From positions 1-64,000 of the forward strand of contig QCBJ01000001.1 in the NCBI GenBank assembly GCA_003281645.1: a DNA stretch of 64,000 nt, written 5' to 3'. Of this stretch, positions 1-64,000 are shown piece after piece. Each line of letters starts with the position of its first letter. The stretch's first letter is position 1. The stretch comes from Prochlorococcus sp. AG-347-G20 (GTDB lineage Bacteria; Cyanobacteriota; Cyanobacteriia; PCC-6307; Cyanobiaceae). The notes under the pieces are model-generated. The model did not search any database. It worked only from the letters and a program-made list of their open reading frames with translations, and had not been told where the DNA came from. A program made the translations under genes and the position numbers.

Positions 1-1
1 T

Positions 2-277
2 TCAGTTTCTTATAAGACATTTGAACCATTTTCCTTAAGGAAGTTTCAATATTTCTTAGATAATCAAATCTCACAAAATGTATTTAGAGCAAAAGGAATA
101 TTATGGTTTATGGAAAGTGAGAGAAAACATATTTTTCACCTATCTGGAAAGCGGTTTTCTCTAGATGATGAGGAATGGACAAAAGAAAAATCTAACAAGA
201 TAGTATTAATTGGAAAAAACTTAGATCACCAAACTATTAAAAATCAACTGTCATCATGTAGATTTAATTCAGATTAA
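2..277 (+). CDS. CobW-family GTP-binding protein, C-terminal fragment (partial)
   Basis: This is an open frame of 91 codons running in from the left edge to a TAA. The residues FRAKGILWF, followed about ten residues later by HIFHLSGKRF and a DDEEW segment, match the CobW_C domain that ends CobW/COG0523 GTPases. These proteins are metal-related GTPases (cobalt, zinc or iron trafficking). The GTPase domain lies outside the window, so the metal cannot be inferred. It ends 26 bases before the iron-type ABC permease on the same strand, which suggests co-transcription. Confidence 0.7.
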   Translation, partial: SVSYKTFEPFSLRKFQYFLDNQISQNVFRAKGILWFMESERKHIFHLSGKRFSLDDEEWTKEKSNKIVLIGKNLDHQTIKNQLSSCRFNSD

Positions 278-303
278 AGTTCATATTAGGATTTAATTAA
301 TTT

Positions 304-1842
304 TTGAAAATACGCATTAAAGGTTTTAAAAAAACATTAACAAAATTAAATTTTCTTTATTTCACTTCGTTTATTGTTTCACTTTTAGTAATCATTCCAA
401 TTTTCAATTTTCTTCTTGAGGGAATTGATTACATTATTAGTGGAAATTTTTCATTAGGTATTGCTGGAGGAGAAGAGGTATTAGGAACTTTAAAAGTTCT
501 AATATTGACAAGTTTTTTTGGAGGCGGGTTAGGAACTTTGAATGGATGGTTACTTTCAAATTGTGATTTTAAGTTCAGAAAAGTTCTCCGTATTTGTCAG
601 CTAGTTCCACTAGCTGCCCCAGCATATCTAATAACAGCTATTTTGCAGGATTTAGGAAGTATTTTTGGGTATCAAGTAACTGGTTTATGGTGGGGGGTAT
701 TAATACTTTCAATTTCCACTTATCCATATGTATTCATTCTTGCTAACGAAAGTTTTAATAAATTTGGAGTTAATCAAATCAATGCTAGTAGAGGATTAGG
801 AGTAGGGCCTTGGAGGAGCTTCTTTAAAATCGCTTTGCCAATGGCGTTACCCGCATTAATAACAGGAATAAGTTTAATGTGTATGGAAGTAATGAATGAA
901 TTAGGTACATTTGCATTATTAAACATACCAAGTATTTCTACTGGTATAGCTGAAAATTGGATAATTGAGGGTAATCCAAAAAGTGCTATTGGATTATCTT
1001 TGGTAGCCTTATTAATGATTTTCACTTTAATTATTTTCGAAAAGTTATCAAGAAGAAGATCAAAAAGGTGGAGTGAAAATCCTGCATCAAAAGATTCTCA
1101 AGGATGGGAATTAAACAACATTAGAGCTTTTGCAGCAATAATCATATCTTTATTTCCTCCAATTTTCTCTTTTGGGATTCCATGTTTTTGGGTTCTACTC
1201 AATATAGATCTAATTCAAAAAGGGTTATCTATAGAATTACTTAGCCTATCACTAAGGACATTAAGTCTAGGAATTTTAACTGCATTAATAGCAATGCTAT
1301 TCTCCTTAATAATTTCCTTAGCCAGACGCCCAAATAAAAGTTTATTACTAGGACTGATAACAAATCTTGCGGGGATAGGTTACGCAATCCCAGGCACTGT
1401 ATTAGCTTTATCTTTAATAAGCATTTCTTCTTCAAAATTTAATTTTATTGCTATTTGCTTACTAATTTGGGGTTATCTTGTCCGATTTCTAACTATCTCT
1501 AAGGGTTCTATTGATTCAAGTCTTGAGAGAATTTCTCCTAGTCTTGATGAAGCAGCACTTGGACTAGGAGAGAATTGGCTGGGTATCATCAAAAGAATTC
1601 ACCTACCTCTTCTTCAAGGACCAATATTCGTAGGATCACTTTTAGTTTTTGTTGATACGATAAAAGAATTACCCATAACCTTTATTTTAAGACCATTCGA
1701 TTTCGATACATTATCTGTGAGAATATATCAATATGCTGGAGATGAAAGAATGGTAGAGGCAATATTACCGGCCATTCTTATCATGACTTTAGGCCTTATT
1801 GCATCAATTACATTGATACCAAGTTTAGAGAAAAAAAACTAA
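304..1842 (+). CDS. futB: Iron(III) ABC transporter permease, FutB/AfuB-like
   Basis: This 512-residue inner-membrane permease should move ferric iron from a periplasmic binding protein into the cell. It is a fused two-half permease. Each half has about six hydrophobic segments and one EAA-type cytoplasmic loop that contacts the ATPase: ASRGLGVGPWRSFFKIALP near residue 160 and EAALGLGENW near 415. The start is TTG, and no in-frame ATG lies close by. No ATPase or binding-protein gene is adjacent; in Prochlorococcus those fut genes sit elsewhere. It overlaps the convergent UPF0104 gene by 4 bases. Iron as the substrate is inferred from family resemblance; thiamine permeases share this architecture. 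Confidence 0.75.
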   Translation: MKIRIKGFKKTLTKLNFLYFTSFIVSLLVIIPIFNFLLEGIDYIISGNFSLGIAGGEEVLGTLKVLILTSFFGGGLGTLNGWLLSNCDFKFRKVLRICQLVPLAAPAYLITAILQDLGSIFGYQVTGLWWGVLILSISTYPYVFILANESFNKFGVNQINASRGLGVGPWRSFFKIALPMALPALITGISLMCMEVMNELGTFALLNIPSISTGIAENWIIEGNPKSAIGLSLVALLMIFTLIIFEKLSRRRSKRWSENPASKDSQGWELNNIRAFAAIIISLFPPIFSFGIPCFWVLLNIDLIQKGLSIELLSLSLRTLSLGILTALIAMLFSLIISLARRPNKSLLLGLITNLAGIGYAIPGTVLALSLISISSSKFNFIAICLLIWGYLVRFLTISKGSIDSSLERISPSLDEAALGLGENWLGIIKRIHLPLLQGPIFVGSLLVFVDTIKELPITFILRPFDFDTLSVRIYQYAGDERMVEAILPAILIMTLGLIASITLIPSLEKKN

Positions 1843-2795
1843 ATTCTTTTAGAAACTTTTCTTATTAAGAAAGGTAAGCTTAACAACAAATCTGCAGAGG
1901 TAGATATAACCCTAAAATAAACTAAGCTTATAAGAATTATATTTTCTGGAATACTTTTGCCAACAAATAAAAGGAGGCAAGCCTCAAAAACGCCAACTCC
2001 TCCTGGAGCTGCTGGGACTACCAAGCCTATAGACCATGACAAAGAAAAGATTACTAATAAAAATATAATGTTTAGAGTATTACTTGTATAAAAAGTATTT
2101 AAGCAAATATAAAAACCAATAAATTTAGATAAAACAAAGCCAATTTCAAGAAATAAAGCTCTAGAGGGGAAAAAAGAAACTATATTTATTCTCTCTTCAA
2201 ATTGGCCCTTTGGATTTGGAAGTCTCAAAACCTCAAATACTTTCCCCTTTAGAGAAACTAATATTTTTAGTATTAAAAAAATAAATTTTTTATTTAAGAA
2301 TATTAAAGGAAAAATTAAAAAAAAATAAAATGGTGAAAAAATTAATCCCATTGATGACAAGAGAAAAGATCCACTCAACATAAAATAAGGTTCTATGAGT
2401 GTCGAACACAAAGCAATCTGAGGGTTACTTATTTTTTTTATAAAATTAAATCTTTCAACAAAATGCCACATCCCTCCTGGGACATATTTAAGAATATTAG
2501 TTAAAACATAAAAAGAAACTAGATTGTTACTTTTAAATTCTTTCCCTAACCATTTAACAATATATTTCCATGCATAAGCGTTCAGATAAATACTTAAAAC
2601 ACAAAATAAAAATGATAAAGATAGATTAATTCCATTTCTTTCTAAATTGATATCAAAAGAAATTTGATCGATATTATCAAAAAAATAGATGCAAAAATAT
2701 GACAAGCTTGAAATAAAAAATATACTCTTTAAACCACCAAAATTAATTTTTTTAAGAAATTTAAAATATCTTTGATTACTTGTATTAAATATCAT
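1839..2795 (-). CDS. UPF0104 / lysylphosphatidylglycerol synthase-type membrane protein
   Basis: This 318-residue protein has about eight hydrophobic segments. Near residues 250-270 it carries LVVPAAPGGVGVFEA, the proline/glycine-rich signature of the UPF0104/AglD/MprF flippase-type membrane domain, and near 105 KYVPGGMWHF, another signature of the family. MprF's synthase domain is absent, so lysyl-lipid synthesis is not implied. Membrane-lipid or glycan handling is a family-level guess. Its start overlaps the stop of larC by 4 bases (ATGA arrangement), so the two are probably translationally coupled. Confidence 0.7.
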   Translation of the reverse strand: MIFNTSNQRYFKFLKKINFGGLKSIFFISSLSYFCIYFFDNIDQISFDINLERNGINLSLSFLFCVLSIYLNAYAWKYIVKWLGKEFKSNNLVSFYVLTNILKYVPGGMWHFVERFNFIKKISNPQIALCSTLIEPYFMLSGSFLLSSMGLIFSPFYFFLIFPLIFLNKKFIFLILKILVSLKGKVFEVLRLPNPKGQFEERINIVSFFPSRALFLEIGFVLSKFIGFYICLNTFYTSNTLNIIFLLVIFSLSWSIGLVVPAAPGGVGVFEACLLLFVGKSIPENIILISLVYFRVISTSADLLLSLPFLIRKVSKRI

Positions 2796-4030
2796 TTCCA
2801 GTTTTCAAATGCTTTAAATTTTTTACTTGACTCTCTTATTATTTTTCTTATTTCGTAAGTTGATATTTTATGCCTTAATTTTAATCTCAAAACCTCATCA
2901 TTTTCTGGTTTCATATTTATTGATCCATCTGGTTTCAGGGTTTGTTTAACTTTTATTTTTCCAAAAGTCGTTGAACATTCTCCTCTACGTCTAAGTAATA
3001 TCCACCTAGATTGGGTCCTTTCACGAACCCCAATAGTGTTTGAATAATCAAACCATAATCGCCTAAAATATTCTTTTTTCTCTATGGGCAAGATTGCTTG
3101 AATAGAAAATCCAATTCTATTCTTTTTCATATTGATAGCTTGATAGGAAACGTCGTAAGCTCCCTCAATTCTCAGTTTCTCCGCAAAATTAGATATATCT
3201 TCGGGTGTTTGATCATCAATCCATGCTTCTTGAATAGATATCTCTTCACACTTTGGACTGATTTGTGCATTATGATCAATAGAATTATCCTCAAATGAAG
3301 TAATTTTATAAACTCTTACCAAATTGGGGAATGGGAATTTTAGGTTACCAATACCTACTCCATAAGAATTAATAGAATATTTTGAAGGAGTTTTTTGATA
3401 GTCGACTAAATTAGCAAGTAAAGAAACGCCAGTTGGTGTTGAGAGTTCACCCTCTATTAAGTCACGGCTTGATAAAACCTTAATATTTTTTTGTCTTAAT
3501 AGCTCTATTACAGCAGGAGGTGGTACAGATAATTTTCCATGTTCAGTTTGAACAAAACCTTTCCCCAACATTGGTTCATTACAATAAACTCTCTTTGGAT
3601 TTAAGTAATTCAATGCAGCACATACTCCAATAATATCCACCAATGAATCTACAGCTCCAATTTCATGAAAATGAACATCATCAGATTCAATGCCATGAAC
3701 TTTTCCTTCCGCAATAGCTAAAGATTCAAATACTTCATAAATTAGTTTTTTTAATTTATCTTCTAAGTAGCCGTTTAAAATAAGTTCCTTAATACTTTTC
3801 CAAGTTCTTTTGATAGGACTACAATCAATATTCTCAACCTCTGCCTTGATGCCTCGGATTGAACAACTTTTTGATTCTTTAAAGTTTAGTTGATATAGAT
3901 TCTTTAATCCAAGATCAATAAGAGGCTGTTCAATAACTTTTTTAGGCACCCCTAAATCATAAAATGCTCCTAACAACATATCTCCAGAGATACCAGGAGA
4001 ACATTCAATTAAAACATCATCCATAATCAA
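2792..4030 (-). CDS. larC: LarC, nickel-pincer cofactor nickel insertion protein (UPF0272)
   Basis: This is a 412-residue LarC/UPF0272 protein. In Lactobacillus, LarC inserts nickel into the pyridinium bis-thiocarboxylate mononucleotide to finish the nickel-pincer cofactor. Family motifs are CSPGISGDMLLGAF at the N-terminus, VHFHEIGAVDSLVDI near residue 120 with its histidine cluster, and GELSTPTGVSLLANL near 195. The C-terminal half (about 255-400) fits the second LarC domain. No larA, larB or larE is nearby. It lies mid-run on the minus strand, upstream of and coupled to the UPF0104 gene. The family call is firm; the role in this organism is not known to me. Confidence 0.85.
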   Translation of the reverse strand: MIMDDVLIECSPGISGDMLLGAFYDLGVPKKVIEQPLIDLGLKNLYQLNFKESKSCSIRGIKAEVENIDCSPIKRTWKSIKELILNGYLEDKLKKLIYEVFESLAIAEGKVHGIESDDVHFHEIGAVDSLVDIIGVCAALNYLNPKRVYCNEPMLGKGFVQTEHGKLSVPPPAVIELLRQKNIKVLSSRDLIEGELSTPTGVSLLANLVDYQKTPSKYSINSYGVGIGNLKFPFPNLVRVYKITSFEDNSIDHNAQISPKCEEISIQEAWIDDQTPEDISNFAEKLRIEGAYDVSYQAINMKKNRIGFSIQAILPIEKKEYFRRLWFDYSNTIGVRERTQSRWILLRRRGECSTTFGKIKVKQTLKPDGSINMKPENDEVLRLKLRHKISTYEIRKIIRESSKKFKAFENWK

Positions 4031-4074
4031 AGATTTCTTAACTGATAAAATTACGTTGGAATTAACCTTTCATT

Positions 4075-4674
4075 CTAATTATTCTTAGAAAGATTTTTTT
4101 CAATCAATTCGTAATTTATTAATTGCAAAGAATTTCCATCTCTGTTGATATCTAAACTTACAAAGCTATGCAGAAGTTCAAGAGAAAGCTCTCCTTTTAT
4201 GACTAGTTTAAAATTTTTATTTTTTAAATTTTTTGAATTTATAGTTGGGCAGATTTTAATAACAAATTCTTTCTTTTTAGTGTTGACAAAAACTAATTCT
4301 CCTCTAACAGAAAAATAATTATCTTTTAAATCTAATTCTTCTAATAATTTTGAGAAGTTAGTTTTTGAAGAATCATTAGGGAAATCATTTAGTTGATAGG
4401 GATCCCAGATACCTGCAACCTGTAAATGCAAGTTTTGAGTGTTTTTATTCTTTGGATAAACAATCCAATAATAACTTTTCTTTAAATCAATATGCTTTTT
4501 TAAAAGTGATAATGCTTTACCTAGAACTACTGTTTCAATTTTTTCGTGTTTATTGTCAATTAAAAAGCCTCTATTTAGTTGTTCACTATTAAGAGGAGTG
4601 AATTTACCATTAATAATACCTATTGCTCTGTGCTGTAATTGGTTAGTAACTTTTGGGATAGGGTTTTTTAACAT
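4075..4674 (-). CDS. Conserved hypothetical protein, 199 aa
   Basis: I do not recognise a characterised function. The 199-residue product is lysine- and asparagine-rich, lacks signal peptide or membrane segments, and has the central motif YYWIVYPKNK followed by LHLQVAGIWDP. That pattern recalls a cyanobacterial family of unknown function, possibly OB-fold-like, because residues 120-165 alternate strand-forming stretches. It lies 44 bases upstream of larC and 39 bases downstream of another hypothetical gene, all on the minus strand, so it probably belongs to the same transcript. Confidence 0.6.
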   Translation of the reverse strand: MLKNPIPKVTNQLQHRAIGIINGKFTPLNSEQLNRGFLIDNKHEKIETVVLGKALSLLKKHIDLKKSYYWIVYPKNKNTQNLHLQVAGIWDPYQLNDFPNDSSKTNFSKLLEELDLKDNYFSVRGELVFVNTKKKEFVIKICPTINSKNLKNKNFKLVIKGELSLELLHSFVSLDINRDGNSLQLINYELIEKNLSKNN

Positions 4675-4713
4675 ATGAAAATTTGAAAATAAAAATTTAT
4701 CGTATTAAATTTC

Positions 4714-5013
4714 TTAATTTTCCTCCAAACTATTAAAAGACTTTAACGCATCATCAATTGCATCAGAAGGATCAGTCGCATCATTCATACTATTTTGCCT
4801 TCTAATCATTTCCACAAGTTCAAAAGGATTAGTTGGAAGAGCTGAACTATCATCTACTGTTTTAGTTGAGGTATCAATTTCTAATTCTTCAAATAAATAT
4901 TCAGCATTTAGGTAATCACCTTTTAAGGAAATTAATAAAGTAAAAAAAATCACAAAAGTTATTTGTCTAGGCAGGCTTTTGCAAAAATAATTTTTCATTT
5001 TATTTAATTTCAA
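4714..5013 (-). CDS. Small secreted or membrane-anchored hypothetical protein, 99 aa
   Basis: The 99-residue product begins with a basic stretch (about residues 1-16) and one hydrophobic segment (about 18-32), consistent with a signal peptide or signal anchor. The rest is short and acidic: TDPSDAIDDALKSFNSLEEN at the end, and NPFELVEMIRRQN near residue 62. No known domain is recognised. It is first in a probable minus-strand transcript leading to larC. It is divergent from xthA, with 57 bases between the start codons. Confidence 0.55.
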   Translation of the reverse strand: MKLNKMKNYFCKSLPRQITFVIFFTLLISLKGDYLNAEYLFEELEIDTSTKTVDDSSALPTNPFELVEMIRRQNSMNDATDPSDAIDDALKSFNSLEEN

Positions 5014-5070
5014 AATTCTTTAACACCATAAATACTTTGCTAACTTAATTTTACATAATTTGGTAGAAAT

Positions 5071-5916
5071 ATGTTAATAGCAACTTGGAATGTTAACTCT
5101 ATAAGAACAAGACTTTCACAAATAAGAGATTGGATTAGTAAAGCCAATCCAGATATTCTATGTTTGCAGGAAACAAAAGTGATGGATGATATTTTCCCTA
5201 TTGATCCTTTTGAAAAATTAGGATACTCAGTAGAGGTCTATGGGCAAAAATCATACAATGGTGTAGCTATTATTTCTAAAATAAAGCCAGAAAATGTTAA
5301 AAAAGGATTTTACGGTTGTACTAACTTTGATCAAAATATCGAAATTTTCTTAGATCAAAAAAGATTGATCTCTGCTGATATTAATGGTATTAAAATCATA
5401 AATGTTTACGTGCCAAACGGCTCTTCTCTAGAATCTAATAAGTTCAAATACAAAATTAATTGGTTAAATTGTTTAGCTTCATTTTTGGATGACCAAGAAA
5501 AAAAAGGAGAATTAATTTGTCTTATGGGTGATTTTAATATTGCTCTATCTAACTTGGATATTCATGATCCAAAGAAATATGAAGGAGGAATAATGGCATC
5601 TGAGATAGAGAGAAATGCACTAAATAATGTTCTGAAAAAAAGATTAATAGATTCGTTCAGGATTTTTGAACAAAATACTGGTCATTGGAGTTGGTGGGAT
5701 TACCGTAATAACGCATTTGATTTGAATAAAGGTTGGAGAATAGACCATATATATATCAGCAAAGAACTGTCATCAAAACTAAAAAGTTGTGTCATAGACA
5801 GCTCACCTAGAGGTAATTTGCGTCCAAGTGATCATGCCCCAGTAATGATAGAACTTAACTTAAACGACATAACTGAAGATTTTTTTGAGGATGAGGATAA
5901 TTTCTTCGAAATATAA
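5071..5916 (+). CDS. xthA: Exodeoxyribonuclease III (AP endonuclease)
   Basis: This 281-residue enzyme belongs to the exonuclease III/APE1 family, which cleaves the backbone at abasic sites and removes blocked 3' ends in base excision repair. Catalytic motifs in order: ATWNVNSIRTR at the start, CLQETKV near residue 32 (metal-binding Glu), NVYVPNGS near 110, GDFNIA near 150, and SDHAPVMIEL near 260 (catalytic Asp-His). The length is normal for the family. A short acidic tail follows the domain. The ATG is the first in frame. Confidence 0.93.
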   Translation: MLIATWNVNSIRTRLSQIRDWISKANPDILCLQETKVMDDIFPIDPFEKLGYSVEVYGQKSYNGVAIISKIKPENVKKGFYGCTNFDQNIEIFLDQKRLISADINGIKIINVYVPNGSSLESNKFKYKINWLNCLASFLDDQEKKGELICLMGDFNIALSNLDIHDPKKYEGGIMASEIERNALNNVLKKRLIDSFRIFEQNTGHWSWWDYRNNAFDLNKGWRIDHIYISKELSSKLKSCVIDSSPRGNLRPSDHAPVMIELNLNDITEDFFEDEDNFFEI

Positions 5917-6070
5917 ATAAGATAAATTGAATTTCTTTAATGCCTGAAAACGCTTATTAATAAAGAGTTATCAAAAATAAGATTGTTTTTTATCATGATT
6001 TCTTTAAAATTAATAATTTACAATCCAAACTATCGCAATAAAAATATCATAATGTAGAATTTCAATCTGA

Positions 6071-6099
6071 TTGACAAAATTTTTACTTATTTCTAATTT
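6071..6099 (+). promoter_or_regulatory. Candidate sigma-70 promoter of hemL
   Basis: A perfect TTGACA hexamer (6071-6076) is followed after 17 bases by TAATTT (6094-6099). The expected transcript would have a leader of about 37 bases before the GTG start of hemL. This is read from consensus only; the AT-rich background makes chance -10 matches common, but the full -35 with ideal spacing is notable. Confidence 0.5.
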
Positions 6100-6142
6100 A
6101 GAACATGACAAGATTTTTCTTAAAACATCATTTAGCTAAATT

Positions 6143-7444
6143 GTGACTGACATATTAAATTACACAAAATCTGAAGAAATTTTCTCTGCAGCCCAACAAC
6201 TAATGCCAGGAGGAGTTAGCTCTCCAGTAAGAGCTTTTAAGTCTGTAGGTGGCTTACCAATTGTTTTTGATAGAGTCAAAGGTCCTTTTGCTTGGGATAT
6301 TGATGGAAATAGATATATTGACTATATAGGAAGCTGGGGGCCGGCTATATGTGGACATGCTCACCCTGAAGTTACAACAGCATTACAGGAAGCAATTGAG
6401 AAAGGCACGAGCTTTGGTGCTCCATGCGTTCTAGAGAACAAACTTGCTGAAATGGTAATAGATGCAGTCCCATCTGTAGAAATGGTTAGATTTGTAAATA
6501 GTGGAACTGAAGCGTGCATGGCTGTTTTGAGACTCATGCGAGCATTTACTGGAAGAGATAAAGTCATCAAATTTGACGGTTGCTATCACGGCCATGCTGA
6601 TATGTTTTTAGTAAAAGCAGGATCTGGTGTAGCCACTCTGGGTTTACCAGATTCTCCAGGTGTTCCACGGACAACAACTGCCAACACACTTACGGCACCC
6701 TACAATGACCTTGAAGCAGTAAAAAAATTATTTTCTGAAAATCCTGATGCCATTTCTGGCGTTATACTCGAACCTATCGTTGGTAATGCTGGATTTATTA
6801 CTCCAGAACCTGGATTCTTGGAAGGATTAAGGGAATTAACTACTGAGAATGGATCCCTATTAGTTTTTGACGAAGTAATGACTGGATTCAGAATAAGTTA
6901 TGGAGGCGCTCAAGAAAAATTTGGGGTTACTCCTGATTTAACCACCCTTGGGAAAGTAATTGGTGGCGGCCTACCTGTTGGAGCTTATGGAGGCAAGAAA
7001 GAAATAATGGCAATGGTAGCGCCTTCAGGACCGGTATACCAAGCAGGTACTTTGAGCGGCAATCCTCTTGCAATGACTGCTGGAATAAAAACTCTAGAAC
7101 TGCTCAAACAAGATGGTACTTACGATAAACTTGATTCAACAACTTCTAGATTAATTGAAGGGATAATTCAGTCTGCAGAAAATAACGGTATCGCTATCAA
7201 TGGTGGAAGTGTAAGTGCTATGTTTGGATTTTTCTTATGCGAAGGGCCAGTAAGGAACTTTGATGAAGCCAAAACAAATGATGCCGAACTTTTTGGCAAG
7301 TTGCATAGAGAAATGCTTCTACGAGGAATTTACCTAGCCCCAAGTCCCTTCGAAGCTGGTTTCACATCACTAGCTCACAGCGAAGAAGAAATTGATAAAA
7401 CTATCGAGGCTTTTGACGAATCTTTCAATGCAATAAAAAAATAA
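6143..7444 (+). CDS. hemL: Glutamate-1-semialdehyde 2,1-aminomutase
   Basis: This 433-residue PLP enzyme converts glutamate-1-semialdehyde to 5-aminolevulinate, the first committed tetrapyrrole precursor, and so supplies chlorophyll, heme and cobamide synthesis. Seen: [13 protein letters not shown] near the N-terminus, [18 protein letters not shown] near residue 115, the PLP-binding Asp in [12 protein letters not shown] near 245, and the Schiff-base lysine in [12 protein letters not shown] near 272. Length and motifs are typical. Translation appears to start at GTG. A hairpin spans its stop codon. Confidence 0.97.
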
Positions 7445-7487
7445 TCATTTACCTGTCTTTCTTCAAAGAAAAATAAGTAAATGATTA
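7442..7487. terminator. Hairpin between convergent hemL and SPFH genes
   Basis: An 11-base inverted repeat, TAATCATTTAC (7442-7452) and GTAAATGATTA (7477-7487), begins on the stop codon of hemL and lies 28 bases from the stop of the convergent SPFH gene. The interior can pair further (TCTTT with AAAGA). It has no long T-run directly after the stem on either strand, so it may act as a weak or bidirectional terminator or as a 3'-end protector. Confidence 0.5.
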
Positions 7488-7515
7488 AAACTTGAGAAAG
7501 ATTATTTCTAAATAA

Positions 7516-8319
7516 TTACCTTCTACCACCAACTATAACTGGGGGAGTACCTCCTTCTGAACCAGGCAAGCCAGGAACTACTTGTGTACTACCATCCCAT
7601 TTGTCGAGAAATAATTTGAAAAGTACCTGATCGTCAAGACTTCTATTTAAAGTCTCATATCTAAGTGCCTCTTGTTCTGCAATTTCAACTTCTGTCTTTG
7701 CTCTTAGTAATTGCTGACCAGCTATTTGCTTTTGTTCGATTGCAGCTCTATATTCTTCAGCGATCTCTAATCCAGTGAGATCTAAACTTTTAACATCTAC
7801 ATAATCGAATGAATTTAGTTCTTGTGCAACTGTATCCCCTACTTTCTCAGAGATTACTGCGAATTCAGTAGCAATTGTTTCTAGCTCATATTGAGAAAAG
7901 ACTGATTTTAGAGCTTTTAGCAAAGATGGCTGAACAATTTTCTGATAAACATCGCTATTTCTGCTTGCAATTGTTGCGAAAATTCTTCCTGCTTCATTAG
8001 GCTTTACTGAGTACTTAACAGTAGCTGTAGCCCTTATAACTTGAAGATCTTTGGTTAAAGTTTCAAATTTTTCGGGTTGAACTTGAGTTTTTATATCAAA
8101 TGGATATACAGATTGAACAAATGGAAGTTTAAAGTTTAAACCTGCTCTCCTGGAGGGGCCACTTACTTTCCCTAGTGTTGTAACAACTGCAACTTGTCCA
8201 GAAGGTACAACGAATAGAGATTGTGTTAGCAAAAGAAAGCCAGTAAAAGACAATACAATCAATAGTGTTGCTGTCCCACCAGGACCTGTTGGTGTGACAT
8301 TTTTAAAGGATGTTGACAT
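7516..8319 (-). CDS. Prohibitin-type SPFH-domain membrane protein
   Basis: The 267-residue protein has one N-terminal membrane segment (about residues 18-38), an SPFH/Band 7 domain (VVPSGQVAVVTTLGKVSG near 38, then PFDIKTQVQPEKF near 90) and a C-terminal helical stretch rich in Glu, Ala and Gln (about 190-235) typical of oligomerising prohibitins. The tail is glycine/proline-rich. These proteins form ring-like scaffolds in membranes, often thylakoid-associated in cyanobacteria. It stands alone, convergent with hemL. The family is clear, the exact role is not. Confidence 0.85.
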   Translation of the reverse strand: MSTSFKNVTPTGPGGTATLLIVLSFTGFLLLTQSLFVVPSGQVAVVTTLGKVSGPSRRAGLNFKLPFVQSVYPFDIKTQVQPEKFETLTKDLQVIRATATVKYSVKPNEAGRIFATIASRNSDVYQKIVQPSLLKALKSVFSQYELETIATEFAVISEKVGDTVAQELNSFDYVDVKSLDLTGLEIAEEYRAAIEQKQIAGQQLLRAKTEVEIAEQEALRYETLNRSLDDQVLFKLFLDKWDGSTQVVPGLPGSEGGTPPVIVGGRR

Positions 8320-8429
8320 TAAATTTTATCTTTATAATTTATCATATTTAAATAGACTAATTAGTGCATTAATAAGACATTTAATTAAAATGTTTTTTTA
8401 ATAATTGTAAGTTTAAATATAAATATTTA

Positions 8430-8639
8430 TTAGTAGATATTTGATTTAAATTCTTGCAAAAGTTTCAAATAAAGATCCTCATCTATTTCCCTAATGTCAT
8501 ATTCAGAGGGTAAAACACCATGCTTATGCTCATGTACCGCCATCCAACAAAATTTTTCTATTTCTTCTTTTGAAAAACGAGGATATTCTTTTACTTTTTT
8601 AATCAATGATTCAATTAAGGATTCTGAATTATCTAACAT
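8430..8639 (-). CDS. Hypothetical protein, 69 aa
   Basis: This small acidic soluble product (69 residues) contains FCWMAVHEHKHGVLPSEYDI, where a His-rich HEHKHG stretch precedes a charged helical tail. I do not recognise a domain. It lies 26 bases downstream of the YajQ gene on the same strand, so it is probably the last gene of that run. Confidence 0.5.
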   Translation of the reverse strand: MLDNSESLIESLIKKVKEYPRFSKEEIEKFCWMAVHEHKHGVLPSEYDIREIDEDLYLKLLQEFKSNIY

Positions 8640-8665
8640 ATTTTTAAATAGTCCTATTAAAGATC

Positions 8666-9163
8666 TTATCTAAAGTTATTAGCTTTTAGAGGAATGTTCA
8701 AAGACTCTTCCAATTCACCAACAAGCTTAATTGCTAATTGAAGATCATTTTTGCTCTTACTAGCAACTCTGAGTGTTTCTCCATTGATGCTGACATTGAT
8801 TTTTTTTATTTGATCTCTAATATTTTTACTGATTTTTTTTGCTATTTCTTGTTTAATTCCTTGTCTTAATAAAATTGTCTGTTTAATTCTATTACCACTA
8901 ACCATTTCAATTTCACCGTAGTCAAATATTTTTAGAGATAAGTTTCTTTTTATTGCCTTTTGTCTAATTATGTCATTGACAGCATTTAAGGTTAGTTCAC
9001 TATTGGTGATTATAAAAATATTTTCTTTATCTAATTCAACTGAGGTGTCTGTGCCCTTCAGATCGTAACGTTGAGAAATTTCCCTTTTTACTTGATCCAA
9101 AGTGTTGACTAATTCTTGTCTATCAAAATCAGAAACTACATCAAATGAAAAACTTTCTGCCAT
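8666..9163 (-). CDS. YajQ-family nucleotide-binding protein (UPF0234)
   Basis: The 165-residue product begins SFDVVSDFDRQELVNTLDQ and continues with QRYDLKGTDTSVEL, the signature of the YajQ/UPF0234 family. These are small cytosolic proteins with two ferredoxin-like domains; some members bind cyclic-di-GMP or other nucleotides. The length matches the family (about 160-165). It lies 66 bases downstream of the SLOG-like gene in a minus-strand run. Confidence 0.9.
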   Translation of the reverse strand: MAESFSFDVVSDFDRQELVNTLDQVKREISQRYDLKGTDTSVELDKENIFIITNSELTLNAVNDIIRQKAIKRNLSLKIFDYGEIEMVSGNRIKQTILLRQGIKQEIAKKISKNIRDQIKKINVSINGETLRVASKSKNDLQLAIKLVGELEESLNIPLKANNFR

Positions 9164-9229
9164 AGCAAATTATTAAACGCTAGATATTATTAGCATAAAT
9201 CATCTTATAAAAAGGGGAAATGGATTAAT

Positions 9230-9742
9230 TTAATCGAAAAATAACAAACTAACCACTTTTCCCATTTCTTCAGCGCACCTGCAACTATTTAGTAAAGTTT
9301 CACTATCATGAAAGGCAAAACATATTAATTGATCACACCTAGTAATAATTTCTTGATTACAAAGACTGCTTGCAAGTGGCAAAGGTAATTCATCATTTTC
9401 ACTTTTTTCAACCAAATGCATAACCCTTTCAAGTTGTTCCTTTATTTCGGGTATTTGTCTATCAAGACTTTGTGGTAATAAGACGGTTAATAATGATGGA
9501 TTAATATCTAAGACAGCTCGAATAACAGCTGCATTGACACCTTGAGAACCAGAAGTAAGGATATTATGCCCTTCCTCTGCTAGCGACCTTGCTATCAGCT
9601 CTATTAAGTGGATGTCGACAACTGGTACGTGTCTAGTGCCCAAAAAAGCAATTCTCCTTTTCCCATTATCTTGGAGTTTTGCAAGTTCTTGAGCTAAGGC
9701 ATCAACGCCTTCAGTTGCAGGCAGATCTAAAGAGCGACTCAA
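9230..9742 (-). CDS. SLOG/DprA-like Rossmann-fold protein
   Basis: The 170-residue product contains RRIAFLGTRHVPVVDIHLIE near residue 29 and LTSGSQGVNAAVIRAVL near 63, a pattern like the nucleotide-binding loops of the DprA/LOG (SLOG) superfamily, which cyanobacterial genomes often label 'DNA recombination-mediator protein A'. It lacks the extra domains of true DprA, so a role in DNA uptake should not be assumed. It sits 25 bases after the DRTGG-domain gene, and the pairing suggests a shared role, perhaps nucleotide or metabolite sensing (inference). Confidence 0.65.
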   Translation of the reverse strand: MSRSLDLPATEGVDALAQELAKLQDNGKRRIAFLGTRHVPVVDIHLIELIARSLAEEGHNILTSGSQGVNAAVIRAVLDINPSLLTVLLPQSLDRQIPEIKEQLERVMHLVEKSENDELPLPLASSLCNQEIITRCDQLICFAFHDSETLLNSCRCAEEMGKVVSLLFFD

Positions 9743-9767
9743 AATAATATAGTTACTTTATTTGAAA

Positions 9768-10877
9768 TTAGCATTTATCTGAAAAATTGCAGGGAAAATC
9801 AATCTTTTCGAGAATTCTTTTTAAATTTACATGCTCTTGAACTAATTGAATAGCATAAGAAGCTTTAATTGATTCATGTATCCTGACATGACCAAAAGCT
9901 TGTTCAATAATCTCTACGGAAGAAAGAGTATCTAATTCCACTTTTAAAATTGGCACCTCCAATTCCTCCGCTCTATGAATCAATTGTGACAAAGGATCTC
10001 CTAAACCAGTTAAAATTAGACATTGAGTCGAAGCCTCCAAAGCAGCAAGTTGTATATCAGTTCTATCAGCACCAGTCACTACAGCCATATTTCGTCTTCT
10101 CCTGAAAAATTCCATTGCAGAATTTACCCCCATTGCACCAATACTTAATGTTTCAACAAGTAATTGATCTTTTTCAGGACAACAAATTACTTGGGCATCT
10201 AGTCTTCTTACAAGCTCACCGACGGTGACACTTCTAAGAAGTGGTGATTTAGGCATCACACCAAACACTTCAATATCCAGATCTTTAAGAGAAGGTATTA
10301 TTTCATTTTTAACTTTTTCAACTTCTTGCGGTAAAACTCCGTTCAATACAACTCCAGTCAATTTCTCACCTAATTGTTTTTTCGCATCAAGTAATGCATC
10401 CACGCTTTTACAATCTTCCCATAAATTCACAATTAAAACTTCAGCATCTAAATCCTTAGCTAGTTGTGGGAGACTTAGGCCATAAACCATACCTTCATGA
10501 AGACTTCCAGCAGCTTCTAAAATATTCAGACCTTCAAAATCATCATTAACCAAACCTTCAATTTGATCAAACCCTTTTCCTGGCAGTAAGTCTTTATTAA
10601 AGATTCTTTTTTCAGCTGAAATATTATCCAATAACCCTACTGACGAAATTAAATTCTCCTCTTCGATATTTAATGTAGAGCCAATAAACTTAACATCATC
10701 ATCTATTAATCCTTCATAGGACATTGAAGGAAGATTAGTAAGTTCAATACATGTTGCAAGTGGTTTACCTATACGAACTTTTTTTTTCTCCTGTAAAAGT
10801 CTTTTTGCTATCCCAAGAACCATTGCAGACTTACCACTAAATGGCTCACATGAACCAATTAATAATATATCGCTCAT
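9768..10877 (-). CDS. BioD-like P-loop plus DRTGG-domain protein (phosphotransacetylase-related)
   Basis: The 369-residue protein has an N-terminal P-loop domain (GSCEPFSGKSAMVLGIAKRL at about residues 7-26, a Walker A variant like dethiobiotin synthetase) and a C-terminal DRTGG domain (about 225-340; here the motif reads VTGADRTDIQLAALEAS). The same arrangement forms the N-terminal part of long bacterial phosphotransacetylases, but the catalytic PTA domain is absent. The function is unknown and probably regulatory. It is first in the minus-strand run leading to the SLOG-like and YajQ genes. Confidence 0.75.
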   Translation of the reverse strand: MSDILLIGSCEPFSGKSAMVLGIAKRLLQEKKKVRIGKPLATCIELTNLPSMSYEGLIDDDVKFIGSTLNIEEENLISSVGLLDNISAEKRIFNKDLLPGKGFDQIEGLVNDDFEGLNILEAAGSLHEGMVYGLSLPQLAKDLDAEVLIVNLWEDCKSVDALLDAKKQLGEKLTGVVLNGVLPQEVEKVKNEIIPSLKDLDIEVFGVMPKSPLLRSVTVGELVRRLDAQVICCPEKDQLLVETLSIGAMGVNSAMEFFRRRRNMAVVTGADRTDIQLAALEASTQCLILTGLGDPLSQLIHRAEELEVPILKVELDTLSSVEIIEQAFGHVRIHESIKASYAIQLVQEHVNLKRILEKIDFPCNFSDKC

Positions 10878-11031
10878 AATTAGTAAAATTATTTATCAAT
10901 AAGTTCAAGATAATATTTTTTTCAGAACTAAACAAATATTTATTTATGAGTTTTAATCAAATAAAAAATAAATAATTTTTTTTTTGGTAAATTGATTTTA
11001 ATTCATTGGTATCTCATAAAAATCAAGCAAA

Positions 11032-11751
11032 ATGATAAATTCAACCAAAAACGAAAAAACTGTGGGCATTACAGGAGCCTCAGGAGCACTAGGGAAAGAG
11101 TTAACAAAGTTGTTTCGTAAAAAAGGATATAAAGTGATTGGATTTACTCATAGTAAAACTAATTATGAAACAAATCTTGAATCTCCAAATGAATGGATCA
11201 AATGGAAGTGTGGGAGAGAGTCGTCATTAAAAAAACACTTAGAAAAGATAGATATTTTAATTTTGAACCATGGTATATATGATTTGAGTAGAGAAAATTC
11301 CAATTATGAAAACTCGATAGAAATAAATGCATTAAGCAAATTCAAATTTTTAAATTTATTTGAAGATGTTGCTCTAAGCAATGATTCTGTAAGAAAAAAA
11401 GAGATTTGGATAAACACATCTGAAGCAGAAATATTACCAGCACTAAATCCGTCATATGAGATTAGTAAATCCCTTATTGGTAAATTAGTTTCTTTCAAAA
11501 AAAATCTTTTAGACAAAAATACAAAGAACAAATTAATAATTAAAAAAATCATCTTAGGGCCTTTCAAATCAGAACTAAATCCTATTGGAATAATGAGTCC
11601 AAAATTTGTTTCTAAAAAAATTTATGATTTAGCCAATTCAAAAAATTATTTAATAATAATTAGTCCCAACCCTTTAACACACCTACTTTTCCCATTGAAA
11701 GAATTTTTTAATTTTTTATATTGCCAAATAATCTATAAGTACAAATCTTAA
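11032..11751 (+). CDS. Short-chain dehydrogenase/reductase family protein
   Basis: The 239-residue product has an N-terminal NAD(P)-binding motif, GITGASGALGKELTKLF (residues 13-29), then DILILNHGIYDLS near 75, equivalent to the NNAG motif, and NTSEAEILPALNPSYEISKSL near 130-150, where YEISK supplies the YxxxK active-site pair. The substrate is not predictable. The C-terminus is hydrophobic and lysine-rich. The last codon is 3 bases from the convergent map stop. Confidence 0.75.
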   Translation: MINSTKNEKTVGITGASGALGKELTKLFRKKGYKVIGFTHSKTNYETNLESPNEWIKWKCGRESSLKKHLEKIDILILNHGIYDLSRENSNYENSIEINALSKFKFLNLFEDVALSNDSVRKKEIWINTSEAEILPALNPSYEISKSLIGKLVSFKKNLLDKNTKNKLIIKKIILGPFKSELNPIGIMSPKFVSKKIYDLANSKNYLIIISPNPLTHLLFPLKEFFNFLYCQIIYKYKS

Positions 11752-11754
11752 TGT

Positions 11755-12594
11755 CTAGAAATCTCTATCTGTCAATATTTCAATCCCATCTCTTAAAACA
11801 ACTATTGTATGCTCCCATTGTGCCGATAATTTTCCATCTTTTGTTATTACGGTCCATTTATCATTTAATGTTTTGCAAAATTTAGTACCTTCATTAACGA
11901 TAGGTTCCACAGCTAATGTCATTCCCTCACGGAGGACGACGTTGGGCAACTCTTTAGTCCGAAAATTAAATACTGATGGTTCTTCATGAAGATTTCTTCC
12001 AACTCCATGCCCTGTATAGTCTTCCACAACACTAAAGCCATTTTTTAATACAATATCCTCGATTTCCCCAGCCACATCTAGGAGTGTATTCCCTGCTTTG
12101 ATTTTTGAAAGTCCCGCATACAGTGCTTTATAAGCTACATCGCTAAGATTTTGAGCTTTTGCACTAACTTCTCCCACACAAATTGATATGCAACTATCCC
12201 CATGGAAACCATCTAAATATGCTCCTGTATCAATTTTAACTAAGTCACCATTTTTAATTATTTTATTTTTACTTGGTATTCCATGAACAACCTCATTATT
12301 AATGCTAGAACAGATACTAGAAGGAAATCCATGGTACCCCTTAAAACTTGGAACAGCTCCAAAACTTTTTATCCTCTTTTCTGCGAAATCATCTAAATCT
12401 TTTGTGCTCATTCCAGGTTGAATTAAGTCATTAATTTCCCTCAAAACAGTTGCTACAATCCTGCTAGATTTTTTCATCAAATTTATTTCACGTGAAGACT
12501 TTATTTCAATTCCTCTTCTCCTCTGAATAAAAGGAACTTGATCATTGGCCTTGGAATTATTTTTATTTAACAAAAGATCTGCAAAATGTCTCAT
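11755..12594 (-). CDS. map: Methionine aminopeptidase, type I
   Basis: This 279-residue metalloprotease removes the initiator methionine from new proteins. The family core is clear: GYHGFPSSICSSINNEVVHGIP near residue 105, metal-ligand aspartates in KIDTGAYLDGFHGDSC near 143, the metal-binding His in DYTGHGVGRNLHEEP near 200, and Glu residues in LAVEPIVNEG and QWEHTIVV. It has an N-terminal extension of about 30 residues before the domain. The ATG is divergent from the PepSY-like gene 96 bases away. Confidence 0.95.
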   Translation of the reverse strand: MRHFADLLLNKNNSKANDQVPFIQRRRGIEIKSSREINLMKKSSRIVATVLREINDLIQPGMSTKDLDDFAEKRIKSFGAVPSFKGYHGFPSSICSSINNEVVHGIPSKNKIIKNGDLVKIDTGAYLDGFHGDSCISICVGEVSAKAQNLSDVAYKALYAGLSKIKAGNTLLDVAGEIEDIVLKNGFSVVEDYTGHGVGRNLHEEPSVFNFRTKELPNVVLREGMTLAVEPIVNEGTKFCKTLNDKWTVITKDGKLSAQWEHTIVVLRDGIEILTDRDF

Positions 12595-12689
12595 TGGAAT
12601 AAATAATGGTATTAGGTAGATATCTTCAAAATAGCCATTTTGTTCTTGGCTATCTTAAATCTATCAATAACAATGGGAAAGAAACAAAA

Positions 12690-12998
12690 ATGAAAATTTT
12701 ATTTAATTCTAGGCAATTTCATAAGGCTTTGGCGCCATGGGTTTTTCTTCCATTATTCGTATCTTCGATTACCGGCCTTATTTATAGGGTTTCAAAAGAT
12801 ATATTAGGCTACTCAAGAGAACAAGTTCATTGGTTAATGTCTCTACATGAAGGCGAATGGCTTGGAGATAATGGAGAATTAATATATGTAATATTGAATT
12901 CCCTTGGGGTTTTATGGATGCTCGTAACGGGATTTCAAATGTTTTCAAAATCAATTTCATTTACCAAAAAGGTTACTAAAGGTGAGTCAAAAGGTTAA
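12690..12998 (+). CDS. Small PepSY-type membrane protein
   Basis: I chose the ATG at 12690 over upstream candidates because it follows GGGAAAG and gives a compact 102-residue protein. It has two hydrophobic segments: one near residues 13-30 (LAPWVFLPLFVSSITGLIYR) and one near 68-85. The short hydrophilic part between them reads LMSLHEGEWLGDNG. The arrangement RQFHKALAP-hydrophobic-TGLIYR resembles the membrane ends of PepSY proteins. The function is unknown. It is 32 bases upstream of rplS on the same strand. Confidence 0.6.
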   Translation: MKILFNSRQFHKALAPWVFLPLFVSSITGLIYRVSKDILGYSREQVHWLMSLHEGEWLGDNGELIYVILNSLGVLWMLVTGFQMFSKSISFTKKVTKGESKG

Positions 12999-13030
12999 GA
13001 TATTAAACTTGTAGGATAAAAAAGACCAAA

Positions 13031-13501
13031 ATGGCCAAAGATAAACAAGAGAATGAATTAGAAACCGCTACTAAAGCTGACTTATCAGTTGATGTAGCAG
13101 TTGAAGAAAAAGAAAAAAAAATGGTTTCTGAAACTACGCAATCCTTAAGCGCATCCAACCTTATTAAGGATTTTGAGGATGAACAATTAAAAAAAGAATT
13201 ACCTGAAATTTATGTTGGCGACACTGTTAAGGTGGGAGTAAAAATTACAGAAGGTAATAAAGAAAGAGTGCAACCTTATGAAGGTGTTGTCATAGCAAAA
13301 AGGCATGGAGGTATCAACCAGACTATTACAGTAAGAAGAATTTTTCAGGGTATAGGTGTTGAAAGAGTATTTATGCTACATAGTCCACAGGTTGCCTCTC
13401 TAAAAGTTGAACGTAGAGGTAAAGTAAGAAGAGCTAAGTTATTCTATCTGAGAGATAGAGTAGGAAAAGCTACTCGCGTAAAACAACGCTTTGATCGATA
13501 A
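13031..13501 (+). CDS. rplS: Ribosomal protein L19
   Basis: L19 sits at the interface of the two ribosomal subunits. The conserved domain spans about residues 43-150: [20 protein letters not shown], then [31 protein letters not shown], and a basic C-terminus with [17 protein letters not shown]. At 156 residues it is longer than the usual 115 or so because of a charged N-terminal extension of about 40 residues rich in Glu, Lys and Thr. The gene is followed directly by tRNA-Trp. Confidence 0.97.
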
Positions 13502-13539
13502 AGTTGTAAATTAATCAACTTATTGGTCACAAAGGCGCC

Positions 13540-13545
13540 TATAAT
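13540..13545 (+). promoter_or_regulatory. Candidate -10 element for tRNA-Trp
   Basis: A perfect TATAAT hexamer lies 9 bases before the 5' end of tRNA-Trp, placing a start point just upstream of the tRNA. No good -35 hexamer is seen at normal spacing; a GGCGCC palindrome (13534-13539) immediately precedes it. The tRNA could therefore be made independently of rplS. Confidence 0.4.
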
Positions 13546-13554
13546 TATTTAAAT

Positions 13555-13627
13555 GCGTCGTTAGTTCAGTTGGTAGAACGCAGGTCTCCAAAACCTGATG
13601 TCGGGGGTTCAAGTCCTCCACGACGCG
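13555..13627 (+). tRNA. trnW: tRNA-Trp (anticodon CCA)
   Basis: A 73-base cloverleaf: acceptor arms GCGTCGT and ACGACGC pair over 7 bases, the anticodon stem CAGGT/ACCTG encloses the loop with CCA, and the T arm contains GGTTCAAGT. The discriminator base is G and CCA is not encoded. It lies between rplS and the PSHCP gene. Confidence 0.95.
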
Positions 13628-13662
13628 TTTGATCAACATTATGTAAATCATTTTTTCATAAG

Positions 13663-13857
13663 ATGGAGTTAGATCTTCAACCTGGGGACGTAGTTAAAGT
13701 CCTTGAATCAGCGGCTTTAGGATGGGTTCGTGCAAGAGTCATCAGAGTTAAGTCTGGTGGAAGAGTTGTCGTACAAAGTGACCAGGGCAGAGAATTTACC
13801 GCTAGAGGCAACCAAGTTAGGTTGATAGAACCTGCTGGTTTTAGACCTCAAAAATAA
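13663..13857 (+). CDS. Hyper-conserved picocyanobacterial protein PSHCP (Tudor/SH3-like, RNA-binding)
   Basis: The 64-residue basic product contains LQPGDVVKVLESAALGWVRA, then RVIRVKSGGRVVVQSDQG and FTARGNQVRLIEP: a small all-beta barrel pattern. It matches the protein described as almost invariant across Prochlorococcus and marine Synechococcus, flanked by tRNA-Trp/L19 on one side and tRNA-Asp/gltX on the other, exactly as here. From memory, published work reports a Tudor-like fold, RNA binding and association with ribosomal protein L2. I identified it by sequence and synteny, not by search. Its codons are visibly more GC-rich than those of its neighbours. Confidence 0.88.
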   Translation: MELDLQPGDVVKVLESAALGWVRARVIRVKSGGRVVVQSDQGREFTARGNQVRLIEPAGFRPQK

Positions 13858-13978
13858 ACAGTTGTTTATATTAAGGCAGCTGTAAAACGAAGTATTTCTG
13901 TAAATCCTCAAATTAATAAAATTTTTTTATTACAACACCATAAATTAAGTATTATGATCTGATAATTTTAAGAATGAA

Positions 13979-13998
13979 GTTCTAAATAAATTTAGAAC
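13979..13998 (+). other. Perfect 8-bp hairpin just upstream of tRNA-Asp
   Basis: GTTCTAAA (13979-13986) and TTTAGAAC (13991-13998) pair around a four-base TAAA loop and end 8 bases before tRNA-Asp. No T-run follows, so a classical terminator is unlikely. It could end or protect the 3' end of the PSHCP transcript, or mark a processing site in a longer RNA. Confidence 0.4.
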
Positions 13999-14006
13999 AA
14001 AACTCT

Positions 14007-14080
14007 GGGACCGTAGTTCAACTGGTTAGAGCACCGCCCTGTCACGGCGGAAGTTGCGGGTTCGAATCCCGTCGGTCCCG
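14007..14080 (+). tRNA. trnD: tRNA-Asp (anticodon GTC)
   Basis: A 74-base cloverleaf: acceptor arms GGGACCG and CGGTCCC pair over 7 bases, the anticodon loop CTGTCAC carries GTC, and the T arm is GCGGGTTCGAATCCCGT. The discriminator is G and CCA is not encoded. It lies 17 bases upstream of gltX. Confidence 0.96.
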
Positions 14081-14097
14081 TTTTTATAAAAAAGAAT

Positions 14098-15528
14098 TTG
14101 GAAAAACGTTTAAGACTAGCCCCGAGTCCAACGGGTTTATTTCACATTGGGACAGCGCGAACAGCATTATTCAACTGGTTGTATGCACAAAAAATAGGCG
14201 GAAAATTTCTTATTAGAATAGAAGATACAGATTTTCTTCGATCTAAATCTGAATATACAAAAAATATATTAGAAGGATTGAAATGGCTTGGACTTAAATG
14301 GGATGAAGAACCTATAAAGCAAAGTGATCGAATTTCGATTCACAAAAGTCATATCAAAAAGCTATTAGAATGTGGTGCTGCATATAGGTGCTTTACAACA
14401 GAAGATGAAATTTCTGAATTAAGAGAAAAACAAAAAAAGAAAGGATTACCTCCAAAGTATGATAATAGACACAGAAGTCTTTCAAAAGAAGAAATAGAAA
14501 CATTCATATCCCAAGGGAGGACTTCAGTAATAAGGTTTAAGATTAATGAAAAAATTGAAATTAAATGGGTAGATCAGATAAGAGGAGAAATCAAATGGCT
14601 AGGGAAGGATTTGGGTGGTGATTTAGTTTTGTCAAGAAGGGCAAAGGGATATGAGATTGGAGATCCTTTGTACAATCTTGCAGTTGTAGTTGATGATAAT
14701 TTCATGAATATTACTCATGTTGTAAGGGGTGAAGATCATATCTCAAACACTGCAAAACAAATATTGATTTATAAAGCATTAAATTTTAATTTGCCAACTT
14801 TTTCACATACACCCTTAATACTAAATAGTGAAGGGAAAAAATTATCTAAGAGAGATTGCGTAACTTCAATCGACGAATTTAGAGATATGGGATATTTACC
14901 TGAGGCCTTATCGAACTATATGGCCTTTTTAGGTTGGTCTCCAAAAACTGCCGACAGAGAAATACTTTCACTTGAAGAGATATCTGAAATTTTTGACTTA
15001 TCAGAAATAAATAAAGCTGGAGCCAAATTCAGTTGGGAAAAACTCAACTGGATTAATTCTCAATATATAAAAAATATGGAATCAATAAAGTTAAGTGAGA
15101 TCATGAGAAAATATTGGGATGATAATGGGTGGGTGCCCCCGTCTCAAGAATGGGCTAATAAATTAGCTATTTTGCTTAGAGACTCTATGACTCTTTTAAA
15201 AGACTCAATTGATCAATCAAAACCATTTTTCTTAATACCTACAATTCAAAAAGAAGGTCAATATTTTCTGGAAAACAAAGATAGCAAATTTTCTCTAAAA
15301 CTAATCTTAAATTATTTAATTGAACAAAATACTATAAAACTAAATAAAGAGAAAGCTAAGGAAATAATAAACGAAATCTCAATAATGCATAATATTAAAA
15401 AAGGGATATTAATGAAATCATTAAGAGTAGCCTTTTTTGGATCTCTCAGTGGGCCAGATTTAATTCAAAGTTGGGAGCTTTTCGCAGAGAGTAAAACTGA
15501 TAGAACTCGAATTGAAAGGTGTCTTTAA
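14098..15528 (+). CDS. gltX: Glutamyl-tRNA synthetase
   Basis: This class I synthetase of 476 residues charges tRNA-Glu. In cyanobacteria Glu-tRNA feeds both translation and, through glutamyl-tRNA reductase, 5-aminolevulinate synthesis, upstream of HemL in this window. The HIGH motif is [15 protein letters not shown] near the N-terminus, and the KMSKS-type motif reads GKKLSKRD near 247. LFNWLYAQ and RIEDTD are also typical. Cyanobacterial GltX is often non-discriminating and also forms Glu-tRNA-Gln (known for the group, not shown here). The apparent start is TTG. Confidence 0.96.
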
Positions 15529-16734
15529 TTAATCTAAATTATTTTTTTTGACTAATTCAAGCTTATTTGCCAAAGGTTTAGCTGAAAGACCTTGTATTCC
15601 GACTGTCATCAATATAGTAAGAAAAACTAAACCTTGGAGACGGCCAGCCCCAAGGATACCAGCCTGCTCTAATCTGATAGAAAAAAGAGAAGCTACTGCT
15701 GCAGTAACAATACCTCTTGGGGCTAACCAAGCTAAAAATATTTTTTCTTTTAAGTTCAATTCTTTGCCCAATGTTGCTATCCAAATAGAGATAGGGCGAA
15801 CAATTACCATTAACATAAAAACGCAAACAACCCCTCCCCAGCCAAGCGGACTTAATTCACCCCAAGAAACGTCAGCGGCCAGAAGAGGGAAAAGAACTGT
15901 TATGGCTAATTGAGCTAATTCACCTATTAGATTATCCAATCTCTCCTTATCAATAACTTCTCTTTTGCCTACTACAAAACCCGCCGAGACAGAAGCAGGC
16001 AGGCCTGATTCTGGTAGAAAATATTCGCAAATGCCATAAACAAGGAAAATAAATCCAAGGGTAACTTGAAGCTCTATACCAAATGAGGCTTCATTTTTTA
16101 TTTTTTTTAAAATTTCTGATAGTAGCCATCCTGCACTTAATCCGATTAAGACTCCTCCCCCTAATCTTTGCATTAAAGCTATAAATACTTCGTTAATCCC
16201 ACGTAGATCCCCTAAAGTCAGTTCCAACAGTAGTAATGCCAGTACTGCGCCAATTGGTTCAAGCAACAACCCTTCAGCTTTTAAAACTTCCGAAAGAGGG
16301 GAAGCTAATTTTATTTGTTCCACTAATGGAGAGACAACTGTTGGTCCAGTAGCTAGAACTATGGCACTATATATACCTGCAACTGGCCATGAGAGGCCAG
16401 CCAGCCAATGAGCAATAAAAATTCCAGCTGATAATGAAATAAAAAGTCTTACCAATGAAATCTTCAAAACAGTATTTCTTATATTCCCCTCAGGCAGTTT
16501 TAAATTTAATCCACCTTCAAATAGCACCAAACAGACTAAAAGCCCCACAATAGTTTCAAGCCCTTGCCCGAGATCTAAAGGCTCAACCAGTCCTAATCCT
16601 GATCTTCCGATGAATAATCCAGAAAGCAATAAAATAACAACACTGGGGAAACCTGTAAAAGAAGAAAATAATCGAGCGCAAGCACCTGCAAATACAGTTA
16701 TCCCCCAAAGTAATCCAAGCCTTTCAGGCGTCAT
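15529..16734 (-). CDS. Monovalent cation:proton antiporter (CPA1/NhaP-like)
   Basis: The 401-residue membrane protein has about 11-12 hydrophobic segments and no long cytoplasmic tail. Family features are LLSGLFIGRSGLG near residue 35, VLATGPTVVSPLVEQ near 125-140, and LAWLAPRGIVTAAVASLF near 340, the conserved segment of Na+(K+)/H+ antiporters of the NhaP/CPA1 group. It probably exports sodium from this marine cell. Its stop abuts the stop of gltX. Ion specificity is inferred. Confidence 0.85.
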   Translation of the reverse strand: MTPERLGLLWGITVFAGACARLFSSFTGFPSVVILLLSGLFIGRSGLGLVEPLDLGQGLETIVGLLVCLVLFEGGLNLKLPEGNIRNTVLKISLVRLFISLSAGIFIAHWLAGLSWPVAGIYSAIVLATGPTVVSPLVEQIKLASPLSEVLKAEGLLLEPIGAVLALLLLELTLGDLRGINEVFIALMQRLGGGVLIGLSAGWLLSEILKKIKNEASFGIELQVTLGFIFLVYGICEYFLPESGLPASVSAGFVVGKREVIDKERLDNLIGELAQLAITVLFPLLAADVSWGELSPLGWGGVVCVFMLMVIVRPISIWIATLGKELNLKEKIFLAWLAPRGIVTAAVASLFSIRLEQAGILGAGRLQGLVFLTILMTVGIQGLSAKPLANKLELVKKNNLD

Positions 16735-16897
16735 ATAAAATTATAAATAATAAAAATATTAATCATTCCGATTAAATCAATAATCTTATCTCAAGTCCAA
16801 CAAATACAATACTTTTTAATTTAATTAATCAGCTGAACAAGAATGAATTTTATTAAATCTTTCAAAACTAACTTTAAGAAAATGAATTTTATTTCTA

Positions 16898-17074
16898 TTA
16901 AGAAAACTGGCTTATTAAAGCAATAATTATAAAAATAATTGCTATGCCAACAGTAGCCATCCTCCCATTCCATATTTCAGCTTGAGGGGTAAAACCTCTC
17001 TTCCACAAATTAAGTTCCTTTTTATCAACGAAGTTTTTTGTCTCTTTAATCTCGATTTTAGATTGATTGTTCAT
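16898..17074 (-). CDS. hli: High-light-inducible protein (Hli/SCP)
   Basis: This short 58-residue ORF has a charged N-terminal half, then the one-helix chlorophyll-binding signature AEIWNGRMATVGIAIIF (residues 33-49; the Glu-x-x-Asn-x-Arg group holds chlorophyll in the LHC superfamily) and a hydrophobic helix to the end. Hli proteins protect photosystems and chlorophyll-synthesis complexes under stress. It begins 5 bases after tsaD stops, on the same strand. The 163 bases between it and the antiporter hold no gene I can support. Confidence 0.88.
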   Translation of the reverse strand: MNNQSKIEIKETKNFVDKKELNLWKRGFTPQAEIWNGRMATVGIAIIFIIIALISQFS

Positions 17075-17079
17075 TAAAG

Positions 17080-18150
17080 TTAGAAAGGAGGATTTTCTTC
17101 ATAAAGGGTATTTGCATGTTCAATTGACAGTCTTCCTGCGACTCCTAATTTAAGGGAACTTAAGTGATCCTTAAATTTGGTCCTGAACAACGCAGCCGCT
17201 CCAATCATTGCCGCATTATCTGTACAAAGATTAAGGGGAGCTAAATGAACTTTAATAGATTTTTTACTAGCTTCACTAATCATCATTTTTCTTAATGTAT
17301 TGTTAGCAGCCACTCCCCCAACCACAACAACATTATCCAAACTATGATCAATTGCGCATTTTATTGTTCTCTCTACCAATACCTCTGCCACTACTCTCTC
17401 AAAACTTGCTGCAATATCAGGAATTGGAACGGTCTGCCCATCCAAATTTATTCTCTCAACTAATCTTAATACGGCAGTTTTTAGACCACTAAAAGAGAAA
17501 TCATATTTAAGAAATCCACCATTTTTATCAGAAATCCTACATTTTGGTAAATTAAATTTCATTGGGTCCCCATTTTTAGCAATTTTTTCAATTGCCGGAC
17601 CTCCTGGATAACTGAGGCCTAGTAGTCTACCAACTTTATCAAAGGCTTCTCCAGCAGCATCATCAAAACTTTTCCCAAGTCTTTGCATTCCCCTTCTATC
17701 ATCAACCTTTATCAATTCAGTATGACCGCCGCTAACAAGTAATGTGAGAAAGGATTTCTTTGGATAGTTTTCTGAAAATAAAATTGAAGATAAATGCCCC
17801 TCCAAATGATGAATTCCTAAAAATGGTTTTGAATGTAACATGCAAAGTGATCTTGCAGTTATGGAGCCAACTCGTAAACAACCAACTAATCCAGGAGCTA
17901 CAGTTGATGCAATATAGTCTACTTCCTCAATTTTGATTTTTGATTCTTCTAAAGCCTTATCTAAAACAAAAGGTAATGACTCTAAATGCTTTCTAGCTGC
18001 AAGTTCAGGCACAACGCCTCCCCATTTTGAATGATCTTCAATTTGAGAGGCAATTATATTTGAATGTATTCTAAAAGTATCGCCAATATTCGAAACTATT
18101 GAGACAGATGTCTCATCACAACTTGTTTCAATAGCTAAAACTTTGTGCAT
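17080..18150 (-). CDS. tsaD: tRNA threonylcarbamoyladenosine synthase subunit TsaD
   Basis: This 356-residue ASKHA-fold protein transfers the threonylcarbamoyl group to A37 of ANN-decoding tRNAs, with TsaB and TsaE. Motifs: LAIETSCDETSVSIV at the start, the metal-binding HHLEGHLSS near residue 115, LLVSGGHTELI near 140, and VVGGVAANNTLR near 275. Length is normal. It is divergent from psaF, with 74 bases between starts. Confidence 0.97.
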   Translation of the reverse strand: MHKVLAIETSCDETSVSIVSNIGDTFRIHSNIIASQIEDHSKWGGVVPELAARKHLESLPFVLDKALEESKIKIEEVDYIASTVAPGLVGCLRVGSITARSLCMLHSKPFLGIHHLEGHLSSILFSENYPKKSFLTLLVSGGHTELIKVDDRRGMQRLGKSFDDAAGEAFDKVGRLLGLSYPGGPAIEKIAKNGDPMKFNLPKCRISDKNGGFLKYDFSFSGLKTAVLRLVERINLDGQTVPIPDIAASFERVVAEVLVERTIKCAIDHSLDNVVVVGGVAANNTLRKMMISEASKKSIKVHLAPLNLCTDNAAMIGAAALFRTKFKDHLSSLKLGVAGRLSIEHANTLYEENPPF

Positions 18151-18224
18151 TTTTGATTCAACTTGTTCTATTTTAATATTAATTTCTTACTTAACACACT
18201 ATAAGGAATTAAAGATTGCAACTT

Positions 18225-18779
18225 ATGAAATTCTTTTTTTCAATCATAACCTCAGTTTTTCTGTTCCTCGGAATTACTCCAATTGCTTTAGCTGCAAATG
18301 GGCCTGCCTTAAACGCAGATAGAGCTAGCACAGAATATACTGCTTCAGCCCTCACAAAATGCTCTGAAAATCCTAAATTCATTGAGAGAGCAAATTCTGC
18401 AACTACTCAAAAAGACATCGCAAGATTTGAAAGATACGGGAAAGCATCATGCGGAGATGATGGTCTTCCACATTTAATAATTGGACCTCCTCTTGAGCCA
18501 TGGGGAGCCCTTTTAAATAGAGGTCATGAAGGAGATTTACTTATTCCAGGAGTACTGTTCATTTATATTGCTGGAATTATAGGTTGGTCAGGAAGAGAGT
18601 ATCTGATTGAATCAAAAAAGACTAAGAATCCAGCAGATCTTGAGATCATTATTGACCTAGACTTAGCCAGAAAATGTCTTGTAAAAGGAGCGCAGTGGCC
18701 TCTTCTTGCTAATAAACAAGGAAGGAATGGAGATTTAAGAGAGAAAGATAAAAATATTACACTTAATGGTCCTCGCTAA
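18225..18779 (+). CDS. psaF: Photosystem I subunit III (PsaF)
   Basis: PsaF is a thylakoid-membrane/lumen subunit of photosystem I. The signal peptide runs to about residue 23 and ends PIALAANGP (AxA-type cut); a conserved Cys pair follows (ALTKCSEN and GKASCGDDGLPH), then LIIGPPLEPWG, the membrane segment VLFIYIAGIIGWSGREYL, and a C-terminal lumen/stroma tail. I prefer the ATG at 18225; a TTG three codons upstream (18216) is better spaced from an AAGGA (18203-18207), so the start is not settled. psaJ follows 27 bases downstream. Confidence 0.96.
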   Translation: MKFFFSIITSVFLFLGITPIALAANGPALNADRASTEYTASALTKCSENPKFIERANSATTQKDIARFERYGKASCGDDGLPHLIIGPPLEPWGALLNRGHEGDLLIPGVLFIYIAGIIGWSGREYLIESKKTKNPADLEIIIDLDLARKCLVKGAQWPLLANKQGRNGDLREKDKNITLNGPR

Positions 18780-18806
18780 ACATCTTTAAAAACTTTTATA
18801 AAACAA

Positions 18807-18941
18807 ATGTTCAAAATTCTAAACACAAAATTTGTCAGATCTGCCCCAGTAGTAGCAGCAATTTGGCTAAGCCTTACGGCTGGAATAATTATTGAATTTA
18901 ATAGGTTTTTCCCAGATTTATTATTCCATCCAATGAGCTGA
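18807..18941 (+). CDS. psaJ: Photosystem I subunit IX (PsaJ)
   Basis: This 44-residue single-helix membrane protein begins [16 protein letters not shown] and continues through the hydrophobic [20 protein letters not shown] to DLLFHP, the standard PsaJ pattern. PsaJ binds chlorophyll beside PsaF at the edge of photosystem I. It follows psaF on the same strand, the usual psaFJ operon. A hairpin with a T-run begins 10 bases after its stop. Confidence 0.95.
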
Positions 18942-18950
18942 AAAACAGAA

Positions 18951-18985
18951 AATAATCAAGTTTTAATTAACTTGATTATTTTTTT
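18951..18985. terminator. Bidirectional terminator between psaFJ and gmk
   Basis: A 12-bp perfect stem, AATAATCAAGTT (18951-18962) and AACTTGATTATT (18969-18980), encloses TTAATT and runs into a T-run for the psaFJ strand. On the other strand the bases after the stem are TTCTGTTTTT, so it could also end gmk. It overlaps the gmk stop codon. Confidence 0.8.
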
Positions 18986-19510
18986 TACTGTTTCATCAAC
19001 ATTGTGATTTGTTAATGCAAAATCAAATTGATTTGATACAGAAATCTCATAATTAGCCCTTGAGAGTCTTTTTTTAATTGCATCTTCTTTTTCTGTTCCT
19101 CTATTTCTTATTCTTCTCTCTAACTCTTTTTGATCAGGAGGAAGTAAAAATATTGACAGTGAATTAGGAAACTTATTTTTTATTTGCCTTGCACCCTCTA
19201 CTTCAATTTCAAGTAGTACGGTAAATCCTTTTTTTATTTTTTCATTAACAGAAGACAAAGGCGTTCCATAGTAGTTTCCAGCAAATTGAGCCCATTCAAG
19301 GAAAAGATTTTGTTCAATCATTTCTTTAAACTTTTCTTGGTTTAAGAAATAATAATTTTCTCCGTTCTTCTCTCCCTCTCTAGGTTCTCTAGTAGTTGCA
19401 GATATTGAGAGCCAAAAATTTTTTTCTTTACATAATATTTCTTTAACAACTGTTCCTTTACCTACCCCGCTGGGTCCAGTAAGGATAATAAGTTTTTTTT
19501 GATCTTTCAT
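18956..19510 (-). CDS. gmk: Guanylate kinase
   Basis: This 184-residue kinase phosphorylates GMP to GDP with ATP. Walker A is LTGPSGVGKGTVVKEI (residues 10-25); the GMP-binding region reads SATTREPREGEKNGENYYFL near 37-56; and NYYGTPLSSV, VLLEIEVEGARQIK and FLLPPD are all family hallmarks. The length is slightly short but complete. It ends within a terminator shared with psaFJ. Confidence 0.96.
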   Translation of the reverse strand: MKDQKKLIILTGPSGVGKGTVVKEILCKEKNFWLSISATTREPREGEKNGENYYFLNQEKFKEMIEQNLFLEWAQFAGNYYGTPLSSVNEKIKKGFTVLLEIEVEGARQIKNKFPNSLSIFLLPPDQKELERRIRNRGTEKEDAIKKRLSRANYEISVSNQFDFALTNHNVDETVKKIIKLIKT

Positions 19511-19559
19511 ATTAAATTTTTTACAGTAAAATAAACATCTTGTGAATTAAAAAAGAATA

Positions 19560-21284
19560 ATGCAAAAAGGTGTTCCACAGATAATGGATATTACATCTAT
19601 TAGATCTGTCTTGCATTATTTGACAGAGAACATCTTACCTACAAAGTTTGAGACTGCCCAACAACCAGAGCCTAATACAATTCAATTATGTTTCAGAGGA
19701 GTTGATTCTCAAACATGGTTAGAAGTTTCATGGAATGGAGACTCTCCAAGAATACTAAAGATAAATAGGCCAGAAAAGATTGGGAGAGAAAGCACACTTT
19801 CTAAACAAATAAGATATGGATTAAAGTATATGGCTTTAATTTCGATTGATCAAGATGATTTCGAGAGAGTTATAAAATTTAGTTTTGCGAAAAAACCTGG
19901 AGATGAAATTAATAAGTATTTAATTTTTGAATTAATGGGAAAGCATAGTAATATTTTTTATCTGGATAATAAACATAAAATAATTGCCGTTGGTAAACAA
20001 ATTAAATCAAGTCAATCTAGTTTTAGAACAATTTCAACAGGATCAATTTATTCTGGCCCTCCAGTCAATCTCAAAAAACAACCTAGAGAAGATGAGTCTT
20101 TTCAATCATGGAAAGACTCAATTTCAATAGTACCTGAGTCTTTGAAATACTGTTTAATAAATACCTATCAAGGAGTAAGCCCCATCCTCACAAAACAATT
20201 AGAGGTTGTTAGCGCAACTGTTAATTCAGAAATAATGGAAAAAAATATTGATTTCATTAGCAACTCAGACTTAAATGAGATATTTAAAAATTGGAAGATT
20301 TGGATAAACAGGTTTAAAAACAATAACTTTAACTTTTCTACATTCAACAAAGATTTTTATTGCGTTTGGTTTTTTGATAATGAAATTAATTGCGAAAATA
20401 AAATAGATTTATGTACAAGCTTAGAGAATTATTATGATTATCATCTGAAACAAAAAAAACTTGAATTATTGGAAAAGAAAATTGAAGGGATAATTTTTAA
20501 ACAGACCAATACTGAGAAAAAGAATTTAAATATTCAATATGATCTTCTGACAAAATCAGAAAACTACGAAATATATAAAGAAAAAGCTGATATTATCTTC
20601 TCTTCACATGAAATTAAAAAACAAGACATTATAAAGGGACAAAAACTATATAAAAAATCAAAAAAACTAAAGAGATCCAGAGAATTAATAAAAGAAAGAT
20701 TAAGTATTTACAAAACAAATATAGAGAGATTAGACGAATTCACTACGCTTCTAGAAAATTTAAATTCTTTAAATCATGAAAAACTTTCTACGAGAATCAA
20801 ACTACTAGAAGAAATTATGGAAGAAATTTGTAACGAGTTTAATATCAATATCAAGAAGCAAAGAGAAGATCAGAAAAGTACATATGAGATAGAGTCTTCA
20901 CCAATTCAAGTTGACACTCCCACAGGATTAAAGCTTCAGGTAGGGCGAAATATGAGGCAAAATGACTTAATAAGCTTTAAGTTCTCAAAAAAAGGCGATT
21001 TATGGTTTCATGCACAGGAATCACCAGGCAGTCATGTAGTTTTGAAGTCTTCATCTCAAGTAGCATCTGAACAAGATCTTCAAATAGCTGCAGATTTAGC
21101 TGCTTTATTTAGTAAGGCAAAAAGAAACATTAAAGTTCCAATTAATTTAGTAAAGATTAAAGATTTGCAAAAAATCAAAAACGGAGGACCGGGTTGCGTT
21201 TCCTTTAAAAATGGAGAAATTATTTGGGGAAATCCTACAAGAGGAGAAGATTACATTAAAAAAAATCTTAAACCAGTAATTTAG
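19560..21284 (+). CDS. rqcH: NFACT-family protein, RqcH/FbpA-like
   Basis: The 574-residue product has the NFACT layout: an N-terminal NFACT-N domain (RSVLHYLTENILPTKFE, then QLCFRG and RINRP-like KINRPEKIGRE), a long charged coiled-coil centre (about residues 290-440), and an NFACT-R domain near 470-565 (VGRNMRQNDLISF, DLWFHAQESPGSHVVLK). RqcH-type proteins bind obstructed large ribosomal subunits and add alanine tails; some members were first described as fibronectin-binding. The start may be the ATG at 19584 (MDITSIRS). The 49-base gap to gmk is a divergent promoter region. Confidence 0.85.
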   Translation: MQKGVPQIMDITSIRSVLHYLTENILPTKFETAQQPEPNTIQLCFRGVDSQTWLEVSWNGDSPRILKINRPEKIGRESTLSKQIRYGLKYMALISIDQDDFERVIKFSFAKKPGDEINKYLIFELMGKHSNIFYLDNKHKIIAVGKQIKSSQSSFRTISTGSIYSGPPVNLKKQPREDESFQSWKDSISIVPESLKYCLINTYQGVSPILTKQLEVVSATVNSEIMEKNIDFISNSDLNEIFKNWKIWINRFKNNNFNFSTFNKDFYCVWFFDNEINCENKIDLCTSLENYYDYHLKQKKLELLEKKIEGIIFKQTNTEKKNLNIQYDLLTKSENYEIYKEKADIIFSSHEIKKQDIIKGQKLYKKSKKLKRSRELIKERLSIYKTNIERLDEFTTLLENLNSLNHEKLSTRIKLLEEIMEEICNEFNINIKKQREDQKSTYEIESSPIQVDTPTGLKLQVGRNMRQNDLISFKFSKKGDLWFHAQESPGSHVVLKSSSQVASEQDLQIAADLAALFSKAKRNIKVPINLVKIKDLQKIKNGGPGCVSFKNGEIIWGNPTRGEDYIKKNLKPVI

Positions 21285-21313
21285 TTTATAATAAAAAAAA
21301 TTTTATAATCTAA

Positions 21314-21565
21314 ATGATTGATTTTCTTTTAGGCACTCATGAATTTTTAGGAAATCATAGTTTTCCAGAATTTATTGTTGGATATCTATTTGGTGCTGCA
21401 TTAATAATTGGAGCTCCTACTGTTTTCTTACTACTTGCCTTCGTAAGCGCTCTAATGAAAACAAATGGGAAAATGGGTGGATATAGAGAATATGAAACTT
21501 ATGGTGAATCATCTTTGAATGATGCCCCTCCTTTTTTATTACCAGATCCCACTAATCCTAAATAA
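21314..21565 (+). CDS. Small membrane protein, 83 aa, unknown function
   Basis: The 83-residue product has one long hydrophobic segment (about residues 19-48, FIVGYLFGAALIIGAPTVFL) followed by a tail with KMGGYREYETYGESS and a proline-rich end. I do not recognise a named family, though the sequence looks selected and is probably conserved in marine cyanobacteria. It lies 29 bases after the NFACT gene and 89 bases before tatC on the same strand. A thylakoid or plasma-membrane location is inferred. Confidence 0.6.
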   Translation: MIDFLLGTHEFLGNHSFPEFIVGYLFGAALIIGAPTVFLLLAFVSALMKTNGKMGGYREYETYGESSLNDAPPFLLPDPTNPK

Positions 21566-21654
21566 AGCAAATAATTAAGTTTATCGAAAAATAAATTGGA
21601 CTTTCACAATAGTAATTCTAAACCTTTTTCTTACAAAATATTTATCAAATAATA

Positions 21655-22413
21655 ATGAGAGAAACAGGTCAAAATAAAAATAAACTTTCAGATTCGATGA
21701 CTTTTAGTGATCATTTAGAGGAACTTCGTCAAAGGATACTAAACTCAATTTACTCAATACTTATATCAATATTTTTTAGTTTTCTCATCATAAAGCCATT
21801 AATATCTTTTTTAGAAATCCCAGCTGGGGATATTCATTTACTACAACTTGCTCCAGGAGAGTTTTTATTTGTCGCTATTAAAGTTGCAGGTTACAGCGGA
21901 TTGATAGTTTCTATTCCTTATATTTTTTATCAAATAATATTATTCATTTCTCCTGGTTTAACAAAACAAGAAAAAAGCCTTATCTTGCCCGCAATTTTTG
22001 GTTCAGGTCTTCTGTTTTTTTTAGGATTAATTTTTTCATGGTGGATATTAGTCCCTGCAGCAATAAATTTCTTCATTAGTTTTGGTGCTGATATTGTTGA
22101 ACCAACTTGGTCTATCGAAAGATATTTCGATTTTGTACTCTTATTAATGTCCAGCACTGCAATAGCTTTTCAATTGCCAGTATTACAATTTATTCTTGGT
22201 TCTCTTGGAATAATCACAACAGAAAAAATGATTTCGAATTGGAAGATAGTTGTAATTTCCTCAGCAATATTATCTGCGGTGATTACCCCTTCAACGGACC
22301 CATTGACCATGTCATTGCTATCTATATCGATTGTGTTTTTATTTTTTGTGGGTACTGGACTAACTTACTTATCAGAAAATCTTAAGTCAAAAACTCTTTC
22401 ATCTTCTCATTAA
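21655..22413 (+). CDS. tatC: Sec-independent protein translocase TatC
   Basis: TatC is the six-helix core of the Tat system, which exports folded proteins carrying a twin-arginine signal, including the Rieske protein encoded by petC just downstream. Seen: MTFSDHLEELRQRIL near the N-terminus (conserved acidic residue and signal-binding face), LTKQEKSLILPA near residue 100, and FQLPVLQFILGSLGI near 175. The 252-residue length and six hydrophobic segments are normal. Its end overlaps the convergent DUF3067 gene by 32 bases. Confidence 0.95.
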   Translation: MRETGQNKNKLSDSMTFSDHLEELRQRILNSIYSILISIFFSFLIIKPLISFLEIPAGDIHLLQLAPGEFLFVAIKVAGYSGLIVSIPYIFYQIILFISPGLTKQEKSLILPAIFGSGLLFFLGLIFSWWILVPAAINFFISFGADIVEPTWSIERYFDFVLLLMSSTAIAFQLPVLQFILGSLGIITTEKMISNWKIVVISSAILSAVITPSTDPLTMSLLSISIVFLFFVGTGLTYLSENLKSKTLSSSH

Positions 22414-22699
22414 GATTTAATTGCAAGCTGATAGCTCTACCTAATCTTGGCTTAGCATTGACTTTCTTAAGCCATTCCCTTACTTCTTCTGAATATCCAC
22501 ATCTATTTAAAATCTCGATTTTATCAGCTATTGATTTTTTATATTCATCTTCACTTAAAGGGAATGATTCCTGCCCTAGAAATCCCCACATCATTTGAAA
22601 ATAAACAAATTTTCCTCTTCTAAAGAGTCTAAAATCATATTTTTTTCCCCAGCGATGAATCAAATAATGTATAACTTCATCTACTAGTAATGGGTTCAT
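22382..22699 (-). CDS. DUF3067-family protein
   Basis: The 105-residue soluble product contains VIHYLIHRWGKKYDFRLFRRG, then YFQMMWGFLGQESFPLSEDEY, and ends in a conserved PRLGRAISLQLNL stretch. I recognise this as the DUF3067 family of cyanobacteria and plastids. Its function is unknown to me; the family has been linked to photosynthetic organisms. It lies between tatC and petC on the opposite strand, with its 3' end overlapping tatC. Confidence 0.75.
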   Translation of the reverse strand: MNPLLVDEVIHYLIHRWGKKYDFRLFRRGKFVYFQMMWGFLGQESFPLSEDEYKKSIADKIEILNRCGYSEEVREWLKKVNAKPRLGRAISLQLNLNEKMKEFLT

Positions 22700-22772
22700 T
22701 TAAATCAATTAATTAAGACTTCCTAAATTTTTACTTTAAATTATTAAAAGTCCTATCTATTTGCAACAGAAA

Positions 22773-22802
22773 TTGAACAATTTGATCCATAATAACTAAT
22801 AA
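22773..22802 (+). promoter_or_regulatory. Candidate promoter of petC-petA
   Basis: TTGAAC (22773-22778) and TAATAA (22797-22802) are separated by 18 bases. The predicted start point lies about 14 bases before the petC ATG, giving a very short leader. The match is moderate and the background AT-rich. Confidence 0.35.
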
Positions 22803-22822
22803 ATAACAGAACCAAGTAGCGA

Positions 22823-23359
22823 ATGACTCAATTAAGTTCCAATGATGTCCCTTCAATGGGTCGAAGGCAATTTATGAATCTTCTTACATTTGGTACTGCA
22901 ACTGGTGTAGCGTTAGGAGCCCTTTACCCTGTAGCAAATTATTTCATGCCTTTAAGAGCAGGCGGTGGTGGAGGTGGAACTTCTGCTAAAGATGAATTAG
23001 GGAATCCAATAACTAAGACAGGTTGGTTAGCTACCCATCAAGCAGGAGACAGAAGTCTAGTGCAGGGTCTAAAGGGAGATCCAACTTATTTAATAGTTAA
23101 TGAGGGTGGGGAAATAGGAGAATTTGGTTTAAATGCAATTTGTACTCATTTAGGTTGCGTTGTCCCATGGGATAGTGGTGCTAATAAATTTATATGTCCT
23201 TGTCATGGCAGTCAGTACGATACTAATGGGAAGGTAGTAAGAGGGCCTGCTCCTTTATCTTTAGCTCTAGCTCATGTCGATATTGAAGATGATGCTGTAC
23301 TCGTCAAACAATGGTCAGAAACTGACTTCAGAACTAATGAAAATCCATGGTGGGCATAA
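22823..23359 (+). CDS. petC: Cytochrome b6f Rieske iron-sulfur protein
   Basis: PetC carries the 2Fe-2S cluster that takes electrons from plastoquinol to cytochrome f. The 178-residue product has an N-terminal twin arginine-like GRRQFMNLL before the membrane anchor (about residues 20-42), a glycine-rich hinge ([10 protein letters not shown]), and cluster ligands in [10 protein letters not shown] (residues 110-119) and CPCHGSQYD (128-136). Length is normal. petA begins 4 bases after its stop. Confidence 0.97.
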
Positions 23360-23363
23360 AAAA

Positions 23364-24317
23364 ATGAAAGGTCTTAAAAATCAAATCATGAAAAAAACAA
23401 GTTTATTTATCTGTACTCTGCTTTTCATTTCGAGCATTGTATTTTATCCAAAGATCACTTTTGCTTATCCATTTTGGGCTCAGCAAAACTATGAATCCCC
23501 AAGAGAAGCAACAGGTAAGATAGTCTGTGCCAATTGTCATCTAGCTCAGATGCCTACAATTGCAGAGGTTCCACAATCTGTTGGAGCAGACAGCGTTTTC
23601 AAAGCTGTAGTCAAAATACCTTACAAAAATGACTTAAACGAGATCAGTGCTGATGGTTCTGAAGTTCCATTACAAGTTGGTGCTGTTGTAATGCTGCCTG
23701 ATGGCTTTAAACTTGCTCCACAAGAAAGATGGACTGAAGAAATCAAAGAGGAGACTGAAGGGGTTTATTTCACTAATTACAGTGAAGAGAAAGATAATAT
23801 TATCATTGTCGGACCTTTACCTGGCGATACTAATAAAGAAATCGTTTTTCCTGTACTTTCCCCTGATCCATCCACTAATAAAGAATATCACTATGGAAAA
23901 TACTCGTTACATATTGGAGGCAACAGAGGTAGAGGTCAGGTATACCCAACTGGAGACAAAAGCAATAATGTAGTTTTCACTTCTTCCACTTCAGGCACTA
24001 TAAATTCAATAGATACAATTGAAGATGGTAGCTATAAGGTCAATATAGAAAATGAGAATGGTGAGATAACTACTGAAGCAGTGCCTGTTGGTCCTCAACT
24101 TATCGTAAAAGCACAAGACAAAATTAATGCAGGTGACCCTCTCACTAATGATCCCAACGTTGGAGGTTTTGGGCAATTAGATGCTGAGGTTGTACTTCAG
24201 AGCCCCTATAGAGTAATTGGATTGATTGCATTCTTCATTGGTGTAGGCCTAACTCAAATACTGTTAGTATTAAAGAAAAAACAAGTAGAAAAAGTTCAAG
24301 CAGCAGAGGGTATCTAA
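23364..24317 (+). CDS. petA: Cytochrome f
   Basis: Cytochrome f is the c-type cytochrome of the b6f complex that reduces plastocyanin or cytochrome c6. A signal peptide of about 38 residues ends [11 protein letters not shown]; the mature N-terminal Tyr is the axial heme ligand, and the heme site is VCANCHLAQ. The large lumenal domain contains [17 protein letters not shown], and a C-terminal membrane anchor ([20 protein letters not shown]) precedes [12 protein letters not shown] codons at 23364 and 23388 are both possible starts; a longer frame overlapping petC is not favoured. Confidence 0.96.
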
Positions 24318-24327
24318 CTTTCTTTAA

Positions 24328-25221
24328 ATGCTTATACTTGAAGCTTTTATACAATCTCCAGGAGAAACTTTTTTAAATTTAGGATTTATAACTATTAGAT
24401 GGTACGGACTGCTTATTTCGGTTTCAGTCTTAATAGGCCTATTTGTCTCTAAAAAACTAGCAAAGGCAAGAAATATTAACCCCGAGTACATTAGTGAAAT
24501 ACTTCCATCATTAATAATCTCTTCAATAATTGGAGCTAGAGCTTATTACGTAATTTTTGAGTGGAGGCAATATAGCGGAGAGAACTTTTTTACTTCTTTT
24601 GAAATATTCAATAACATCATTCAAATACCTTCTTTTCTTGCAGTTTGGGAAGGAGGCATAGCAATCCATGGAGGTCTAATTGGAGGATTAATATCAATTA
24701 TCTATTTCTGTAAGTCGAAAAAAATTAATTTAAAGACTTTTATAGATATATTAATACCCTCGATTATTCTTGGACAATCAATAGGAAGGTGGGGAAATTT
24801 TTTCAATAATGAAGCCTTTGGAGTGCCTACAAATTTGCCTTGGAAATTATTTATACCTATCCAGAATAGGCCTTTAGAATTTCTTAATTATGAATTTTTT
24901 CATCCTACATTTCTCTATGAGTCATTGTGGAATATTTTAATTTTCATCCTCCTCATTATTATTTTTAATAACCAAAGTAAAACAGATTTTTTCAGGCCTG
25001 GCTTTATTAGCTGTCTTTATTTAATAAGTTATAGCTTTGGAAGATTCTGGATTGAAGGTTTAAGAACTGACCCACTATGCATTGGTGGACTTCCACCTTT
25101 TTGTGATGGCGGTATAAGAATGGCTCAATTTATAAGTATTTTTCTATTTTCTTCTGGATTAATTGGAATATTTTTTTTAAGATTGAGAACATATAGTGGG
25201 AAAAATAGAAATAATGGATAA
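24328..25221 (+). CDS. lgt: Prolipoprotein diacylglyceryl transferase
   Basis: Lgt adds diacylglycerol to the lipobox cysteine of prelipoproteins, such as the two lipoproteins predicted in this window. The 297-residue membrane protein shows [15 protein letters not shown] near residue 23, [16 protein letters not shown] near 110 and the signature [17 protein letters not shown] near 150 with essential Arg and Asn. The length and roughly seven hydrophobic segments are normal. It overlaps the start of cobM. Confidence 0.96.
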
Positions 25222-25969
25222 AAAAATATCTTTTGTTGGTGTTGGTCCAGGGGATCCAGAATTATTAACTTTAAAAGCATTAAAAAAGATAAAAATTGCA
25301 GATGTCATTATTTGGACTGACTCTCTAATTCCTGAAAAGATTTTAGATTTTTCGAAAGAAGATTCTGAAAAAATAAAAACGAGTTCCCTTAACTTAGAGC
25401 AAATCACCTCAATTATGATAGAAAAATTTCAGGCAGGGAAGACTGTTGTAAGGTTGCATGATGGAGATCCTTGCCTTTTTGGAGCAATTAGAGAACAAAT
25501 CGAAATTTTAAAGAAACAAAAAATTGAAATCGAAGTTGTACCTGGCGTAAGTGCTTTTCAAGTTGCTGCAGCATATCATGAAGCCGAGTTAACCATCCCT
25601 GATATAACGCAAACAATAATTTTAACTAGAGCAGGAGGGCGCACAGGGATGCCCGAAAAAGAATCTCTGAAAGATCTTGCAAAACACAATTCCTCTATAT
25701 GTCTTTATCTAAGTGCTAGGCATGTGAAAAGGTCTCAAGACACTCTATTAGAGTTTTACCCTCCAGAAACTAAAGTGATTGTTGGATTCAGAGTATCTTG
25801 GGATGATGGTTGGACATCATTAATAGAATTAAAAGATATGGAAAAATTTTCTATTGAGAAAAAATTAATTAGAACAACTATTTACATAATTAGCCCAGCA
25901 ATTAGTATTTCTCAAAAAAGATCTAATCTTTATAATGCATCTTATAGACATCTCTTTAGGAATAAATAA
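25214..25969 (+). CDS. cobM: Precorrin-4 C11-methyltransferase
   Basis: CobM methylates C11 of the corrin precursor in cobamide synthesis. The product (251 residues from ATG 25214; an in-frame start lies at 25196) has the SAM/tetrapyrrole methylase pattern: [19 protein letters not shown] at the start, [18 protein letters not shown] near residue 80, and [19 protein letters not shown], where [17 protein letters not shown] is characteristic of CobM. Prochlorococcus makes its own pseudocobalamin, so a full pathway is expected elsewhere. It overlaps lgt by 8 bases and is probably co-transcribed with it. Confidence 0.92.
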
Positions 25970-26519
25970 TCTTAAAGTTGATAGAAAAATATTAATTACT
26001 ATAATTAGTAAAAATTTACTTGCTTTGAAAGAAATAAAATCATTTTCGGGAAACGACAATAAAGGAGAAAATTCCTCTTTAAAGAGAATTGGAAATTTCA
26101 TTAAAGAGGCTAGATTAAGTAGAAATCAATCTATTGAAGAACTGGCTTCAAATTTAAAAATCGGAGCTCATCAACTTGAAGCCATTGAAGAAGGTAATGA
26201 AGAAAAGCTACCTGAAAAAGTATTTGTCAAGGCAATGATTAGACGGATTTCACAGAAGCTCAAACTTGATACAGAATTCATAATGGATGAATACAAGACA
26301 GAGAGGAAAGAAATTAAAATTGAAGAAATAGTTGAAGAAGTTTCCAAGAAAAATTACAGATCTAAGCAAACTAAGAATCTTAATCCAGTAGGGTTCATAA
26401 TATTTATTTTAATTTCAGGCTTTCTCGGACTAATCGCTTCGTCCTTAATTTTCAATTTATTTTCAGACTCTTCTCAGCATCAAACTCCAAAACAAGAACT
26501 TATTAAAAAAATTAAATAA
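25935..26519 (+). CDS. RodZ-like helix-turn-helix membrane protein
   Basis: The product carries a cytoplasmic HTH domain (GNFIKEARLSRNQSIEELA through KVFVKAMIRRISQKL, about residues 52-115) of the HTH_25/RodZ type, a charged linker, and one membrane segment (about 153-175). Only about 20 residues follow the membrane, so the periplasmic RodZ domain is missing. RodZ links MreB to the wall-synthesis machinery. The start at 25935 overlaps cobM by 35 bases; a TTG at 26025 would remove the overlap and leave the domain intact. Its end overlaps the convergent ppx by 8 bases. Confidence 0.65.
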   Translation: MHLIDISLGINNLKVDRKILITIISKNLLALKEIKSFSGNDNKGENSSLKRIGNFIKEARLSRNQSIEELASNLKIGAHQLEAIEEGNEEKLPEKVFVKAMIRRISQKLKLDTEFIMDEYKTERKEIKIEEIVEEVSKKNYRSKQTKNLNPVGFIIFILISGFLGLIASSLIFNLFSDSSQHQTPKQELIKKIK

Positions 26520-28107
26520 CTTTTAAATCCAAATTCTTTAGTTCTTTTATAACATTTCTGCATAGTCCTAAGTTCCATTTTTCAAGAAGAAGATCATGGT
26601 TTCTATTTAAAGGTAAAAGTTCAAATGTAAGAATATTTTCCTGTAATTTTATTTGAACTGAAGAGATTACCTTGTCAGGTCTTTGATCAAGAGATGCTGC
26701 TAGTCTAAGGATTAATGACATTTCAAGAACTAATGTTTTATCTTCTTTTGATATTAAATTTTGCCAAGACTCATGTCTTTTCTTGGGTAGAGTCTTTCTA
26801 TGGTATCTAGCAATTGATGCAATAATATTTGTTTCTGCTTCAGAATATCCCAACAACTCACAATTTTTTATTAAGTACCAAGAGTGTTTGTGATATGAAC
26901 CAACATTCACGTATTTCCCACAATTATAAAGATTAGAAGCTGCCCAAAGCAGTTCTTTAGCTTTAGGGTCATTATCGCTATGAAAGATATTTTTAGTCTG
27001 ATCATAGATTTGAAAAGCAATATCAATAACTTTCTCAGCTCTTGTATTATCTACTCCAAACTTTCTGGCCTGATGAACTATAGTTGTTTTCCTAATATTA
27101 CTTTGAATATTTAATTCGTTTTTAATTATCCCTTTACGAAGCATCCAATCTACAACCAAACCCTCTCGCAGCGCCCTCTCACTTATTGTTAATTCATTAA
27201 AGTTCAACATCTCCATTGCGGTGTTTAATATCAATGCTCCTGGAATAATTATTTCTGCTCTTCTCTCACTTAATGAAGGTATTTTCTTGATTTCCGAAAC
27301 TGGCAATTTAATTAGTTTTTCCAATACATTATGTAAATTTTCTCTTTTAAATTTATAACCATGCAACTTTTGTTTAGGTTCTCCCAAATCATCTAGAATC
27401 AAATTTCCTAATGAGGTTGCAGTGCCACTGGTTGCAATCATAGATAAAGTCTTATCTCCCTTAGATCTACTCTTTATTTTTCGAACAGATGGTTCTAAAG
27501 ATCCTTTAATAAAAGTTGTTAGAAAACTCGATCTTTCTGAATTTATAGATTCTTTATTTAAAAAATCATTTTTAAGTCTTACCGCACCAATTCTTGAACT
27601 GGTAAGAGCTATAGCATCTTTTTTATCTGCAAGTATTAATTCTGTAGATCCTCCTCCAATATCTATGATTACAAAAGACTGATCTTCAAAAGCCATACCA
27701 GAAAGAACACCAAGGTAAATTAATCTGGCTTCCTCAGAACCACTTATCATTTCTATTTGAATATCAGTTTCATCAAGAACTCTTCTAATAAAATCTTGAC
27801 CGTTTGGAGCTTCCCTAACTGCACTTGTTGCTGCTGTTACTATTTGTTTTACTCCATTACTTTTACAATATTCCTTAAATCGCTTAAGAGTAACTAATGC
27901 TCTTTGGATTGATTCTTCAGTAAGATTACCCTCCTCATCTCTTTCTCCAAGACGAGTTGTTGATTTATCAGTGAATTTTATTGAAAATGATTTTAATTCT
28001 AGATTAATTTCTGCTACCAAGAGATGTGTAGAGTTAGTTCCAATATCTATAGAAGCTACTAAAATTTGCTTTTCTTGAAAATATCTTAAACCTTGCTTTT
28101 GTATCAT
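26512..28107 (-). CDS. ppx: Exopolyphosphatase (Ppx/GppA family)
   Basis: This 531-residue enzyme releases phosphate from polyphosphate ends, and family members can also cleave pppGpp. The ASKHA domain shows VASIDIGTNSTHLLVAEI near residue 16, VTAATSAVREAPNG near 100, and VIIDIGGGSTELILAD near 150. The C-terminal part (about 320-520) has HD-domain-like features, including KYVNVGSYHKHSWYLIKN. The length is normal. Phosphate storage fits life in a phosphate-poor ocean (inference). Confidence 0.93.
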   Translation of the reverse strand: MIQKQGLRYFQEKQILVASIDIGTNSTHLLVAEINLELKSFSIKFTDKSTTRLGERDEEGNLTEESIQRALVTLKRFKEYCKSNGVKQIVTAATSAVREAPNGQDFIRRVLDETDIQIEMISGSEEARLIYLGVLSGMAFEDQSFVIIDIGGGSTELILADKKDAIALTSSRIGAVRLKNDFLNKESINSERSSFLTTFIKGSLEPSVRKIKSRSKGDKTLSMIATSGTATSLGNLILDDLGEPKQKLHGYKFKRENLHNVLEKLIKLPVSEIKKIPSLSERRAEIIIPGALILNTAMEMLNFNELTISERALREGLVVDWMLRKGIIKNELNIQSNIRKTTIVHQARKFGVDNTRAEKVIDIAFQIYDQTKNIFHSDNDPKAKELLWAASNLYNCGKYVNVGSYHKHSWYLIKNCELLGYSEAETNIIASIARYHRKTLPKKRHESWQNLISKEDKTLVLEMSLILRLAASLDQRPDKVISSVQIKLQENILTFELLPLNRNHDLLLEKWNLGLCRNVIKELKNLDLKVI

Positions 28108-28232
28108 TTCTTTTTATAAGATGCAGACATCTTTAATCCATTAATAAATATACTCAAGATTGATTATTAAATAATAGAAAACATCTAATCCTAGTAAGAT
28201 TATTTAAAGTTATGAAATATACAATAGGTCAT

Positions 28233-29120
28233 ATGCAAAATACAAATCGACAAATTAAATTAAGTACTTTTTTTGAATTATTAAGGTGGAATAAGCCGAC
28301 TGGAAGAATGATCTTACTTATTCCTGCTGGATGGAGTTTATATTTAACCCCAGATGCTAATCCAACATTTTTAATGTTGCTAAGAATAATCCTTGGAGGG
28401 CTACTAGTAAGTGGATTAGGCTGCGTAGTAAATGATATTTGGGACAAAAAAATTGATCAAAGAGTTTTCAGGACAAAAAATAGACCTCTAGCTGCAAATA
28501 AAATCAGTCTTAAAACGGCTTATTCAATTCTTTTCTTTTTAATTTTATCTAGTTTCTTTTTAACTTTGTCACTGCCTCAACCTGGCAGAATCCTTTCCAT
28601 TTCACTTGCTTTTTTAGCTTTACCTATTATTTTAATTTATCCTTCTGCCAAAAGATGGTTTAAATATCCTCAATTAATCTTATCCATATGCTGGGGTTTT
28701 GCTGTCTTAATTCCCTGGGCCGCAAATGAAGGCAATTTAAATAGTATTGTTTTATTGTTTTGCTGGCTAGCCACTATTTTTTGGACTTTTGGCTTTGACA
28801 CAATTTATGCTTTAGCAGATAAAAAATATGATATCAAAATTGGAATAAATAGTTCCGCTGTTAACCTCCAGAACAATACAAGAATAACTATTCAAATTTG
28901 CTATTTATTAACTTCTATTTTTCTCGCATTATGCGGATTTATTAATCAAATGGATTTTATTTTTTGGCCAATTTGGCTTACAACGGCAATCTTAATGCAG
29001 CGAGATGTACTAAAGGTATTTCCTGAGGAAAAGCAATCAATAAAAAATATTGGGAATCACTTCAAAAATCAATCAATTTATGGAGGAGTCCTTTTATTAG
29101 GAATTATTATTGCCTCATAA
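28233..29120 (+). CDS. ubiA: 4-hydroxybenzoate polyprenyltransferase, UbiA type
   Basis: This membrane prenyltransferase attaches a solanesyl or similar chain to 4-hydroxybenzoate, the cyanobacterial route to plastoquinone. The aspartate-rich motifs are NDIWDKKIDQRVFRTKNRPL near residue 70 and ADKKYDIKIGINSSAV near 200. About eight hydrophobic segments are seen. I prefer the ATG at 28233; another lies at 28212. The LD-carboxypeptidase-like gene begins 9 bases downstream. chlG in this window is a paralogous prenyltransferase with a different tail specificity. Confidence 0.9.
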   Translation: MQNTNRQIKLSTFFELLRWNKPTGRMILLIPAGWSLYLTPDANPTFLMLLRIILGGLLVSGLGCVVNDIWDKKIDQRVFRTKNRPLAANKISLKTAYSILFFLILSSFFLTLSLPQPGRILSISLAFLALPIILIYPSAKRWFKYPQLILSICWGFAVLIPWAANEGNLNSIVLLFCWLATIFWTFGFDTIYALADKKYDIKIGINSSAVNLQNNTRITIQICYLLTSIFLALCGFINQMDFIFWPIWLTTAILMQRDVLKVFPEEKQSIKNIGNHFKNQSIYGGVLLLGIIIAS

Positions 29121-29129
29121 ATTCTAAAA

Positions 29130-30002
29130 ATGGTTTTTAAATTAAAAAAAGGTGATCTAATAGATATTTTAGCTCCTGGATCCTTTATTGATGAAGAAGA
29201 AAATTTTCAAAAAGGCATAGAAATCTTAAAAAACTGGGGCTTGGGAATTAATGAAAATAATTCTCTATCTAAAAAATTTGGTTATTTCGCAGGTGATGAT
29301 CTAACTAGATTTGAAGAACTGGAAAAAGCACAAAATAGTAAGCTAATCATTTTTGCAAAAGGAGGCTGGGGTTCAGCAAGACTTTTAGAAAAAGAACCTT
29401 CTTGGCAGCATGGTTTAATGCTTGGGTTCTCAGATACATGTTCTTTATTACTATCTAAATATTCTCAAGGATTTATAGGTTCTATTCATGGCCCAATGGT
29501 CACTAGCCTTTTCAATGAGCCAGAGTGGAGTCTTGAGAGATTAAGAAATTTACTTTTTGAGGGTTATGTTGAGGACATAAGAGGAATTCCTTTAAGAGCT
29601 GGAAAAGCTAAAGGAGAAATTATCGTTTCTAACTTAACTATTGCTACTTTTTTAATTGGTACTAATCACTTTCCAGATTGCAAAGGGAAAATAATAATTT
29701 TTGAAGATATTAATGAAGATATTTATAAAATTGATCGAATGTTGACTTACCTCAGAATGACTAAAACACTTTCTGAAATTGCTGGTATTGGATTCGGAAG
29801 TTTTTCTAATGATTCCTGCGACCTTGAATGGAAAGATTTAATAAAAAACTGCATTGTTGAAAGACTCCAAGAGTTTGATTTTCCTATTCTTTTTGACCTC
29901 CCAATAGGCCACATATCGGGAAATGCTTGCATTCCTTTAGGATACGAAGCTACCTTAAATGGTGATGATGGTATTCTTAGTTTCGATACACCTTTTAACT
30001 AG
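29130..30002 (+). CDS. LD-carboxypeptidase-like protein, peptidase family S66
   Basis: The 290-residue product resembles murein tetrapeptide LD-carboxypeptidases, which trim D-Ala from recycled cell-wall peptides. Seen: GDLIDILAPGSFIDEE at the start, IFAKGGWGSARLLEK near residue 72, the nucleophile region LGFSDTCSLL near 97, IHGPMVTSL near 118, and GHISGNACIPLG near the end, which supplies the catalytic His of the Ser-His-Glu triad. No signal peptide is seen, consistent with cytosolic recycling. Its stop overlaps the stop of ispD by 4 bases. Confidence 0.88.
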   Translation: MVFKLKKGDLIDILAPGSFIDEEENFQKGIEILKNWGLGINENNSLSKKFGYFAGDDLTRFEELEKAQNSKLIIFAKGGWGSARLLEKEPSWQHGLMLGFSDTCSLLLSKYSQGFIGSIHGPMVTSLFNEPEWSLERLRNLLFEGYVEDIRGIPLRAGKAKGEIIVSNLTIATFLIGTNHFPDCKGKIIIFEDINEDIYKIDRMLTYLRMTKTLSEIAGIGFGSFSNDSCDLEWKDLIKNCIVERLQEFDFPILFDLPIGHISGNACIPLGYEATLNGDDGILSFDTPFN

Positions 30003-30670
30003 GAGTTCTTCACAAAAAGTTTTGCTATTTTCAAATCTATAGGGGATGTAATTTTTATATTTGAATAAGTTCCTTCAATAATCTTCACTTTCCAATTAAG
30101 CATTTCGAATAGAGAGGCATCATCTGTAACTTTCCAGTTTTTATCAATTGCCATCTTATGAGCTTTTTTTAATCTATCTACTAAAAAGCCCTGAGGAGTT
30201 TGCGCTGCCCATAGATAATTTCTATCTGGCGTTTCTTTAATAAAACCTTCATTATCAACAATCTTTATAGTGTCAGTTACCTTAGTAGCCAAGATTACAG
30301 CTTCATTTTTATCTAATTCCTTGGCACAAAGGTCTATTAATTCAGGATTAATTAGACATCTAGCACCATCATGTATTAAAACTTTTTCAGCATCTTTTGG
30401 TAACGCTTTTAAACCATTAAAAACTGACTGTTGTCTGGTATCACCACCATTAATCCAATGAACTTTATGGGCAAAATCCTTTGCTGAATTTAATAATAAA
30501 TTTTCATCTTTCGGTTGCCCAATTATTCCAACCCAATTTGTTGAGCTTGCAGAAAATACAGATTTAAGTGTCCAATAAATCAAAGACTCTCCCTCTAAAT
30601 CAATAAGTAATTTATTTTTTCCAGCTTTCATTCTGCTACCGCTCCCTGCAGCTGGTATTAAAAAGTGCAC
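29999..30670 (-). CDS. ispD: 2-C-methyl-D-erythritol 4-phosphate cytidylyltransferase
   Basis: IspD makes CDP-methylerythritol in the MEP isoprenoid pathway, which feeds carotenoids, the plastoquinone tail and phytol. The 223-residue product has PAAGSGSRMKAGKNKLL (residues 6-22, the CTP-binding loop), LIHDGARCLINPELI near 98, and a TVKIV/TDTIKIV stretch near 130, then WAAQTPQGFLVDRLKKA near 153. The length is typical. It is divergent from fabG, with 92 bases between the starts. Confidence 0.96.
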   Translation of the reverse strand: MHFLIPAAGSGSRMKAGKNKLLIDLEGESLIYWTLKSVFSASSTNWVGIIGQPKDENLLLNSAKDFAHKVHWINGGDTRQQSVFNGLKALPKDAEKVLIHDGARCLINPELIDLCAKELDKNEAVILATKVTDTIKIVDNEGFIKETPDRNYLWAAQTPQGFLVDRLKKAHKMAIDKNWKVTDDASLFEMLNWKVKIIEGTYSNIKITSPIDLKIAKLFVKNS

Positions 30671-30762
30671 AATAGAAGGTCTTGATATTTTCTAGACAAT
30701 TATAAATAAAAGCAATATCTTTACACAAATAGTACTACGATTGAAAATTATAAAATTTCATA

Positions 30763-31512
30763 ATGTCCAATACAGATTCATTAACAGGCAAAGTTGCTTT
30801 AATCACTGGAGCTAGCAGAGGAATTGGTAAAGAAATTGCTTTAGAACTTAGCCGATTAGGAGCAGAAGTTTTCATTAATTATTCTTCTTCTGATGAAAAA
30901 GCTGAAGAAGTTGTAAATTTAATAAAAAATTTGGGAGGTAAAGCTCATAAATTAAAATTTGATGTTTCAAAAGAGGATTCTGTCAGTTCAGCTTTTGAAG
31001 AAATAATCAAAATTAATGGCACCATCGATATCCTCATTAACAATGCTGGAATTACTAGAGATGGACTATTGATGAGAATGAAATCCGAACAATGGGATGA
31101 TGTACTAAATACAAACTTAAAAGGAGTTTTTCTTTGTACAAAATATGCTTCAAAATTTATGATGAAAAAAAGAAGTGGTAGCATCGTAAATATTTCATCT
31201 GTTGTTGGAATAATTGGTAATCCTGGTCAAGCAAATTATTCTGCAGCCAAAGCTGGAGTTATTGGATTTACCAAAACTTGCGCTAAAGAATTTGCCTCAA
31301 GAGGTATAAACGTTAATGCCATAGCTCCAGGTTTTATAGAAACAGAGATGACTGAAAAACTTAATACTAAAGAGATTCTTAAAGTTATTCCTTTAGGGAA
31401 ATTAGGAAGTTGTACTCAAATTGCGAACTTAGTGTCATTCTTAGTTTCAAGTGATGCAGGAAGTTACATCACAGGGCAAACAATTAGTATAGATGGGGGT
31501 ATGAGTATTTAG
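30763..31512 (+). CDS. fabG: 3-oxoacyl-[acyl-carrier-protein] reductase
   Basis: FabG reduces 3-oxoacyl-ACP with NADPH in fatty acid elongation. The 249-residue SDR shows ALITGASRGIGKEIALEL (residues 12-29), ILINNAGITRDGLLMRM near 88, the catalytic Ser/Tyr/Lys in NISSVVGI and NYSAAKAG near 141-160, and INVNAIAPGFIETEMTEKL near 182. The length and NNAGITRDGLLMRM motif are specific for FabG rather than a generic SDR. Confidence 0.95.
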   Translation: MSNTDSLTGKVALITGASRGIGKEIALELSRLGAEVFINYSSSDEKAEEVVNLIKNLGGKAHKLKFDVSKEDSVSSAFEEIIKINGTIDILINNAGITRDGLLMRMKSEQWDDVLNTNLKGVFLCTKYASKFMMKKRSGSIVNISSVVGIIGNPGQANYSAAKAGVIGFTKTCAKEFASRGINVNAIAPGFIETEMTEKLNTKEILKVIPLGKLGSCTQIANLVSFLVSSDAGSYITGQTISIDGGMSI

Positions 31513-31692
31513 TTATGTACTTTGATAAGGCTGGCCTAATTCATCTCTCAATCTTCTAATTTTTTGTAAAAGTTTTAGTCTTCGACTTCTAGCAGTTAAT
31601 GTCAAGAAAAATCTTAAAGGAAAGTATATCAGTGTCATTGCAATCGCGAGGATTGCGGTAAGAGTAAAAATAAGATTATTTGTTTCTTCCAT
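31513..31692 (-). CDS. Small membrane protein, 59 aa, unknown function
   Basis: A 59-residue ORF begins MEETNNLIFTLTAILAIA and has one hydrophobic segment (about residues 7-31) followed by a very basic amphipathic tail with RSRRLKLLQKIRRLRDEL and QPYQST. The regular heptad-like arrangement and clean N-terminus make it a credible gene. I do not know its function. It starts directly after fabG on the opposite strand and fills most of the 311-base gap before groEL. Confidence 0.6.
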   Translation of the reverse strand: MEETNNLIFTLTAILAIAMTLIYFPLRFFLTLTARSRRLKLLQKIRRLRDELGQPYQST

Positions 31693-31711
31693 AATTTAAA
31701 GATACTCTTAT

Positions 31712-31740
31712 TTGAGTTAATTTGTATGCCTAATTAAAAT
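31712..31740 (+). promoter_or_regulatory. Candidate sigma-70 promoter of groEL
   Basis: TTGAGT (31712-31717) and TAAAAT (31735-31740) are spaced by 17 bases and would give a leader of about 75 bases. I looked for a CIRCE element (TTAGCACTC with its inverted GAGTGCTAA) between 31693 and 31823 and did not see one, so HrcA control is not evident. Confidence 0.4.
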
Positions 31741-31823
31741 AAATTCGGCTTTCCCCACTTAATTAAATATCCCTTAAAAATGATTCTATGGGAGATTAGA
31801 ATAGGATTAAAGATCGAGTAAAC

Positions 31824-33521
31824 ATGGCTAAACAGTTAAATTTTTCTAATGAATCAAGAGAAGCGCTAGAAAAAGGTGTAAATTTCGTAGCTAATGCGGT
31901 AAAGGTTACTATTGGGCCAAAAGCAAAAAACGTAGTTATAGAGAGAAAATTTGGTTCGCCCGACATAGTTAGAGATGGGGCCACAGTTGCTAAAGAGATT
32001 GAGATTGAGAACCCTATTTCTAATTTGGGGGCTAAATTAATAGAACAAGTTGCATCCAAGACAAAAGAGAGTGCAGGAGATGGAACAACAACAGCCACCA
32101 TTTTGACTCAGAAGATGGTTCAAGAGGGATTGAAAAATATTGCTTCTGGTGCCAGTCCTATGGAGTTAAAAAAAGGTATGGAGGCAGGCCTAGGTTTTGT
32201 TCTAGAAAAATTAAGTTCCAAAAGTATTTCATTAAGTGGTTCTGATATCCAAAAAGTTGCAACAGTTAGTGCTGGAGGTGATGAAGAAATTGGATCTATA
32301 ATTTCGAAGGCAATGGATATTGTTACTTCGGATGGTGTAATAACTGTTGAGGAATCTCAATCACTAGATACAGAATTAGATATAACTGAAGGAATGTCTT
32401 TTGACAGAGGATATAGTTCTCCATATTTCGTAACAGACCAAGAAAGACAAGTTTGTGAACTTGAAAACCCTAAAATATTAATAACTGATCAAAAAATTTC
32501 AACTTTAGTTGATCTGGTTCCAATACTTGAAGAAATTCAAAAATCAGCTTCACCTTTTCTAATTCTTGCTGAAGATATCGAAGGAGAGGCTTTAACTACC
32601 TTGGTTTTGAATAAGAATAGTGGAGTGTTAAACGTAGCTTCCGTAAGAGCTCCGTTATTTGGAGAGAGAAGAAAAGCTGCCCTTGAAGATATTGCTATTC
32701 TTACTGGAGCTAAGTTAATTAGTGAAGATAAATCGATGACACTTGATAAAGTATCGATTAATGACTTAGGCAAAGCAAAAAAAATAACTATCACGAAGGA
32801 CAAAACTACAATTGTTGCCTTCGAAGACACTAAAGATTTGGTTAAAGCGCGAGTAGAAAAATTAAAGAGAGAAGTTGAAATAACAGACTCAGAGTATGAT
32901 CAGGACAAAATCAATGAAAGGATAGCAAAACTAGCTGGAGGAGTAGCACTTATCAAAGTTGGAGCTGCAACAGAAACAGAGATGAAGTACAAAAAGTTAA
33001 GAATCGAAGATTCCCTTAATGCTACGAAAGCTGCTATTGAAGAAGGTGTAGTTTCTGGAGGTGGACAAACTTTAATTGAAATATCAGATGACCTTTTAAA
33101 TTTAAGTCAAAAATCTTCTGATGATTTAAGAACAGGGATAAATATAGTAAAAGAAGCCCTTTTGGAACCAACTAAACAAATAGCAAAAAATGCTGGTTTT
33201 AATGGTGATGTAGTTGTCGCTGAAATTAAAAGAATTAACAAAGGCTTCAATGCTAATTCAGGAAAATATGAGGATTTAAAAGATTCAGGAATATTAGATC
33301 CAACCAAAGTAATAAGATTAGCTCTTCAAGATTCAGTATCTATTGCAGCTATGCTCCTCACAACAGAAGTTGCGATGGCTGACATTCCAGAGCCTGAAGC
33401 CGCAGCCCCAGGAGGACCAGGTGGAGATCCAATGGGGGGAATGGGCGGCATGGGTATGCCAGGTATGGGCGGCATGGGTATGCCAGGTATGGGCGGCATG
33501 GGTATGCCAGGTATGATGTAA
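31824..33521 (+). CDS. groL: 60 kDa chaperonin GroEL (standalone copy)
   Basis: This 565-residue GroEL folds client proteins in a double ring. Motifs: [17 protein letters not shown] near residue 29, [14 protein letters not shown] near 87 (ATP site), [12 protein letters not shown], and SGGGQTLIE near 410. The C-terminus is a Gly/Met/Pro tail made of three 8-residue units with DNA repeats of 24 bp. No groES lies upstream or downstream, so it resembles the second, unlinked groEL of cyanobacteria, not the groESL copy. The position of [11 protein letters not shown] before GDGTTTAT is normal. Confidence 0.93.
33441..33512 (+). repeat. Three 24-bp tandem repeats in the groEL tail
   Basis: Positions 33441-33464, 33465-33488 and 33489-33512 are identical 24-base units encoding MGGMGMPG. 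They are strikingly GC-rich for this genome. A Gly/Met-rich tail is a known GroEL feature; the exact repeat suggests slippage or gene conversion. Confidence 0.9.
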
Positions 33522-33540
33522 AAAGCTAACTAGCTTTTTT
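33520..33540. terminator. Compact hairpin between convergent groEL and the acidic repeat gene
   Basis: AAAAAGCTA (33520-33528) and TAGCTTTTT (33531-33539) form an inverted repeat over the stops of both genes, with an A-run and a T-run at its edges. In RNA the usable core is AGC/GCT plus the A/T flanks, so a terminator for both directions is likely. Confidence 0.55.
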
Positions 33541-34002
33541 ATCTTTATTAATCCATTTTCTTAAATTTTTAATATTAGGTAGTGGTAATTTTGGGTTTTT
33601 AATATACTGATTTATTTGATTAGAATCTTGCTTAGTACTAAAGATTTGATTATTGTTTGAAATTTTTAAGTAATTTGATTCAAAATTTGTTTCTTCTAAA
33701 TTTTCTAAAGTTTTAAAAGATTCAAGCCTAATTTGTTCTTGATTTTCTTCTTCATGATTTTCATCAATTAAAGTTATTTGTTCTTGATTTTCTTCTTCAT
33801 GATTTTCATCAATTAAAGTTATTTGTTCTTGATTTTCTTCTTCATGATTTTCATTTTGTACTGGACTATGGATTAATAAATCATTTAAAGAATCAATCCC
33901 AAATCTATGGACCCACTTAAGAACAATATTTTCTTTAAGCAAAAAATTATTTTCTGAAGAGGCTTTTTTAAAAACTTGTATTAGATGAATTTTTAAAAGC
34001 AT
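33526..34002 (-). CDS. Acidic repeat protein of unknown function, 158 aa
   Basis: I do not recognise this protein. Residues 1-47 look structured and amphipathic (LIQVFKKASSENNFLLKENI, then WVHRFGIDSLNDLL). Next come two full 15-residue units beginning ENHEEENQEQITLID and a third partial unit, all very acidic (about residues 51-95). The C-terminus is asparagine-rich and basic, ending PLPNIKNLRKWINKD. It starts 7 bases after the ABC-2 permease gene, so it is probably the last gene of the ctaA-ctaB-ABC transcript. No signal peptide or membrane segment is evident. Confidence 0.6.
   Translation of the reverse strand: MLLKIHLIQVFKKASSENNFLLKENIVLKWVHRFGIDSLNDLLIHSPVQNENHEEENQEQITLIDENHEEENQEQITLIDENHEEENQEQIRLESFKTLENLEETNFESNYLKISNNNQIFSTKQDSNQINQYIKNPKLPLPNIKNLRKWINKDKKAS
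33731..33854 (-). repeat. 45-bp tandem repeat inside the acidic repeat gene
   Basis: Units at 33731-33775 and 33776-33820 are identical 45-base copies, and a third copy continues to about 33854. The period keeps the reading frame and encodes 15 residues. Identical DNA in neighbouring copies points to recent duplication. Confidence 0.9.
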
Positions 34003-34009
34003 AAATTTA

Positions 34010-34834
34010 TTAATTTAACTTCTTATTTAACAGAGGCCTTATGATAATCAAGGATAAAACTGTTAAAGAAAATAAAATTGATATACAACTCTTACAAGTT
34101 AAATCACCATATGGAGCATGTAAAGCCACTAATTCTAAATTCATAGTTTCTGAATAAGCAGTCCTAATAGGTTCTATCGCAAAAGTTAATGGATTTAATG
34201 AAGCTAACCACCCAAGCCAATTTGGCATGAAAGAAATTGGAGCCAAAGCAGTACTTGCAAAAAGAAGAGGTAAATTTATCACAAATATAAGAGCGATTAA
34301 TTCAATATGTCCGGGCAAAACAAACGCTAAACATAAACTTATTGATGTCACAAAAAGAACTAATAGAATTAGTGTTGTAAAAACAATTCCTAAACCATAT
34401 AAGTTGGGCCATCCATATCCCAAAGTGTATGAAACAACCATTATTACAATACTCTGAACAAAGCTCAGGATTGTTATATAAAAAAAAGAAGATAAAACTA
34501 TGGATAATCTACTGGTTAAAGGAGCTACAAGTAATCTATTAAGAAATCCAAACTCTCTATCAAACATTAAAGGAAGCCCAGAATTCAGGGCTCCGCTAAA
34601 AGCAGTAAATACAATAAGTCCTGCTCCTAAAAAATTCCCATAAGAATCAACTCCTGGTAAAAAACCTTCAGGAGCTTTAGAGAATAATGCACCAAATAAA
34701 AAAAGCCAAATTATAGGTTGTAATATTCCAGCTAAAAGAGTTGATGGTCTTCTTTTTAATTGAATAAATAATCTCTTTGTTAAGGCAAATGTTTCTTGAT
34801 ATAAAAAAAATAAACTATACTGTTGTAATTCCAT
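34010..34834 (-). CDS. ABC-2 type transporter permease
   Basis: The product (274 residues from ATG 34834; a further ATG lies at 34843) has six hydrophobic segments, with the ABC-2 pattern ALTKRLFIQLKRRPSTLLAGILQPIIWLFLFG at the N-terminus and PLTSRLSIVLSSFFYI near residue 105. LASLNPLTFAIEPIRTAY near 215 is the conserved end motif of DrrB/NodJ-type permeases. It pairs with the ATPase 39 bases upstream. The substrate, a drug, lipid or glycan, cannot be read from sequence. Confidence 0.85.
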   Translation of the reverse strand: MELQQYSLFFLYQETFALTKRLFIQLKRRPSTLLAGILQPIIWLFLFGALFSKAPEGFLPGVDSYGNFLGAGLIVFTAFSGALNSGLPLMFDREFGFLNRLLVAPLTSRLSIVLSSFFYITILSFVQSIVIMVVSYTLGYGWPNLYGLGIVFTTLILLVLFVTSISLCLAFVLPGHIELIALIFVINLPLLFASTALAPISFMPNWLGWLASLNPLTFAIEPIRTAYSETMNLELVALHAPYGDLTCKSCISILFSLTVLSLIIIRPLLNKKLN

Positions 34835-34882
34835 AATTAGCATTAATCAATTTCCATTATAGTTAGTTAACCAGAATTTTTT

Positions 34883-35902
34883 TTATCGCATTGATTGCTT
34901 TGATTCTTTTTTAAGGTCTCTTTTCCCTGACATAGAAATTTCGGCATCCAATAATGTTTTCCCAGTTGCCTGAAGATATACATCATCCAAGCTTGGCTGA
35001 CTTTGGGTAAGAGAAAAAATTTCAAACTTTGAGAAGGCCAATTCCACTTTGAGCTTCGTAAGTAAATCTTTTTCCTTATCTGCTACAAAATTTATCGAGA
35101 AACCTTGAGCTTCATTTATGATAATCTGACTAATTCCATCTATTGAAGATAAAATTTGACATATATCTTTTGCTTCTTCCTGATTACTAAATTCTCTTAC
35201 TTTCAAAGTTACTCTATCTCCTCCTAATTTATTTTTGAGTTCTGCAGGAGCCCCTTGTGCTATAACTCTTCCATCATCAATTATTACTAATCTGTCTGCC
35301 AATTTATCTATTTCATCAAGATAGTGACTGCTTAAAATAATAGTCATTCCATTATTTCTCAGATTTTTCAAAAGTTGCCATATAATATTCCTACTTTCAA
35401 TATCTAAACCAACTGTAGGTTCATCCAATATTAGTACTTTGGGCAAATGTAAAAGTCCAGCTGCCAGATCTATTCTTCTTTTCATTCCCCCTGAATAAGT
35501 TCCGCACTTACGATCAATCCAATCATTCATTTCTAATTGATCTATTAATTTCTTTATCCTTTCAAATTTTTTGTTTTTATTGATGTGATATAAATCTGAT
35601 TGAAAATCCAAAAGCTCTCGTCCGGTTAATATTTTATCAAGTGCAATGTCCTGGGCAACATAACCAATTAATTCTCTAATTTTCCTTGAATTTTTTACCA
35701 GATTAATATTATTTATAAAAACTTCACCACTATCAGGCTCAATTAAAGTAGCGAGTATTTTTATGAGTGTTGATTTGCCAGCACCATTTGGGCCAAGTAT
35801 ACCGAATAATGTGCCAGCTTCAATTTCCATCGATAAACTTTTTAATGCCTTGATATCTGAATAAGATTTTGAGAGCCCTTTAACTTTTATATAATTCATC
35901 AA
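34883..35902 (-). CDS. ABC-2 type transporter ATPase (DrrA-like)
   Basis: The 339-residue ATPase powers the neighbouring permease. Walker A is GPNGAGKST (residues 38-46), the signature is YSGGMKRRIDLAAGLL, Walker B is VLILDEPTVGLD, and the switch His is in LSSHYLDEID. A C-terminal region of about 100 residues after the ATPase core is typical of DrrA/CcmA-like exporters. It lies 36 bases after ctaB and 39 bases before the permease gene. Confidence 0.88.
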   Translation of the reverse strand: MMNYIKVKGLSKSYSDIKALKSLSMEIEAGTLFGILGPNGAGKSTLIKILATLIEPDSGEVFINNINLVKNSRKIRELIGYVAQDIALDKILTGRELLDFQSDLYHINKNKKFERIKKLIDQLEMNDWIDRKCGTYSGGMKRRIDLAAGLLHLPKVLILDEPTVGLDIESRNIIWQLLKNLRNNGMTIILSSHYLDEIDKLADRLVIIDDGRVIAQGAPAELKNKLGGDRVTLKVREFSNQEEAKDICQILSSIDGISQIIINEAQGFSINFVADKEKDLLTKLKVELAFSKFEIFSLTQSQPSLDDVYLQATGKTLLDAEISMSGKRDLKKESKQSMR

Positions 35903-35938
35903 ACTTACTATTTATTTAAAAGACATTTTACATCTAAT

Positions 35939-36940
35939 TTAATTACTAAGCAGGGATACTATAGATGAAAGTATTTGCATAGATTGCTGCTCAAATTCTA
36001 CGGATAGTTGAGTTCTGGAAATTAATAACAAAAGGCAAATACCAAACATATATAGAATAGACCACCTAAAGAGAGACTTTGCTCTTGAAAGATCATCAGG
36101 AGATTTCTTTAATTCATTAATTAATTGCAAAAGTCTTCCATTAAATGGCAATAACATAATTCCGTATAAGAGACCCCCTTCAGGTAAAGCCAAGACTCCC
36201 ATTATACTCATTAAAACTGTTGCCCATCCGTAACGAGAAATCGCTTTAGCAGTAAAAATAGTTCCTTTAACAGAAGGAAGCATAGGAATTCCAACAGATG
36301 CGTAATCATCCTTCAATAAAATTGCAAGTGCCCAAAAATGAGCTGGAGTCCATAACATTACTAAACCAAACAACCACCAACCACTAAGGCCTACATGCCC
36401 TGTGGCAGCAGATGCACCAACTAAAGGTGGTATCGCGCCAGCAACTCCTCCGAAAACAATATTTTTGGTTGTACGAGGTTTCAAAATAACTGTATATAAA
36501 ATTACATAGCTAAATAAACCAAGAAGAGTTAATCCCGCAGCCAAATAATTTACACCACTTACTAAAAGCATCGAAGCTGCTAAAGTACACGACACGGCAG
36601 CTAAAAATACAGTCTCAGATGACAACTTTCCTGCTGGCAAGGCTCTTTTGCTAGTTCTTGTCATCCTCTTATCTAATTCCATTTCCCACAAGCAATTAAG
36701 AGCTCCTGCTGCTGCTGCTGCCAAAGCGCCGCCTCCTAAAGTGCAGATAAGCTTCGGTGAAGACAAAGGCCATTCCTCTGTTAAAGCCATTCCTCCTAAA
36801 GTTGTTGCCAGTAAAAGTGGGATTAATCTAGGTTTTGCTACTTCAAGCCAAGGTGGCAAAGTTAATCTTTTTCTTGAAGGTACAACTTCATCCCTAATTG
36901 AAGATTTATAGTTCAAGTTTTCTAAGTTACTACTATTCAT
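35939..36940 (-). CDS. ctaB: Protoheme IX farnesyltransferase (heme O synthase)
   Basis: CtaB adds a farnesyl chain to heme b to form heme O, the first step to the heme A of cytochrome oxidase. The 333-residue UbiA-family membrane protein shows [20 protein letters not shown] near residue 86 (the Asp-rich prenyl-diphosphate site) and [19 protein letters not shown] near 205. It overlaps the start of ctaA's neighbour frame by 4 bases (ATGA), so ctaA and ctaB are translationally coupled. Confidence 0.95.
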
Positions 36941-37911
36941 GAATTGACACCAACCATTTGCGAATTTAAGGAGTGGTTTAGACCTTTTTTGGTAAAAGGA
37001 TTTCTAAAAATTAATGTTGTTAATATCGCAATAAATAAAGAAGCGTTAAGTTGATGACCGATAATAAAAATAGGTTCATTCAAATTTGTTTTAAGACTTA
37101 AAACACCCAAAACAATTTGGGAAACCAAGAGAAAAATAAGTGTTGAGAGATATTTCCAATTTTCAGTAAGCAAACTTCTCTTATAAATTGCAGTAGCAAT
37201 AATCAATAGAACTGAAAAAGTAATTGGAAAAGCAAATAATTTATGAGTATTTAGAATTAGGCATTGTTTATTAAAAGATAAGCAAATATGTGCTGACCAG
37301 GTTGATGAAAGCCTTACTCCAATAAAAGATTGAATCAAAGTAAGTAAAAGAGGAACAAACAATAAAAATCTCCACCAAATTAATGGCTCTTCTATTTCGT
37401 CATTTTCTAAATTTTGATTGATTGAAATTGTTGCAATGAGAAGTAGAAAAGCTATTAAAAGGTGGCCCGTAACAGTATATGAATCAAGCAGGTTTATTAC
37501 TGTTAAAGCTCCAAAAGATCCTTGTACAATAACAAGAAAAAGTAGTAATGAATAAGTTTTAGGTAACCAATTTGGAATTTCATTTTTCCAAATAATTGAA
37601 AGGATAAATTTAAAAAGAATTAATATCCCAACCAGAAAAGCATCTAGACGATGAAACCACTCTAGAAATACTCTTAGGTTCATATGATTAAAGGGCAAAA
37701 AAGATCCATAACATAATGGCCAATCTGGACAGGCAAGTCCCGCCTCCATGACTCTAGTAGCACCTCCAATCACAATTAGCGCTATAAGTGCAAGTACACT
37801 ATGACTTCCCAACCTTTTAAAAATTGTCAGATATTTTGATTTATATAATTGGTTATTAATCAAGTGGATAAAACCTATTATTTTGCATAATAAATTAGAT
37901 TCAAAAACCAA
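36937..37911 (-). CDS. ctaA: Heme A synthase
   Basis: CtaA oxidises heme O to heme A. The 324-residue membrane protein has eight hydrophobic segments and the expected histidine sites: [12 protein letters not shown] near residue 83 and [10 protein letters not shown] near 150 in the first half, then HKLFAFPIT and [12 protein letters not shown] in the second. [23 protein letters not shown] near 40-62 is the family signature, including the paired cysteines. No in-frame ATG is available between 37911 and the domain. It is divergent from ctaC; the 215-base gap should hold both promoters. Confidence 0.94.
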
Positions 37912-38126
37912 ACATTAATTAAAAATTAATATGTTTAATTTAAAAAATAATTTACTATTTTAATCTTTTTTCCCTGACAAATAACTCTAAAAAGTTATTA
38001 ATAATACGCCTTTTATTTCAAAAATCTTAAGAAGTTGTAAATTTAAATGATTTTCTTTTAACAAAGGATGCAGGATTAAAAAAATTGAATATCTTGAGGA
38101 TATAAATACAAATTTTTAGAAATCAA

Positions 38127-38930
38127 TTGTTAAATAAAAACATTTATTTAATACTAATTATTTCGTTCGTTTTTGCTATATCTTTTTGGATTGGTTTTAA
38201 TGTAAATTTGCTCCCAGCGGAAGCAAGTATTAATGCACCAATTTACGATGAACTTTTTAAAATTCTTTTCATCATTGGATTAATTATTTTTATAGGAATG
38301 ACAATAGCAGTTATTTATAGCTTATTTAAATTTAGGAAAAGAAATGATCAGATAGGCGATGGTATAGCTTTAGAGGGAAATTTAAGCTTAGAAATTGTAT
38401 GGACAATTATTCCTTCAATAATTGTTTTATTAATAGGTTTATATAGTTACAACATCTACGATCGTATGGGAGGGATGAAAGAACTAAATCATAACCATGA
38501 AATGATGGGTTCTAACACGGAAAAAATATGGGCGGGAATAAGTCAAACTTCTGATAATGAAATAGCAATAAATAATTTATCAATAGAAGTTTCAGCTATG
38601 CAATTTGCATTTCTATTCAATTATCCCAAGGGCAATTTCATATCAGGAGAACTACATGTTCCTGTTGATCAAAAAGTATCAATGAAAATGGAATCCAAAG
38701 ATGTCATTCATGCTTTTTGGGTACCAGAGTTCAGAATTAAACAGGATATTATTCCTGGACAACCGACTATTCTAAATTTCACTCCTACAAAAGTAGGAAA
38801 ATATCCGATAATTTGCGCAGAATTATGTGGCCCATATCATGGAGGGATGAGAGCCTCGATAATTGTTGAAAAAGAATCTGATTACAACGAATGGTTTAAC
38901 AAAAATAAAAAACCAGAGGTAAATTTATGA
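38127..38930 (+). CDS. ctaC: Cytochrome c oxidase subunit II
   Basis: CtaC holds the CuA site that receives electrons from cytochrome c or plastocyanin. The 267-residue product has an N-terminal hydrophobic segment (about residues 5-22), a second (about 45-65), and a third near 90-105. The CuA region contains HAFWVPEFRIKQDIIPG and the ligands of CAELCGPYHGGM near 232. The apparent start is TTG. The stop overlaps ctaD by 4 bases. It follows an empty-looking 215-base gap that contains a small hairpin at 37980-37999. Confidence 0.94.
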   Translation: MLNKNIYLILIISFVFAISFWIGFNVNLLPAEASINAPIYDELFKILFIIGLIIFIGMTIAVIYSLFKFRKRNDQIGDGIALEGNLSLEIVWTIIPSIIVLLIGLYSYNIYDRMGGMKELNHNHEMMGSNTEKIWAGISQTSDNEIAINNLSIEVSAMQFAFLFNYPKGNFISGELHVPVDQKVSMKMESKDVIHAFWVPEFRIKQDIIPGQPTILNFTPTKVGKYPIICAELCGPYHGGMRASIIVEKESDYNEWFNKNKKPEVNL

Positions 38931-40552
38931 CAATATCAATTGATCCACAAAAAACTAATAATGAAAGCCTTCAACCTAAAGGCTGGCTTAGATACTTTAG
39001 TTTCAGTCTTGATCATAAAGTAATTGGGATACAATACTTAGTCTGCGGTTTTCTTTTTTATCTAATAGGAGGAACCTTAGCGAGCGCTATAAGAATTGAA
39101 CTAGCTAGTCCAATGTCTGACTTTATGCCAAGAGATGTTTATAACCAAGTTTTAACTTTACACGGAACAATAATGATATTCCTTTGGATAGTGCCTGTAG
39201 TTAACGGTGCCTTTGGAAATTATTTAATTCCATTTTATGTAGGTGCGAGAGATATGGCATTCCCAAGATTAAATGCCGTAGCTTTTTGGTTAATTCCTCC
39301 TTCAGGTTTGATGCTGGTAGCAAGCTATTTTGTTGAGGGTGCTGCTCAGGCTGGATGGACGGCTTATCCACCTTTGAGCATAACTACTCCTCAATCGGGA
39401 CAAATTATTTGGATTCTTAGCGTTCTATTACTTGGAGGCAGTTCTATATTTGGTGGAATAAACTTTATCGCCACCATTATCAAATTAAGAAGGCCAGGAT
39501 TAAAACTTATGCAATTGCCAATGTATTGTTGGGCAATGCTAGGAACAAGTCTATTAGTTGTTTTGTCAACTCCTGTTTTAGCAGGCACTTTAATTCTACT
39601 TAGCTTCGATATCATCGCTAATACAGGGTTTTTCAATCCTGTTTTAGGTGGCAATGTCGTAGTTTATCAGCATTTATTTTGGTTTTATTCTCATCCAGCT
39701 GTATACATTATGGTCCTTCCTGCCTTTGGTTTAGTTAGTGAAATACTTCCTGTACATGCTAGAAAACCACTTTTTGGATATACAACAATGGTTTTTTCAA
39801 TAATGGGGATAGTAGTTTTAGGTTTAGTTGTTTGGGCGCATCACATGTTTACGAGTGGAACGCCCCCTTGGATGAGATTGTTCTTTACTATTGCCACAGC
39901 ATTTATTGCTGTTCCAACAGGTATAAAATTTTTCAATTGGGTTGCGACATTATGGGGAGGTAAAATTTCCATCAATAGTGCAATGTTATTCTCTTGCGGA
40001 TTTATTATAAATTTTGTTTTTGGGGGTATTACAGGAGTTGCTTTGGCACAGGTACCTTTCGATATTCACGTTCATGATACCTATTTCGTTGTAGCCCATT
40101 TTCATTACATAGTTTATGGAGGGACTGTTTTTATTATTTTCTCTTCAATTTATCATTGGTTCCCCAAAGTAACTGGAAAAATGCTCAATGAAAAATTAGG
40201 AATTTTACATTTTATCATTACCTTTATTGGATTTAACTTGTGCTTTGCTCCTCAACATTGGCTTGGTTTAAATGGAATGCCAAGAAGAGTTGCAGAATAT
40301 GATCCTCAATTCCAGTTCGTTAATCAAATTAGTAGCCTTGGGGCTCTTTTGATGGCTATAAGTACAATTCCTTTTTTAATTAATGTATTCCTTAGCGTGA
40401 GAAATGGAAAAGATGCTGGCGATAACCCTTGGAATGCTCTTACACCTGAATGGTTAACATCTTCTCCACCTCCAGTTGAAAATTGGGAAGGAGAAGCTCC
40501 TTTAGTTGAAGAACCTTATGGTTATGGTAAAGAAATTTCTGAACAAAAATAA
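38927..40552 (+). CDS. ctaD: Cytochrome c oxidase subunit I
   Basis: CtaD carries heme a and the heme a3-CuB site that reduces oxygen. The 541-residue product shows LHGTIMIFLWI near residue 78 (a heme ligand His), HPAVYIMVLPAFG near 258 (the His-Tyr cross-link), HHMFTSGTPPWMR near 305 (CuB ligands), and HVHDTYFVVAHFHYIVYGG near 382, holding the heme ligands. The length is normal. It is the middle gene of ctaCDE. Confidence 0.97.
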   Translation: MTISIDPQKTNNESLQPKGWLRYFSFSLDHKVIGIQYLVCGFLFYLIGGTLASAIRIELASPMSDFMPRDVYNQVLTLHGTIMIFLWIVPVVNGAFGNYLIPFYVGARDMAFPRLNAVAFWLIPPSGLMLVASYFVEGAAQAGWTAYPPLSITTPQSGQIIWILSVLLLGGSSIFGGINFIATIIKLRRPGLKLMQLPMYCWAMLGTSLLVVLSTPVLAGTLILLSFDIIANTGFFNPVLGGNVVVYQHLFWFYSHPAVYIMVLPAFGLVSEILPVHARKPLFGYTTMVFSIMGIVVLGLVVWAHHMFTSGTPPWMRLFFTIATAFIAVPTGIKFFNWVATLWGGKISINSAMLFSCGFIINFVFGGITGVALAQVPFDIHVHDTYFVVAHFHYIVYGGTVFIIFSSIYHWFPKVTGKMLNEKLGILHFIITFIGFNLCFAPQHWLGLNGMPRRVAEYDPQFQFVNQISSLGALLMAISTIPFLINVFLSVRNGKDAGDNPWNALTPEWLTSSPPPVENWEGEAPLVEEPYGYGKEISEQK

Positions 40553-40558
40553 AAACAC

Positions 40559-41161
40559 ATGACAACTCTAGATAGCTCAAAAGAAATTCAAAAAAATAAT
40601 TCTGAAGTTAATGAAACACATGAAGACTTCAGAATGTTTGGCCTTATAACTTTCCTAATTGCAGACGGAATGACTTTTGCTGGATTCTTTGCTGCTTATT
40701 TGACTTATAAAGCAGTAAATCCATTACCTGATGGTGCTATTTATGAATTAGAACTACCAATACCTACACTCAATACAATTTTATTACTTGTTAGCAGTGC
40801 AACTTTCCATAAAGCAGGTAAAGCACTTTTAAAAGATAAAAACTCTGATTCCCAAAAATGGTTATTTTTTACTGCTTTTCTTGGAATTATATTTTTAATT
40901 TGTCAATTATATGAATATTTTCATTTACCTTTTGGATTAACCGATAATTTATTTGCAAGTACTTTTTATGCTCTTACTGGTTTTCATGGATTACATGTCA
41001 CTTTAGGCACTTTAATGATTTTAATTATTGCTTGGCAATCGAGAATCAATGGCGGAAGATTAACTAGTCAAAATATGTTCCCATTAGAAGCCGTCGAATT
41101 GTACTGGCATTTTGTAGATGGAATATGGGTTATTTTATTTATTATTTTATATCTTTTATAA
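40559..41161 (+). CDS. ctaE: Cytochrome c oxidase subunit III
   Basis: This 200-residue membrane subunit completes the aa3-type oxidase core. After a hydrophilic N-terminus, FLIADGMTFAGFFAAYLTY begins the first helix; TGFHGLHVTLGTLMILII near residue 140 and EAVELYWHFVDGIWVILFIILYL at the end are family hallmarks. Five hydrophobic segments rather than seven match the short cyanobacterial form. It starts 6 bases after ctaD. Confidence 0.95.
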   Translation: MTTLDSSKEIQKNNSEVNETHEDFRMFGLITFLIADGMTFAGFFAAYLTYKAVNPLPDGAIYELELPIPTLNTILLLVSSATFHKAGKALLKDKNSDSQKWLFFTAFLGIIFLICQLYEYFHLPFGLTDNLFASTFYALTGFHGLHVTLGTLMILIIAWQSRINGGRLTSQNMFPLEAVELYWHFVDGIWVILFIILYLL

Positions 41162-41258
41162 AAAACTAAATTTAAAAAATTAAATATATTTTTTATTAAT
41201 TTATATTGCCACAGTTCTCCTTTTTAGTAAGAATATATAATTAGGAATTTGTCAGATA

Positions 41259-41612
41259 ATGCTTGAAGGAAAAGAACTTCTTGAAAAAGCAAAATTATTA
41301 AGTAAAAAATCTGAAGATGAGATAGCAAAAGGTTGCGGGTACGTAGGTCCTAGCGGAAGAATCTTGAGAAAAAGTTTTTATAGGGCGCTTATCGAAGCTA
41401 AGGGTTACAAAATAGGAAATGGTCGTCAGGGGAAAAATGGTAATAGAGCTTCAAGAGGCCGACAGACAGAATTCAAAACTAAAGTTCATGGCAATGGGAA
41501 CCTATTAATTGGTCATGCTTACACCAAAAAATTAGGTCTAGAACCTGGTCAGGAATTTAAAATCGATCTTAAAAAAGAGTCAAAAACAATTTATCTAATT
41601 CCATTAAACTAA
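41259..41612 (+). CDS. AbrB-type transcriptional regulator (cyAbrB)
   Basis: The 117-residue product matches cyanobacterial AbrB-like regulators: EGKELLEKAKLLSKKSEDEI at the N-terminus, CGYVGPSGRILRKSFYRALI near residue 27, and a C-terminal swapped-hairpin type DNA-binding part, GNGNLLIGHAYTKKLGLEPG near 78-97. In other cyanobacteria cyAbrB proteins tune nitrogen, carbon and hydrogenase genes. It is 97 bases downstream of ctaE and not obviously in that operon. Its targets here are unknown. Confidence 0.85.
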   Translation: MLEGKELLEKAKLLSKKSEDEIAKGCGYVGPSGRILRKSFYRALIEAKGYKIGNGRQGKNGNRASRGRQTEFKTKVHGNGNLLIGHAYTKKLGLEPGQEFKIDLKKESKTIYLIPLN

Positions 41613-41621
41613 AAATATATT

Positions 41622-42275
41622 TTACCAACCGTTTTCTTTAAGCCATTCCGAAGAAATATTATTTGAAGATAAATCTTGATTATTATTTTTATTAAATAAA
41701 AGTAATTTCTCTACATATTTAATAAGCGCATCTGCCTCAAGGTTTACGCTGTCACCGACATTTAATTTATTCAGATTTGTGTTATGCCAAGTATGAGGAA
41801 TTATCGCAATAGTAAATATTTCTCCTTCCTGCTCAAATTTTGCAATTGTAAGACTTATACCATTGACACAAATACTGCCTTTATTAACTACATATTTCGA
41901 AAAATTATTATTTTTCCATTTTATAGATAAAAGCCATGATTTCTCTAATTTTTCTATATTCTCGACTGTTCCAAGGCCATCAACATGTCCACTGACTATA
42001 TGTCCTCCTAGACGGTCAGACACTTTAAGAGCAGGCTCCAAATTAACAATCTGATTCAGGTTCGACTTTACTCCTAAAGTTGTTTTTTTTAATGTCTCCT
42101 CACTAACATCAACAGTAAATTTATTTTGAAAAATCTCTTTAACTGTCAAACAAATTCCATCAACAGCTATGCTGTCGCCGATTTCCATATCAAATAAATT
42201 ATCTAGAATTTCAATTTCTAAAATATTTTTTTCTTGTCTTAGTTTTCCAACTGATTGAATTATTCCTGTAAACAT
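41622..42275 (-). CDS. ribE: Riboflavin synthase, alpha chain
   Basis: RibE converts two 6,7-dimethyl-8-ribityllumazine molecules to riboflavin plus a pyrimidine. The 217-residue product starts MFTGIIQSVGKL and has two lumazine-binding repeats (about residues 1-95 and 96-190), each with an SIAVDGICLTV or SICVNGISLTI stretch and GHIVSGHVDGLGTV between. The length is typical. It is convergent with the AbrB-type gene. Confidence 0.96.
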   Translation of the reverse strand: MFTGIIQSVGKLRQEKNILEIEILDNLFDMEIGDSIAVDGICLTVKEIFQNKFTVDVSEETLKKTTLGVKSNLNQIVNLEPALKVSDRLGGHIVSGHVDGLGTVENIEKLEKSWLLSIKWKNNNFSKYVVNKGSICVNGISLTIAKFEQEGEIFTIAIIPHTWHNTNLNKLNVGDSVNLEADALIKYVEKLLLFNKNNNQDLSSNNISSEWLKENGW

Positions 42276-42387
42276 AGATTTAAGAAAAATATTTTTGCAA
42301 AATTTTGTATTTACTTTAATTTACTTTAAATGATTTTCAACTATAAATAAATTAAAGAATAAATAAAAAGAAATTGATCATATTTAG

Positions 42388-43530
42388 ATGATTATTAATT
42401 CACAAAAAAGATCATTTGGTAGAGGGGCCAAAGTGAGCTTATTCACTTTAGGGACAATGCGAGCAACTGAAAGTCTCGAAAAAATGTATAGCATAATAAA
42501 AAATGCATATTATGTAGGAATTAACCACATAGAAACAGCACCCTCTTATGGTGATGCTGAATCACTTATTGGAAATTCATTAAAAAAATTAGCAATAGAA
42601 GAGAATATAAAAGAAAAGAATTGGGTGATTACTTCCAAAGTTTTACCAAAGGGTGATTTTGACTTTTTAAAAAATAATTTTAAAAAGTCTCTTAAAAATT
42701 TAAATCGCGAGAAAATTAATAATCTTGCAATTCACGGACTCAACTTAAAACAACATTTAGATTGGGTTCTTGCTGGAGAGGGTAAGAAATTCATATCTTG
42801 GATACTTGAGAAGGAACTAGTTGATCAAGTTGGTTTTAGTTCTCACGGAAGTTATTCACTAATTAAAGATGCAATTAACTGTGAAGTTTTTACTTTTTGT
42901 AGTCTTCATTTACATTATTTAGATCAATCTAAGATTGCTTTAGCAGAGGAAGCTATAAAAAAAGGTATGGGAGTTTTAGCAATATCACCTGCTGATAAAG
43001 GCGGTAGATTATATTCTCCAAGTGATATTTTGATAGAGGCCTCTAAGCCTTTTCATCCATTAGAATTAGCGTATCGATTTCTGCTGGCAAAAGGCATTAC
43101 AACTTTATCCTTGGGGGCGACAAACAAAAAAGATTTTGAATTTGCGCATAAACTTAGAAACTCATTCAAGAAGCTTACAAAACTTGAAAAAAGCGCCCTT
43201 AATAAAATTGAGGAAGTTTCTAATGAAAGATTAAACTCAACCAAATGTGAGCAATGTAGATTTTGTCTTCCATGTCCAAATGAAGTGCCTATTCCAGAAA
43301 TACTTCGTTTAAGAAATATATCTATTGGTTATGGCCAATTAGAATTTTCAAAAGAAAGATACAATTTAATAGGAAAAGCTGGCCACTGGTGGGAACAAAA
43401 AAATTCCTCATTTTGTCAAGAATGTAATGAATGTGTTCCTAGATGTCCTAGTAAATTAGATATACCAAATTTATTAAAGGAAACTCATAACTTATTAATT
43501 GAAAATCCTACAAAAAGATTATGGGGATAA
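42388..43530 (+). CDS. Aldo/keto reductase with C-terminal 4Fe-4S motifs
   Basis: The 380-residue protein has an aldo/keto reductase barrel (IETAPSYGDAESLIG near residue 52, the catalytic Tyr of that motif, then VITSKVLPKG and LAIHGLN), followed by two cysteine clusters: CEQCRFCLPCP near 286-296 and CQECNECVPRCPSKLDIP near 350, each with CxxCxxCxxxCP spacing for a 4Fe-4S cluster. It is therefore likely a ferredoxin-like electron-transfer reductase. The family is known in many bacteria; the substrate is unknown. Its stop overlaps the convergent lipoprotein gene by 12 bases. Confidence 0.85.
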   Translation: MIINSQKRSFGRGAKVSLFTLGTMRATESLEKMYSIIKNAYYVGINHIETAPSYGDAESLIGNSLKKLAIEENIKEKNWVITSKVLPKGDFDFLKNNFKKSLKNLNREKINNLAIHGLNLKQHLDWVLAGEGKKFISWILEKELVDQVGFSSHGSYSLIKDAINCEVFTFCSLHLHYLDQSKIALAEEAIKKGMGVLAISPADKGGRLYSPSDILIEASKPFHPLELAYRFLLAKGITTLSLGATNKKDFEFAHKLRNSFKKLTKLEKSALNKIEEVSNERLNSTKCEQCRFCLPCPNEVPIPEILRLRNISIGYGQLEFSKERYNLIGKAGHWWEQKNSSFCQECNECVPRCPSKLDIPNLLKETHNLLIENPTKRLWG

Positions 43531-44517
43531 GGACTGATTCCAGATATTTTTAAGATTAATTTTTTGTTCATTTGTTAAGACAGGGAAAGACCAACTATTT
43601 TGCCAACATTTCTCAGAAGGTCCTGAGGTAAGGAACATTTCAGAATTATATTTACTTTGCAAATAATCACTATTGAATGGAAGATACCAACCCTGGCGTA
43701 CTAATTTATCTACTATTGATTTATTTTCTAAAGATTTAATCCATTTAATTAATATTGCATTATTTAGATTTGATCGACTAAGTAGAAAATGCCACATCAA
43801 AGGTACGCCTTGGCTTGGAAAAACTAAAGAAAGCCTTGGATCTATTTTTAAATATTTTGAACAAAGACTATAAGGAACTATTGCGACACAAGCATCAGAA
43901 TTAATCAACCAATTGAGCATATTTTTATCATCAAATATCATTGCTTGGCTATTGAGTTTTTTTAAAGAATTAGATGTATTAATTTTTTTAGCAATTGAAA
44001 ATATTATTCTGGGACTTTGTGGAAAAATAATTTTTCCAGTTAATTTTTTAGAAAGAAGAAAATCCCAAGATATTCTGGCTGAATTTATTAAGTCTTTATT
44101 ATTTTTAATGATAACTGTATAGGGTACTAAGCCAATAGGAAATAATTTACTCCTCTGATTTTGATTAAAACTTCCCAAAAAATCTATCGATCTCTTATCC
44201 AAATTTTCGAAAAGTGCATATTCATTTATTTTTTCAAATTCTGAAAAATCTATACTAGAAATCCATCCATCATTTATTAAAGTAAAGTCAGAATTGAAAA
44301 TTGTGTTTCTATTTTTTTGTAGCCGAATATCTCCAAAATTAATTTTTTCCTGCTTCCAATCTTTTGGAATCATATCTTTAAAAGATTCTGGATAAAAAGA
44401 ATTTTGTAATGCAATTTTTACTTTATCAGGTTGATTACTGCAAGAGTTTAAGAAAAATAAAAGCGAAAGCTTACCACAATTTAAAAATTCTCTTCTGGTT
44501 GCAAATTTTGAAAACAT
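43519..44517 (-). CDS. Lipoprotein resembling an ABC solute-binding protein (PotD-like)
   Basis: The 332-residue product has an export signal with RREFLNCGKLSLLFFLNSCSNQ, a twin-arginine-like start followed by a lipobox LNSC near residue 26. The rest looks like a periplasmic binding protein of the spermidine/putrescine type, with DFTLINDGWISSI near 78, GLVPYTVIIKNN near 128, SDACVAIVPYSL near 210, and RQGWYLPFNSD near 285. No ABC permease or ATPase is adjacent, so the partner is unknown. It begins directly after the UPF0284 stop and may be last in the topA run. The polyamine-type call is weak. Confidence 0.6.
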   Translation of the reverse strand: MFSKFATRREFLNCGKLSLLFFLNSCSNQPDKVKIALQNSFYPESFKDMIPKDWKQEKINFGDIRLQKNRNTIFNSDFTLINDGWISSIDFSEFEKINEYALFENLDKRSIDFLGSFNQNQRSKLFPIGLVPYTVIIKNNKDLINSARISWDFLLSKKLTGKIIFPQSPRIIFSIAKKINTSNSLKKLNSQAMIFDDKNMLNWLINSDACVAIVPYSLCSKYLKIDPRLSLVFPSQGVPLMWHFLLSRSNLNNAILIKWIKSLENKSIVDKLVRQGWYLPFNSDYLQSKYNSEMFLTSGPSEKCWQNSWSFPVLTNEQKINLKNIWNQSLSP

Positions 44518-45690
44518 TCAGCAATCCTTCTCTAAAGAAATTTGACCTAGGCACTTCATCATTTCCAGATTTTGTTGACACAATGAAACTATTTCTTCAT
44601 TTTTAAATCCATCTAAGAAGGCAAGCAAAGATATTCCACCAGCACCTACACCTTCTTTTACATGACCCAATTCATAATCCTTCAATTCTTTGTATTTTGA
44701 AGATTCGAAATTTAAAGGACTTGCTAAACCTAATAATTTAACATCATATTTTTCATTAATTAGATTTACTAAATCATTTAGAGAATTATCTTTCACAAGC
44801 CACCCAGTTGTCGCAATAAAAACATCTTCAATGAATTCATCTTTATTTTTTTCATCTAATAATTCTAATACAAGCAAAATGACTGCTAACATCTGACTTC
44901 CGCCAGACAATATTACAGGTTGTTTTGCTAACCTTGCACCAATTAATAGACCCATTGAGAAAGCTTGGAAAGGATCACCTACCGCCGCGACAACATCAAA
45001 AGAGTCGAAATCAGCCTTGAAATTTGCATTGAAAAGTCCTTTTTTAACTACTTGTCTTCTCAGTTCTCTTGGAGCTTTAAATAAACTACTCCCAACTAAA
45101 TTAGACACCTGCAACCCAAAAGCTTCCATTACTGCCTGAGCAGTTGTGGTGCCCCCTGGGACAGATTCAGAAATTAAAACTGATTGCTTTAAGGATTTTC
45201 CTATCGCAAGACCTTTTTCAAAGAGATTTAAAACTCTCTCTTTAGTCATCGATTTACCAGTAGTAAGACAATTTGATGGTCCCATATCTCTATCTTCTAC
45301 AACCAAATGATTAAAATAAGGCTCTGCTCCTATTCCCAGAGGAACAATAACTGGATAAATATTTATAAGCTTTGAACAAACATGACTGATTAGGGCAGGA
45401 GTTACTCCTGCATTGAGAAGAGGCAATTTATATTTATGATCTTTTGAAGCACCCTCAAGCAAAAATTCGGCATCTGCGAGCGCAGTTGTTCTCCTTGATT
45501 TTGCACTAATACCTGCAGCGGAAATACCTGGAATTTGAGAAGTATTAGTGCCTGCAATTACAAGAAATATTTTTAAATTTTTAATATTCTTTTTTAGTAT
45601 TTCTATCTTATTAAATTTTCTTTTTATGTTGGATTCATTTCCAAAAAAATTTATACCTAATTCTGTACTATACATTTTTACTTTTTTCAA
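44518..45690 (-). CDS. UPF0284 protein, CobT-like nucleotide phosphoribosyltransferase
   Basis: The 390-residue product matches UPF0284/TIGR00303, distantly related to CobT, which activates the lower-ligand base of cobamides. Seen: FLVIAGTNTSQIPGISAAG near residue 42, LLNAGVTPALISHV near 92, VLISESVPGGTTTAQAVMEAFGL near 168 and VILSGGSQMLAVILLVLE near 255. Prochlorococcus makes pseudocobalamin with adenine as lower ligand, so this may be the base-activating enzyme (inference). It overlaps the DUF2232 gene by 4 bases and abuts the lipoprotein gene. Confidence 0.8.
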   Translation of the reverse strand: MKKVKMYSTELGINFFGNESNIKRKFNKIEILKKNIKNLKIFLVIAGTNTSQIPGISAAGISAKSRRTTALADAEFLLEGASKDHKYKLPLLNAGVTPALISHVCSKLINIYPVIVPLGIGAEPYFNHLVVEDRDMGPSNCLTTGKSMTKERVLNLFEKGLAIGKSLKQSVLISESVPGGTTTAQAVMEAFGLQVSNLVGSSLFKAPRELRRQVVKKGLFNANFKADFDSFDVVAAVGDPFQAFSMGLLIGARLAKQPVILSGGSQMLAVILLVLELLDEKNKDEFIEDVFIATTGWLVKDNSLNDLVNLINEKYDVKLLGLASPLNFESSKYKELKDYELGHVKEGVGAGGISLLAFLDGFKNEEIVSLCQQNLEMMKCLGQISLEKDC

Positions 45691-46325
45691 TTATTTAAAT
45701 TAACTAAGCCATTTAATAATCTTGGAGGATCTGGGATATTTAATTTAAATCTTGGAAACAGAGAATATGCAACTACATGTACCGTTAAGACATAAACTAT
45801 TTCTTGAAAAATTATTAAAAAAATTGCACCTAATTGGATACTTAAAATTGAGGGAGAAAAAGGTAAATTTAATAATCCAATGAATTTTTCTAGTAATCCA
45901 TAACTTGCTCTAGTAATTAACACCCAAAGATTATCACCAACCAACGTAGATAATGCTATTACTCTTATGAAAAAGCCAAGGGTTCCAATAAAAACTCCTA
46001 CAGTTAGACTAAATCTCCAACTTTTTTCTCTAAACCAACACCAGCCCAACCAAAAAGCCAAGATCCCATAAGGAAATAAAAATAAAGTTCCTCTAACAGG
46101 ACCCATAATTATGAATAAAAGTAGAAATTGAATTAGGAGTCCTTCCAATGCAGTTTTAGTTCCTCTTCTCAAGTGCAACAGTATCATTGGGAGGGGTAAA
46201 ATCAATCTTAATAAAGCTCCTCCAATTGGCAAATAATATAATGCAACCCATAATAAAGAGGAAAGAGATGCTAAATAAGAGGTCTCGACAATATTTAATG
46301 CTTCAGTTTTTGTTTTTATTTTCAT
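45687..46325 (-). CDS. DUF2232-type membrane protein
   Basis: The 212-residue product has about five or six hydrophobic segments, with MILLHLRRGTKTALEGLLIQ near residue 47 and LFPYGILAFWLGWCWFREKSW near 80. I recognise the cyanobacterial DUF2232 family; members resemble the substrate-binding (S) component of ECF vitamin transporters, so a vitamin or corrinoid role is conceivable next to UPF0284 but is not shown. It overlaps the UPF0284 gene by 4 bases and lies 20 bases after the repeat lipoprotein gene. Confidence 0.7.
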   Translation of the reverse strand: MKIKTKTEALNIVETSYLASLSSLLWVALYYLPIGGALLRLILPLPMILLHLRRGTKTALEGLLIQFLLLFIIMGPVRGTLFLFPYGILAFWLGWCWFREKSWRFSLTVGVFIGTLGFFIRVIALSTLVGDNLWVLITRASYGLLEKFIGLLNLPFSPSILSIQLGAIFLIIFQEIVYVLTVHVVAYSLFPRFKLNIPDPPRLLNGLVNLNN

Positions 46326-46345
46326 TTTTTGTTGAATATTTTTAA

Positions 46346-47047
46346 TTAATTTTTATTCATATTTTTATTTTTTGAATCTAAGATACGTTCAATCTTTTCT
46401 ATTTCAAAATTTACCTCAGAATTACTCAATATGGAACTTAACTCTTCAGTTGGATCTTTTGGATCTACATCTTTTAAAATGAATATTATTTTGTAAGATT
46501 GAAGCTCAGTTTTTCTTTTTTTTGAAATTTTCTTAATTTTTTTATTCTTTTTATCATCAAATTTTTTGTTTTCTTTTTCGAAATTTATATCCTTTTTATT
46601 TTCTAGAACATTTTTTGGCTTTTCTACTTTTTTAATTTTTTTAACCTTTTTATCATCAAATTTTTTGTTTTCTTTTTCGAAATTTATATCCTTTTTATTT
46701 TCTAGAACATTTTTTGGCTTTTCTACTTTTTTAATTTTTTTAACCTTTTTATCATCAAATTTTTTGTTTTCTTTTTCGAAATTTATATCCTTTTTATTTT
46801 CTAGAACATTTTTTGGCTTTTCTACTTTTTTAATTTTTTTAACCTTTTTATCATCAAATTTTTTGTTTTCTTTTTCGAAATTTATATCCTTTTTATTTAA
46901 TAAGTTGTTTTGTAAATCTTCATTTTTGCTTGTTTTTTCTAAATCATTAAAACTACTTTCAAGAAAATTTCCTATCCTCCCTCCAGAGCATGATTGCAAG
47001 AAAATTAAAAAAATTAATAAAAAAAATTGTTTTTTTTTAAAAATCAT
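46346..47047 (-). CDS. Repeat lipoprotein of unknown function, 233 aa
   Basis: The product begins with a basic start and hydrophobic segment ending FLQSCSGGR (lipobox LQSC near residue 20), so it should be a lipoprotein. After a short linker come three full 33-residue units and partial ones, each with KKDINFEKENKKFDDKK and VKKIKKVEKPKNVLEN; they are lysine-rich and highly charged. The C-terminal 55 residues (YKIIFILKDVDPKDPTEEL to IERILDSKN) look like a small folded domain. No known family is recognised. It is 7 bases after topA and 20 bases before the DUF2232 gene. Confidence 0.65.
   Translation of the reverse strand: MIFKKKQFFLLIFLIFLQSCSGGRIGNFLESSFNDLEKTSKNEDLQNNLLNKKDINFEKENKKFDDKKVKKIKKVEKPKNVLENKKDINFEKENKKFDDKKVKKIKKVEKPKNVLENKKDINFEKENKKFDDKKVKKIKKVEKPKNVLENKKDINFEKENKKFDDKKNKKIKKISKKRKTELQSYKIIFILKDVDPKDPTEELSSILSNSEVNFEIEKIERILDSKNKNMNKN
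46561..46898 (-). repeat. 99-bp tandem repeat in the lipoprotein gene
   Basis: Units 46561-46659, 46660-46758 and 46759-46857 appear identical base for base, followed by a partial fourth copy to 46898. A diverged copy precedes 46561. The 99-base period keeps the frame and encodes 33 residues. Confidence 0.95.
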
Positions 47048-47054
47048 ATTTTTT

Positions 47055-49661
47055 CTAACTTTTCTTTTTCCTTATAGTTTTTTTATTACTAATTTTTGTT
47101 TTTTTTAAAATCGCGCCTTTTTTATCTTTTAGTTTTTCTTCTAAAAGAGATACTGCATCATCTATGGTAATTTTTTCTATGTCAGTATCTTTTGCAAGCG
47201 AAATATTAGTTTTGCCACATTTTAAATAGACCCCATATCTTCCATTCAATATTTGAATTTTTTCTTTAAATTCTTTCGGTTTTCCAAAGTCTTTAAGTAC
47301 CTCTTGACCACCTCTACCCATTTTTGGCATCCCAAGAATTTCTAATGCTCGTTGTATATCAACTGTAAAAACATCATCCTCTTTCTTTAAGGATCTGTTT
47401 TCAGATTCATTTTCATTTTTAATCCATTTAATATACGGGCCAAATCTTCCTCTATCAGCCTCAACAACTCCTCCTTCAGGATGAACTCCTAACAATCTAG
47501 GCAAACTTAAAAGTACAAGCGCCTCATCTAGAGTTAGATCATCAGTTTTCAACTCTTTGGGTAATGAAGCTCTTCTTGGTTTAACTTTATCTTGATCATT
47601 ATTTCCCAATTGTACGTAAGGTCCATAAGGGCCAAATCTTAAATAGACTTTTTCCCCTGTTTTTGGATCAGTTCCAAGATCTGATGGGCCACTTAAAATT
47701 TGATCTACTTGCTTTATGTCTAAATCTCCAGGAGTAATATCCATTGGAAGATTACCTTTAGCCTGAATTTCATTACCAGATTCATCAATTTTTGTACCCT
47801 CTAGCCAAGGTCCGTTAGAGCCTATTCTGACTACGCAAGGAAGGTCTTCGAAATCAACTTGTCTATAAGCTTTACCATCAATATCGCCCTCTGTTTTCTG
47901 AACTTTTACCTCCAAACCATTTTTACCTTTATAGAAAGTTTCTAGGTATGGTAGCCACTCAAGATTACCTGAAGATATTTCATCCAATGAAGACTCCATT
48001 TTTGCAGTAAAAGTAGTATCAACCAGATCAGGGAAATGTTCCTCTAATAGAGCAGTAACAGCAAAAGCTGTAAACGTTGGAGCCAAAGTATTGGAAGATA
48101 GATTCGCATAACCTCTATCCACTATTGTCCCTATGATGCTTGCATAGGTAGAAGGTCTTCCAATCCCTTCTTTTTCAAGAACCTTAACTAATGCAGCCTC
48201 TGTATATCTTGCAGGAGGTTTAGTTTCATGAAAAGTAGACTCCTTATTAGTAACTTGGAGGCGTGTTCCAGTTGTTAAGTTTGGGAGAATAATTTCTTGT
48301 TGTTCAAGGGATGAACTTGGGTCATCACTCCCCTCGACATAAGCTCTAAAGAATCCCGCGAAATCAATACTTTTCCCACTCGATTTAAATATTCCATCCC
48401 CCACGCTAATTTCAGCATTAATCATTGTTAGCCTAGCTTCCGCCATTTGACTAGCTACAGTTCTTTTCCAAATTAAATCGTAAAGAGATAAGTCTCTACC
48501 AGTTAGATTAGTTTCCTTTGGTGTTTTAAATACCTCACCTGCAGGCCTAATAGCTTCGTGTGCTTCTTGAGCATTTCTTGCAGTTGAATTAAATTGTCTT
48601 GGTGAGTTAGATAAATATTCTTTTCCATACATAGAACTGACACATTCTCTAGCAGCTCTTGTGGCTTGTTCGGAAAGATGAACTGAATCAGTCCTCATAT
48701 ATGTTATGAAACCTCTCTCATATAGCCCTTGTGCACATCTCATAGTTTCTCTAGCAGACAAACGAAGCTTCCTGTTAGCTTCTTGTTGTAATGTGCTAGT
48801 TGTAAATGGAGGGACTGGCTTACGAGTGGAAGGCTTTTTTTCGATTTTTGAGACTAACCAATCTTCTGAGGAAAAAGTCTTCAATAAATCATTTACTTTT
48901 TCCTCTCCAATTATTAAAGATTTATTTCCTTGTTTTAATGTGCCTGTCTGTTCATCGAAATCGGAACCATTAGAAATTCTTTGACCGTTTAAACTGAATA
49001 ATTTAGTTTCGAAAGAAACATTATCTTTTACGAGGGAAGCTTTAATCCCCCAGTAACTAGCTTTTTTAAAGGATCTTCTTTCTCTCTCTCTCCTAACAAG
49101 AAGTCTTACAGAAACTGATTGGACACGACCAGCAGATAATCTGGGGGCTACCTTCTTCCAAAGTAAAGGAGATAATTCATATCCAAAAAGCCTGTCCAAG
49201 ATTCTTCTTGTTTCTTGAGCCTGAACAAGTTCCATATCAATTTCTCTAGTTTGGTCTAAAGCTTTATTAATTGCCTTTTCTGTAATTTCATGAAAAACCA
49301 TTCTCTTAGTTGGTATTTTAGGCTTAAGTATTTGCAGGAGATGCCAGCTAATACTCTCTCCCTCTCTATCTTCATCAGTTGCCAGTAATAGCTGGGTTGC
49401 ACCTTTCAATGCATCTTTCAACTCTTTAACAACCTTTTTCTTATCTTTTGGAACTATATAAAGTGGTTCAAAATCTTCTGTTGTATTAACTCCTATCCTT
49501 GACCATTTTTCCTTTTTAACCGCAGCAGGTATTTCAGCAGCTCCTTTTGGAAGATCTCTTACGTGTCCCATTGAAGCGAGAACTTCATAATTAGAAGGCA
49601 AAAACTTTCTTATAGTTTTTGCTTTGGTGGGACTTTCAACAATAACAAGTGTGTGATCCAA
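47055..49661 (-). CDS. topA: DNA topoisomerase I
   Basis: This type IA topoisomerase of 868 residues relaxes negative supercoils. The Toprim domain has VIVESPTKAKTIRKFL at the N-terminus and ATDEDREGESISWHLLQ near residue 94; the active-site Tyr is in ERGFITYMRTDSVHLS near 310; and the domain FHEITEKAINKALDQ near 145 is typical. The C-terminal third has three TopoI_C repeats with FGPYGPYVQLG, GRFGPYIKW and NGRYGVYLKCG, ending in a lysine-rich tail. Classical zinc-ribbon cysteines are absent, as in many cyanobacteria. The repeat lipoprotein starts 7 bases after its stop. Confidence 0.96.
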   Translation of the reverse strand: MDHTLVIVESPTKAKTIRKFLPSNYEVLASMGHVRDLPKGAAEIPAAVKKEKWSRIGVNTTEDFEPLYIVPKDKKKVVKELKDALKGATQLLLATDEDREGESISWHLLQILKPKIPTKRMVFHEITEKAINKALDQTREIDMELVQAQETRRILDRLFGYELSPLLWKKVAPRLSAGRVQSVSVRLLVRRERERRSFKKASYWGIKASLVKDNVSFETKLFSLNGQRISNGSDFDEQTGTLKQGNKSLIIGEEKVNDLLKTFSSEDWLVSKIEKKPSTRKPVPPFTTSTLQQEANRKLRLSARETMRCAQGLYERGFITYMRTDSVHLSEQATRAARECVSSMYGKEYLSNSPRQFNSTARNAQEAHEAIRPAGEVFKTPKETNLTGRDLSLYDLIWKRTVASQMAEARLTMINAEISVGDGIFKSSGKSIDFAGFFRAYVEGSDDPSSSLEQQEIILPNLTTGTRLQVTNKESTFHETKPPARYTEAALVKVLEKEGIGRPSTYASIIGTIVDRGYANLSSNTLAPTFTAFAVTALLEEHFPDLVDTTFTAKMESSLDEISSGNLEWLPYLETFYKGKNGLEVKVQKTEGDIDGKAYRQVDFEDLPCVVRIGSNGPWLEGTKIDESGNEIQAKGNLPMDITPGDLDIKQVDQILSGPSDLGTDPKTGEKVYLRFGPYGPYVQLGNNDQDKVKPRRASLPKELKTDDLTLDEALVLLSLPRLLGVHPEGGVVEADRGRFGPYIKWIKNENESENRSLKKEDDVFTVDIQRALEILGMPKMGRGGQEVLKDFGKPKEFKEKIQILNGRYGVYLKCGKTNISLAKDTDIEKITIDDAVSLLEEKLKDKKGAILKKTKISNKKTIRKKKS

Positions 49662-49836
49662 GGTTTATTTCAAAAATTGGTGTTTTTGTTCAGTTAGGGC
49701 ATATTATGATTATTTGAAGCTTTTTCAAGTAATTTCTTCTGAAAATTTCAAAAATCATACCCACAAATTATAATCAAGTTAAGATTAACTCCTAGACCCT
49801 TACAATCAAACTTCTAATTTAATCCAATTTAATAAA

Positions 49837-51357
49837 GTGCCCAACGAAATCTTTACAATTAACTTAAATGCTCAAGCCATTATTCCAGAGGCTTTTATTT
49901 TACTAGGTATTGTTGGAACACTTCTTGTAGATTTAGCTGGAGAAAAAACTGCATCAAAGTGGGCACCAATAATTTGCTATTTGTCAATCGGAAGCTCTCT
50001 TGTTAGCTTGGCTTTGCAATGGAGTAATCCGGTAGAAAGCGCATTCCTTGGGTCCTTTAATTCAGATAATTTGGCAATCGCATTTAGAGCAATAATTTCT
50101 TTATCAACCTTGGTATCTTTACTTATAAGTTGGCGTTATACAGAACAAAGTGGTAGCCCAATTGGCGAGTTTGCTGCGATAGTTCTTTCGGCCACCCTTG
50201 GAGCGATGCTTTTATGTGGATCTACTGACCTTATTAGTGTATTTATATCTCTTGAAACTTTATCTGTAGCAAGTTACTTACTTTCTGGTTACCTCAAAAG
50301 AGATCCAAGAAGTTCTGAAGCGGCCTTAAAATACCTCCTTGTTGGATCAGCTGCTGCTGCTGTCTATTTGTATGGATCCTCTTTTCTTTATGGATTAAGT
50401 GGTTCAACAAACTTAGCGACAATAGGTTTAGAGATTATCAATAAGCCATCCTTCATTACTTCACTAGCACTTGTATTTGTCTTATCAACAGTTGCATTTA
50501 AAATTGCTGCTGTTCCCTTTCATCAATGGACTCCTGACGTATATGAGGGTTCACCTACTCCTGTAGTAGCTTTTTTATCTGTTGGCTCAAAAACAGCGGG
50601 CTTTGCATTTGCAATAAGAATATTAAGCACAACTTTCTCTTCTTTTGATGAAGAATGGAAACTTTTATTTACCATTTTGGCAATATTGAGCATGGCTCTA
50701 GGAAATGTTGTAGCTCTAGCTCAAACCTCAATGAAAAGGATGCTAGCTTACAGTTCTATTGGACAAGCAGGATTTGTAATGATTGGAATAGTATCTGGCA
50801 CACAAGATGGTTTATCAGCTGCTGTTTTATATTTGGCTGCATATTTATTTATGAATTTAGGTGCATTTTCTTGTGTAATACTTTTCTCACTAAGAACTGG
50901 TTCTGACAGAATTCTTGATTACTCGGGACTTTACCAAAAAGACCCTCTCATTACATTAGGCTTAAGCCTGTGTCTTCTATCTCTTGGAGGTTTACCTCCA
51001 ATGTTGGGATTTTTTGGAAAGATATACTTGTTCTTTGCAGGTTGGGCAAATCATCAATATCTACTAGTAATTGTTGGATTAGTAACTTCAGTTATATCTA
51101 TTTATTACTACATTTCAGTGATAAAAATGATGGTAGTTAAAGAACCACAGGAAGCTTCTGAAATAGTCAAATCATATCCTGAAATTAATTGGGGAATTGT
51201 AGGATTACCTCCGTTGAGATTTGCACTTTATACTTGCGTGGCGGTAACTGCTCTTGGAGGAATCCTATCTAATCCTCTTTTTAAATTAGCCAATACAGCA
51301 GTTTCAGAAACTCCTTTCTTACAAGATATTATTGCTACAGCAAATAATATTTCCTAG
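49837..51357 (+). CDS. ndhB: NAD(P)H-quinone oxidoreductase subunit 2
   Basis: NdhB is a membrane proton-pumping subunit of the cyanobacterial NDH-1 complex, which works in respiration and cyclic electron flow around photosystem I. The 506-residue product has about 14 hydrophobic segments and the quinone/antiporter-like pattern [31 protein letters not shown] near residues 223-253, with [19 protein letters not shown] near 300. The apparent start is GTG. It is divergent from topA, with 175 bases between; I see no other feature in that gap. Confidence 0.96.
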
Positions 51358-51373
51358 AAGAATTCTTCAATAA

Positions 51374-52060
51374 ATGTCTAAGAAAGTTGCGAGTTTAGAA
51401 AATATATCTAAAACATATGGGAAAGATGATCTAACTGTCAAAGCCTTAGACAGCATAAACCTAGAAATTTATAAAGGTGATTATTTAGCTGTAATGGGGG
51501 CAAGTGGCTCAGGCAAAAGTACAGCTATGAATATTATTGGATGTCTTGATAGGCCATCTGAAGGTATTTATAAATTAAATGGTATTCCTGTTGAGAATTT
51601 ATCTGATGATCAGCTTGCGGAAATACGCAACCAAAAATTAGGCTTCGTTTTTCAACAATTTCATCTTCTTTCAGACGCAACTGCACTTGAAAACGTAATT
51701 TTGCCAATGATTTATGCTGGTATTGAGCCTGAACAAAGATTATTGCGAGGTAAGAATGCCCTAAAAAAAGTTGGTCTTTCAGAAAGAATGAATAATCGCC
51801 CAAACCAATTATCCGGAGGTCAACAACAAAGAGTTGCTATTGCGAGGGCTATTATCAATAACCCCGCAATTTTGTTAGCAGACGAACCTACGGGAGCACT
51901 AGATTCAAAAACCACCGAAGATGTATTAGATCTTTTTGACAAACTGCATGAATCTGGAATAACTATAGTTTTAGTTACGCATGAAGATGAAGTGGCAAAT
52001 CGCGCAAAAAAAATAGCCAAATTTAAGGATGGAAGAATAGTTGAATTAAAAGTTAATTAA
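51374..52060 (+). CDS. ABC transporter ATPase, MacB/LolD/DevA type
   Basis: The 228-residue ATPase has Walker A GASGSGKST (residues 42-50), QLGFVFQQFHLLSDATALENV near 92, signature LSGGQQQRVAIARAI, Walker B ILLADEPTGALDSKT, and switch His in LVTHEDEVA. The pattern is that of MacB/LolD/DevA ATPases, which drive lipid, glycolipid or peptide export with a separate permease. No permease gene is adjacent, so the partner is elsewhere. It lies 16 bases after ndhB. Confidence 0.85.
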   Translation: MSKKVASLENISKTYGKDDLTVKALDSINLEIYKGDYLAVMGASGSGKSTAMNIIGCLDRPSEGIYKLNGIPVENLSDDQLAEIRNQKLGFVFQQFHLLSDATALENVILPMIYAGIEPEQRLLRGKNALKKVGLSERMNNRPNQLSGGQQQRVAIARAIINNPAILLADEPTGALDSKTTEDVLDLFDKLHESGITIVLVTHEDEVANRAKKIAKFKDGRIVELKVN

Positions 52061-52062
52061 AT

Positions 52063-52812
52063 TCAAAACCTTCTAATTACCTTCAATTGAGTTTCATTTT
52101 CAATTCTTAAATTCCCGTTCGAATCAATATCTTTAATTTTCCATAAATCAGGACAATAACCACTAGGTAAAAAACTTTTAGTAAGAAACTTATTTGCAGA
52201 TTTAATCACATATTCTTTTTTCTTGTTACATTCAATTGAATCATAAAAAGCTTTAAGAACTTTGGCTGTCCAATAATGTTTATTAATATTCTTAGTTTGA
52301 AGTACTTTTGATAATGAAATTCCTTCTGATGGGGTGTAATTTAAAACATTCATGCCAAGTCCTAATCTTGCATAGATAATTTTTTTGCCTCTTGTTATCA
52401 CCCTTGGTAAAAATCCAATCAACTTTTTTGAACCAAAAAAAATATCATTTGGCCATTTCAAACAAACATTTATATTTTCTTGTCTAAGCATTTCACATAA
52501 TTTAATACCTAAAGACAAATTAAATATTTGATATTCAAATTCTTTTGAAAATATTGGGTAAGCTGCACTTAACCAAATCCCGCCTTTTGGAGAAACCCAA
52601 GTTTTTGAATTTTGACCAAACCCTGAGAACTGTTCTCTTGCGATTATCGCTACTGGCTGGTTTTTCTTTATTTCAGAATGTTCAAGAAAGTTTGTTAGCT
52701 CATTTTCGGTACTTTTACATTTTATTTTGTAATGAAGTGTCCAGGTTGGATATTGACCCTGAATTTTTTTTAAATAAAAAACTGTCTTAGCTGCAGGTCC
52801 AATAACTTTCAC
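52063..52812 (-). CDS. birA: Biotin--[acetyl-CoA-carboxylase] ligase
   Basis: The 249-residue product is a short biotin protein ligase that joins biotin to the carboxyl carrier of acetyl-CoA carboxylase. Seen: IAREQFSGFGQNSKTWVSPKGG near residue 55 (the biotinyl-AMP loop), LKWPNDIFFGSKKLIGFLP near 120 and ARLGLGMNVLN near 148. The N-terminal helix-turn-helix of regulatory BirA is absent, so it is not expected to bind DNA. Convergent with the ABC ATPase, 2 bases apart. Confidence 0.88.
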   Translation of the reverse strand: MKVIGPAAKTVFYLKKIQGQYPTWTLHYKIKCKSTENELTNFLEHSEIKKNQPVAIIAREQFSGFGQNSKTWVSPKGGIWLSAAYPIFSKEFEYQIFNLSLGIKLCEMLRQENINVCLKWPNDIFFGSKKLIGFLPRVITRGKKIIYARLGLGMNVLNYTPSEGISLSKVLQTKNINKHYWTAKVLKAFYDSIECNKKKEYVIKSANKFLTKSFLPSGYCPDLWKIKDIDSNGNLRIENETQLKVIRRF

Positions 52813-52887
52813 AAATTCTTTATTAAAACAACGAGCATCTTTTTAAAGATTAGATTAACTTTAGTCTTAATAAGTAAATTTTACAAA

Positions 52888-53373
52888 TTGGACAAAAAGT
52901 ATTTGCCAATAGTGAATAGAAGGAATCCACATCCATTAAAAAATTGTCTTGATAATTTCAAAAAATCCTGCGGAGACTTAGATAAACTCTCTAAAATCAA
53001 CGAAAACTGGAAGAACTTAATCGGCTTAGAACTATTTCAAGAATGTAAACCATTAAATATTGAAAAAAAAATACTTACTATTGCAGTAAATCATCCACAG
53101 TGGCGCCAAGCTTTAATCTATAACAAGCATAAATTAAAAGAGAGAATCGAGAAAATTGGAATAACTTTGAAAGAAATAAAAATTATACAAAATTATGAAA
53201 TTAAAAATAAAAATATCAAAGCTAATAATGCAAAGATAGTTTGGGCAAAGCATCCAAGCAGAATCAATCAAAATAATATGTGCATTTGTACTATTTGTAA
53301 TTCCCCTACTCCTGAGGGCGAAATCAAAAGATGGGGAAAATGTTCTTTTTGTTGGAGAAAAATAAAAAACTAA
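52888..53373 (+). CDS. DUF721 (DciA-like) protein with C-terminal zinc ribbon
   Basis: The 161-residue product has an N-terminal DUF721 domain (HPLKNCLDNFKKSCGDLDKL, then NENWKNLIGLELFQECKPLN and LTIAVNHPQWRQAL), the family of DciA, proposed to load the replicative helicase in bacteria lacking DnaC/DnaI. The C-terminus carries CTICNSPTPEGEIKRWGKCSFC, two CxxC pairs fitting a zinc ribbon. The apparent start is TTG. It is convergent with menG and divergent from birA. Confidence 0.75.
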   Translation: MDKKYLPIVNRRNPHPLKNCLDNFKKSCGDLDKLSKINENWKNLIGLELFQECKPLNIEKKILTIAVNHPQWRQALIYNKHKLKERIEKIGITLKEIKIIQNYEIKNKNIKANNAKIVWAKHPSRINQNNMCICTICNSPTPEGEIKRWGKCSFCWRKIKN

Positions 53374-53388
53374 ATTCTTTATTTAGTT
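53368..53388. terminator. Inverted repeat over the stops of the DUF721 gene and menG
   Basis: AACTAAAT (53368-53375) and ATTTAGTT (53381-53388) form an 8-bp stem with a TCTTT loop. Both stop codons of this convergent pair fall within it. It has no clear T-run on the plus strand, so termination is plausible but unproven. Confidence 0.4.
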
Positions 53389-54080
53389 AAAATTAATATT
53401 CCCATTTGACCCCCCAAAATAGTCCTATATTCAGCTTTTCTAAATCCAACTGCCTTAGCAATATTTATAAGCTCATTTTTCTTTGGAAAATTACTAATAC
53501 TTTTTTCAATATATGCGTACTCTGGACCTAAATTAAAAAGCCGAGAAATGGATACTACAATTAATCTCAAATAAATTTTCTGAAAAATATTGGATAAAGA
53601 ATTTCTTGTTGAGTGATTAAAATCCAAAAATCCTGCCCTTCCCTTATCCTTCAAAAGATTAAAAACTTTTTTTATTCCTACTTCAACATTATTCAAGTTT
53701 CTAAGTCCATATGACATGCAAATCCCATCAAAATTTTTTGAATAATCATTGATTTCTAATACATCTTTGATTTCCCATTTAATAAATTTATTTTTTTTAA
53801 GCTCTGATTTTTTTTTTGCAATGTTTAAGATATCCTCTGCACTGTCAATCCCAGTAATTGAACCCCTTGGACTAACTCTCTCAGAAATTAAGAATGCTAA
53901 ATCTCCAGTTCCACAGCATAAATCAGCCCAATCTTCACCATTTAAAGGTTCCAATAAATTAACTAATTTCCTTTTCCATAATCTGTGCAGCCCAAAACTT
54001 AATAGATTATTTAAAAAATCATATTTATAGGAAATTTTATTAAATATATTTTTGACTTCGATAGTTTTTGTTAATTTCAT
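53379..54080 (-). CDS. menG: UbiE/MenG-type quinone methyltransferase
   Basis: This 233-residue SAM-dependent methyltransferase has a family fingerprint of YDFLNNLLSFGLHRLWKRKL near residue 18, a SAM loop DLCCGTGDLAFLISERV near 54, GIDSAEDILNIAKKK near 78, and ICMSYGLRNLNNVEVGIKK near 125. In cyanobacteria the family member methylates demethylphylloquinone to phylloquinone, the A1 electron carrier of photosystem I. It begins 36 bases after hisF. The ubiquinone route is unlikely here. Confidence 0.9.
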   Translation of the reverse strand: MKLTKTIEVKNIFNKISYKYDFLNNLLSFGLHRLWKRKLVNLLEPLNGEDWADLCCGTGDLAFLISERVSPRGSITGIDSAEDILNIAKKKSELKKNKFIKWEIKDVLEINDYSKNFDGICMSYGLRNLNNVEVGIKKVFNLLKDKGRAGFLDFNHSTRNSLSNIFQKIYLRLIVVSISRLFNLGPEYAYIEKSISNFPKKNELINIAKAVGFRKAEYRTILGGQMGILILTK

Positions 54081-54116
54081 TTTTAAATTTTCAACTTATT
54101 TCTTATTTGTATTAAA

Positions 54117-54896
54117 TTAAATTTTTGATTCATATGGTCTAATTGGAAGTTTTTTTTCGAGGAGGAAAGTCTTTATTTCTTTTAAAGAAAGTTTCTTATC
54201 ATGAAGCAATGATGCTAAAAGTGCGGCAGATGCCCTGCCTTCATTGAAAACATCATAGATATCTTCTAAACAACCTGCTCCTCCAGAAGCAATCACTGGA
54301 ATATTAACAATATTGGTAACAGATTCAGTCAGATGTAAATCATATCCATTCTGCGTGCCATCACCATCCATTGAAGTAAGCAAAATTTCCCCTGCGCCTA
54401 ACTCCTCAACTTTCTTTGCCCAATTTAATACATCTATTCCAGTATTTTCTCTCCCTCCTTTCACATATACCTCCCATTCATCAGTCTTATTAACTTTTCT
54501 TTTAGCATCAATAGCTATCACGATACATTGATTACCAAATTCTCTAGAACTTTTAGAAATTAAATCTGGATTTCTAACAGCAGACGAATTCAAACTCACT
54601 TTGTCTGCTCCAGCTCTTAAAAGATCATTAATTGAAGAAACAGAATCTATTCCTCCACCTACTGTAAATGGGATTTTTACTGATTTTGCGGTCCTAGAGA
54701 CAAGGTCAACTAATGTATTTCTATTTTCTACACTAGCTCTAATATCTAGAAATACTAATTCATCTGCACCATCATCAGAATACCTACAAGCCAATTCAAC
54801 AGGATCGCCTGAGTCTCTCAAGTTAACAAAATTTACACCTTTAACCACTCTGCCATGGGCGACATCTAAACAAGGAATTAAACGAAGAGCTACCAT
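54117..54896 (-). CDS. hisF: Imidazole glycerol phosphate synthase, cyclase subunit
   Basis: HisF closes the imidazole ring in histidine synthesis, using ammonia delivered by HisH. The 259-residue TIM barrel shows [18 protein letters not shown] at the start (catalytic Asp), [19 protein letters not shown] near residue 47, [18 protein letters not shown] near 75, and [19 protein letters not shown] near 170 (second catalytic Asp), then [13 protein letters not shown] near 200. Length is normal. Confidence 0.96.
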
Positions 54897-54955
54897 TTTA
54901 GTAAAAATTGTCCAAATGCTGTTAATCTTGCATAATAGCTTCCATTTTACCTCTT

Positions 54956-55180
54956 ATGGCTGAAACAAAATTATTACCCAAAATCGGTAGTAAAATCAAA
55001 ATTAACATTAACAAAGTAAAAGATAGACTACCATCTAAATTAATCGATCAAATATCCTCGAATCCTAAAGCCGTAATAACAGGCTATAAAATGACAGACG
55101 GCAGAAGTATTGGGATCACAGCGAAATTTCAGAATGGTGAGCAAAATTGGTTTTTCCCAGAAGAAATTGAGAAAGGTTAA
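54956..55180 (+). CDS. DUF2862-family protein, 74 aa
   Basis: The 74-residue product contains LPKIGSKIKININKVKDRLP and VITGYKMTDGRSIG, ending NWFFPEEI. It matches the DUF2862 family found in cyanobacteria; the pattern suggests a small beta-barrel. Function unknown. It starts 59 bases from the hisF start on the opposite strand and 8 bases before chlG, so it is probably co-transcribed with chlG. Confidence 0.75.
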   Translation: MAETKLLPKIGSKIKININKVKDRLPSKLIDQISSNPKAVITGYKMTDGRSIGITAKFQNGEQNWFFPEEIEKG

Positions 55181-55188
55181 AGAGTAAA

Positions 55189-56136
55189 GTGAATGATCCA
55201 AAACAACTATTAGGAATTAAGGGTGCCTCTGAAACATCAAGTATATGGAAACTCCGTATACAATTAATGAAACCCATAACGTGGATCCCTTTGATATGGG
55301 GAGTTATTTGTGGAGCAGCTGCAAGTGGGAATTTTGAATGGACATTTAGTAATGTTCTAGCTTCATTAGCATGTATGTTTATGAGTGGACCACTTCTGGC
55401 TGGTTATACCCAAACCATAAATGATTTTTTTGATAAAGAAATTGATGCAATTAATGAACCAAATAGACCAATTCCTTCTGGCAAAATTTCAATTAAAGAT
55501 GTAAAAATACAAATCTGGGTATTACTTATAGCGGGTTTAATAGTTGCTTTTCTATTAGATTTATATGCTAAGCACAGCTTCCCCTCCGTCTTACTTTTGG
55601 CATTAGGAGGTTCCTTTGTTAGTTATATATATTCTGCTCCACCACTCAAATTAAAACAGAATGGTTGGCTTGGAAATTATGCATTAGGAGCATCTTATAT
55701 AGCTTTACCTTGGTGGGCAGGACAAGCCTTGTTTGGGAAATTAACTATTGTGACGGCGATACTAACACTTGCTTATAGCCTCTCAGGACTTGGAATTGCT
55801 GTTATAAATGATTTCAAAAGTGTTGAAGGAGACTCAAAGCTAGGCTTAAATTCTCTACCTGTAGTATTTGGAATTAAAAATGCAAGTAGAATAAGTGCAG
55901 GATTGATTGACATTTTTCAATTGGCAATGGTTGTAGTATTAGTAATTATTGGTCAACATTTAGCCTCTGTAATTTTGGTTTTATTGGTAATTCCACAAAT
56001 TACATTTCAAGATATGTGGTTACTAAGAGATCCTCTAAAGTTTGATGTCAAATATCAAGCAAGTGCCCAACCGTTCCTTATAACTGGAATGTTAGTTACA
56101 GCTTTAGCAATAGGACATAGTTTTTTAGTTGCTTAA
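55189..56136 (+). CDS. chlG: Chlorophyll synthase
   Basis: ChlG esterifies (divinyl) chlorophyllide with phytyl or geranylgeranyl diphosphate, the last step of chlorophyll synthesis. The 315-residue UbiA-family membrane protein shows MKPITWIPLIWGVICGAAASG near residue 27, NDFFDKEIDAINEPNRPIPS near 84 and the second site NDFKSVEGDSKLGLNSLPV near 205. Nine hydrophobic segments are seen. The start is GTG. In Prochlorococcus the product is divinyl chlorophyll a2 (known for the group). Confidence 0.96.
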   Translation: MNDPKQLLGIKGASETSSIWKLRIQLMKPITWIPLIWGVICGAAASGNFEWTFSNVLASLACMFMSGPLLAGYTQTINDFFDKEIDAINEPNRPIPSGKISIKDVKIQIWVLLIAGLIVAFLLDLYAKHSFPSVLLLALGGSFVSYIYSAPPLKLKQNGWLGNYALGASYIALPWWAGQALFGKLTIVTAILTLAYSLSGLGIAVINDFKSVEGDSKLGLNSLPVVFGIKNASRISAGLIDIFQLAMVVVLVIIGQHLASVILVLLVIPQITFQDMWLLRDPLKFDVKYQASAQPFLITGMLVTALAIGHSFLVA

Positions 56137-57907
56137 TGTGCAAAAGATTAAATTCAAATCTTTTGTTTTAATAATTCCAATATTAATTTTTTCTGGAATA
56201 TCTTTTTATTTTTTTAGTCTAATATTTAGTACTTTAAAATTTGATGCATCTAAAAATAAAAAGTTTCGGGAAACCAAATATTCTTATGTAATAACATCTT
56301 CTGATAATAAGATACTAAGCAAATTAAGCCGCAAATTTGAAATAGATAATAGTTATCATAAAATTCCATTTTTTCTTAAACATTCTTTTATATCTTCTGA
56401 GGATAAAAGATTTTATAAACATAATGGAATAGATTTAAAAAGTATTTCACGCGCCCTTATTCAAAATATTAGAAGTGGTTATGTTAAAGAGGGAGGAAGT
56501 ACGATTACACAACAAGTTGCTAGATTACTTTTTCTAAATAATGATTTAAGTTTTCAAAGAAAAGTCAAAGAAATATTTATATCACTCATACTTGAATTTA
56601 GATATGACAAAAATCAAATTTTAAAATTATATTTAAATAATATTTATCTAGGATCAGGAGCATACGGGGTAGACGAGGCTGCCCAAGTTTATTTTGGAAA
56701 ATTTATAGAAGAATTAACATTATCAGAGATCGCATTAATTGCAGGATTAGCTCCAGCTCCATCAATTTATTCACCTTATCAAAATTTAGAACTAGCTATT
56801 AAAAATAGAAATAAAGTTCTTCAATCAATGTATGTTGATGGATATATTTCTCTTGCAAATAAGAATATGGCTATTAAAGAAAAAATAAAATTAAATTATC
56901 AAACAGCTGATAATTTTTTAGATGATAAATTACTAATAAACTTTATTCTTCAGGAAACAGATAAAAGAATTGGAAGTAAAAATGATTATAAGTTTATAAG
57001 AATTAAATCTTCTATCAACAAAGATTGGCAAGAAAAAGGTCAAAAAATATCAAGATATGCAGGGCCTAAAGAACTTGAATTTGGTCTGTTATCTATCGAA
57101 TCAAACACAGGACTAATCAGGACAATGATAACCAGCAAAAATCCATCAATTAATGAATACAATAGAGTGATTTCATCTGTAAGACCTTTAGGTTCTACTT
57201 TTAAAATAATCCCTTATGCAGCTGCATTAATAGAAGGAATAAAATTAAGCGATAAATTTGAAGACTTACCAATATGCTGGGAAAGTTATTGCCCAAAAAA
57301 TTTTTCAGAAGACTATAGAGGTTCAATATCTTTGATTGAATCATTTAAAAGTTCATCAAATATTGTTCCGATATCAATAACAAAAAAAATTGGCTTAAAA
57401 AATATTATTAATTTAGCGAATTCATTTGGACTAGGTTACGAGCAAGAGTTTGAGGAATTCCCATCATTAGCTATTGGCTCCTACGGAGATAATCTTTTAA
57501 ACATAACAAATGCATATTCTGCAATAAACAATAATGGTAAGATTCAAAGCCCTGAAATCATAGAAAAAATAGAATCCTTTAAAAAACAACCTATTTGGGA
57601 AAACAAATCTATTTCCAAGAAAATATTAGATTTAAAAATAAACAAGAAAATAAATAAACTTCTTGAAAAATCTGTAAAAGAAGGCACTTCAAAAGCAGCC
57701 TCTATAAAAGGAAAGAAAATTTATGGAAAAACAGGAACATCTGATGGAAATAAAGATCTCTGGTTTATTGGTTCTATTGATAACCTTACAACAGGGATCT
57801 GGATAGGTTACGACGATAACAAGGAATCTGAATTATCTAGTGGAAATGCAGCTTATTTATGGAAGAAGTTCATATCTGAAATTTATAAAATTCCAATTAA
57901 AAAATAA
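56129..57907 (+). CDS. Class A penicillin-binding protein (transglycosylase/transpeptidase)
   Basis: The 592-residue protein builds and cross-links peptidoglycan. One N-terminal membrane segment (about residues 8-32) is followed by a GT51 glycosyltransferase domain: SSEDKRFYKHNGIDL near 90, EGGSTITQQVARLLF near 125, and KNQILKLYLNNIYLG near 165. The transpeptidase has the SxxK motif in PLGSTFKIIPYAA near 355, SxN in SSSNIVPIS near 410 and KTGTSDGNKD near 530. TTG at 56129 overlaps chlG by 8 bases; GTG at 56138 is an alternative start. Confidence 0.93.
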   Translation: MLNVQKIKFKSFVLIIPILIFSGISFYFFSLIFSTLKFDASKNKKFRETKYSYVITSSDNKILSKLSRKFEIDNSYHKIPFFLKHSFISSEDKRFYKHNGIDLKSISRALIQNIRSGYVKEGGSTITQQVARLLFLNNDLSFQRKVKEIFISLILEFRYDKNQILKLYLNNIYLGSGAYGVDEAAQVYFGKFIEELTLSEIALIAGLAPAPSIYSPYQNLELAIKNRNKVLQSMYVDGYISLANKNMAIKEKIKLNYQTADNFLDDKLLINFILQETDKRIGSKNDYKFIRIKSSINKDWQEKGQKISRYAGPKELEFGLLSIESNTGLIRTMITSKNPSINEYNRVISSVRPLGSTFKIIPYAAALIEGIKLSDKFEDLPICWESYCPKNFSEDYRGSISLIESFKSSSNIVPISITKKIGLKNIINLANSFGLGYEQEFEEFPSLAIGSYGDNLLNITNAYSAINNNGKIQSPEIIEKIESFKKQPIWENKSISKKILDLKINKKINKLLEKSVKEGTSKAASIKGKKIYGKTGTSDGNKDLWFIGSIDNLTTGIWIGYDDNKESELSSGNAAYLWKKFISEIYKIPIKK

Positions 57908-57916
57908 ATTATATTT

Positions 57917-59233
57917 TTAAGATTTATAAGAAATTATTGCAGAATAAAATCCATCACCAGGATAATCTAAGCTAGGTAAAATTTGCCTTTGGCTAACCAA
58001 TTTTAAAGTTTTGTTTTTTTCAATAAATCGTTCAATTAATAGATTGTTTTCATCGGGACAAATAGTACAAGTTGAATAAACTAAAGTGCCATCTTTTTTC
58101 AAAAGAGGAAAAATACTCTCCAACAGTTTTTCCTGTAATAAAGTTAAAGATTTTATTTTTTCTTTACTTAAAGACCATCTAGAATCTGGATTCCTGGAAA
58201 GAGTTCCAATGCCTGAGCATGGAGCATCTAATAAAATCTTATCAAAATAAGATATAAACTTAGGATTTAATTCAATCAAACTCGTAGCATCAGCCTTAAG
58301 GGTATTAACAGATTTCAAATTTAACCTTTCTAAATTTGATTGCAGTATTTTCAATCTTTTTGCAGATCTATCTACGGCAATGATTTCAGCACTATCATTT
58401 GTTAATTCTGCTAGGTGGGTAGACTTACTTCCTGGAGCTGCACAAGCATCTAAAATCTTTTCACCTTCTTTTGGATTTAAGAGAGGTGCTATCCACTGAG
58501 AAGATCTATCTTGAATTGTCCAAAGTCCATCACTATATCCTGGTAAATTTTTTATAGATCTTGGATTAGATTTTAAAGTAATTCCATTATGTAAATCTTT
58601 AATAATTTCAGCATCAATTTTATTTTCATGAAGTACTTTCAAAAATTTATTTAAATTAGTTTTTAATTGGTTAATTCTCAAATCAATTGATGGTTTTTTA
58701 TTAAATGCCTTAATGATATTTTCACCCTCGCTAATGCCGACCCATTTATAAAGATCCTTCACAAGCCATAATGGAAATGATTCAAGATATGAAATTCTTT
58801 CTTTTCTATCAGAAGATAATTCCGGAAAAATTTTTTGTTCTAATTTTCTTGATGCATTTCTCAATATCGCATTTACAGTTCCCGTTAAACCATTTAAATC
58901 TGTTTTTTTAGCTACTTCTACAGTGGTAGAAATAGCAGCAGGAAATGGAATTTTATCCATTTTCAATAGTTGATATAAACCTATATGTAGAAGCCATCTT
59001 AACTTTGGAGGCTGCTTTTTATGAGTAATTTTTGATGTATGATCCGTCCAAAGATCAAGAAATTTTCTATATCTTATGCATCCAAAAGATAATTCCGTAA
59101 CAAAAGCTATATCAAGAGAATTAAATTGATAATTTTTCAAAACCTTTTCAAGAGCATGATCAGAAAAATCACCAGAACTAACTTTTAATAAAATTTCCCA
59201 AGCTGCCTTTCTTTGTAAATATCCTTTGCTCAA
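57917..59233 (-). CDS. rsmB: 16S rRNA (cytosine-967-C5)-methyltransferase RsmB
   Basis: RsmB methylates C967 of 16S rRNA. The 438-residue product has an N-terminal NusB-like domain (WEILLKVSSGDFSDHALEKVL, with LLHIGLYQLLKMDKIPFPAAI near 90) and a C-terminal Rossmann methyltransferase: LDACAAPGSKSTHLAEL near 263, ILLDAPCSGIGTLSRNPD near 330 and LVYSTCTICPDEN near 385, where the two cysteines are catalytic. Length is normal. It is convergent with the PBP gene. Confidence 0.94.
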   Translation of the reverse strand: MSKGYLQRKAAWEILLKVSSGDFSDHALEKVLKNYQFNSLDIAFVTELSFGCIRYRKFLDLWTDHTSKITHKKQPPKLRWLLHIGLYQLLKMDKIPFPAAISTTVEVAKKTDLNGLTGTVNAILRNASRKLEQKIFPELSSDRKERISYLESFPLWLVKDLYKWVGISEGENIIKAFNKKPSIDLRINQLKTNLNKFLKVLHENKIDAEIIKDLHNGITLKSNPRSIKNLPGYSDGLWTIQDRSSQWIAPLLNPKEGEKILDACAAPGSKSTHLAELTNDSAEIIAVDRSAKRLKILQSNLERLNLKSVNTLKADATSLIELNPKFISYFDKILLDAPCSGIGTLSRNPDSRWSLSKEKIKSLTLLQEKLLESIFPLLKKDGTLVYSTCTICPDENNLLIERFIEKNKTLKLVSQRQILPSLDYPGDGFYSAIISYKS

Positions 59234-59283
59234 AATATAATTTATTTTTAAAGATAACTTTAATATACAAAAAATTCAAAAAT

Positions 59284-59427
59284 TTAAACTACTTTTTCAA
59301 TTGCAGTATTAAACCAAATAAAACCTAAGATAGAAATAAGTGACAGATTAAATCCTAAAAAAAGAAAGATATTTAAAGAATGGATTCTTTCCCGAAAAAA
59401 TATTTTTTTTTCTTCTTTATATTTCAT
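59284..59427 (-). CDS. Small membrane protein, 47 aa, unknown function
   Basis: A 47-codon ORF with a basic N-terminus (MKYKEEKKIFFRERIHSLN), then one hydrophobic segment of about 22 residues (FLFLGFNLSLISILGFIWF), and the tail NTAIEKVV. Many cyanobacterial small thylakoid proteins have this layout. It is unrecognised and could be a chance ORF, but the charge pattern is convincing. It lies in the 498-base gap between rsmB and the photolyase gene. Confidence 0.45.
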   Translation of the reverse strand: MKYKEEKKIFFRERIHSLNIFLFLGFNLSLISILGFIWFNTAIEKVV

Positions 59428-59446
59428 TAGTAAAATAAAAACTTAA

Positions 59447-59626
59447 TCAGGATTTCAAACGGCAACCAATATTGATAGATCCTGCATCAAGCATTCTGCC
59501 TAATTTAATTGCTATGGATTCCTCCAACCTTGTGAAATTAGATTGATGGTTAGTTATCCAATCTAATTCAGAAAAAGTGATAATACCTGTCGAATTACTT
59601 TTTAAAAAAAGTGTTCCAATTTGCAT
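59447..59626 (-). CDS. Hypothetical protein, 59 aa
   Basis: A 59-residue ORF beginning MQIGTLFLKSNSTGIITFSE and continuing DWITNHQSNFTRLEESIAIK, then LGRMLDAGSINIGCRLKS. Codon use looks ordinary for the genome and the amino-acid pattern is not low-complexity, which argues for a real gene. No domain is recognised. It lies 19 bases upstream of the 47-aa ORF on the same strand. The remaining 105 bases up to the photolyase stop hold nothing I can support. Confidence 0.45.
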   Translation of the reverse strand: MQIGTLFLKSNSTGIITFSELDWITNHQSNFTRLEESIAIKLGRMLDAGSINIGCRLKS

Positions 59627-59731
59627 TAGATAAATCTAACTTTTCTTAAAGTAACATCCGTACTTAATATTTATTCATAACATAATATTCTTTTAATTTT
59701 TCAAAGACAACTGCAGTTTATTACTCTTAAT

Positions 59732-61222
59732 TTATTGAATATCTCTTAAAAATTTATTGGCCGTTTTTAGGTGATTATTTAATTTTTCCTCTGACATTTT
59801 ATCGAGATTTCTCGTTAACATTGCCAGACGATACTGCTTTCTAAAAAAACTTTCATTATCTTTAATAAATTTCCAAAACAAGCCATCCCATATTTCACAC
59901 CATGGGCCACTTTTAAAATTAGACATTTTTTTTACATAATTTGAGCTTGATATATATGGTTTTGTTGAAAAGATACCTCCATCACTAAACTGACTCATTC
60001 CGTAAACATTTGGGACCATAACCCAATCATAGGAATCAATAAACATTTCCATAAACCATTTATAAACTTGATTGGGGTGAATTCTACATAGAAGCATGAA
60101 GTTACCAATAATCATTAACCTCTCAATATGGTGACAATAACCATATTTAATAATATTTTTTATAACAACGTCTACTGGTTCAATTCCTGTATTTCCTTGA
60201 TAAAAACATTCTGGAATTGGCTTATCTTCAAAATCCCAAAAATTACTGTTTCGCATCTTTGTTCCATACTTTTTATAGACAAGACAAATAAATTCTCTCC
60301 ATCCAATAATTTGACGAATAAAACCCTCTAAAGAATTAATTGGAACATTATTATTTTTGGCATAAAGTAATGCTTTATTTACTACTTCATTTGGCGTTAG
60401 TAAGCCACTATTTAAAAGAGGAGAAAGTAAACTATGCCATAAAAAAGAATTTTCTCTAGAAATAGCATCCTCATAATCTCCAAATAAGAAAAATCTATGT
60501 TTAAAAAAATCATTTAACCATTCATCTGCCTCATCAAAATTAGTTGGATATAAAAAGTTATTACTTTCTCCAATAAACGCAATATCAAAATTGGCTAATG
60601 ACCTTTCTGCATTAACTACAAATTTATTTTTTTGTAATTTAGGTGTATCGGGTATATTTATTTTTTTTGGTAATTTTTTTCTGTTCATTTCATCGAAACT
60701 CCATTTACCACCTTCAGGTGTATCATCAGGATTAACTAATATCTTTTGGCTCTTTCTTTGATTCTCATAAAATCTCCCCATAAGAGGTTTTTTTGCATTT
60801 GATGCAAATAAATCTTTTAAACCTTTACTGCTCATAAACATAGGAGAAGGCAAAATATTTAAAGCTAAATTATTACTTTCTACAAAATTATTAATCCTCT
60901 TCATTATTAAAAAATCATGAGGGTCAATGAGATTTATTTTCTGATATTTATTTTTAATAAATTCCGATAAGTAATCAGCTGTAGAAACATTATTCTTGTT
61001 TTCGATATACAAAACTTTAAAGCCAGATATTTCTAAATAATTTTTATAAGCGAGCATAGATGCTCTATGAAAAACTAACTTATTTTTATGGTTAATTAAT
61101 TTATGAAATTTATCATTTCCAAAAAATAATGAGTCTTCCAAAATCAAAACTTCACAATTTATTTTTAAGATTGGGCTTTCTCTAAAAAGTTGATTCGGGA
61201 AAATAATTGATACTTGTTTCAT
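59732..61222 (-). CDS. Cryptochrome/photolyase-related protein (DPRP / FeS-BCP clade)
   Basis: The 496-residue flavoprotein matches the deoxyribodipyrimidine photolyase-related family (COG3046), whose members repair (6-4) lesions or act as photoreceptors. Seen: [13 protein letters not shown] and LILEDSLFF at the start, [14 protein letters not shown] near residue 300, [18 protein letters not shown] near 360, and [22 protein letters not shown] near 420 (FAD site). Homologues with an Fe-S cluster have four cysteines; here the Cys-x-x-Cys after the FAD motif is replaced by NFKSGPW and the pre-helix Cys by QVYKWF, so the cluster is probably lost. ATG overlaps the DUF2256 gene by 4 bases. Confidence 0.88.
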
Positions 61223-61350
61223 CTTTGCGACTTCCTGTTACTGCATCTTTTAGAACAGTAGATAACATCATCCCAACAGTTTTTCCATTTTTTACGCCAC
61301 TCAAAGGGCCTATTGCAAACAGGACAAGTTTTAGTAGAAAGATTTTTCAA
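61219..61350 (-). CDS. DUF2256-family zinc-ribbon protein, 43 aa
   Basis: This short ORF, beginning at TTG, contains [19 protein letters not shown] followed by [13 protein letters not shown]. The CPVC and CSKRC pairs should bind one zinc ion. The pattern matches the DUF2256 family, which from memory is often next to or fused with photolyase-related proteins. It starts 3 bases after the DUF2805 gene and its stop overlaps the photolyase start (ATGA), so these genes are probably translationally coupled. Too short for routine gene callers. Confidence 0.85.
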
Positions 61351-61353
61351 AAT

Positions 61354-61590
61354 TTATAATTTTCTTTTATGAGTAGATTTAAATCTAGTTGAATCTTTAA
61401 GGGCCAAATGTTTTGTATTTCTTCCCGAAACTCTCTTTCTCCAGACTTTGAAAGATTTGGGTTTAAGATTTTGACGCATAATTTTTATCGCATCTTCCTC
61501 TTTTAAACCAAATTGATACTCGATAGCTTCAAAGGGTGTTCTATCTTCCCAACACATTTCAATTATTCTATCTATATCGATACTTTCCAT
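61354..61590 (-). CDS. DUF2805 / TIGR03643-family protein
   Basis: The 78-residue basic product contains IDRIIEMCWEDRTPFEAIEY, then QFGLKEEDAIKIMRQNLKPK, and KVWRKRVSGRNTKH, which I recognise as the TIGR03643/DUF2805 family, probably helix-turn-helix-like in its first half. It is small, basic and may bind nucleic acid (inference). It starts 2 bases after the DCC protein gene and lies 3 bases before the DUF2256 gene. Confidence 0.85.
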   Translation of the reverse strand: MESIDIDRIIEMCWEDRTPFEAIEYQFGLKEEDAIKIMRQNLKPKSFKVWRKRVSGRNTKHLALKDSTRFKSTHKRKL

Positions 61591-61592
61591 AT

Positions 61593-61985
61593 TTATTGTT
61601 CACATTGTGAGGTACATAGTTTTTCAAAATCGGATCTGCCTGTAATTTGAAGTCTATATTTTGCCCAATATCTGTAAACCAATCTCAATAATGGAGACAA
61701 GAGCTTAATCTTCAAGGGATAATAAACCCAACCTAAACCAACTAATTCATAAGAATATGCAAGTACATCTAATCCCCTAATAATTTCACCATTTTCAATA
61801 ATCCCATGCAGGTTTGACATAGCTTCTGAATATGAGATGTCATTAAAAAGACTTTGATCATAATCCTTACTATTAATATCTATGAATGCAATTTGATTTA
61901 AAGTATCTCTTTTTTTAAGAAAATTTGTTTCTCTCAAACAAAGTGGACAACCGCCATCGAATAAAAAGGTTAATTTATTTTTCAT
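61593..61985 (-). CDS. DCC-family thiol-disulfide protein (DUF393)
   Basis: The 130-residue product has LTFLFDGGCPLCLRETNFLKKRD at the N-terminus, with the DxxCxxC motif of the DCC (DUF393) family, a thioredoxin-like fold predicted to be a thiol-disulfide oxidoreductase. The middle has IDINSKDYDQSLF and MSNLHGIIENGEIIRGLDVLAY, both family features. First in the run leading to DUF2805, DUF2256 and the photolyase. Redox partner unknown. Confidence 0.88.
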   Translation of the reverse strand: MKNKLTFLFDGGCPLCLRETNFLKKRDTLNQIAFIDINSKDYDQSLFNDISYSEAMSNLHGIIENGEIIRGLDVLAYSYELVGLGWVYYPLKIKLLSPLLRLVYRYWAKYRLQITGRSDFEKLCTSQCEQ

Positions 61986-62115
61986 ATTTATTTCAAATAT
62001 AGAAATTAAATAACTTTTTTGTGGAATAAAAAATTTTTTTTAGAGTACAAGCTTTATAAAGCCTTAATAATTGCCAGTTCTAATTAAGTGAAATTATATT
62101 ATCTTATTAATTAAT

Positions 62116-62147
62116 AAGCCATTGATTAAGGGATACATCAATGGTTT
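62116..62147 (-). terminator. Hairpin downstream of the 67-aa gene
   Basis: CCATTGAT (62119-62126) pairs with ATCAATGG (62137-62144) around a 10-base loop, with further A/T and G-T pairs extending the stem. It starts 15 bases after the stop of the minus-strand 67-aa gene. The following bases are T-rich but not a run. Confidence 0.45.
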
Positions 62148-62161
62148 AAAACTATTTATGA

Positions 62162-62365
62162 TCAGTCATCTAGAAGATGAACTCCTTCTCCTATATCAGG
62201 AGTAAATTTACAATATTTTTCAAAAATAAGTCCAACACCTCTCATTTTTTCTCCTAATTCATCGTTAAATTTATTCCATTCTTCCGATTCACGATCAGGT
62301 AAATCCCACCCTTGTTTTTCTACCATACTTGTTATTACTGTATAGTCCCATTCTATGTATGCCAT
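62162..62365 (-). CDS. Hypothetical protein, 67 aa
   Basis: The 67-residue acidic product begins MAYIEWDYTVITSMVEKQGW and continues WNKFNDELGEKMRGVGLIFE to KFTPDIGEGVHLLDD. It has no membrane segment. I do not recognise a family, but the pattern is not random and the ORF is well isolated, so it is probably a real gene of marine cyanobacteria. It is divergent from trmH. Confidence 0.5.
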   Translation of the reverse strand: MAYIEWDYTVITSMVEKQGWDLPDRESEEWNKFNDELGEKMRGVGLIFEKYCKFTPDIGEGVHLLDD

Positions 62366-62461
62366 TGAGTTAATTCAAACTACCAAAATATTATAAACCA
62401 AGAGATTTAATAGGTAATCAAAATTTTTTGAATATAATTTAAAAGTGTGAAAAAATTATAA

Positions 62462-63133
62462 ATGTCAATTTTGCCAAGAAGATTTGAACGAATCAAAAGT
62501 GTTTTAGATTGCAGAATGAAGAACTTGACTGTTTTAGTTGAGGATGTCAATAAACCACATAATTTATCTGCGATATTAAGGACATGTGATGCAGCAGGAG
62601 TTTTCGAAGCAAATTTTATTAGCAAAACGAATGCCGTTAAGACTTTTAATAGTACTGCTCAAGGAAGTCAAAAATGGGTAAAACTGAATAATCATGAAAA
62701 CACTATCACGGCAATATCTGATTTAAAGAATAAGGGGTTTAAATTATATGGAACGACTCTTAAAAGTGAATCAGTAGATTATAGAAATTTTGATTATTCT
62801 CAAAATACATGTTTTGTTTTAGGAGCAGAAAAATGGGGACTAAGTAATGAACTTATATCAATGGTTGATCAATCAATTTTTATACCTATGAGAGGTATGG
62901 TTCAATCTCTGAATGTTTCAGTTGCTGCTTCTATATTATTATTTGAAGCTGTTCGCCAAAGAAAAAATAAAGGTATATTGCCCTCTAATGGAGAAGGGTT
63001 AAATATAGATGAATATCAAAAAACACTTTTTGAATGGTGTTACCCAGAATTAGCTGCCGTGTATAAAAAATCAGCTAAAGAATATCCAAAGTTGAATGAT
63101 CAAGGAGAACTTGATCCTATTACAGATAACTAA
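62462..63133 (+). CDS. trmH: tRNA (guanosine-2'-O-)-methyltransferase TrmH
   Basis: TrmH methylates the 2'-O of G18 in tRNA. The 223-residue SPOUT protein shows VLVEDVNKPHNLSAILRTCDAAGV near residue 23 (catalytic Asn and Arg), VLGAEKWGLSNELISMVD near 118 and IPMRGMVQSLNVSVAASILLFEAVRQR near 140-166, the SAM knot. The fold and length are typical. It is convergent with the ABC permease, 2 bases apart. Confidence 0.93.
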   Translation: MSILPRRFERIKSVLDCRMKNLTVLVEDVNKPHNLSAILRTCDAAGVFEANFISKTNAVKTFNSTAQGSQKWVKLNNHENTITAISDLKNKGFKLYGTTLKSESVDYRNFDYSQNTCFVLGAEKWGLSNELISMVDQSIFIPMRGMVQSLNVSVAASILLFEAVRQRKNKGILPSNGEGLNIDEYQKTLFEWCYPELAAVYKKSAKEYPKLNDQGELDPITDN

Positions 63134-63135
63134 AT

Positions 63136-63981
63136 TTATTCAGAATTTTGGCTATCAAAAATTTCTTCAAGGTCCTCTCCTAAAAAAGAAAGACCTAAAA
63201 CTAAAAAAAACATTGCCAAACCTGGGAACAAAGCCGTCCACCAGATACCTGTAGGTAAAGCGGCAAGAGCCAGATTTAAATCACTTCCCCACTCTGGGAC
63301 ATCTGCAGGAACGCCAAGGCCTAAAAATCCTAAACTTCCTAATACCAAAACAGCATCTGCAGCATTTAGGGTAAGCAGAATAGGCAATGGTGTTATTACA
63401 TTTGGGAGAATATATTTAAAAATAATTTTTTTAACATCAGCTCCTGCCACTTGAGCTGCCTCCACATAAGTTTCGGATTTAACCAATATTGTCTGATTTC
63501 TGATTAATCTAAAATATTGAGGAGAGTAAACAATACACAATGCCAAAGCCGCGTTAAGGATACCCTTACCCAATACAAAAGCCACAACAACTGAAAGCAA
63601 AATTACAGGTATTGAAAAAATAGTATCCATTATTAGTGATAAACATTTATCAAAAAAACCACCAAAATATCCACTTAATAATCCCAATGGCAAACCCAAA
63701 CTTAATGAAAAAAGAATAGCTAAGAATACAACTTCTATCGCTAATGATGATCCTTGCAAAGTTCTTAAGCAAACATCTCTTCCTAATCTATCTGTGCCAC
63801 AAAAATGATTAAGAGAAGGAGGGGCAAAGATATCATTGCTTAACATTGAAAATGAATAGCCAAAAAAATTATTGGCCTCTAAAAATTTCATTATTAAAAC
63901 AACAAGAAGATAAAAAAGTACAATTAAAAATCCAGCTTTTCTGATATTTGCGCCGACACGATTATATGAGTTAATATCCAA
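63136..63981 (-). CDS. dppC: Dipeptide/oligopeptide-type ABC transporter permease (DppC-like)
   Basis: The 281-residue permease has six hydrophobic segments. HFCGTDRLGRDVCLRTLQG near residue 57 is the DppC/OppC signature, and the EAA loop is AAQVAGADVKKIIFKYILPNVITP near 172. GSLGFLGLGVPADVPEWG near 213 is also characteristic. In-frame TAA lies upstream, so the TTG at 63979-63981 is the likely start; the partner DppB gene should lie beyond the window's right edge. The substrate cannot be read from sequence; dipeptide is the family name only. Confidence 0.88.
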   Translation of the reverse strand: MDINSYNRVGANIRKAGFLIVLFYLLVVLIMKFLEANNFFGYSFSMLSNDIFAPPSLNHFCGTDRLGRDVCLRTLQGSSLAIEVVFLAILFSLSLGLPLGLLSGYFGGFFDKCLSLIMDTIFSIPVILLSVVVAFVLGKGILNAALALCIVYSPQYFRLIRNQTILVKSETYVEAAQVAGADVKKIIFKYILPNVITPLPILLTLNAADAVLVLGSLGFLGLGVPADVPEWGSDLNLALAALPTGIWWTALFPGLAMFFLVLGLSFLGEDLEEIFDSQNSE

Positions 63982-64000
63982 AATCTTTTTTTAAAGAGAT

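Follow-up and report, generated by a model that had tools for sequence, protein, structure and literature searches.

A Prochlorococcus photolyase gene unit with DUF2805 and DUF2256, two small protein families that recur beside photolyase genes in three phyla

The four-gene unit and its upstream region

We analyzed 64,000 nucleotides of Prochlorococcus sp. AG-347-G20 (the whole of this stretch is called the window below), whose genome measures 1.46 Mb at 86.6% completeness. As listed in Table 1, the locus consists of four minus-strand genes and two inverted-repeat elements. The preliminary description had read the four genes as lying 2 nt and 3 nt apart with one overlap of 4 nt, and the ORF coordinates confirmed this layout. 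From the 5′ end of the unit the order is DCC, DUF2805 (TIGR03643), DUF2256, and DPRP; the 2-nt gap between DCC and DUF2805 falls at 61591-61592, the 3-nt gap between DUF2805 and DUF2256 at 61351-61353, and DUF2256 and DPRP overlap at 61219-61222 in the sequence ATGA. DUF2805 and DUF2256 share one reading frame, with a stop codon and one further codon between them.

Table 1. Genes and candidate upstream elements of the unit
Feature	Coordinates	Strand	Details
DPRP gene, predicted Phr2/PromaPL-type (6-4) photolyase	59732..61222	-	496 aa; PF04244 E 8.7e-43, PF03441 E 1.4e-7
DUF2256 gene, treble-clef-zinc-finger-like model	61219..61350	-	43 aa, TTG start; PF10013 E 3e-18
DUF2805/TIGR03643 gene, helix-turn-helix-like model	61354..61590	-	78 aa; PF10985 E 1.1e-32; TIGR03643 E 2.4e-36
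DCC1-like thiol-disulfide oxidoreductase gene, first of unit	61593..61985	-	130 aa; PF04134 E 5.6e-24
Palindrome GCTTTATAAAGC, candidate operator or RNA hairpin	62051..62062		65 nt upstream of DCC start; conserved in 26 sequences
Inverted repeat CCATTGAT-N10-ATCAATGG, candidate upstream-transcript end or control site	62119..62144	-	conserved upstream of DCC in 26 sequences

All four family assignments were above the curated Pfam cut-offs. The DCC1-like protein, which carries the sequence D-G-G-C-P-L-C, scored 86 bits (cut-off 27.8), DUF2805 scored 112.6 bits in Pfam (cut-off 22.5) and 123.7 with TIGR03643 (cut-off 66.55), DUF2256 scored 66.1 bits (cut-off 25), and the DPRP protein was over the cut-off with both PF04244 and PF03441, the photolyase FAD-binding domain. 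Purifying selection acts on all four genes, as pooled dN/dS was 0.18 for DCC and 0.15 for DPRP (26 sequences each) and 0.07 for DUF2805 and 0.16 for DUF2256 (28 sequences each). Values so far below 1 show that both tiny frames are genuine genes. The same gene order was found at 25/25 loci of the window's type (L091-L115), among which L098 carries disrupted DCC and DPRP frames, L111 is truncated at the end of its contig, and L094, catalogued as part of a Rhodobacteraceae MAG, most likely represents a contaminant contig. Loci of related lineages (L121, L148, and L250-L252) carry DUF2805, DUF2256, and DPRP with no adjacent DCC; L121 and L148 have DCC fragments ∼8 kb away on the opposite strand, and L148 retains both small genes beside a photolyase gene broken into six pieces.

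The core of the palindrome, CTTTATAAAG, was present upstream of DCC in 24 of the 25 window-type loci (twice in L115, and changed in L091) and nowhere else in the 442,163 bases of these loci. It did not occur in L121, L148, or L250-L252, nor in ten regions surrounding other photolyase genes. For the survey of DUF2805 loci we took the best 80 of a longer list, and among these the core was found in the 24 window-type loci and otherwise only in L146, ∼4.6 kb from DUF2805. Promoter-like hits occurred at the level of chance (21 found versus a mean of 19.4 in shuffles), no terminator-like site was found at the unit, and three matches to known RNA elements upstream of DCC were all below gathering scores. 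The DCC leader folded hardly better than its shuffles (z -1.19).

Predicted properties of the photolyase and the small proteins

Among solved structures, the DPRP protein was closest to prokaryotic (6-4) photolyases (8ijy, 9hnk, 4dja, and 3zxs), and it was homologous to the FeS-BCP structures over most of its length (E 1.3e-58 to 3.3e-70), a group that includes Agrobacterium PhrB, Rhodobacter CryB, and SePhrB. When it was aligned to 8ijy, with the Fe-S ligand positions taken to be those of PhrB, three of these positions fell in gaps and one lay opposite a proline. Thus, of the earlier proposal that this is a flavoprotein of the FeS-BCP clade, the clade stands, but the Fe-S cofactor does not, because the ligand cysteines are missing. 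Passages of PMC9178010 and PMC9426592 equate PromaPL with Phr2, a prokaryotic (6-4) photolyase without an Fe-S cluster, and state that the Fe-S cysteines are absent from PromaPL and from most Phr2 proteins. As described there, PromaPL/Phr2 come from Prochlorococcus and marine Synechococcus and, like the window protein, have a PhrB-like N-terminal domain and lack the Fe-S cysteines. Judged by its sequence, the window photolyase is therefore of a known type, a Phr2/PromaPL (6-4) photolyase lacking the cluster, and by analogy with the enzymes of these papers it probably repairs (6-4) photoproducts. The passages of PMC9426592 on PromaPL/Phr2 do not mention DUF2805 or DUF2256. A passage of PMC3441193 reports no clear diel pattern for PMM0425, a Prochlorococcus photolyase relative that we read as the counterpart of the window gene.

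The same sources bear on the idea that the small proteins are required for photolyase catalysis. According to passages of PMC9426592, each Synechococcus photolyase gene, including phr2, raised the UV survival of Escherichia coli, with the gain from phr1 to phr3 seen mostly in the light, and a passage of PMC9178010 describes SePhrB produced in E. coli as active in vivo and in vitro. In our profile search the E. coli control genome matched PF03441 and neither DUF2805 nor DUF2256. Since the related Phr2 and SePhrB are functional in E. coli, where neither DUF is present, the small proteins are unnecessary for catalysis, and a catalytic requirement was dropped.

The DUF2256 model (mean pLDDT 85.2) is a hairpin followed by a helix with the pattern C-x2-C-x19-C-x3-C. 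Its cysteines C9, C12, C32, and C36 are conserved in 24/24 alignment rows (this alignment excludes the broken L135 copy, which is split in two), and a WRKKW patch is nearly invariant. The first Foldseek match was YacG, a weak one (probability 0.97, E 0.1); a second fold comparison gave weak and tied matches to an FCS finger (Z 3.6), a pre-60S ribosomal chain (3.4), and YacG (3.3), and profile comparison with YacG by hhalign was likewise weak (probability 28.7, E 0.0006). YacG, a DNA gyrase inhibitor, has a similar CPxC...CSxRC pattern, but its spacing between the ligand pairs is shorter and it has no WRKKW patch. These weak matches hint at a YacG/FCS-like zinc finger. The DUF2805 model (mean pLDDT 76.9) has helices at residues 3-15, 20-27, 31-41, and 44-55 and resembles LsrR, SorC, DeoR, and sigma-factor domains, with weak scores (Z 4.2 or less). 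Judged by their titles, at least 14 of the 20 rows in its fold list are helix-turn-helix or sigma-factor chains, so that a helix-turn-helix-like fold may be proposed from these weak matches. Foldseek gave no match at E <= 0.001 for either model. In sequence searches against solved structures, DUF2805 matched 2DGel3 (E 0.047) and DUF2256 matched ribosomal L24 (E 0.033); we took both as chance or faint resemblances.

A helix-turn-helix-like model, encoded inside a putative operon with a palindrome conserved upstream of it and nowhere else in L091-L115, raises the question of whether DUF2805, with DUF2256 as a partner, regulates its own operon by binding GCTTTATAAAGC. We consider this unlikely. 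DUF2805 is strongly conserved, yet the core palindrome is rare at its other loci, and this absence argues against DUF2805 as the reader. Moreover, in an alignment of 47 chosen sequences, the predicted recognition helix was the least conserved helix (mean 1.32 bits), whereas residues 14-19 (0.22) and 56-61 (0.48) were the most conserved; a basic C-terminal stretch is also conserved. This pattern points more to a conserved partner of DUF2805 than to the reading of a promoter.

Recurrence beside photolyase genes

We surveyed the neighborhoods of both small genes across phyla. A photolyase-family ORF was located within 5 kb of DUF2256 in 15/40 Pseudomonadota loci (every other place in the first 79) and in 13/18 Bacteroidota loci (18 of 20 alternate places, G375 and G457 having been dropped for short contigs), but in 0/20 control stretches taken from those Pseudomonadota genomes at a distance of 100 kb. 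DUF2805 lay inside 1/40, 6/18, and 0/20 of these stretches, respectively. With ∼1.5 kb on each side of the best-scoring DUF2256 loci, a photolyase-family ORF was found in 25/30 Bacteroidota and 11/30 Pseudomonadota loci, and in genomes preselected for DUF2805 it was found near DUF2256 (∼1.5 kb) in 10/20. For DUF2805, 53 of the best 80 loci were outside Prochlorococcus: a photolyase-family ORF was within 150 bases in 12 of them, within 2 kb in 24, and within flanks of up to 10 kb in 25, and DUF2256 was present in the flanks of 21. A photolyase-family ORF was found at 4/29 other cyanobacterial DUF2805 loci (1.5-kb flanks), one of them a fragment (G048); in three (L007, L011, and L024) the window's arrangement is repeated, with DUF2805 preceding DPRP and both genes in one direction. 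DUF2805 had no match among 50,697 phage records. The association of the two DUFs with photolyases is well supported, and by recurring in Pseudomonadota and Bacteroidota it extends beyond a few close strains, in line with the preliminary description.

Individual loci illustrate this linkage. Photolyase, DUF2256, and TIGR03643 stand side by side in L304 (Pseudomonadota) and adjoin one another on two Acinetobacter plasmids, where order and strands differ from those of the window, no DCC is annotated, and nudC is next. On a Vibrio parahaemolyticus plasmid, DUF2256 is located between msrB and a run of SDR, photolyase, and cryDASH genes, again with a different order and strands and no annotated DCC. 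In the hand-picked annotated plasmid stretches with a DUF, photolyase was present in 5/13, and no photolyase was near the DUF in 8/13. The preliminary description had also suggested looking for fusions. DUF2256 occurs in long frames of up to 687 aa in GC-rich genomes; ten of these (L257-L262, L224, L234, L246, and L248) have a start codon shortly before the domain and contain no in-frame photolyase match, so that we take the remainder of the frame to be spurious.

Elsewhere in the Cyanobacteria the genes are often apart. The best-scoring cyanobacterial DUF2256 loci outside the window's family had a nearby photolyase-family ORF in 0/30 cases, and in 19/30 an asparaginase-family gene adjoins DUF2256 on the same strand. 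These 30 loci, together with the activity of related photolyases in E. coli in the absence of both DUFs, speak against an obligate partnership. Genome streamlining in Prochlorococcus could in principle have packed unrelated genes together by chance, as the small genome and the separation of the same genes in many other cyanobacteria might indicate; however, DUF and photolyase genes are again neighbors in two other phyla, in genomes of larger size, and in none of the 20 controls, and DCC likewise recurs near DUF2256 in unrelated genomes. Chance packing is already weakened by the recurrence in other phyla, and we regard it as very unlikely.

The DCC gene had been put forward as a thiol partner, and this held in part: it is a member of the unit in the window's lineage and recurs rarely elsewhere, but it is absent near the DUFs in Bacteroidota loci. 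Outside the window's type, DCC was found with a profile wider than the Prochlorococcus-only one. It adjoins DUF2805 in one other cyanobacterium (L004/L256) and lies within 5 kb of DUF2256 in 3/40 Pseudomonadota stretches (L315, L322, and L327, with L322 being the same place as L259). In L260, DCC, photolyase, and DUF2256 follow one another on one strand, and in L327 DCC precedes DUF2256 and DPRP on the same strand; in total, four Pseudomonadota genomes have DCC near DUF2256, and in two of these a photolyase is present as well. The wider profile placed DCC within 5 kb of DUF2256 in 0/20 controls and 0/18 Bacteroidota stretches, and at the Bacteroidota loci it was near neither DUF2805 nor DUF2256. 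The view of DCC as purely lineage-specific was overturned by L259 and L260 and then by the wider profile, with Pfam support for three cases. On these few cases, DCC is a rare but recurrent member.

Whole-genome counts were compared as well. Among 111 Cyanobiaceae genomes (DUF2256 in 49, DPRP in 55, FAD_binding_7 photolyases in 68, and DUF2805 in 16), DUF2256 and DPRP were both present in 48, DUF2256 only in 1, DPRP only in 7, and neither in 55 (Fisher 1.3e-22, a value that is too strong, like all co-occurrence p-values given here, because shared ancestry is ignored). DPRP was thus present in 48/49 genomes with DUF2256 versus 7/62 without it, and among photolyase-positive genomes DUF2256 was present in 48/55 with DPRP versus 1/13 without it; all 16 genomes with DUF2805 had DPRP, and 15/16 had DUF2256. 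DUF2256 and DPRP were within 5 kb of each other in only 8/48 genomes. In 148 Bacteroidota genomes, a photolyase-family match was found in 49/50 with DUF2256 versus 44/98 others, and two or more photolyase-family genes in 46/50 versus 3/98; these counts include G345 (DUF2256 below cut-off) and G416 (DUF2256 matched only in part, and without a photolyase), and of the 93 genomes counted as having a photolyase, 9 score under the family cut-off. A phylum-wide sample of 194 genomes had DUF2805 in 38, DUF2256 in 89, and DPRP in 58 (a fragment in G048). All 38 DUF2805 genomes had DUF2256 and 25/38 had DPRP, so that DPRP was absent from 13/38 DUF2805 genomes, as it was from 34/89 DUF2256 genomes. Within the class Cyanobacteriia (89 genomes), DUF2805 and DPRP were not associated (25, 13, 28, and 23; p 0.38), and DPRP and DUF2256 were weakly associated (p 0.024). 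The 42 genomes from the best 80 DUF2805 loci had DUF2256 in 35, one of them (G293) via a contaminant contig.

Possible roles of the unit and of the small proteins

We infer that the unit is most likely a co-expressed UV-response module, with the four genes forming a putative photoreactivation or UV-response operon. The MED4 mutT-phrB operon, as presented in passages of PMC2955971, is likewise a UV-related Prochlorococcus photolyase operon with unexplained upstream control, but its partner is a nudix hydrolase and its photolyase belongs to another class. In the window's unit, the photolyase alone would repair (6-4) photoproducts with blue light. DUF2805 and DUF2256 would not be catalytic subunits; their most likely targets are nucleic acid itself or some conserved machinery that acts on it, with gyrase or RNA polymerase as candidate partners, and they may assist the cell in dealing with DNA damage during photolyase action; DCC would be an occasional redox member. 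A UV-response accessory role for DUF2805 and DUF2256 beside the photolyase is plausible, and we propose it tentatively. Counting against this role, a metagenome correlation study lists DUF2805 among translation-linked domains (PMC3597751). The cyanobacterial DUF2256 loci with no photolyase nearby, the DUF2256 and DUF2805 genomes that lack DPRP, the weak fold matches, the small genes retained beside the broken photolyase of L148, and the plasmid DUFs with no photolyase around them count against it as well.

The gene content of flavobacterial islands, compiled as a composite of L129, L131, L147, L155, L156, L158, and L164, bears on this question from two sides. These islands hold cryDASH, DPRP, a third photolyase-family protein, and a CPD-type photolyase together with flavin reductase, GTP cyclohydrolase I, SDR, DUF2256, and DUF2805, and further a TetR regulator, an ABC1 kinase, a DUF2867 protein, glutathione peroxidase, and TspO. 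Light repair would be consistent with a pterin antenna and with the reduction of flavin. The glutathione peroxidase, TspO, flavin reductase, and SDR genes also fit an alternative in which DUF2805 and DUF2256 serve in the response to light or oxidative stress, are co-expressed with photolyases, and answer the same stress in separate jobs, with no physical or mechanistic link. The position of the V. parahaemolyticus DUF2256 next to msrB and the asparaginase context in other cyanobacteria point the same way, as does Rhodobacter sphaeroides RSP_3077, which we take to be cryB. This gene is tabled with RSP_3075 and RSP_3076 in the RpoHI/RpoHII regulons (PMC3441632). However, DUF2256 closely tracks DPRP in Cyanobiaceae and multi-photolyase genomes in Bacteroidota, and direct adjacency of DUF and photolyase genes is frequent, so we consider separate jobs somewhat unlikely, though worth keeping in view.

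Any specific mechanism for the small proteins is speculation. In the most far-reaching form of the accessory role, DUF2805 and DUF2256 would constitute an undescribed UV-response accessory module of Cyanobacteria, Bacteroidota, and Pseudomonadota, acting on DNA-handling machinery beside several photolyase classes such that lesions remain accessible to photolyases, while DCC would join now and then as a redox partner; for example, the module could slow gyrase or RNA polymerase at lesions in the manner of YacG. Taken as a whole, this proposal is doubtful.

Our search of open-licence PubMed Central found no paper joining DUF2256 or DUF2805 with a photolyase. The photolyase itself is already known, and what merits further study is the recurrence of the small proteins. 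Photolyases have mostly been studied as lone enzymes, and a tiny, strongly conserved pair that follows photolyase genes in three phyla would point the way to accessory factors specialized for light repair. Prochlorococcus dominates the sunlit ocean, and DUF2256 and DUF2805, families to which no function is assigned, would gain a testable role in UV survival.

The four-gene unit and the region upstream of DCC

The four-gene unit (DCC, DUF2805, DUF2256 and the DPRP photolyase) was also present on L094, a 3394-base contig filed under a Rhodobacteraceae MAG, whose DUF2805 is 99% identical to the window copy. We regard L094 as most likely a contaminant contig from Prochlorococcus. A 67-aa ORF lies 5′ of DCC in the window; searches of Pfam and NCBIfam returned no match for it, and the alignment of 26 upstream sequences showed conservation at its 3′ end.

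Coordinates of the features discussed
Feature	Location	Strand
67-aa ORF 5′ of DCC	window 62162-62365	minus
DCC, photolyase, DUF2256	L260:3052-5125	all one strand
Six-piece photolyase gene	L148:10553-11838	
Flavobacterial island	L147:4955-15217	

DUF2256 with and without photolyase

Among the 30 DUF2256 loci L031-L060, which come from other cyanobacteria, an asparaginase-family gene adjoins DUF2256 on the same strand in 19, a context without photolyase. On the Thioclava plasmid L286, a gene for an SOS response-associated peptidase is found 5 bases past the DUF2256 end. At L148, the photolyase gene is in pieces, and the adjoining DUF2805 and DUF2256 are intact.

Photolyase clusters in other bacteria

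DCC, photolyase and DUF2256 are contiguous at locus L260 of a Pseudomonadota genome, and two Acinetobacter plasmids (L275 and L285) carry photolyase, DUF2256 and TIGR03643 (DUF2805), followed by nudC. A DUF2805-NUDIX domain architecture is given in a table of PMC6856373. Besides several photolyase-family genes, the flavobacterial islands (L147 and relatives) contain genes for GTP cyclohydrolase I, SDR, GPx and TspO.
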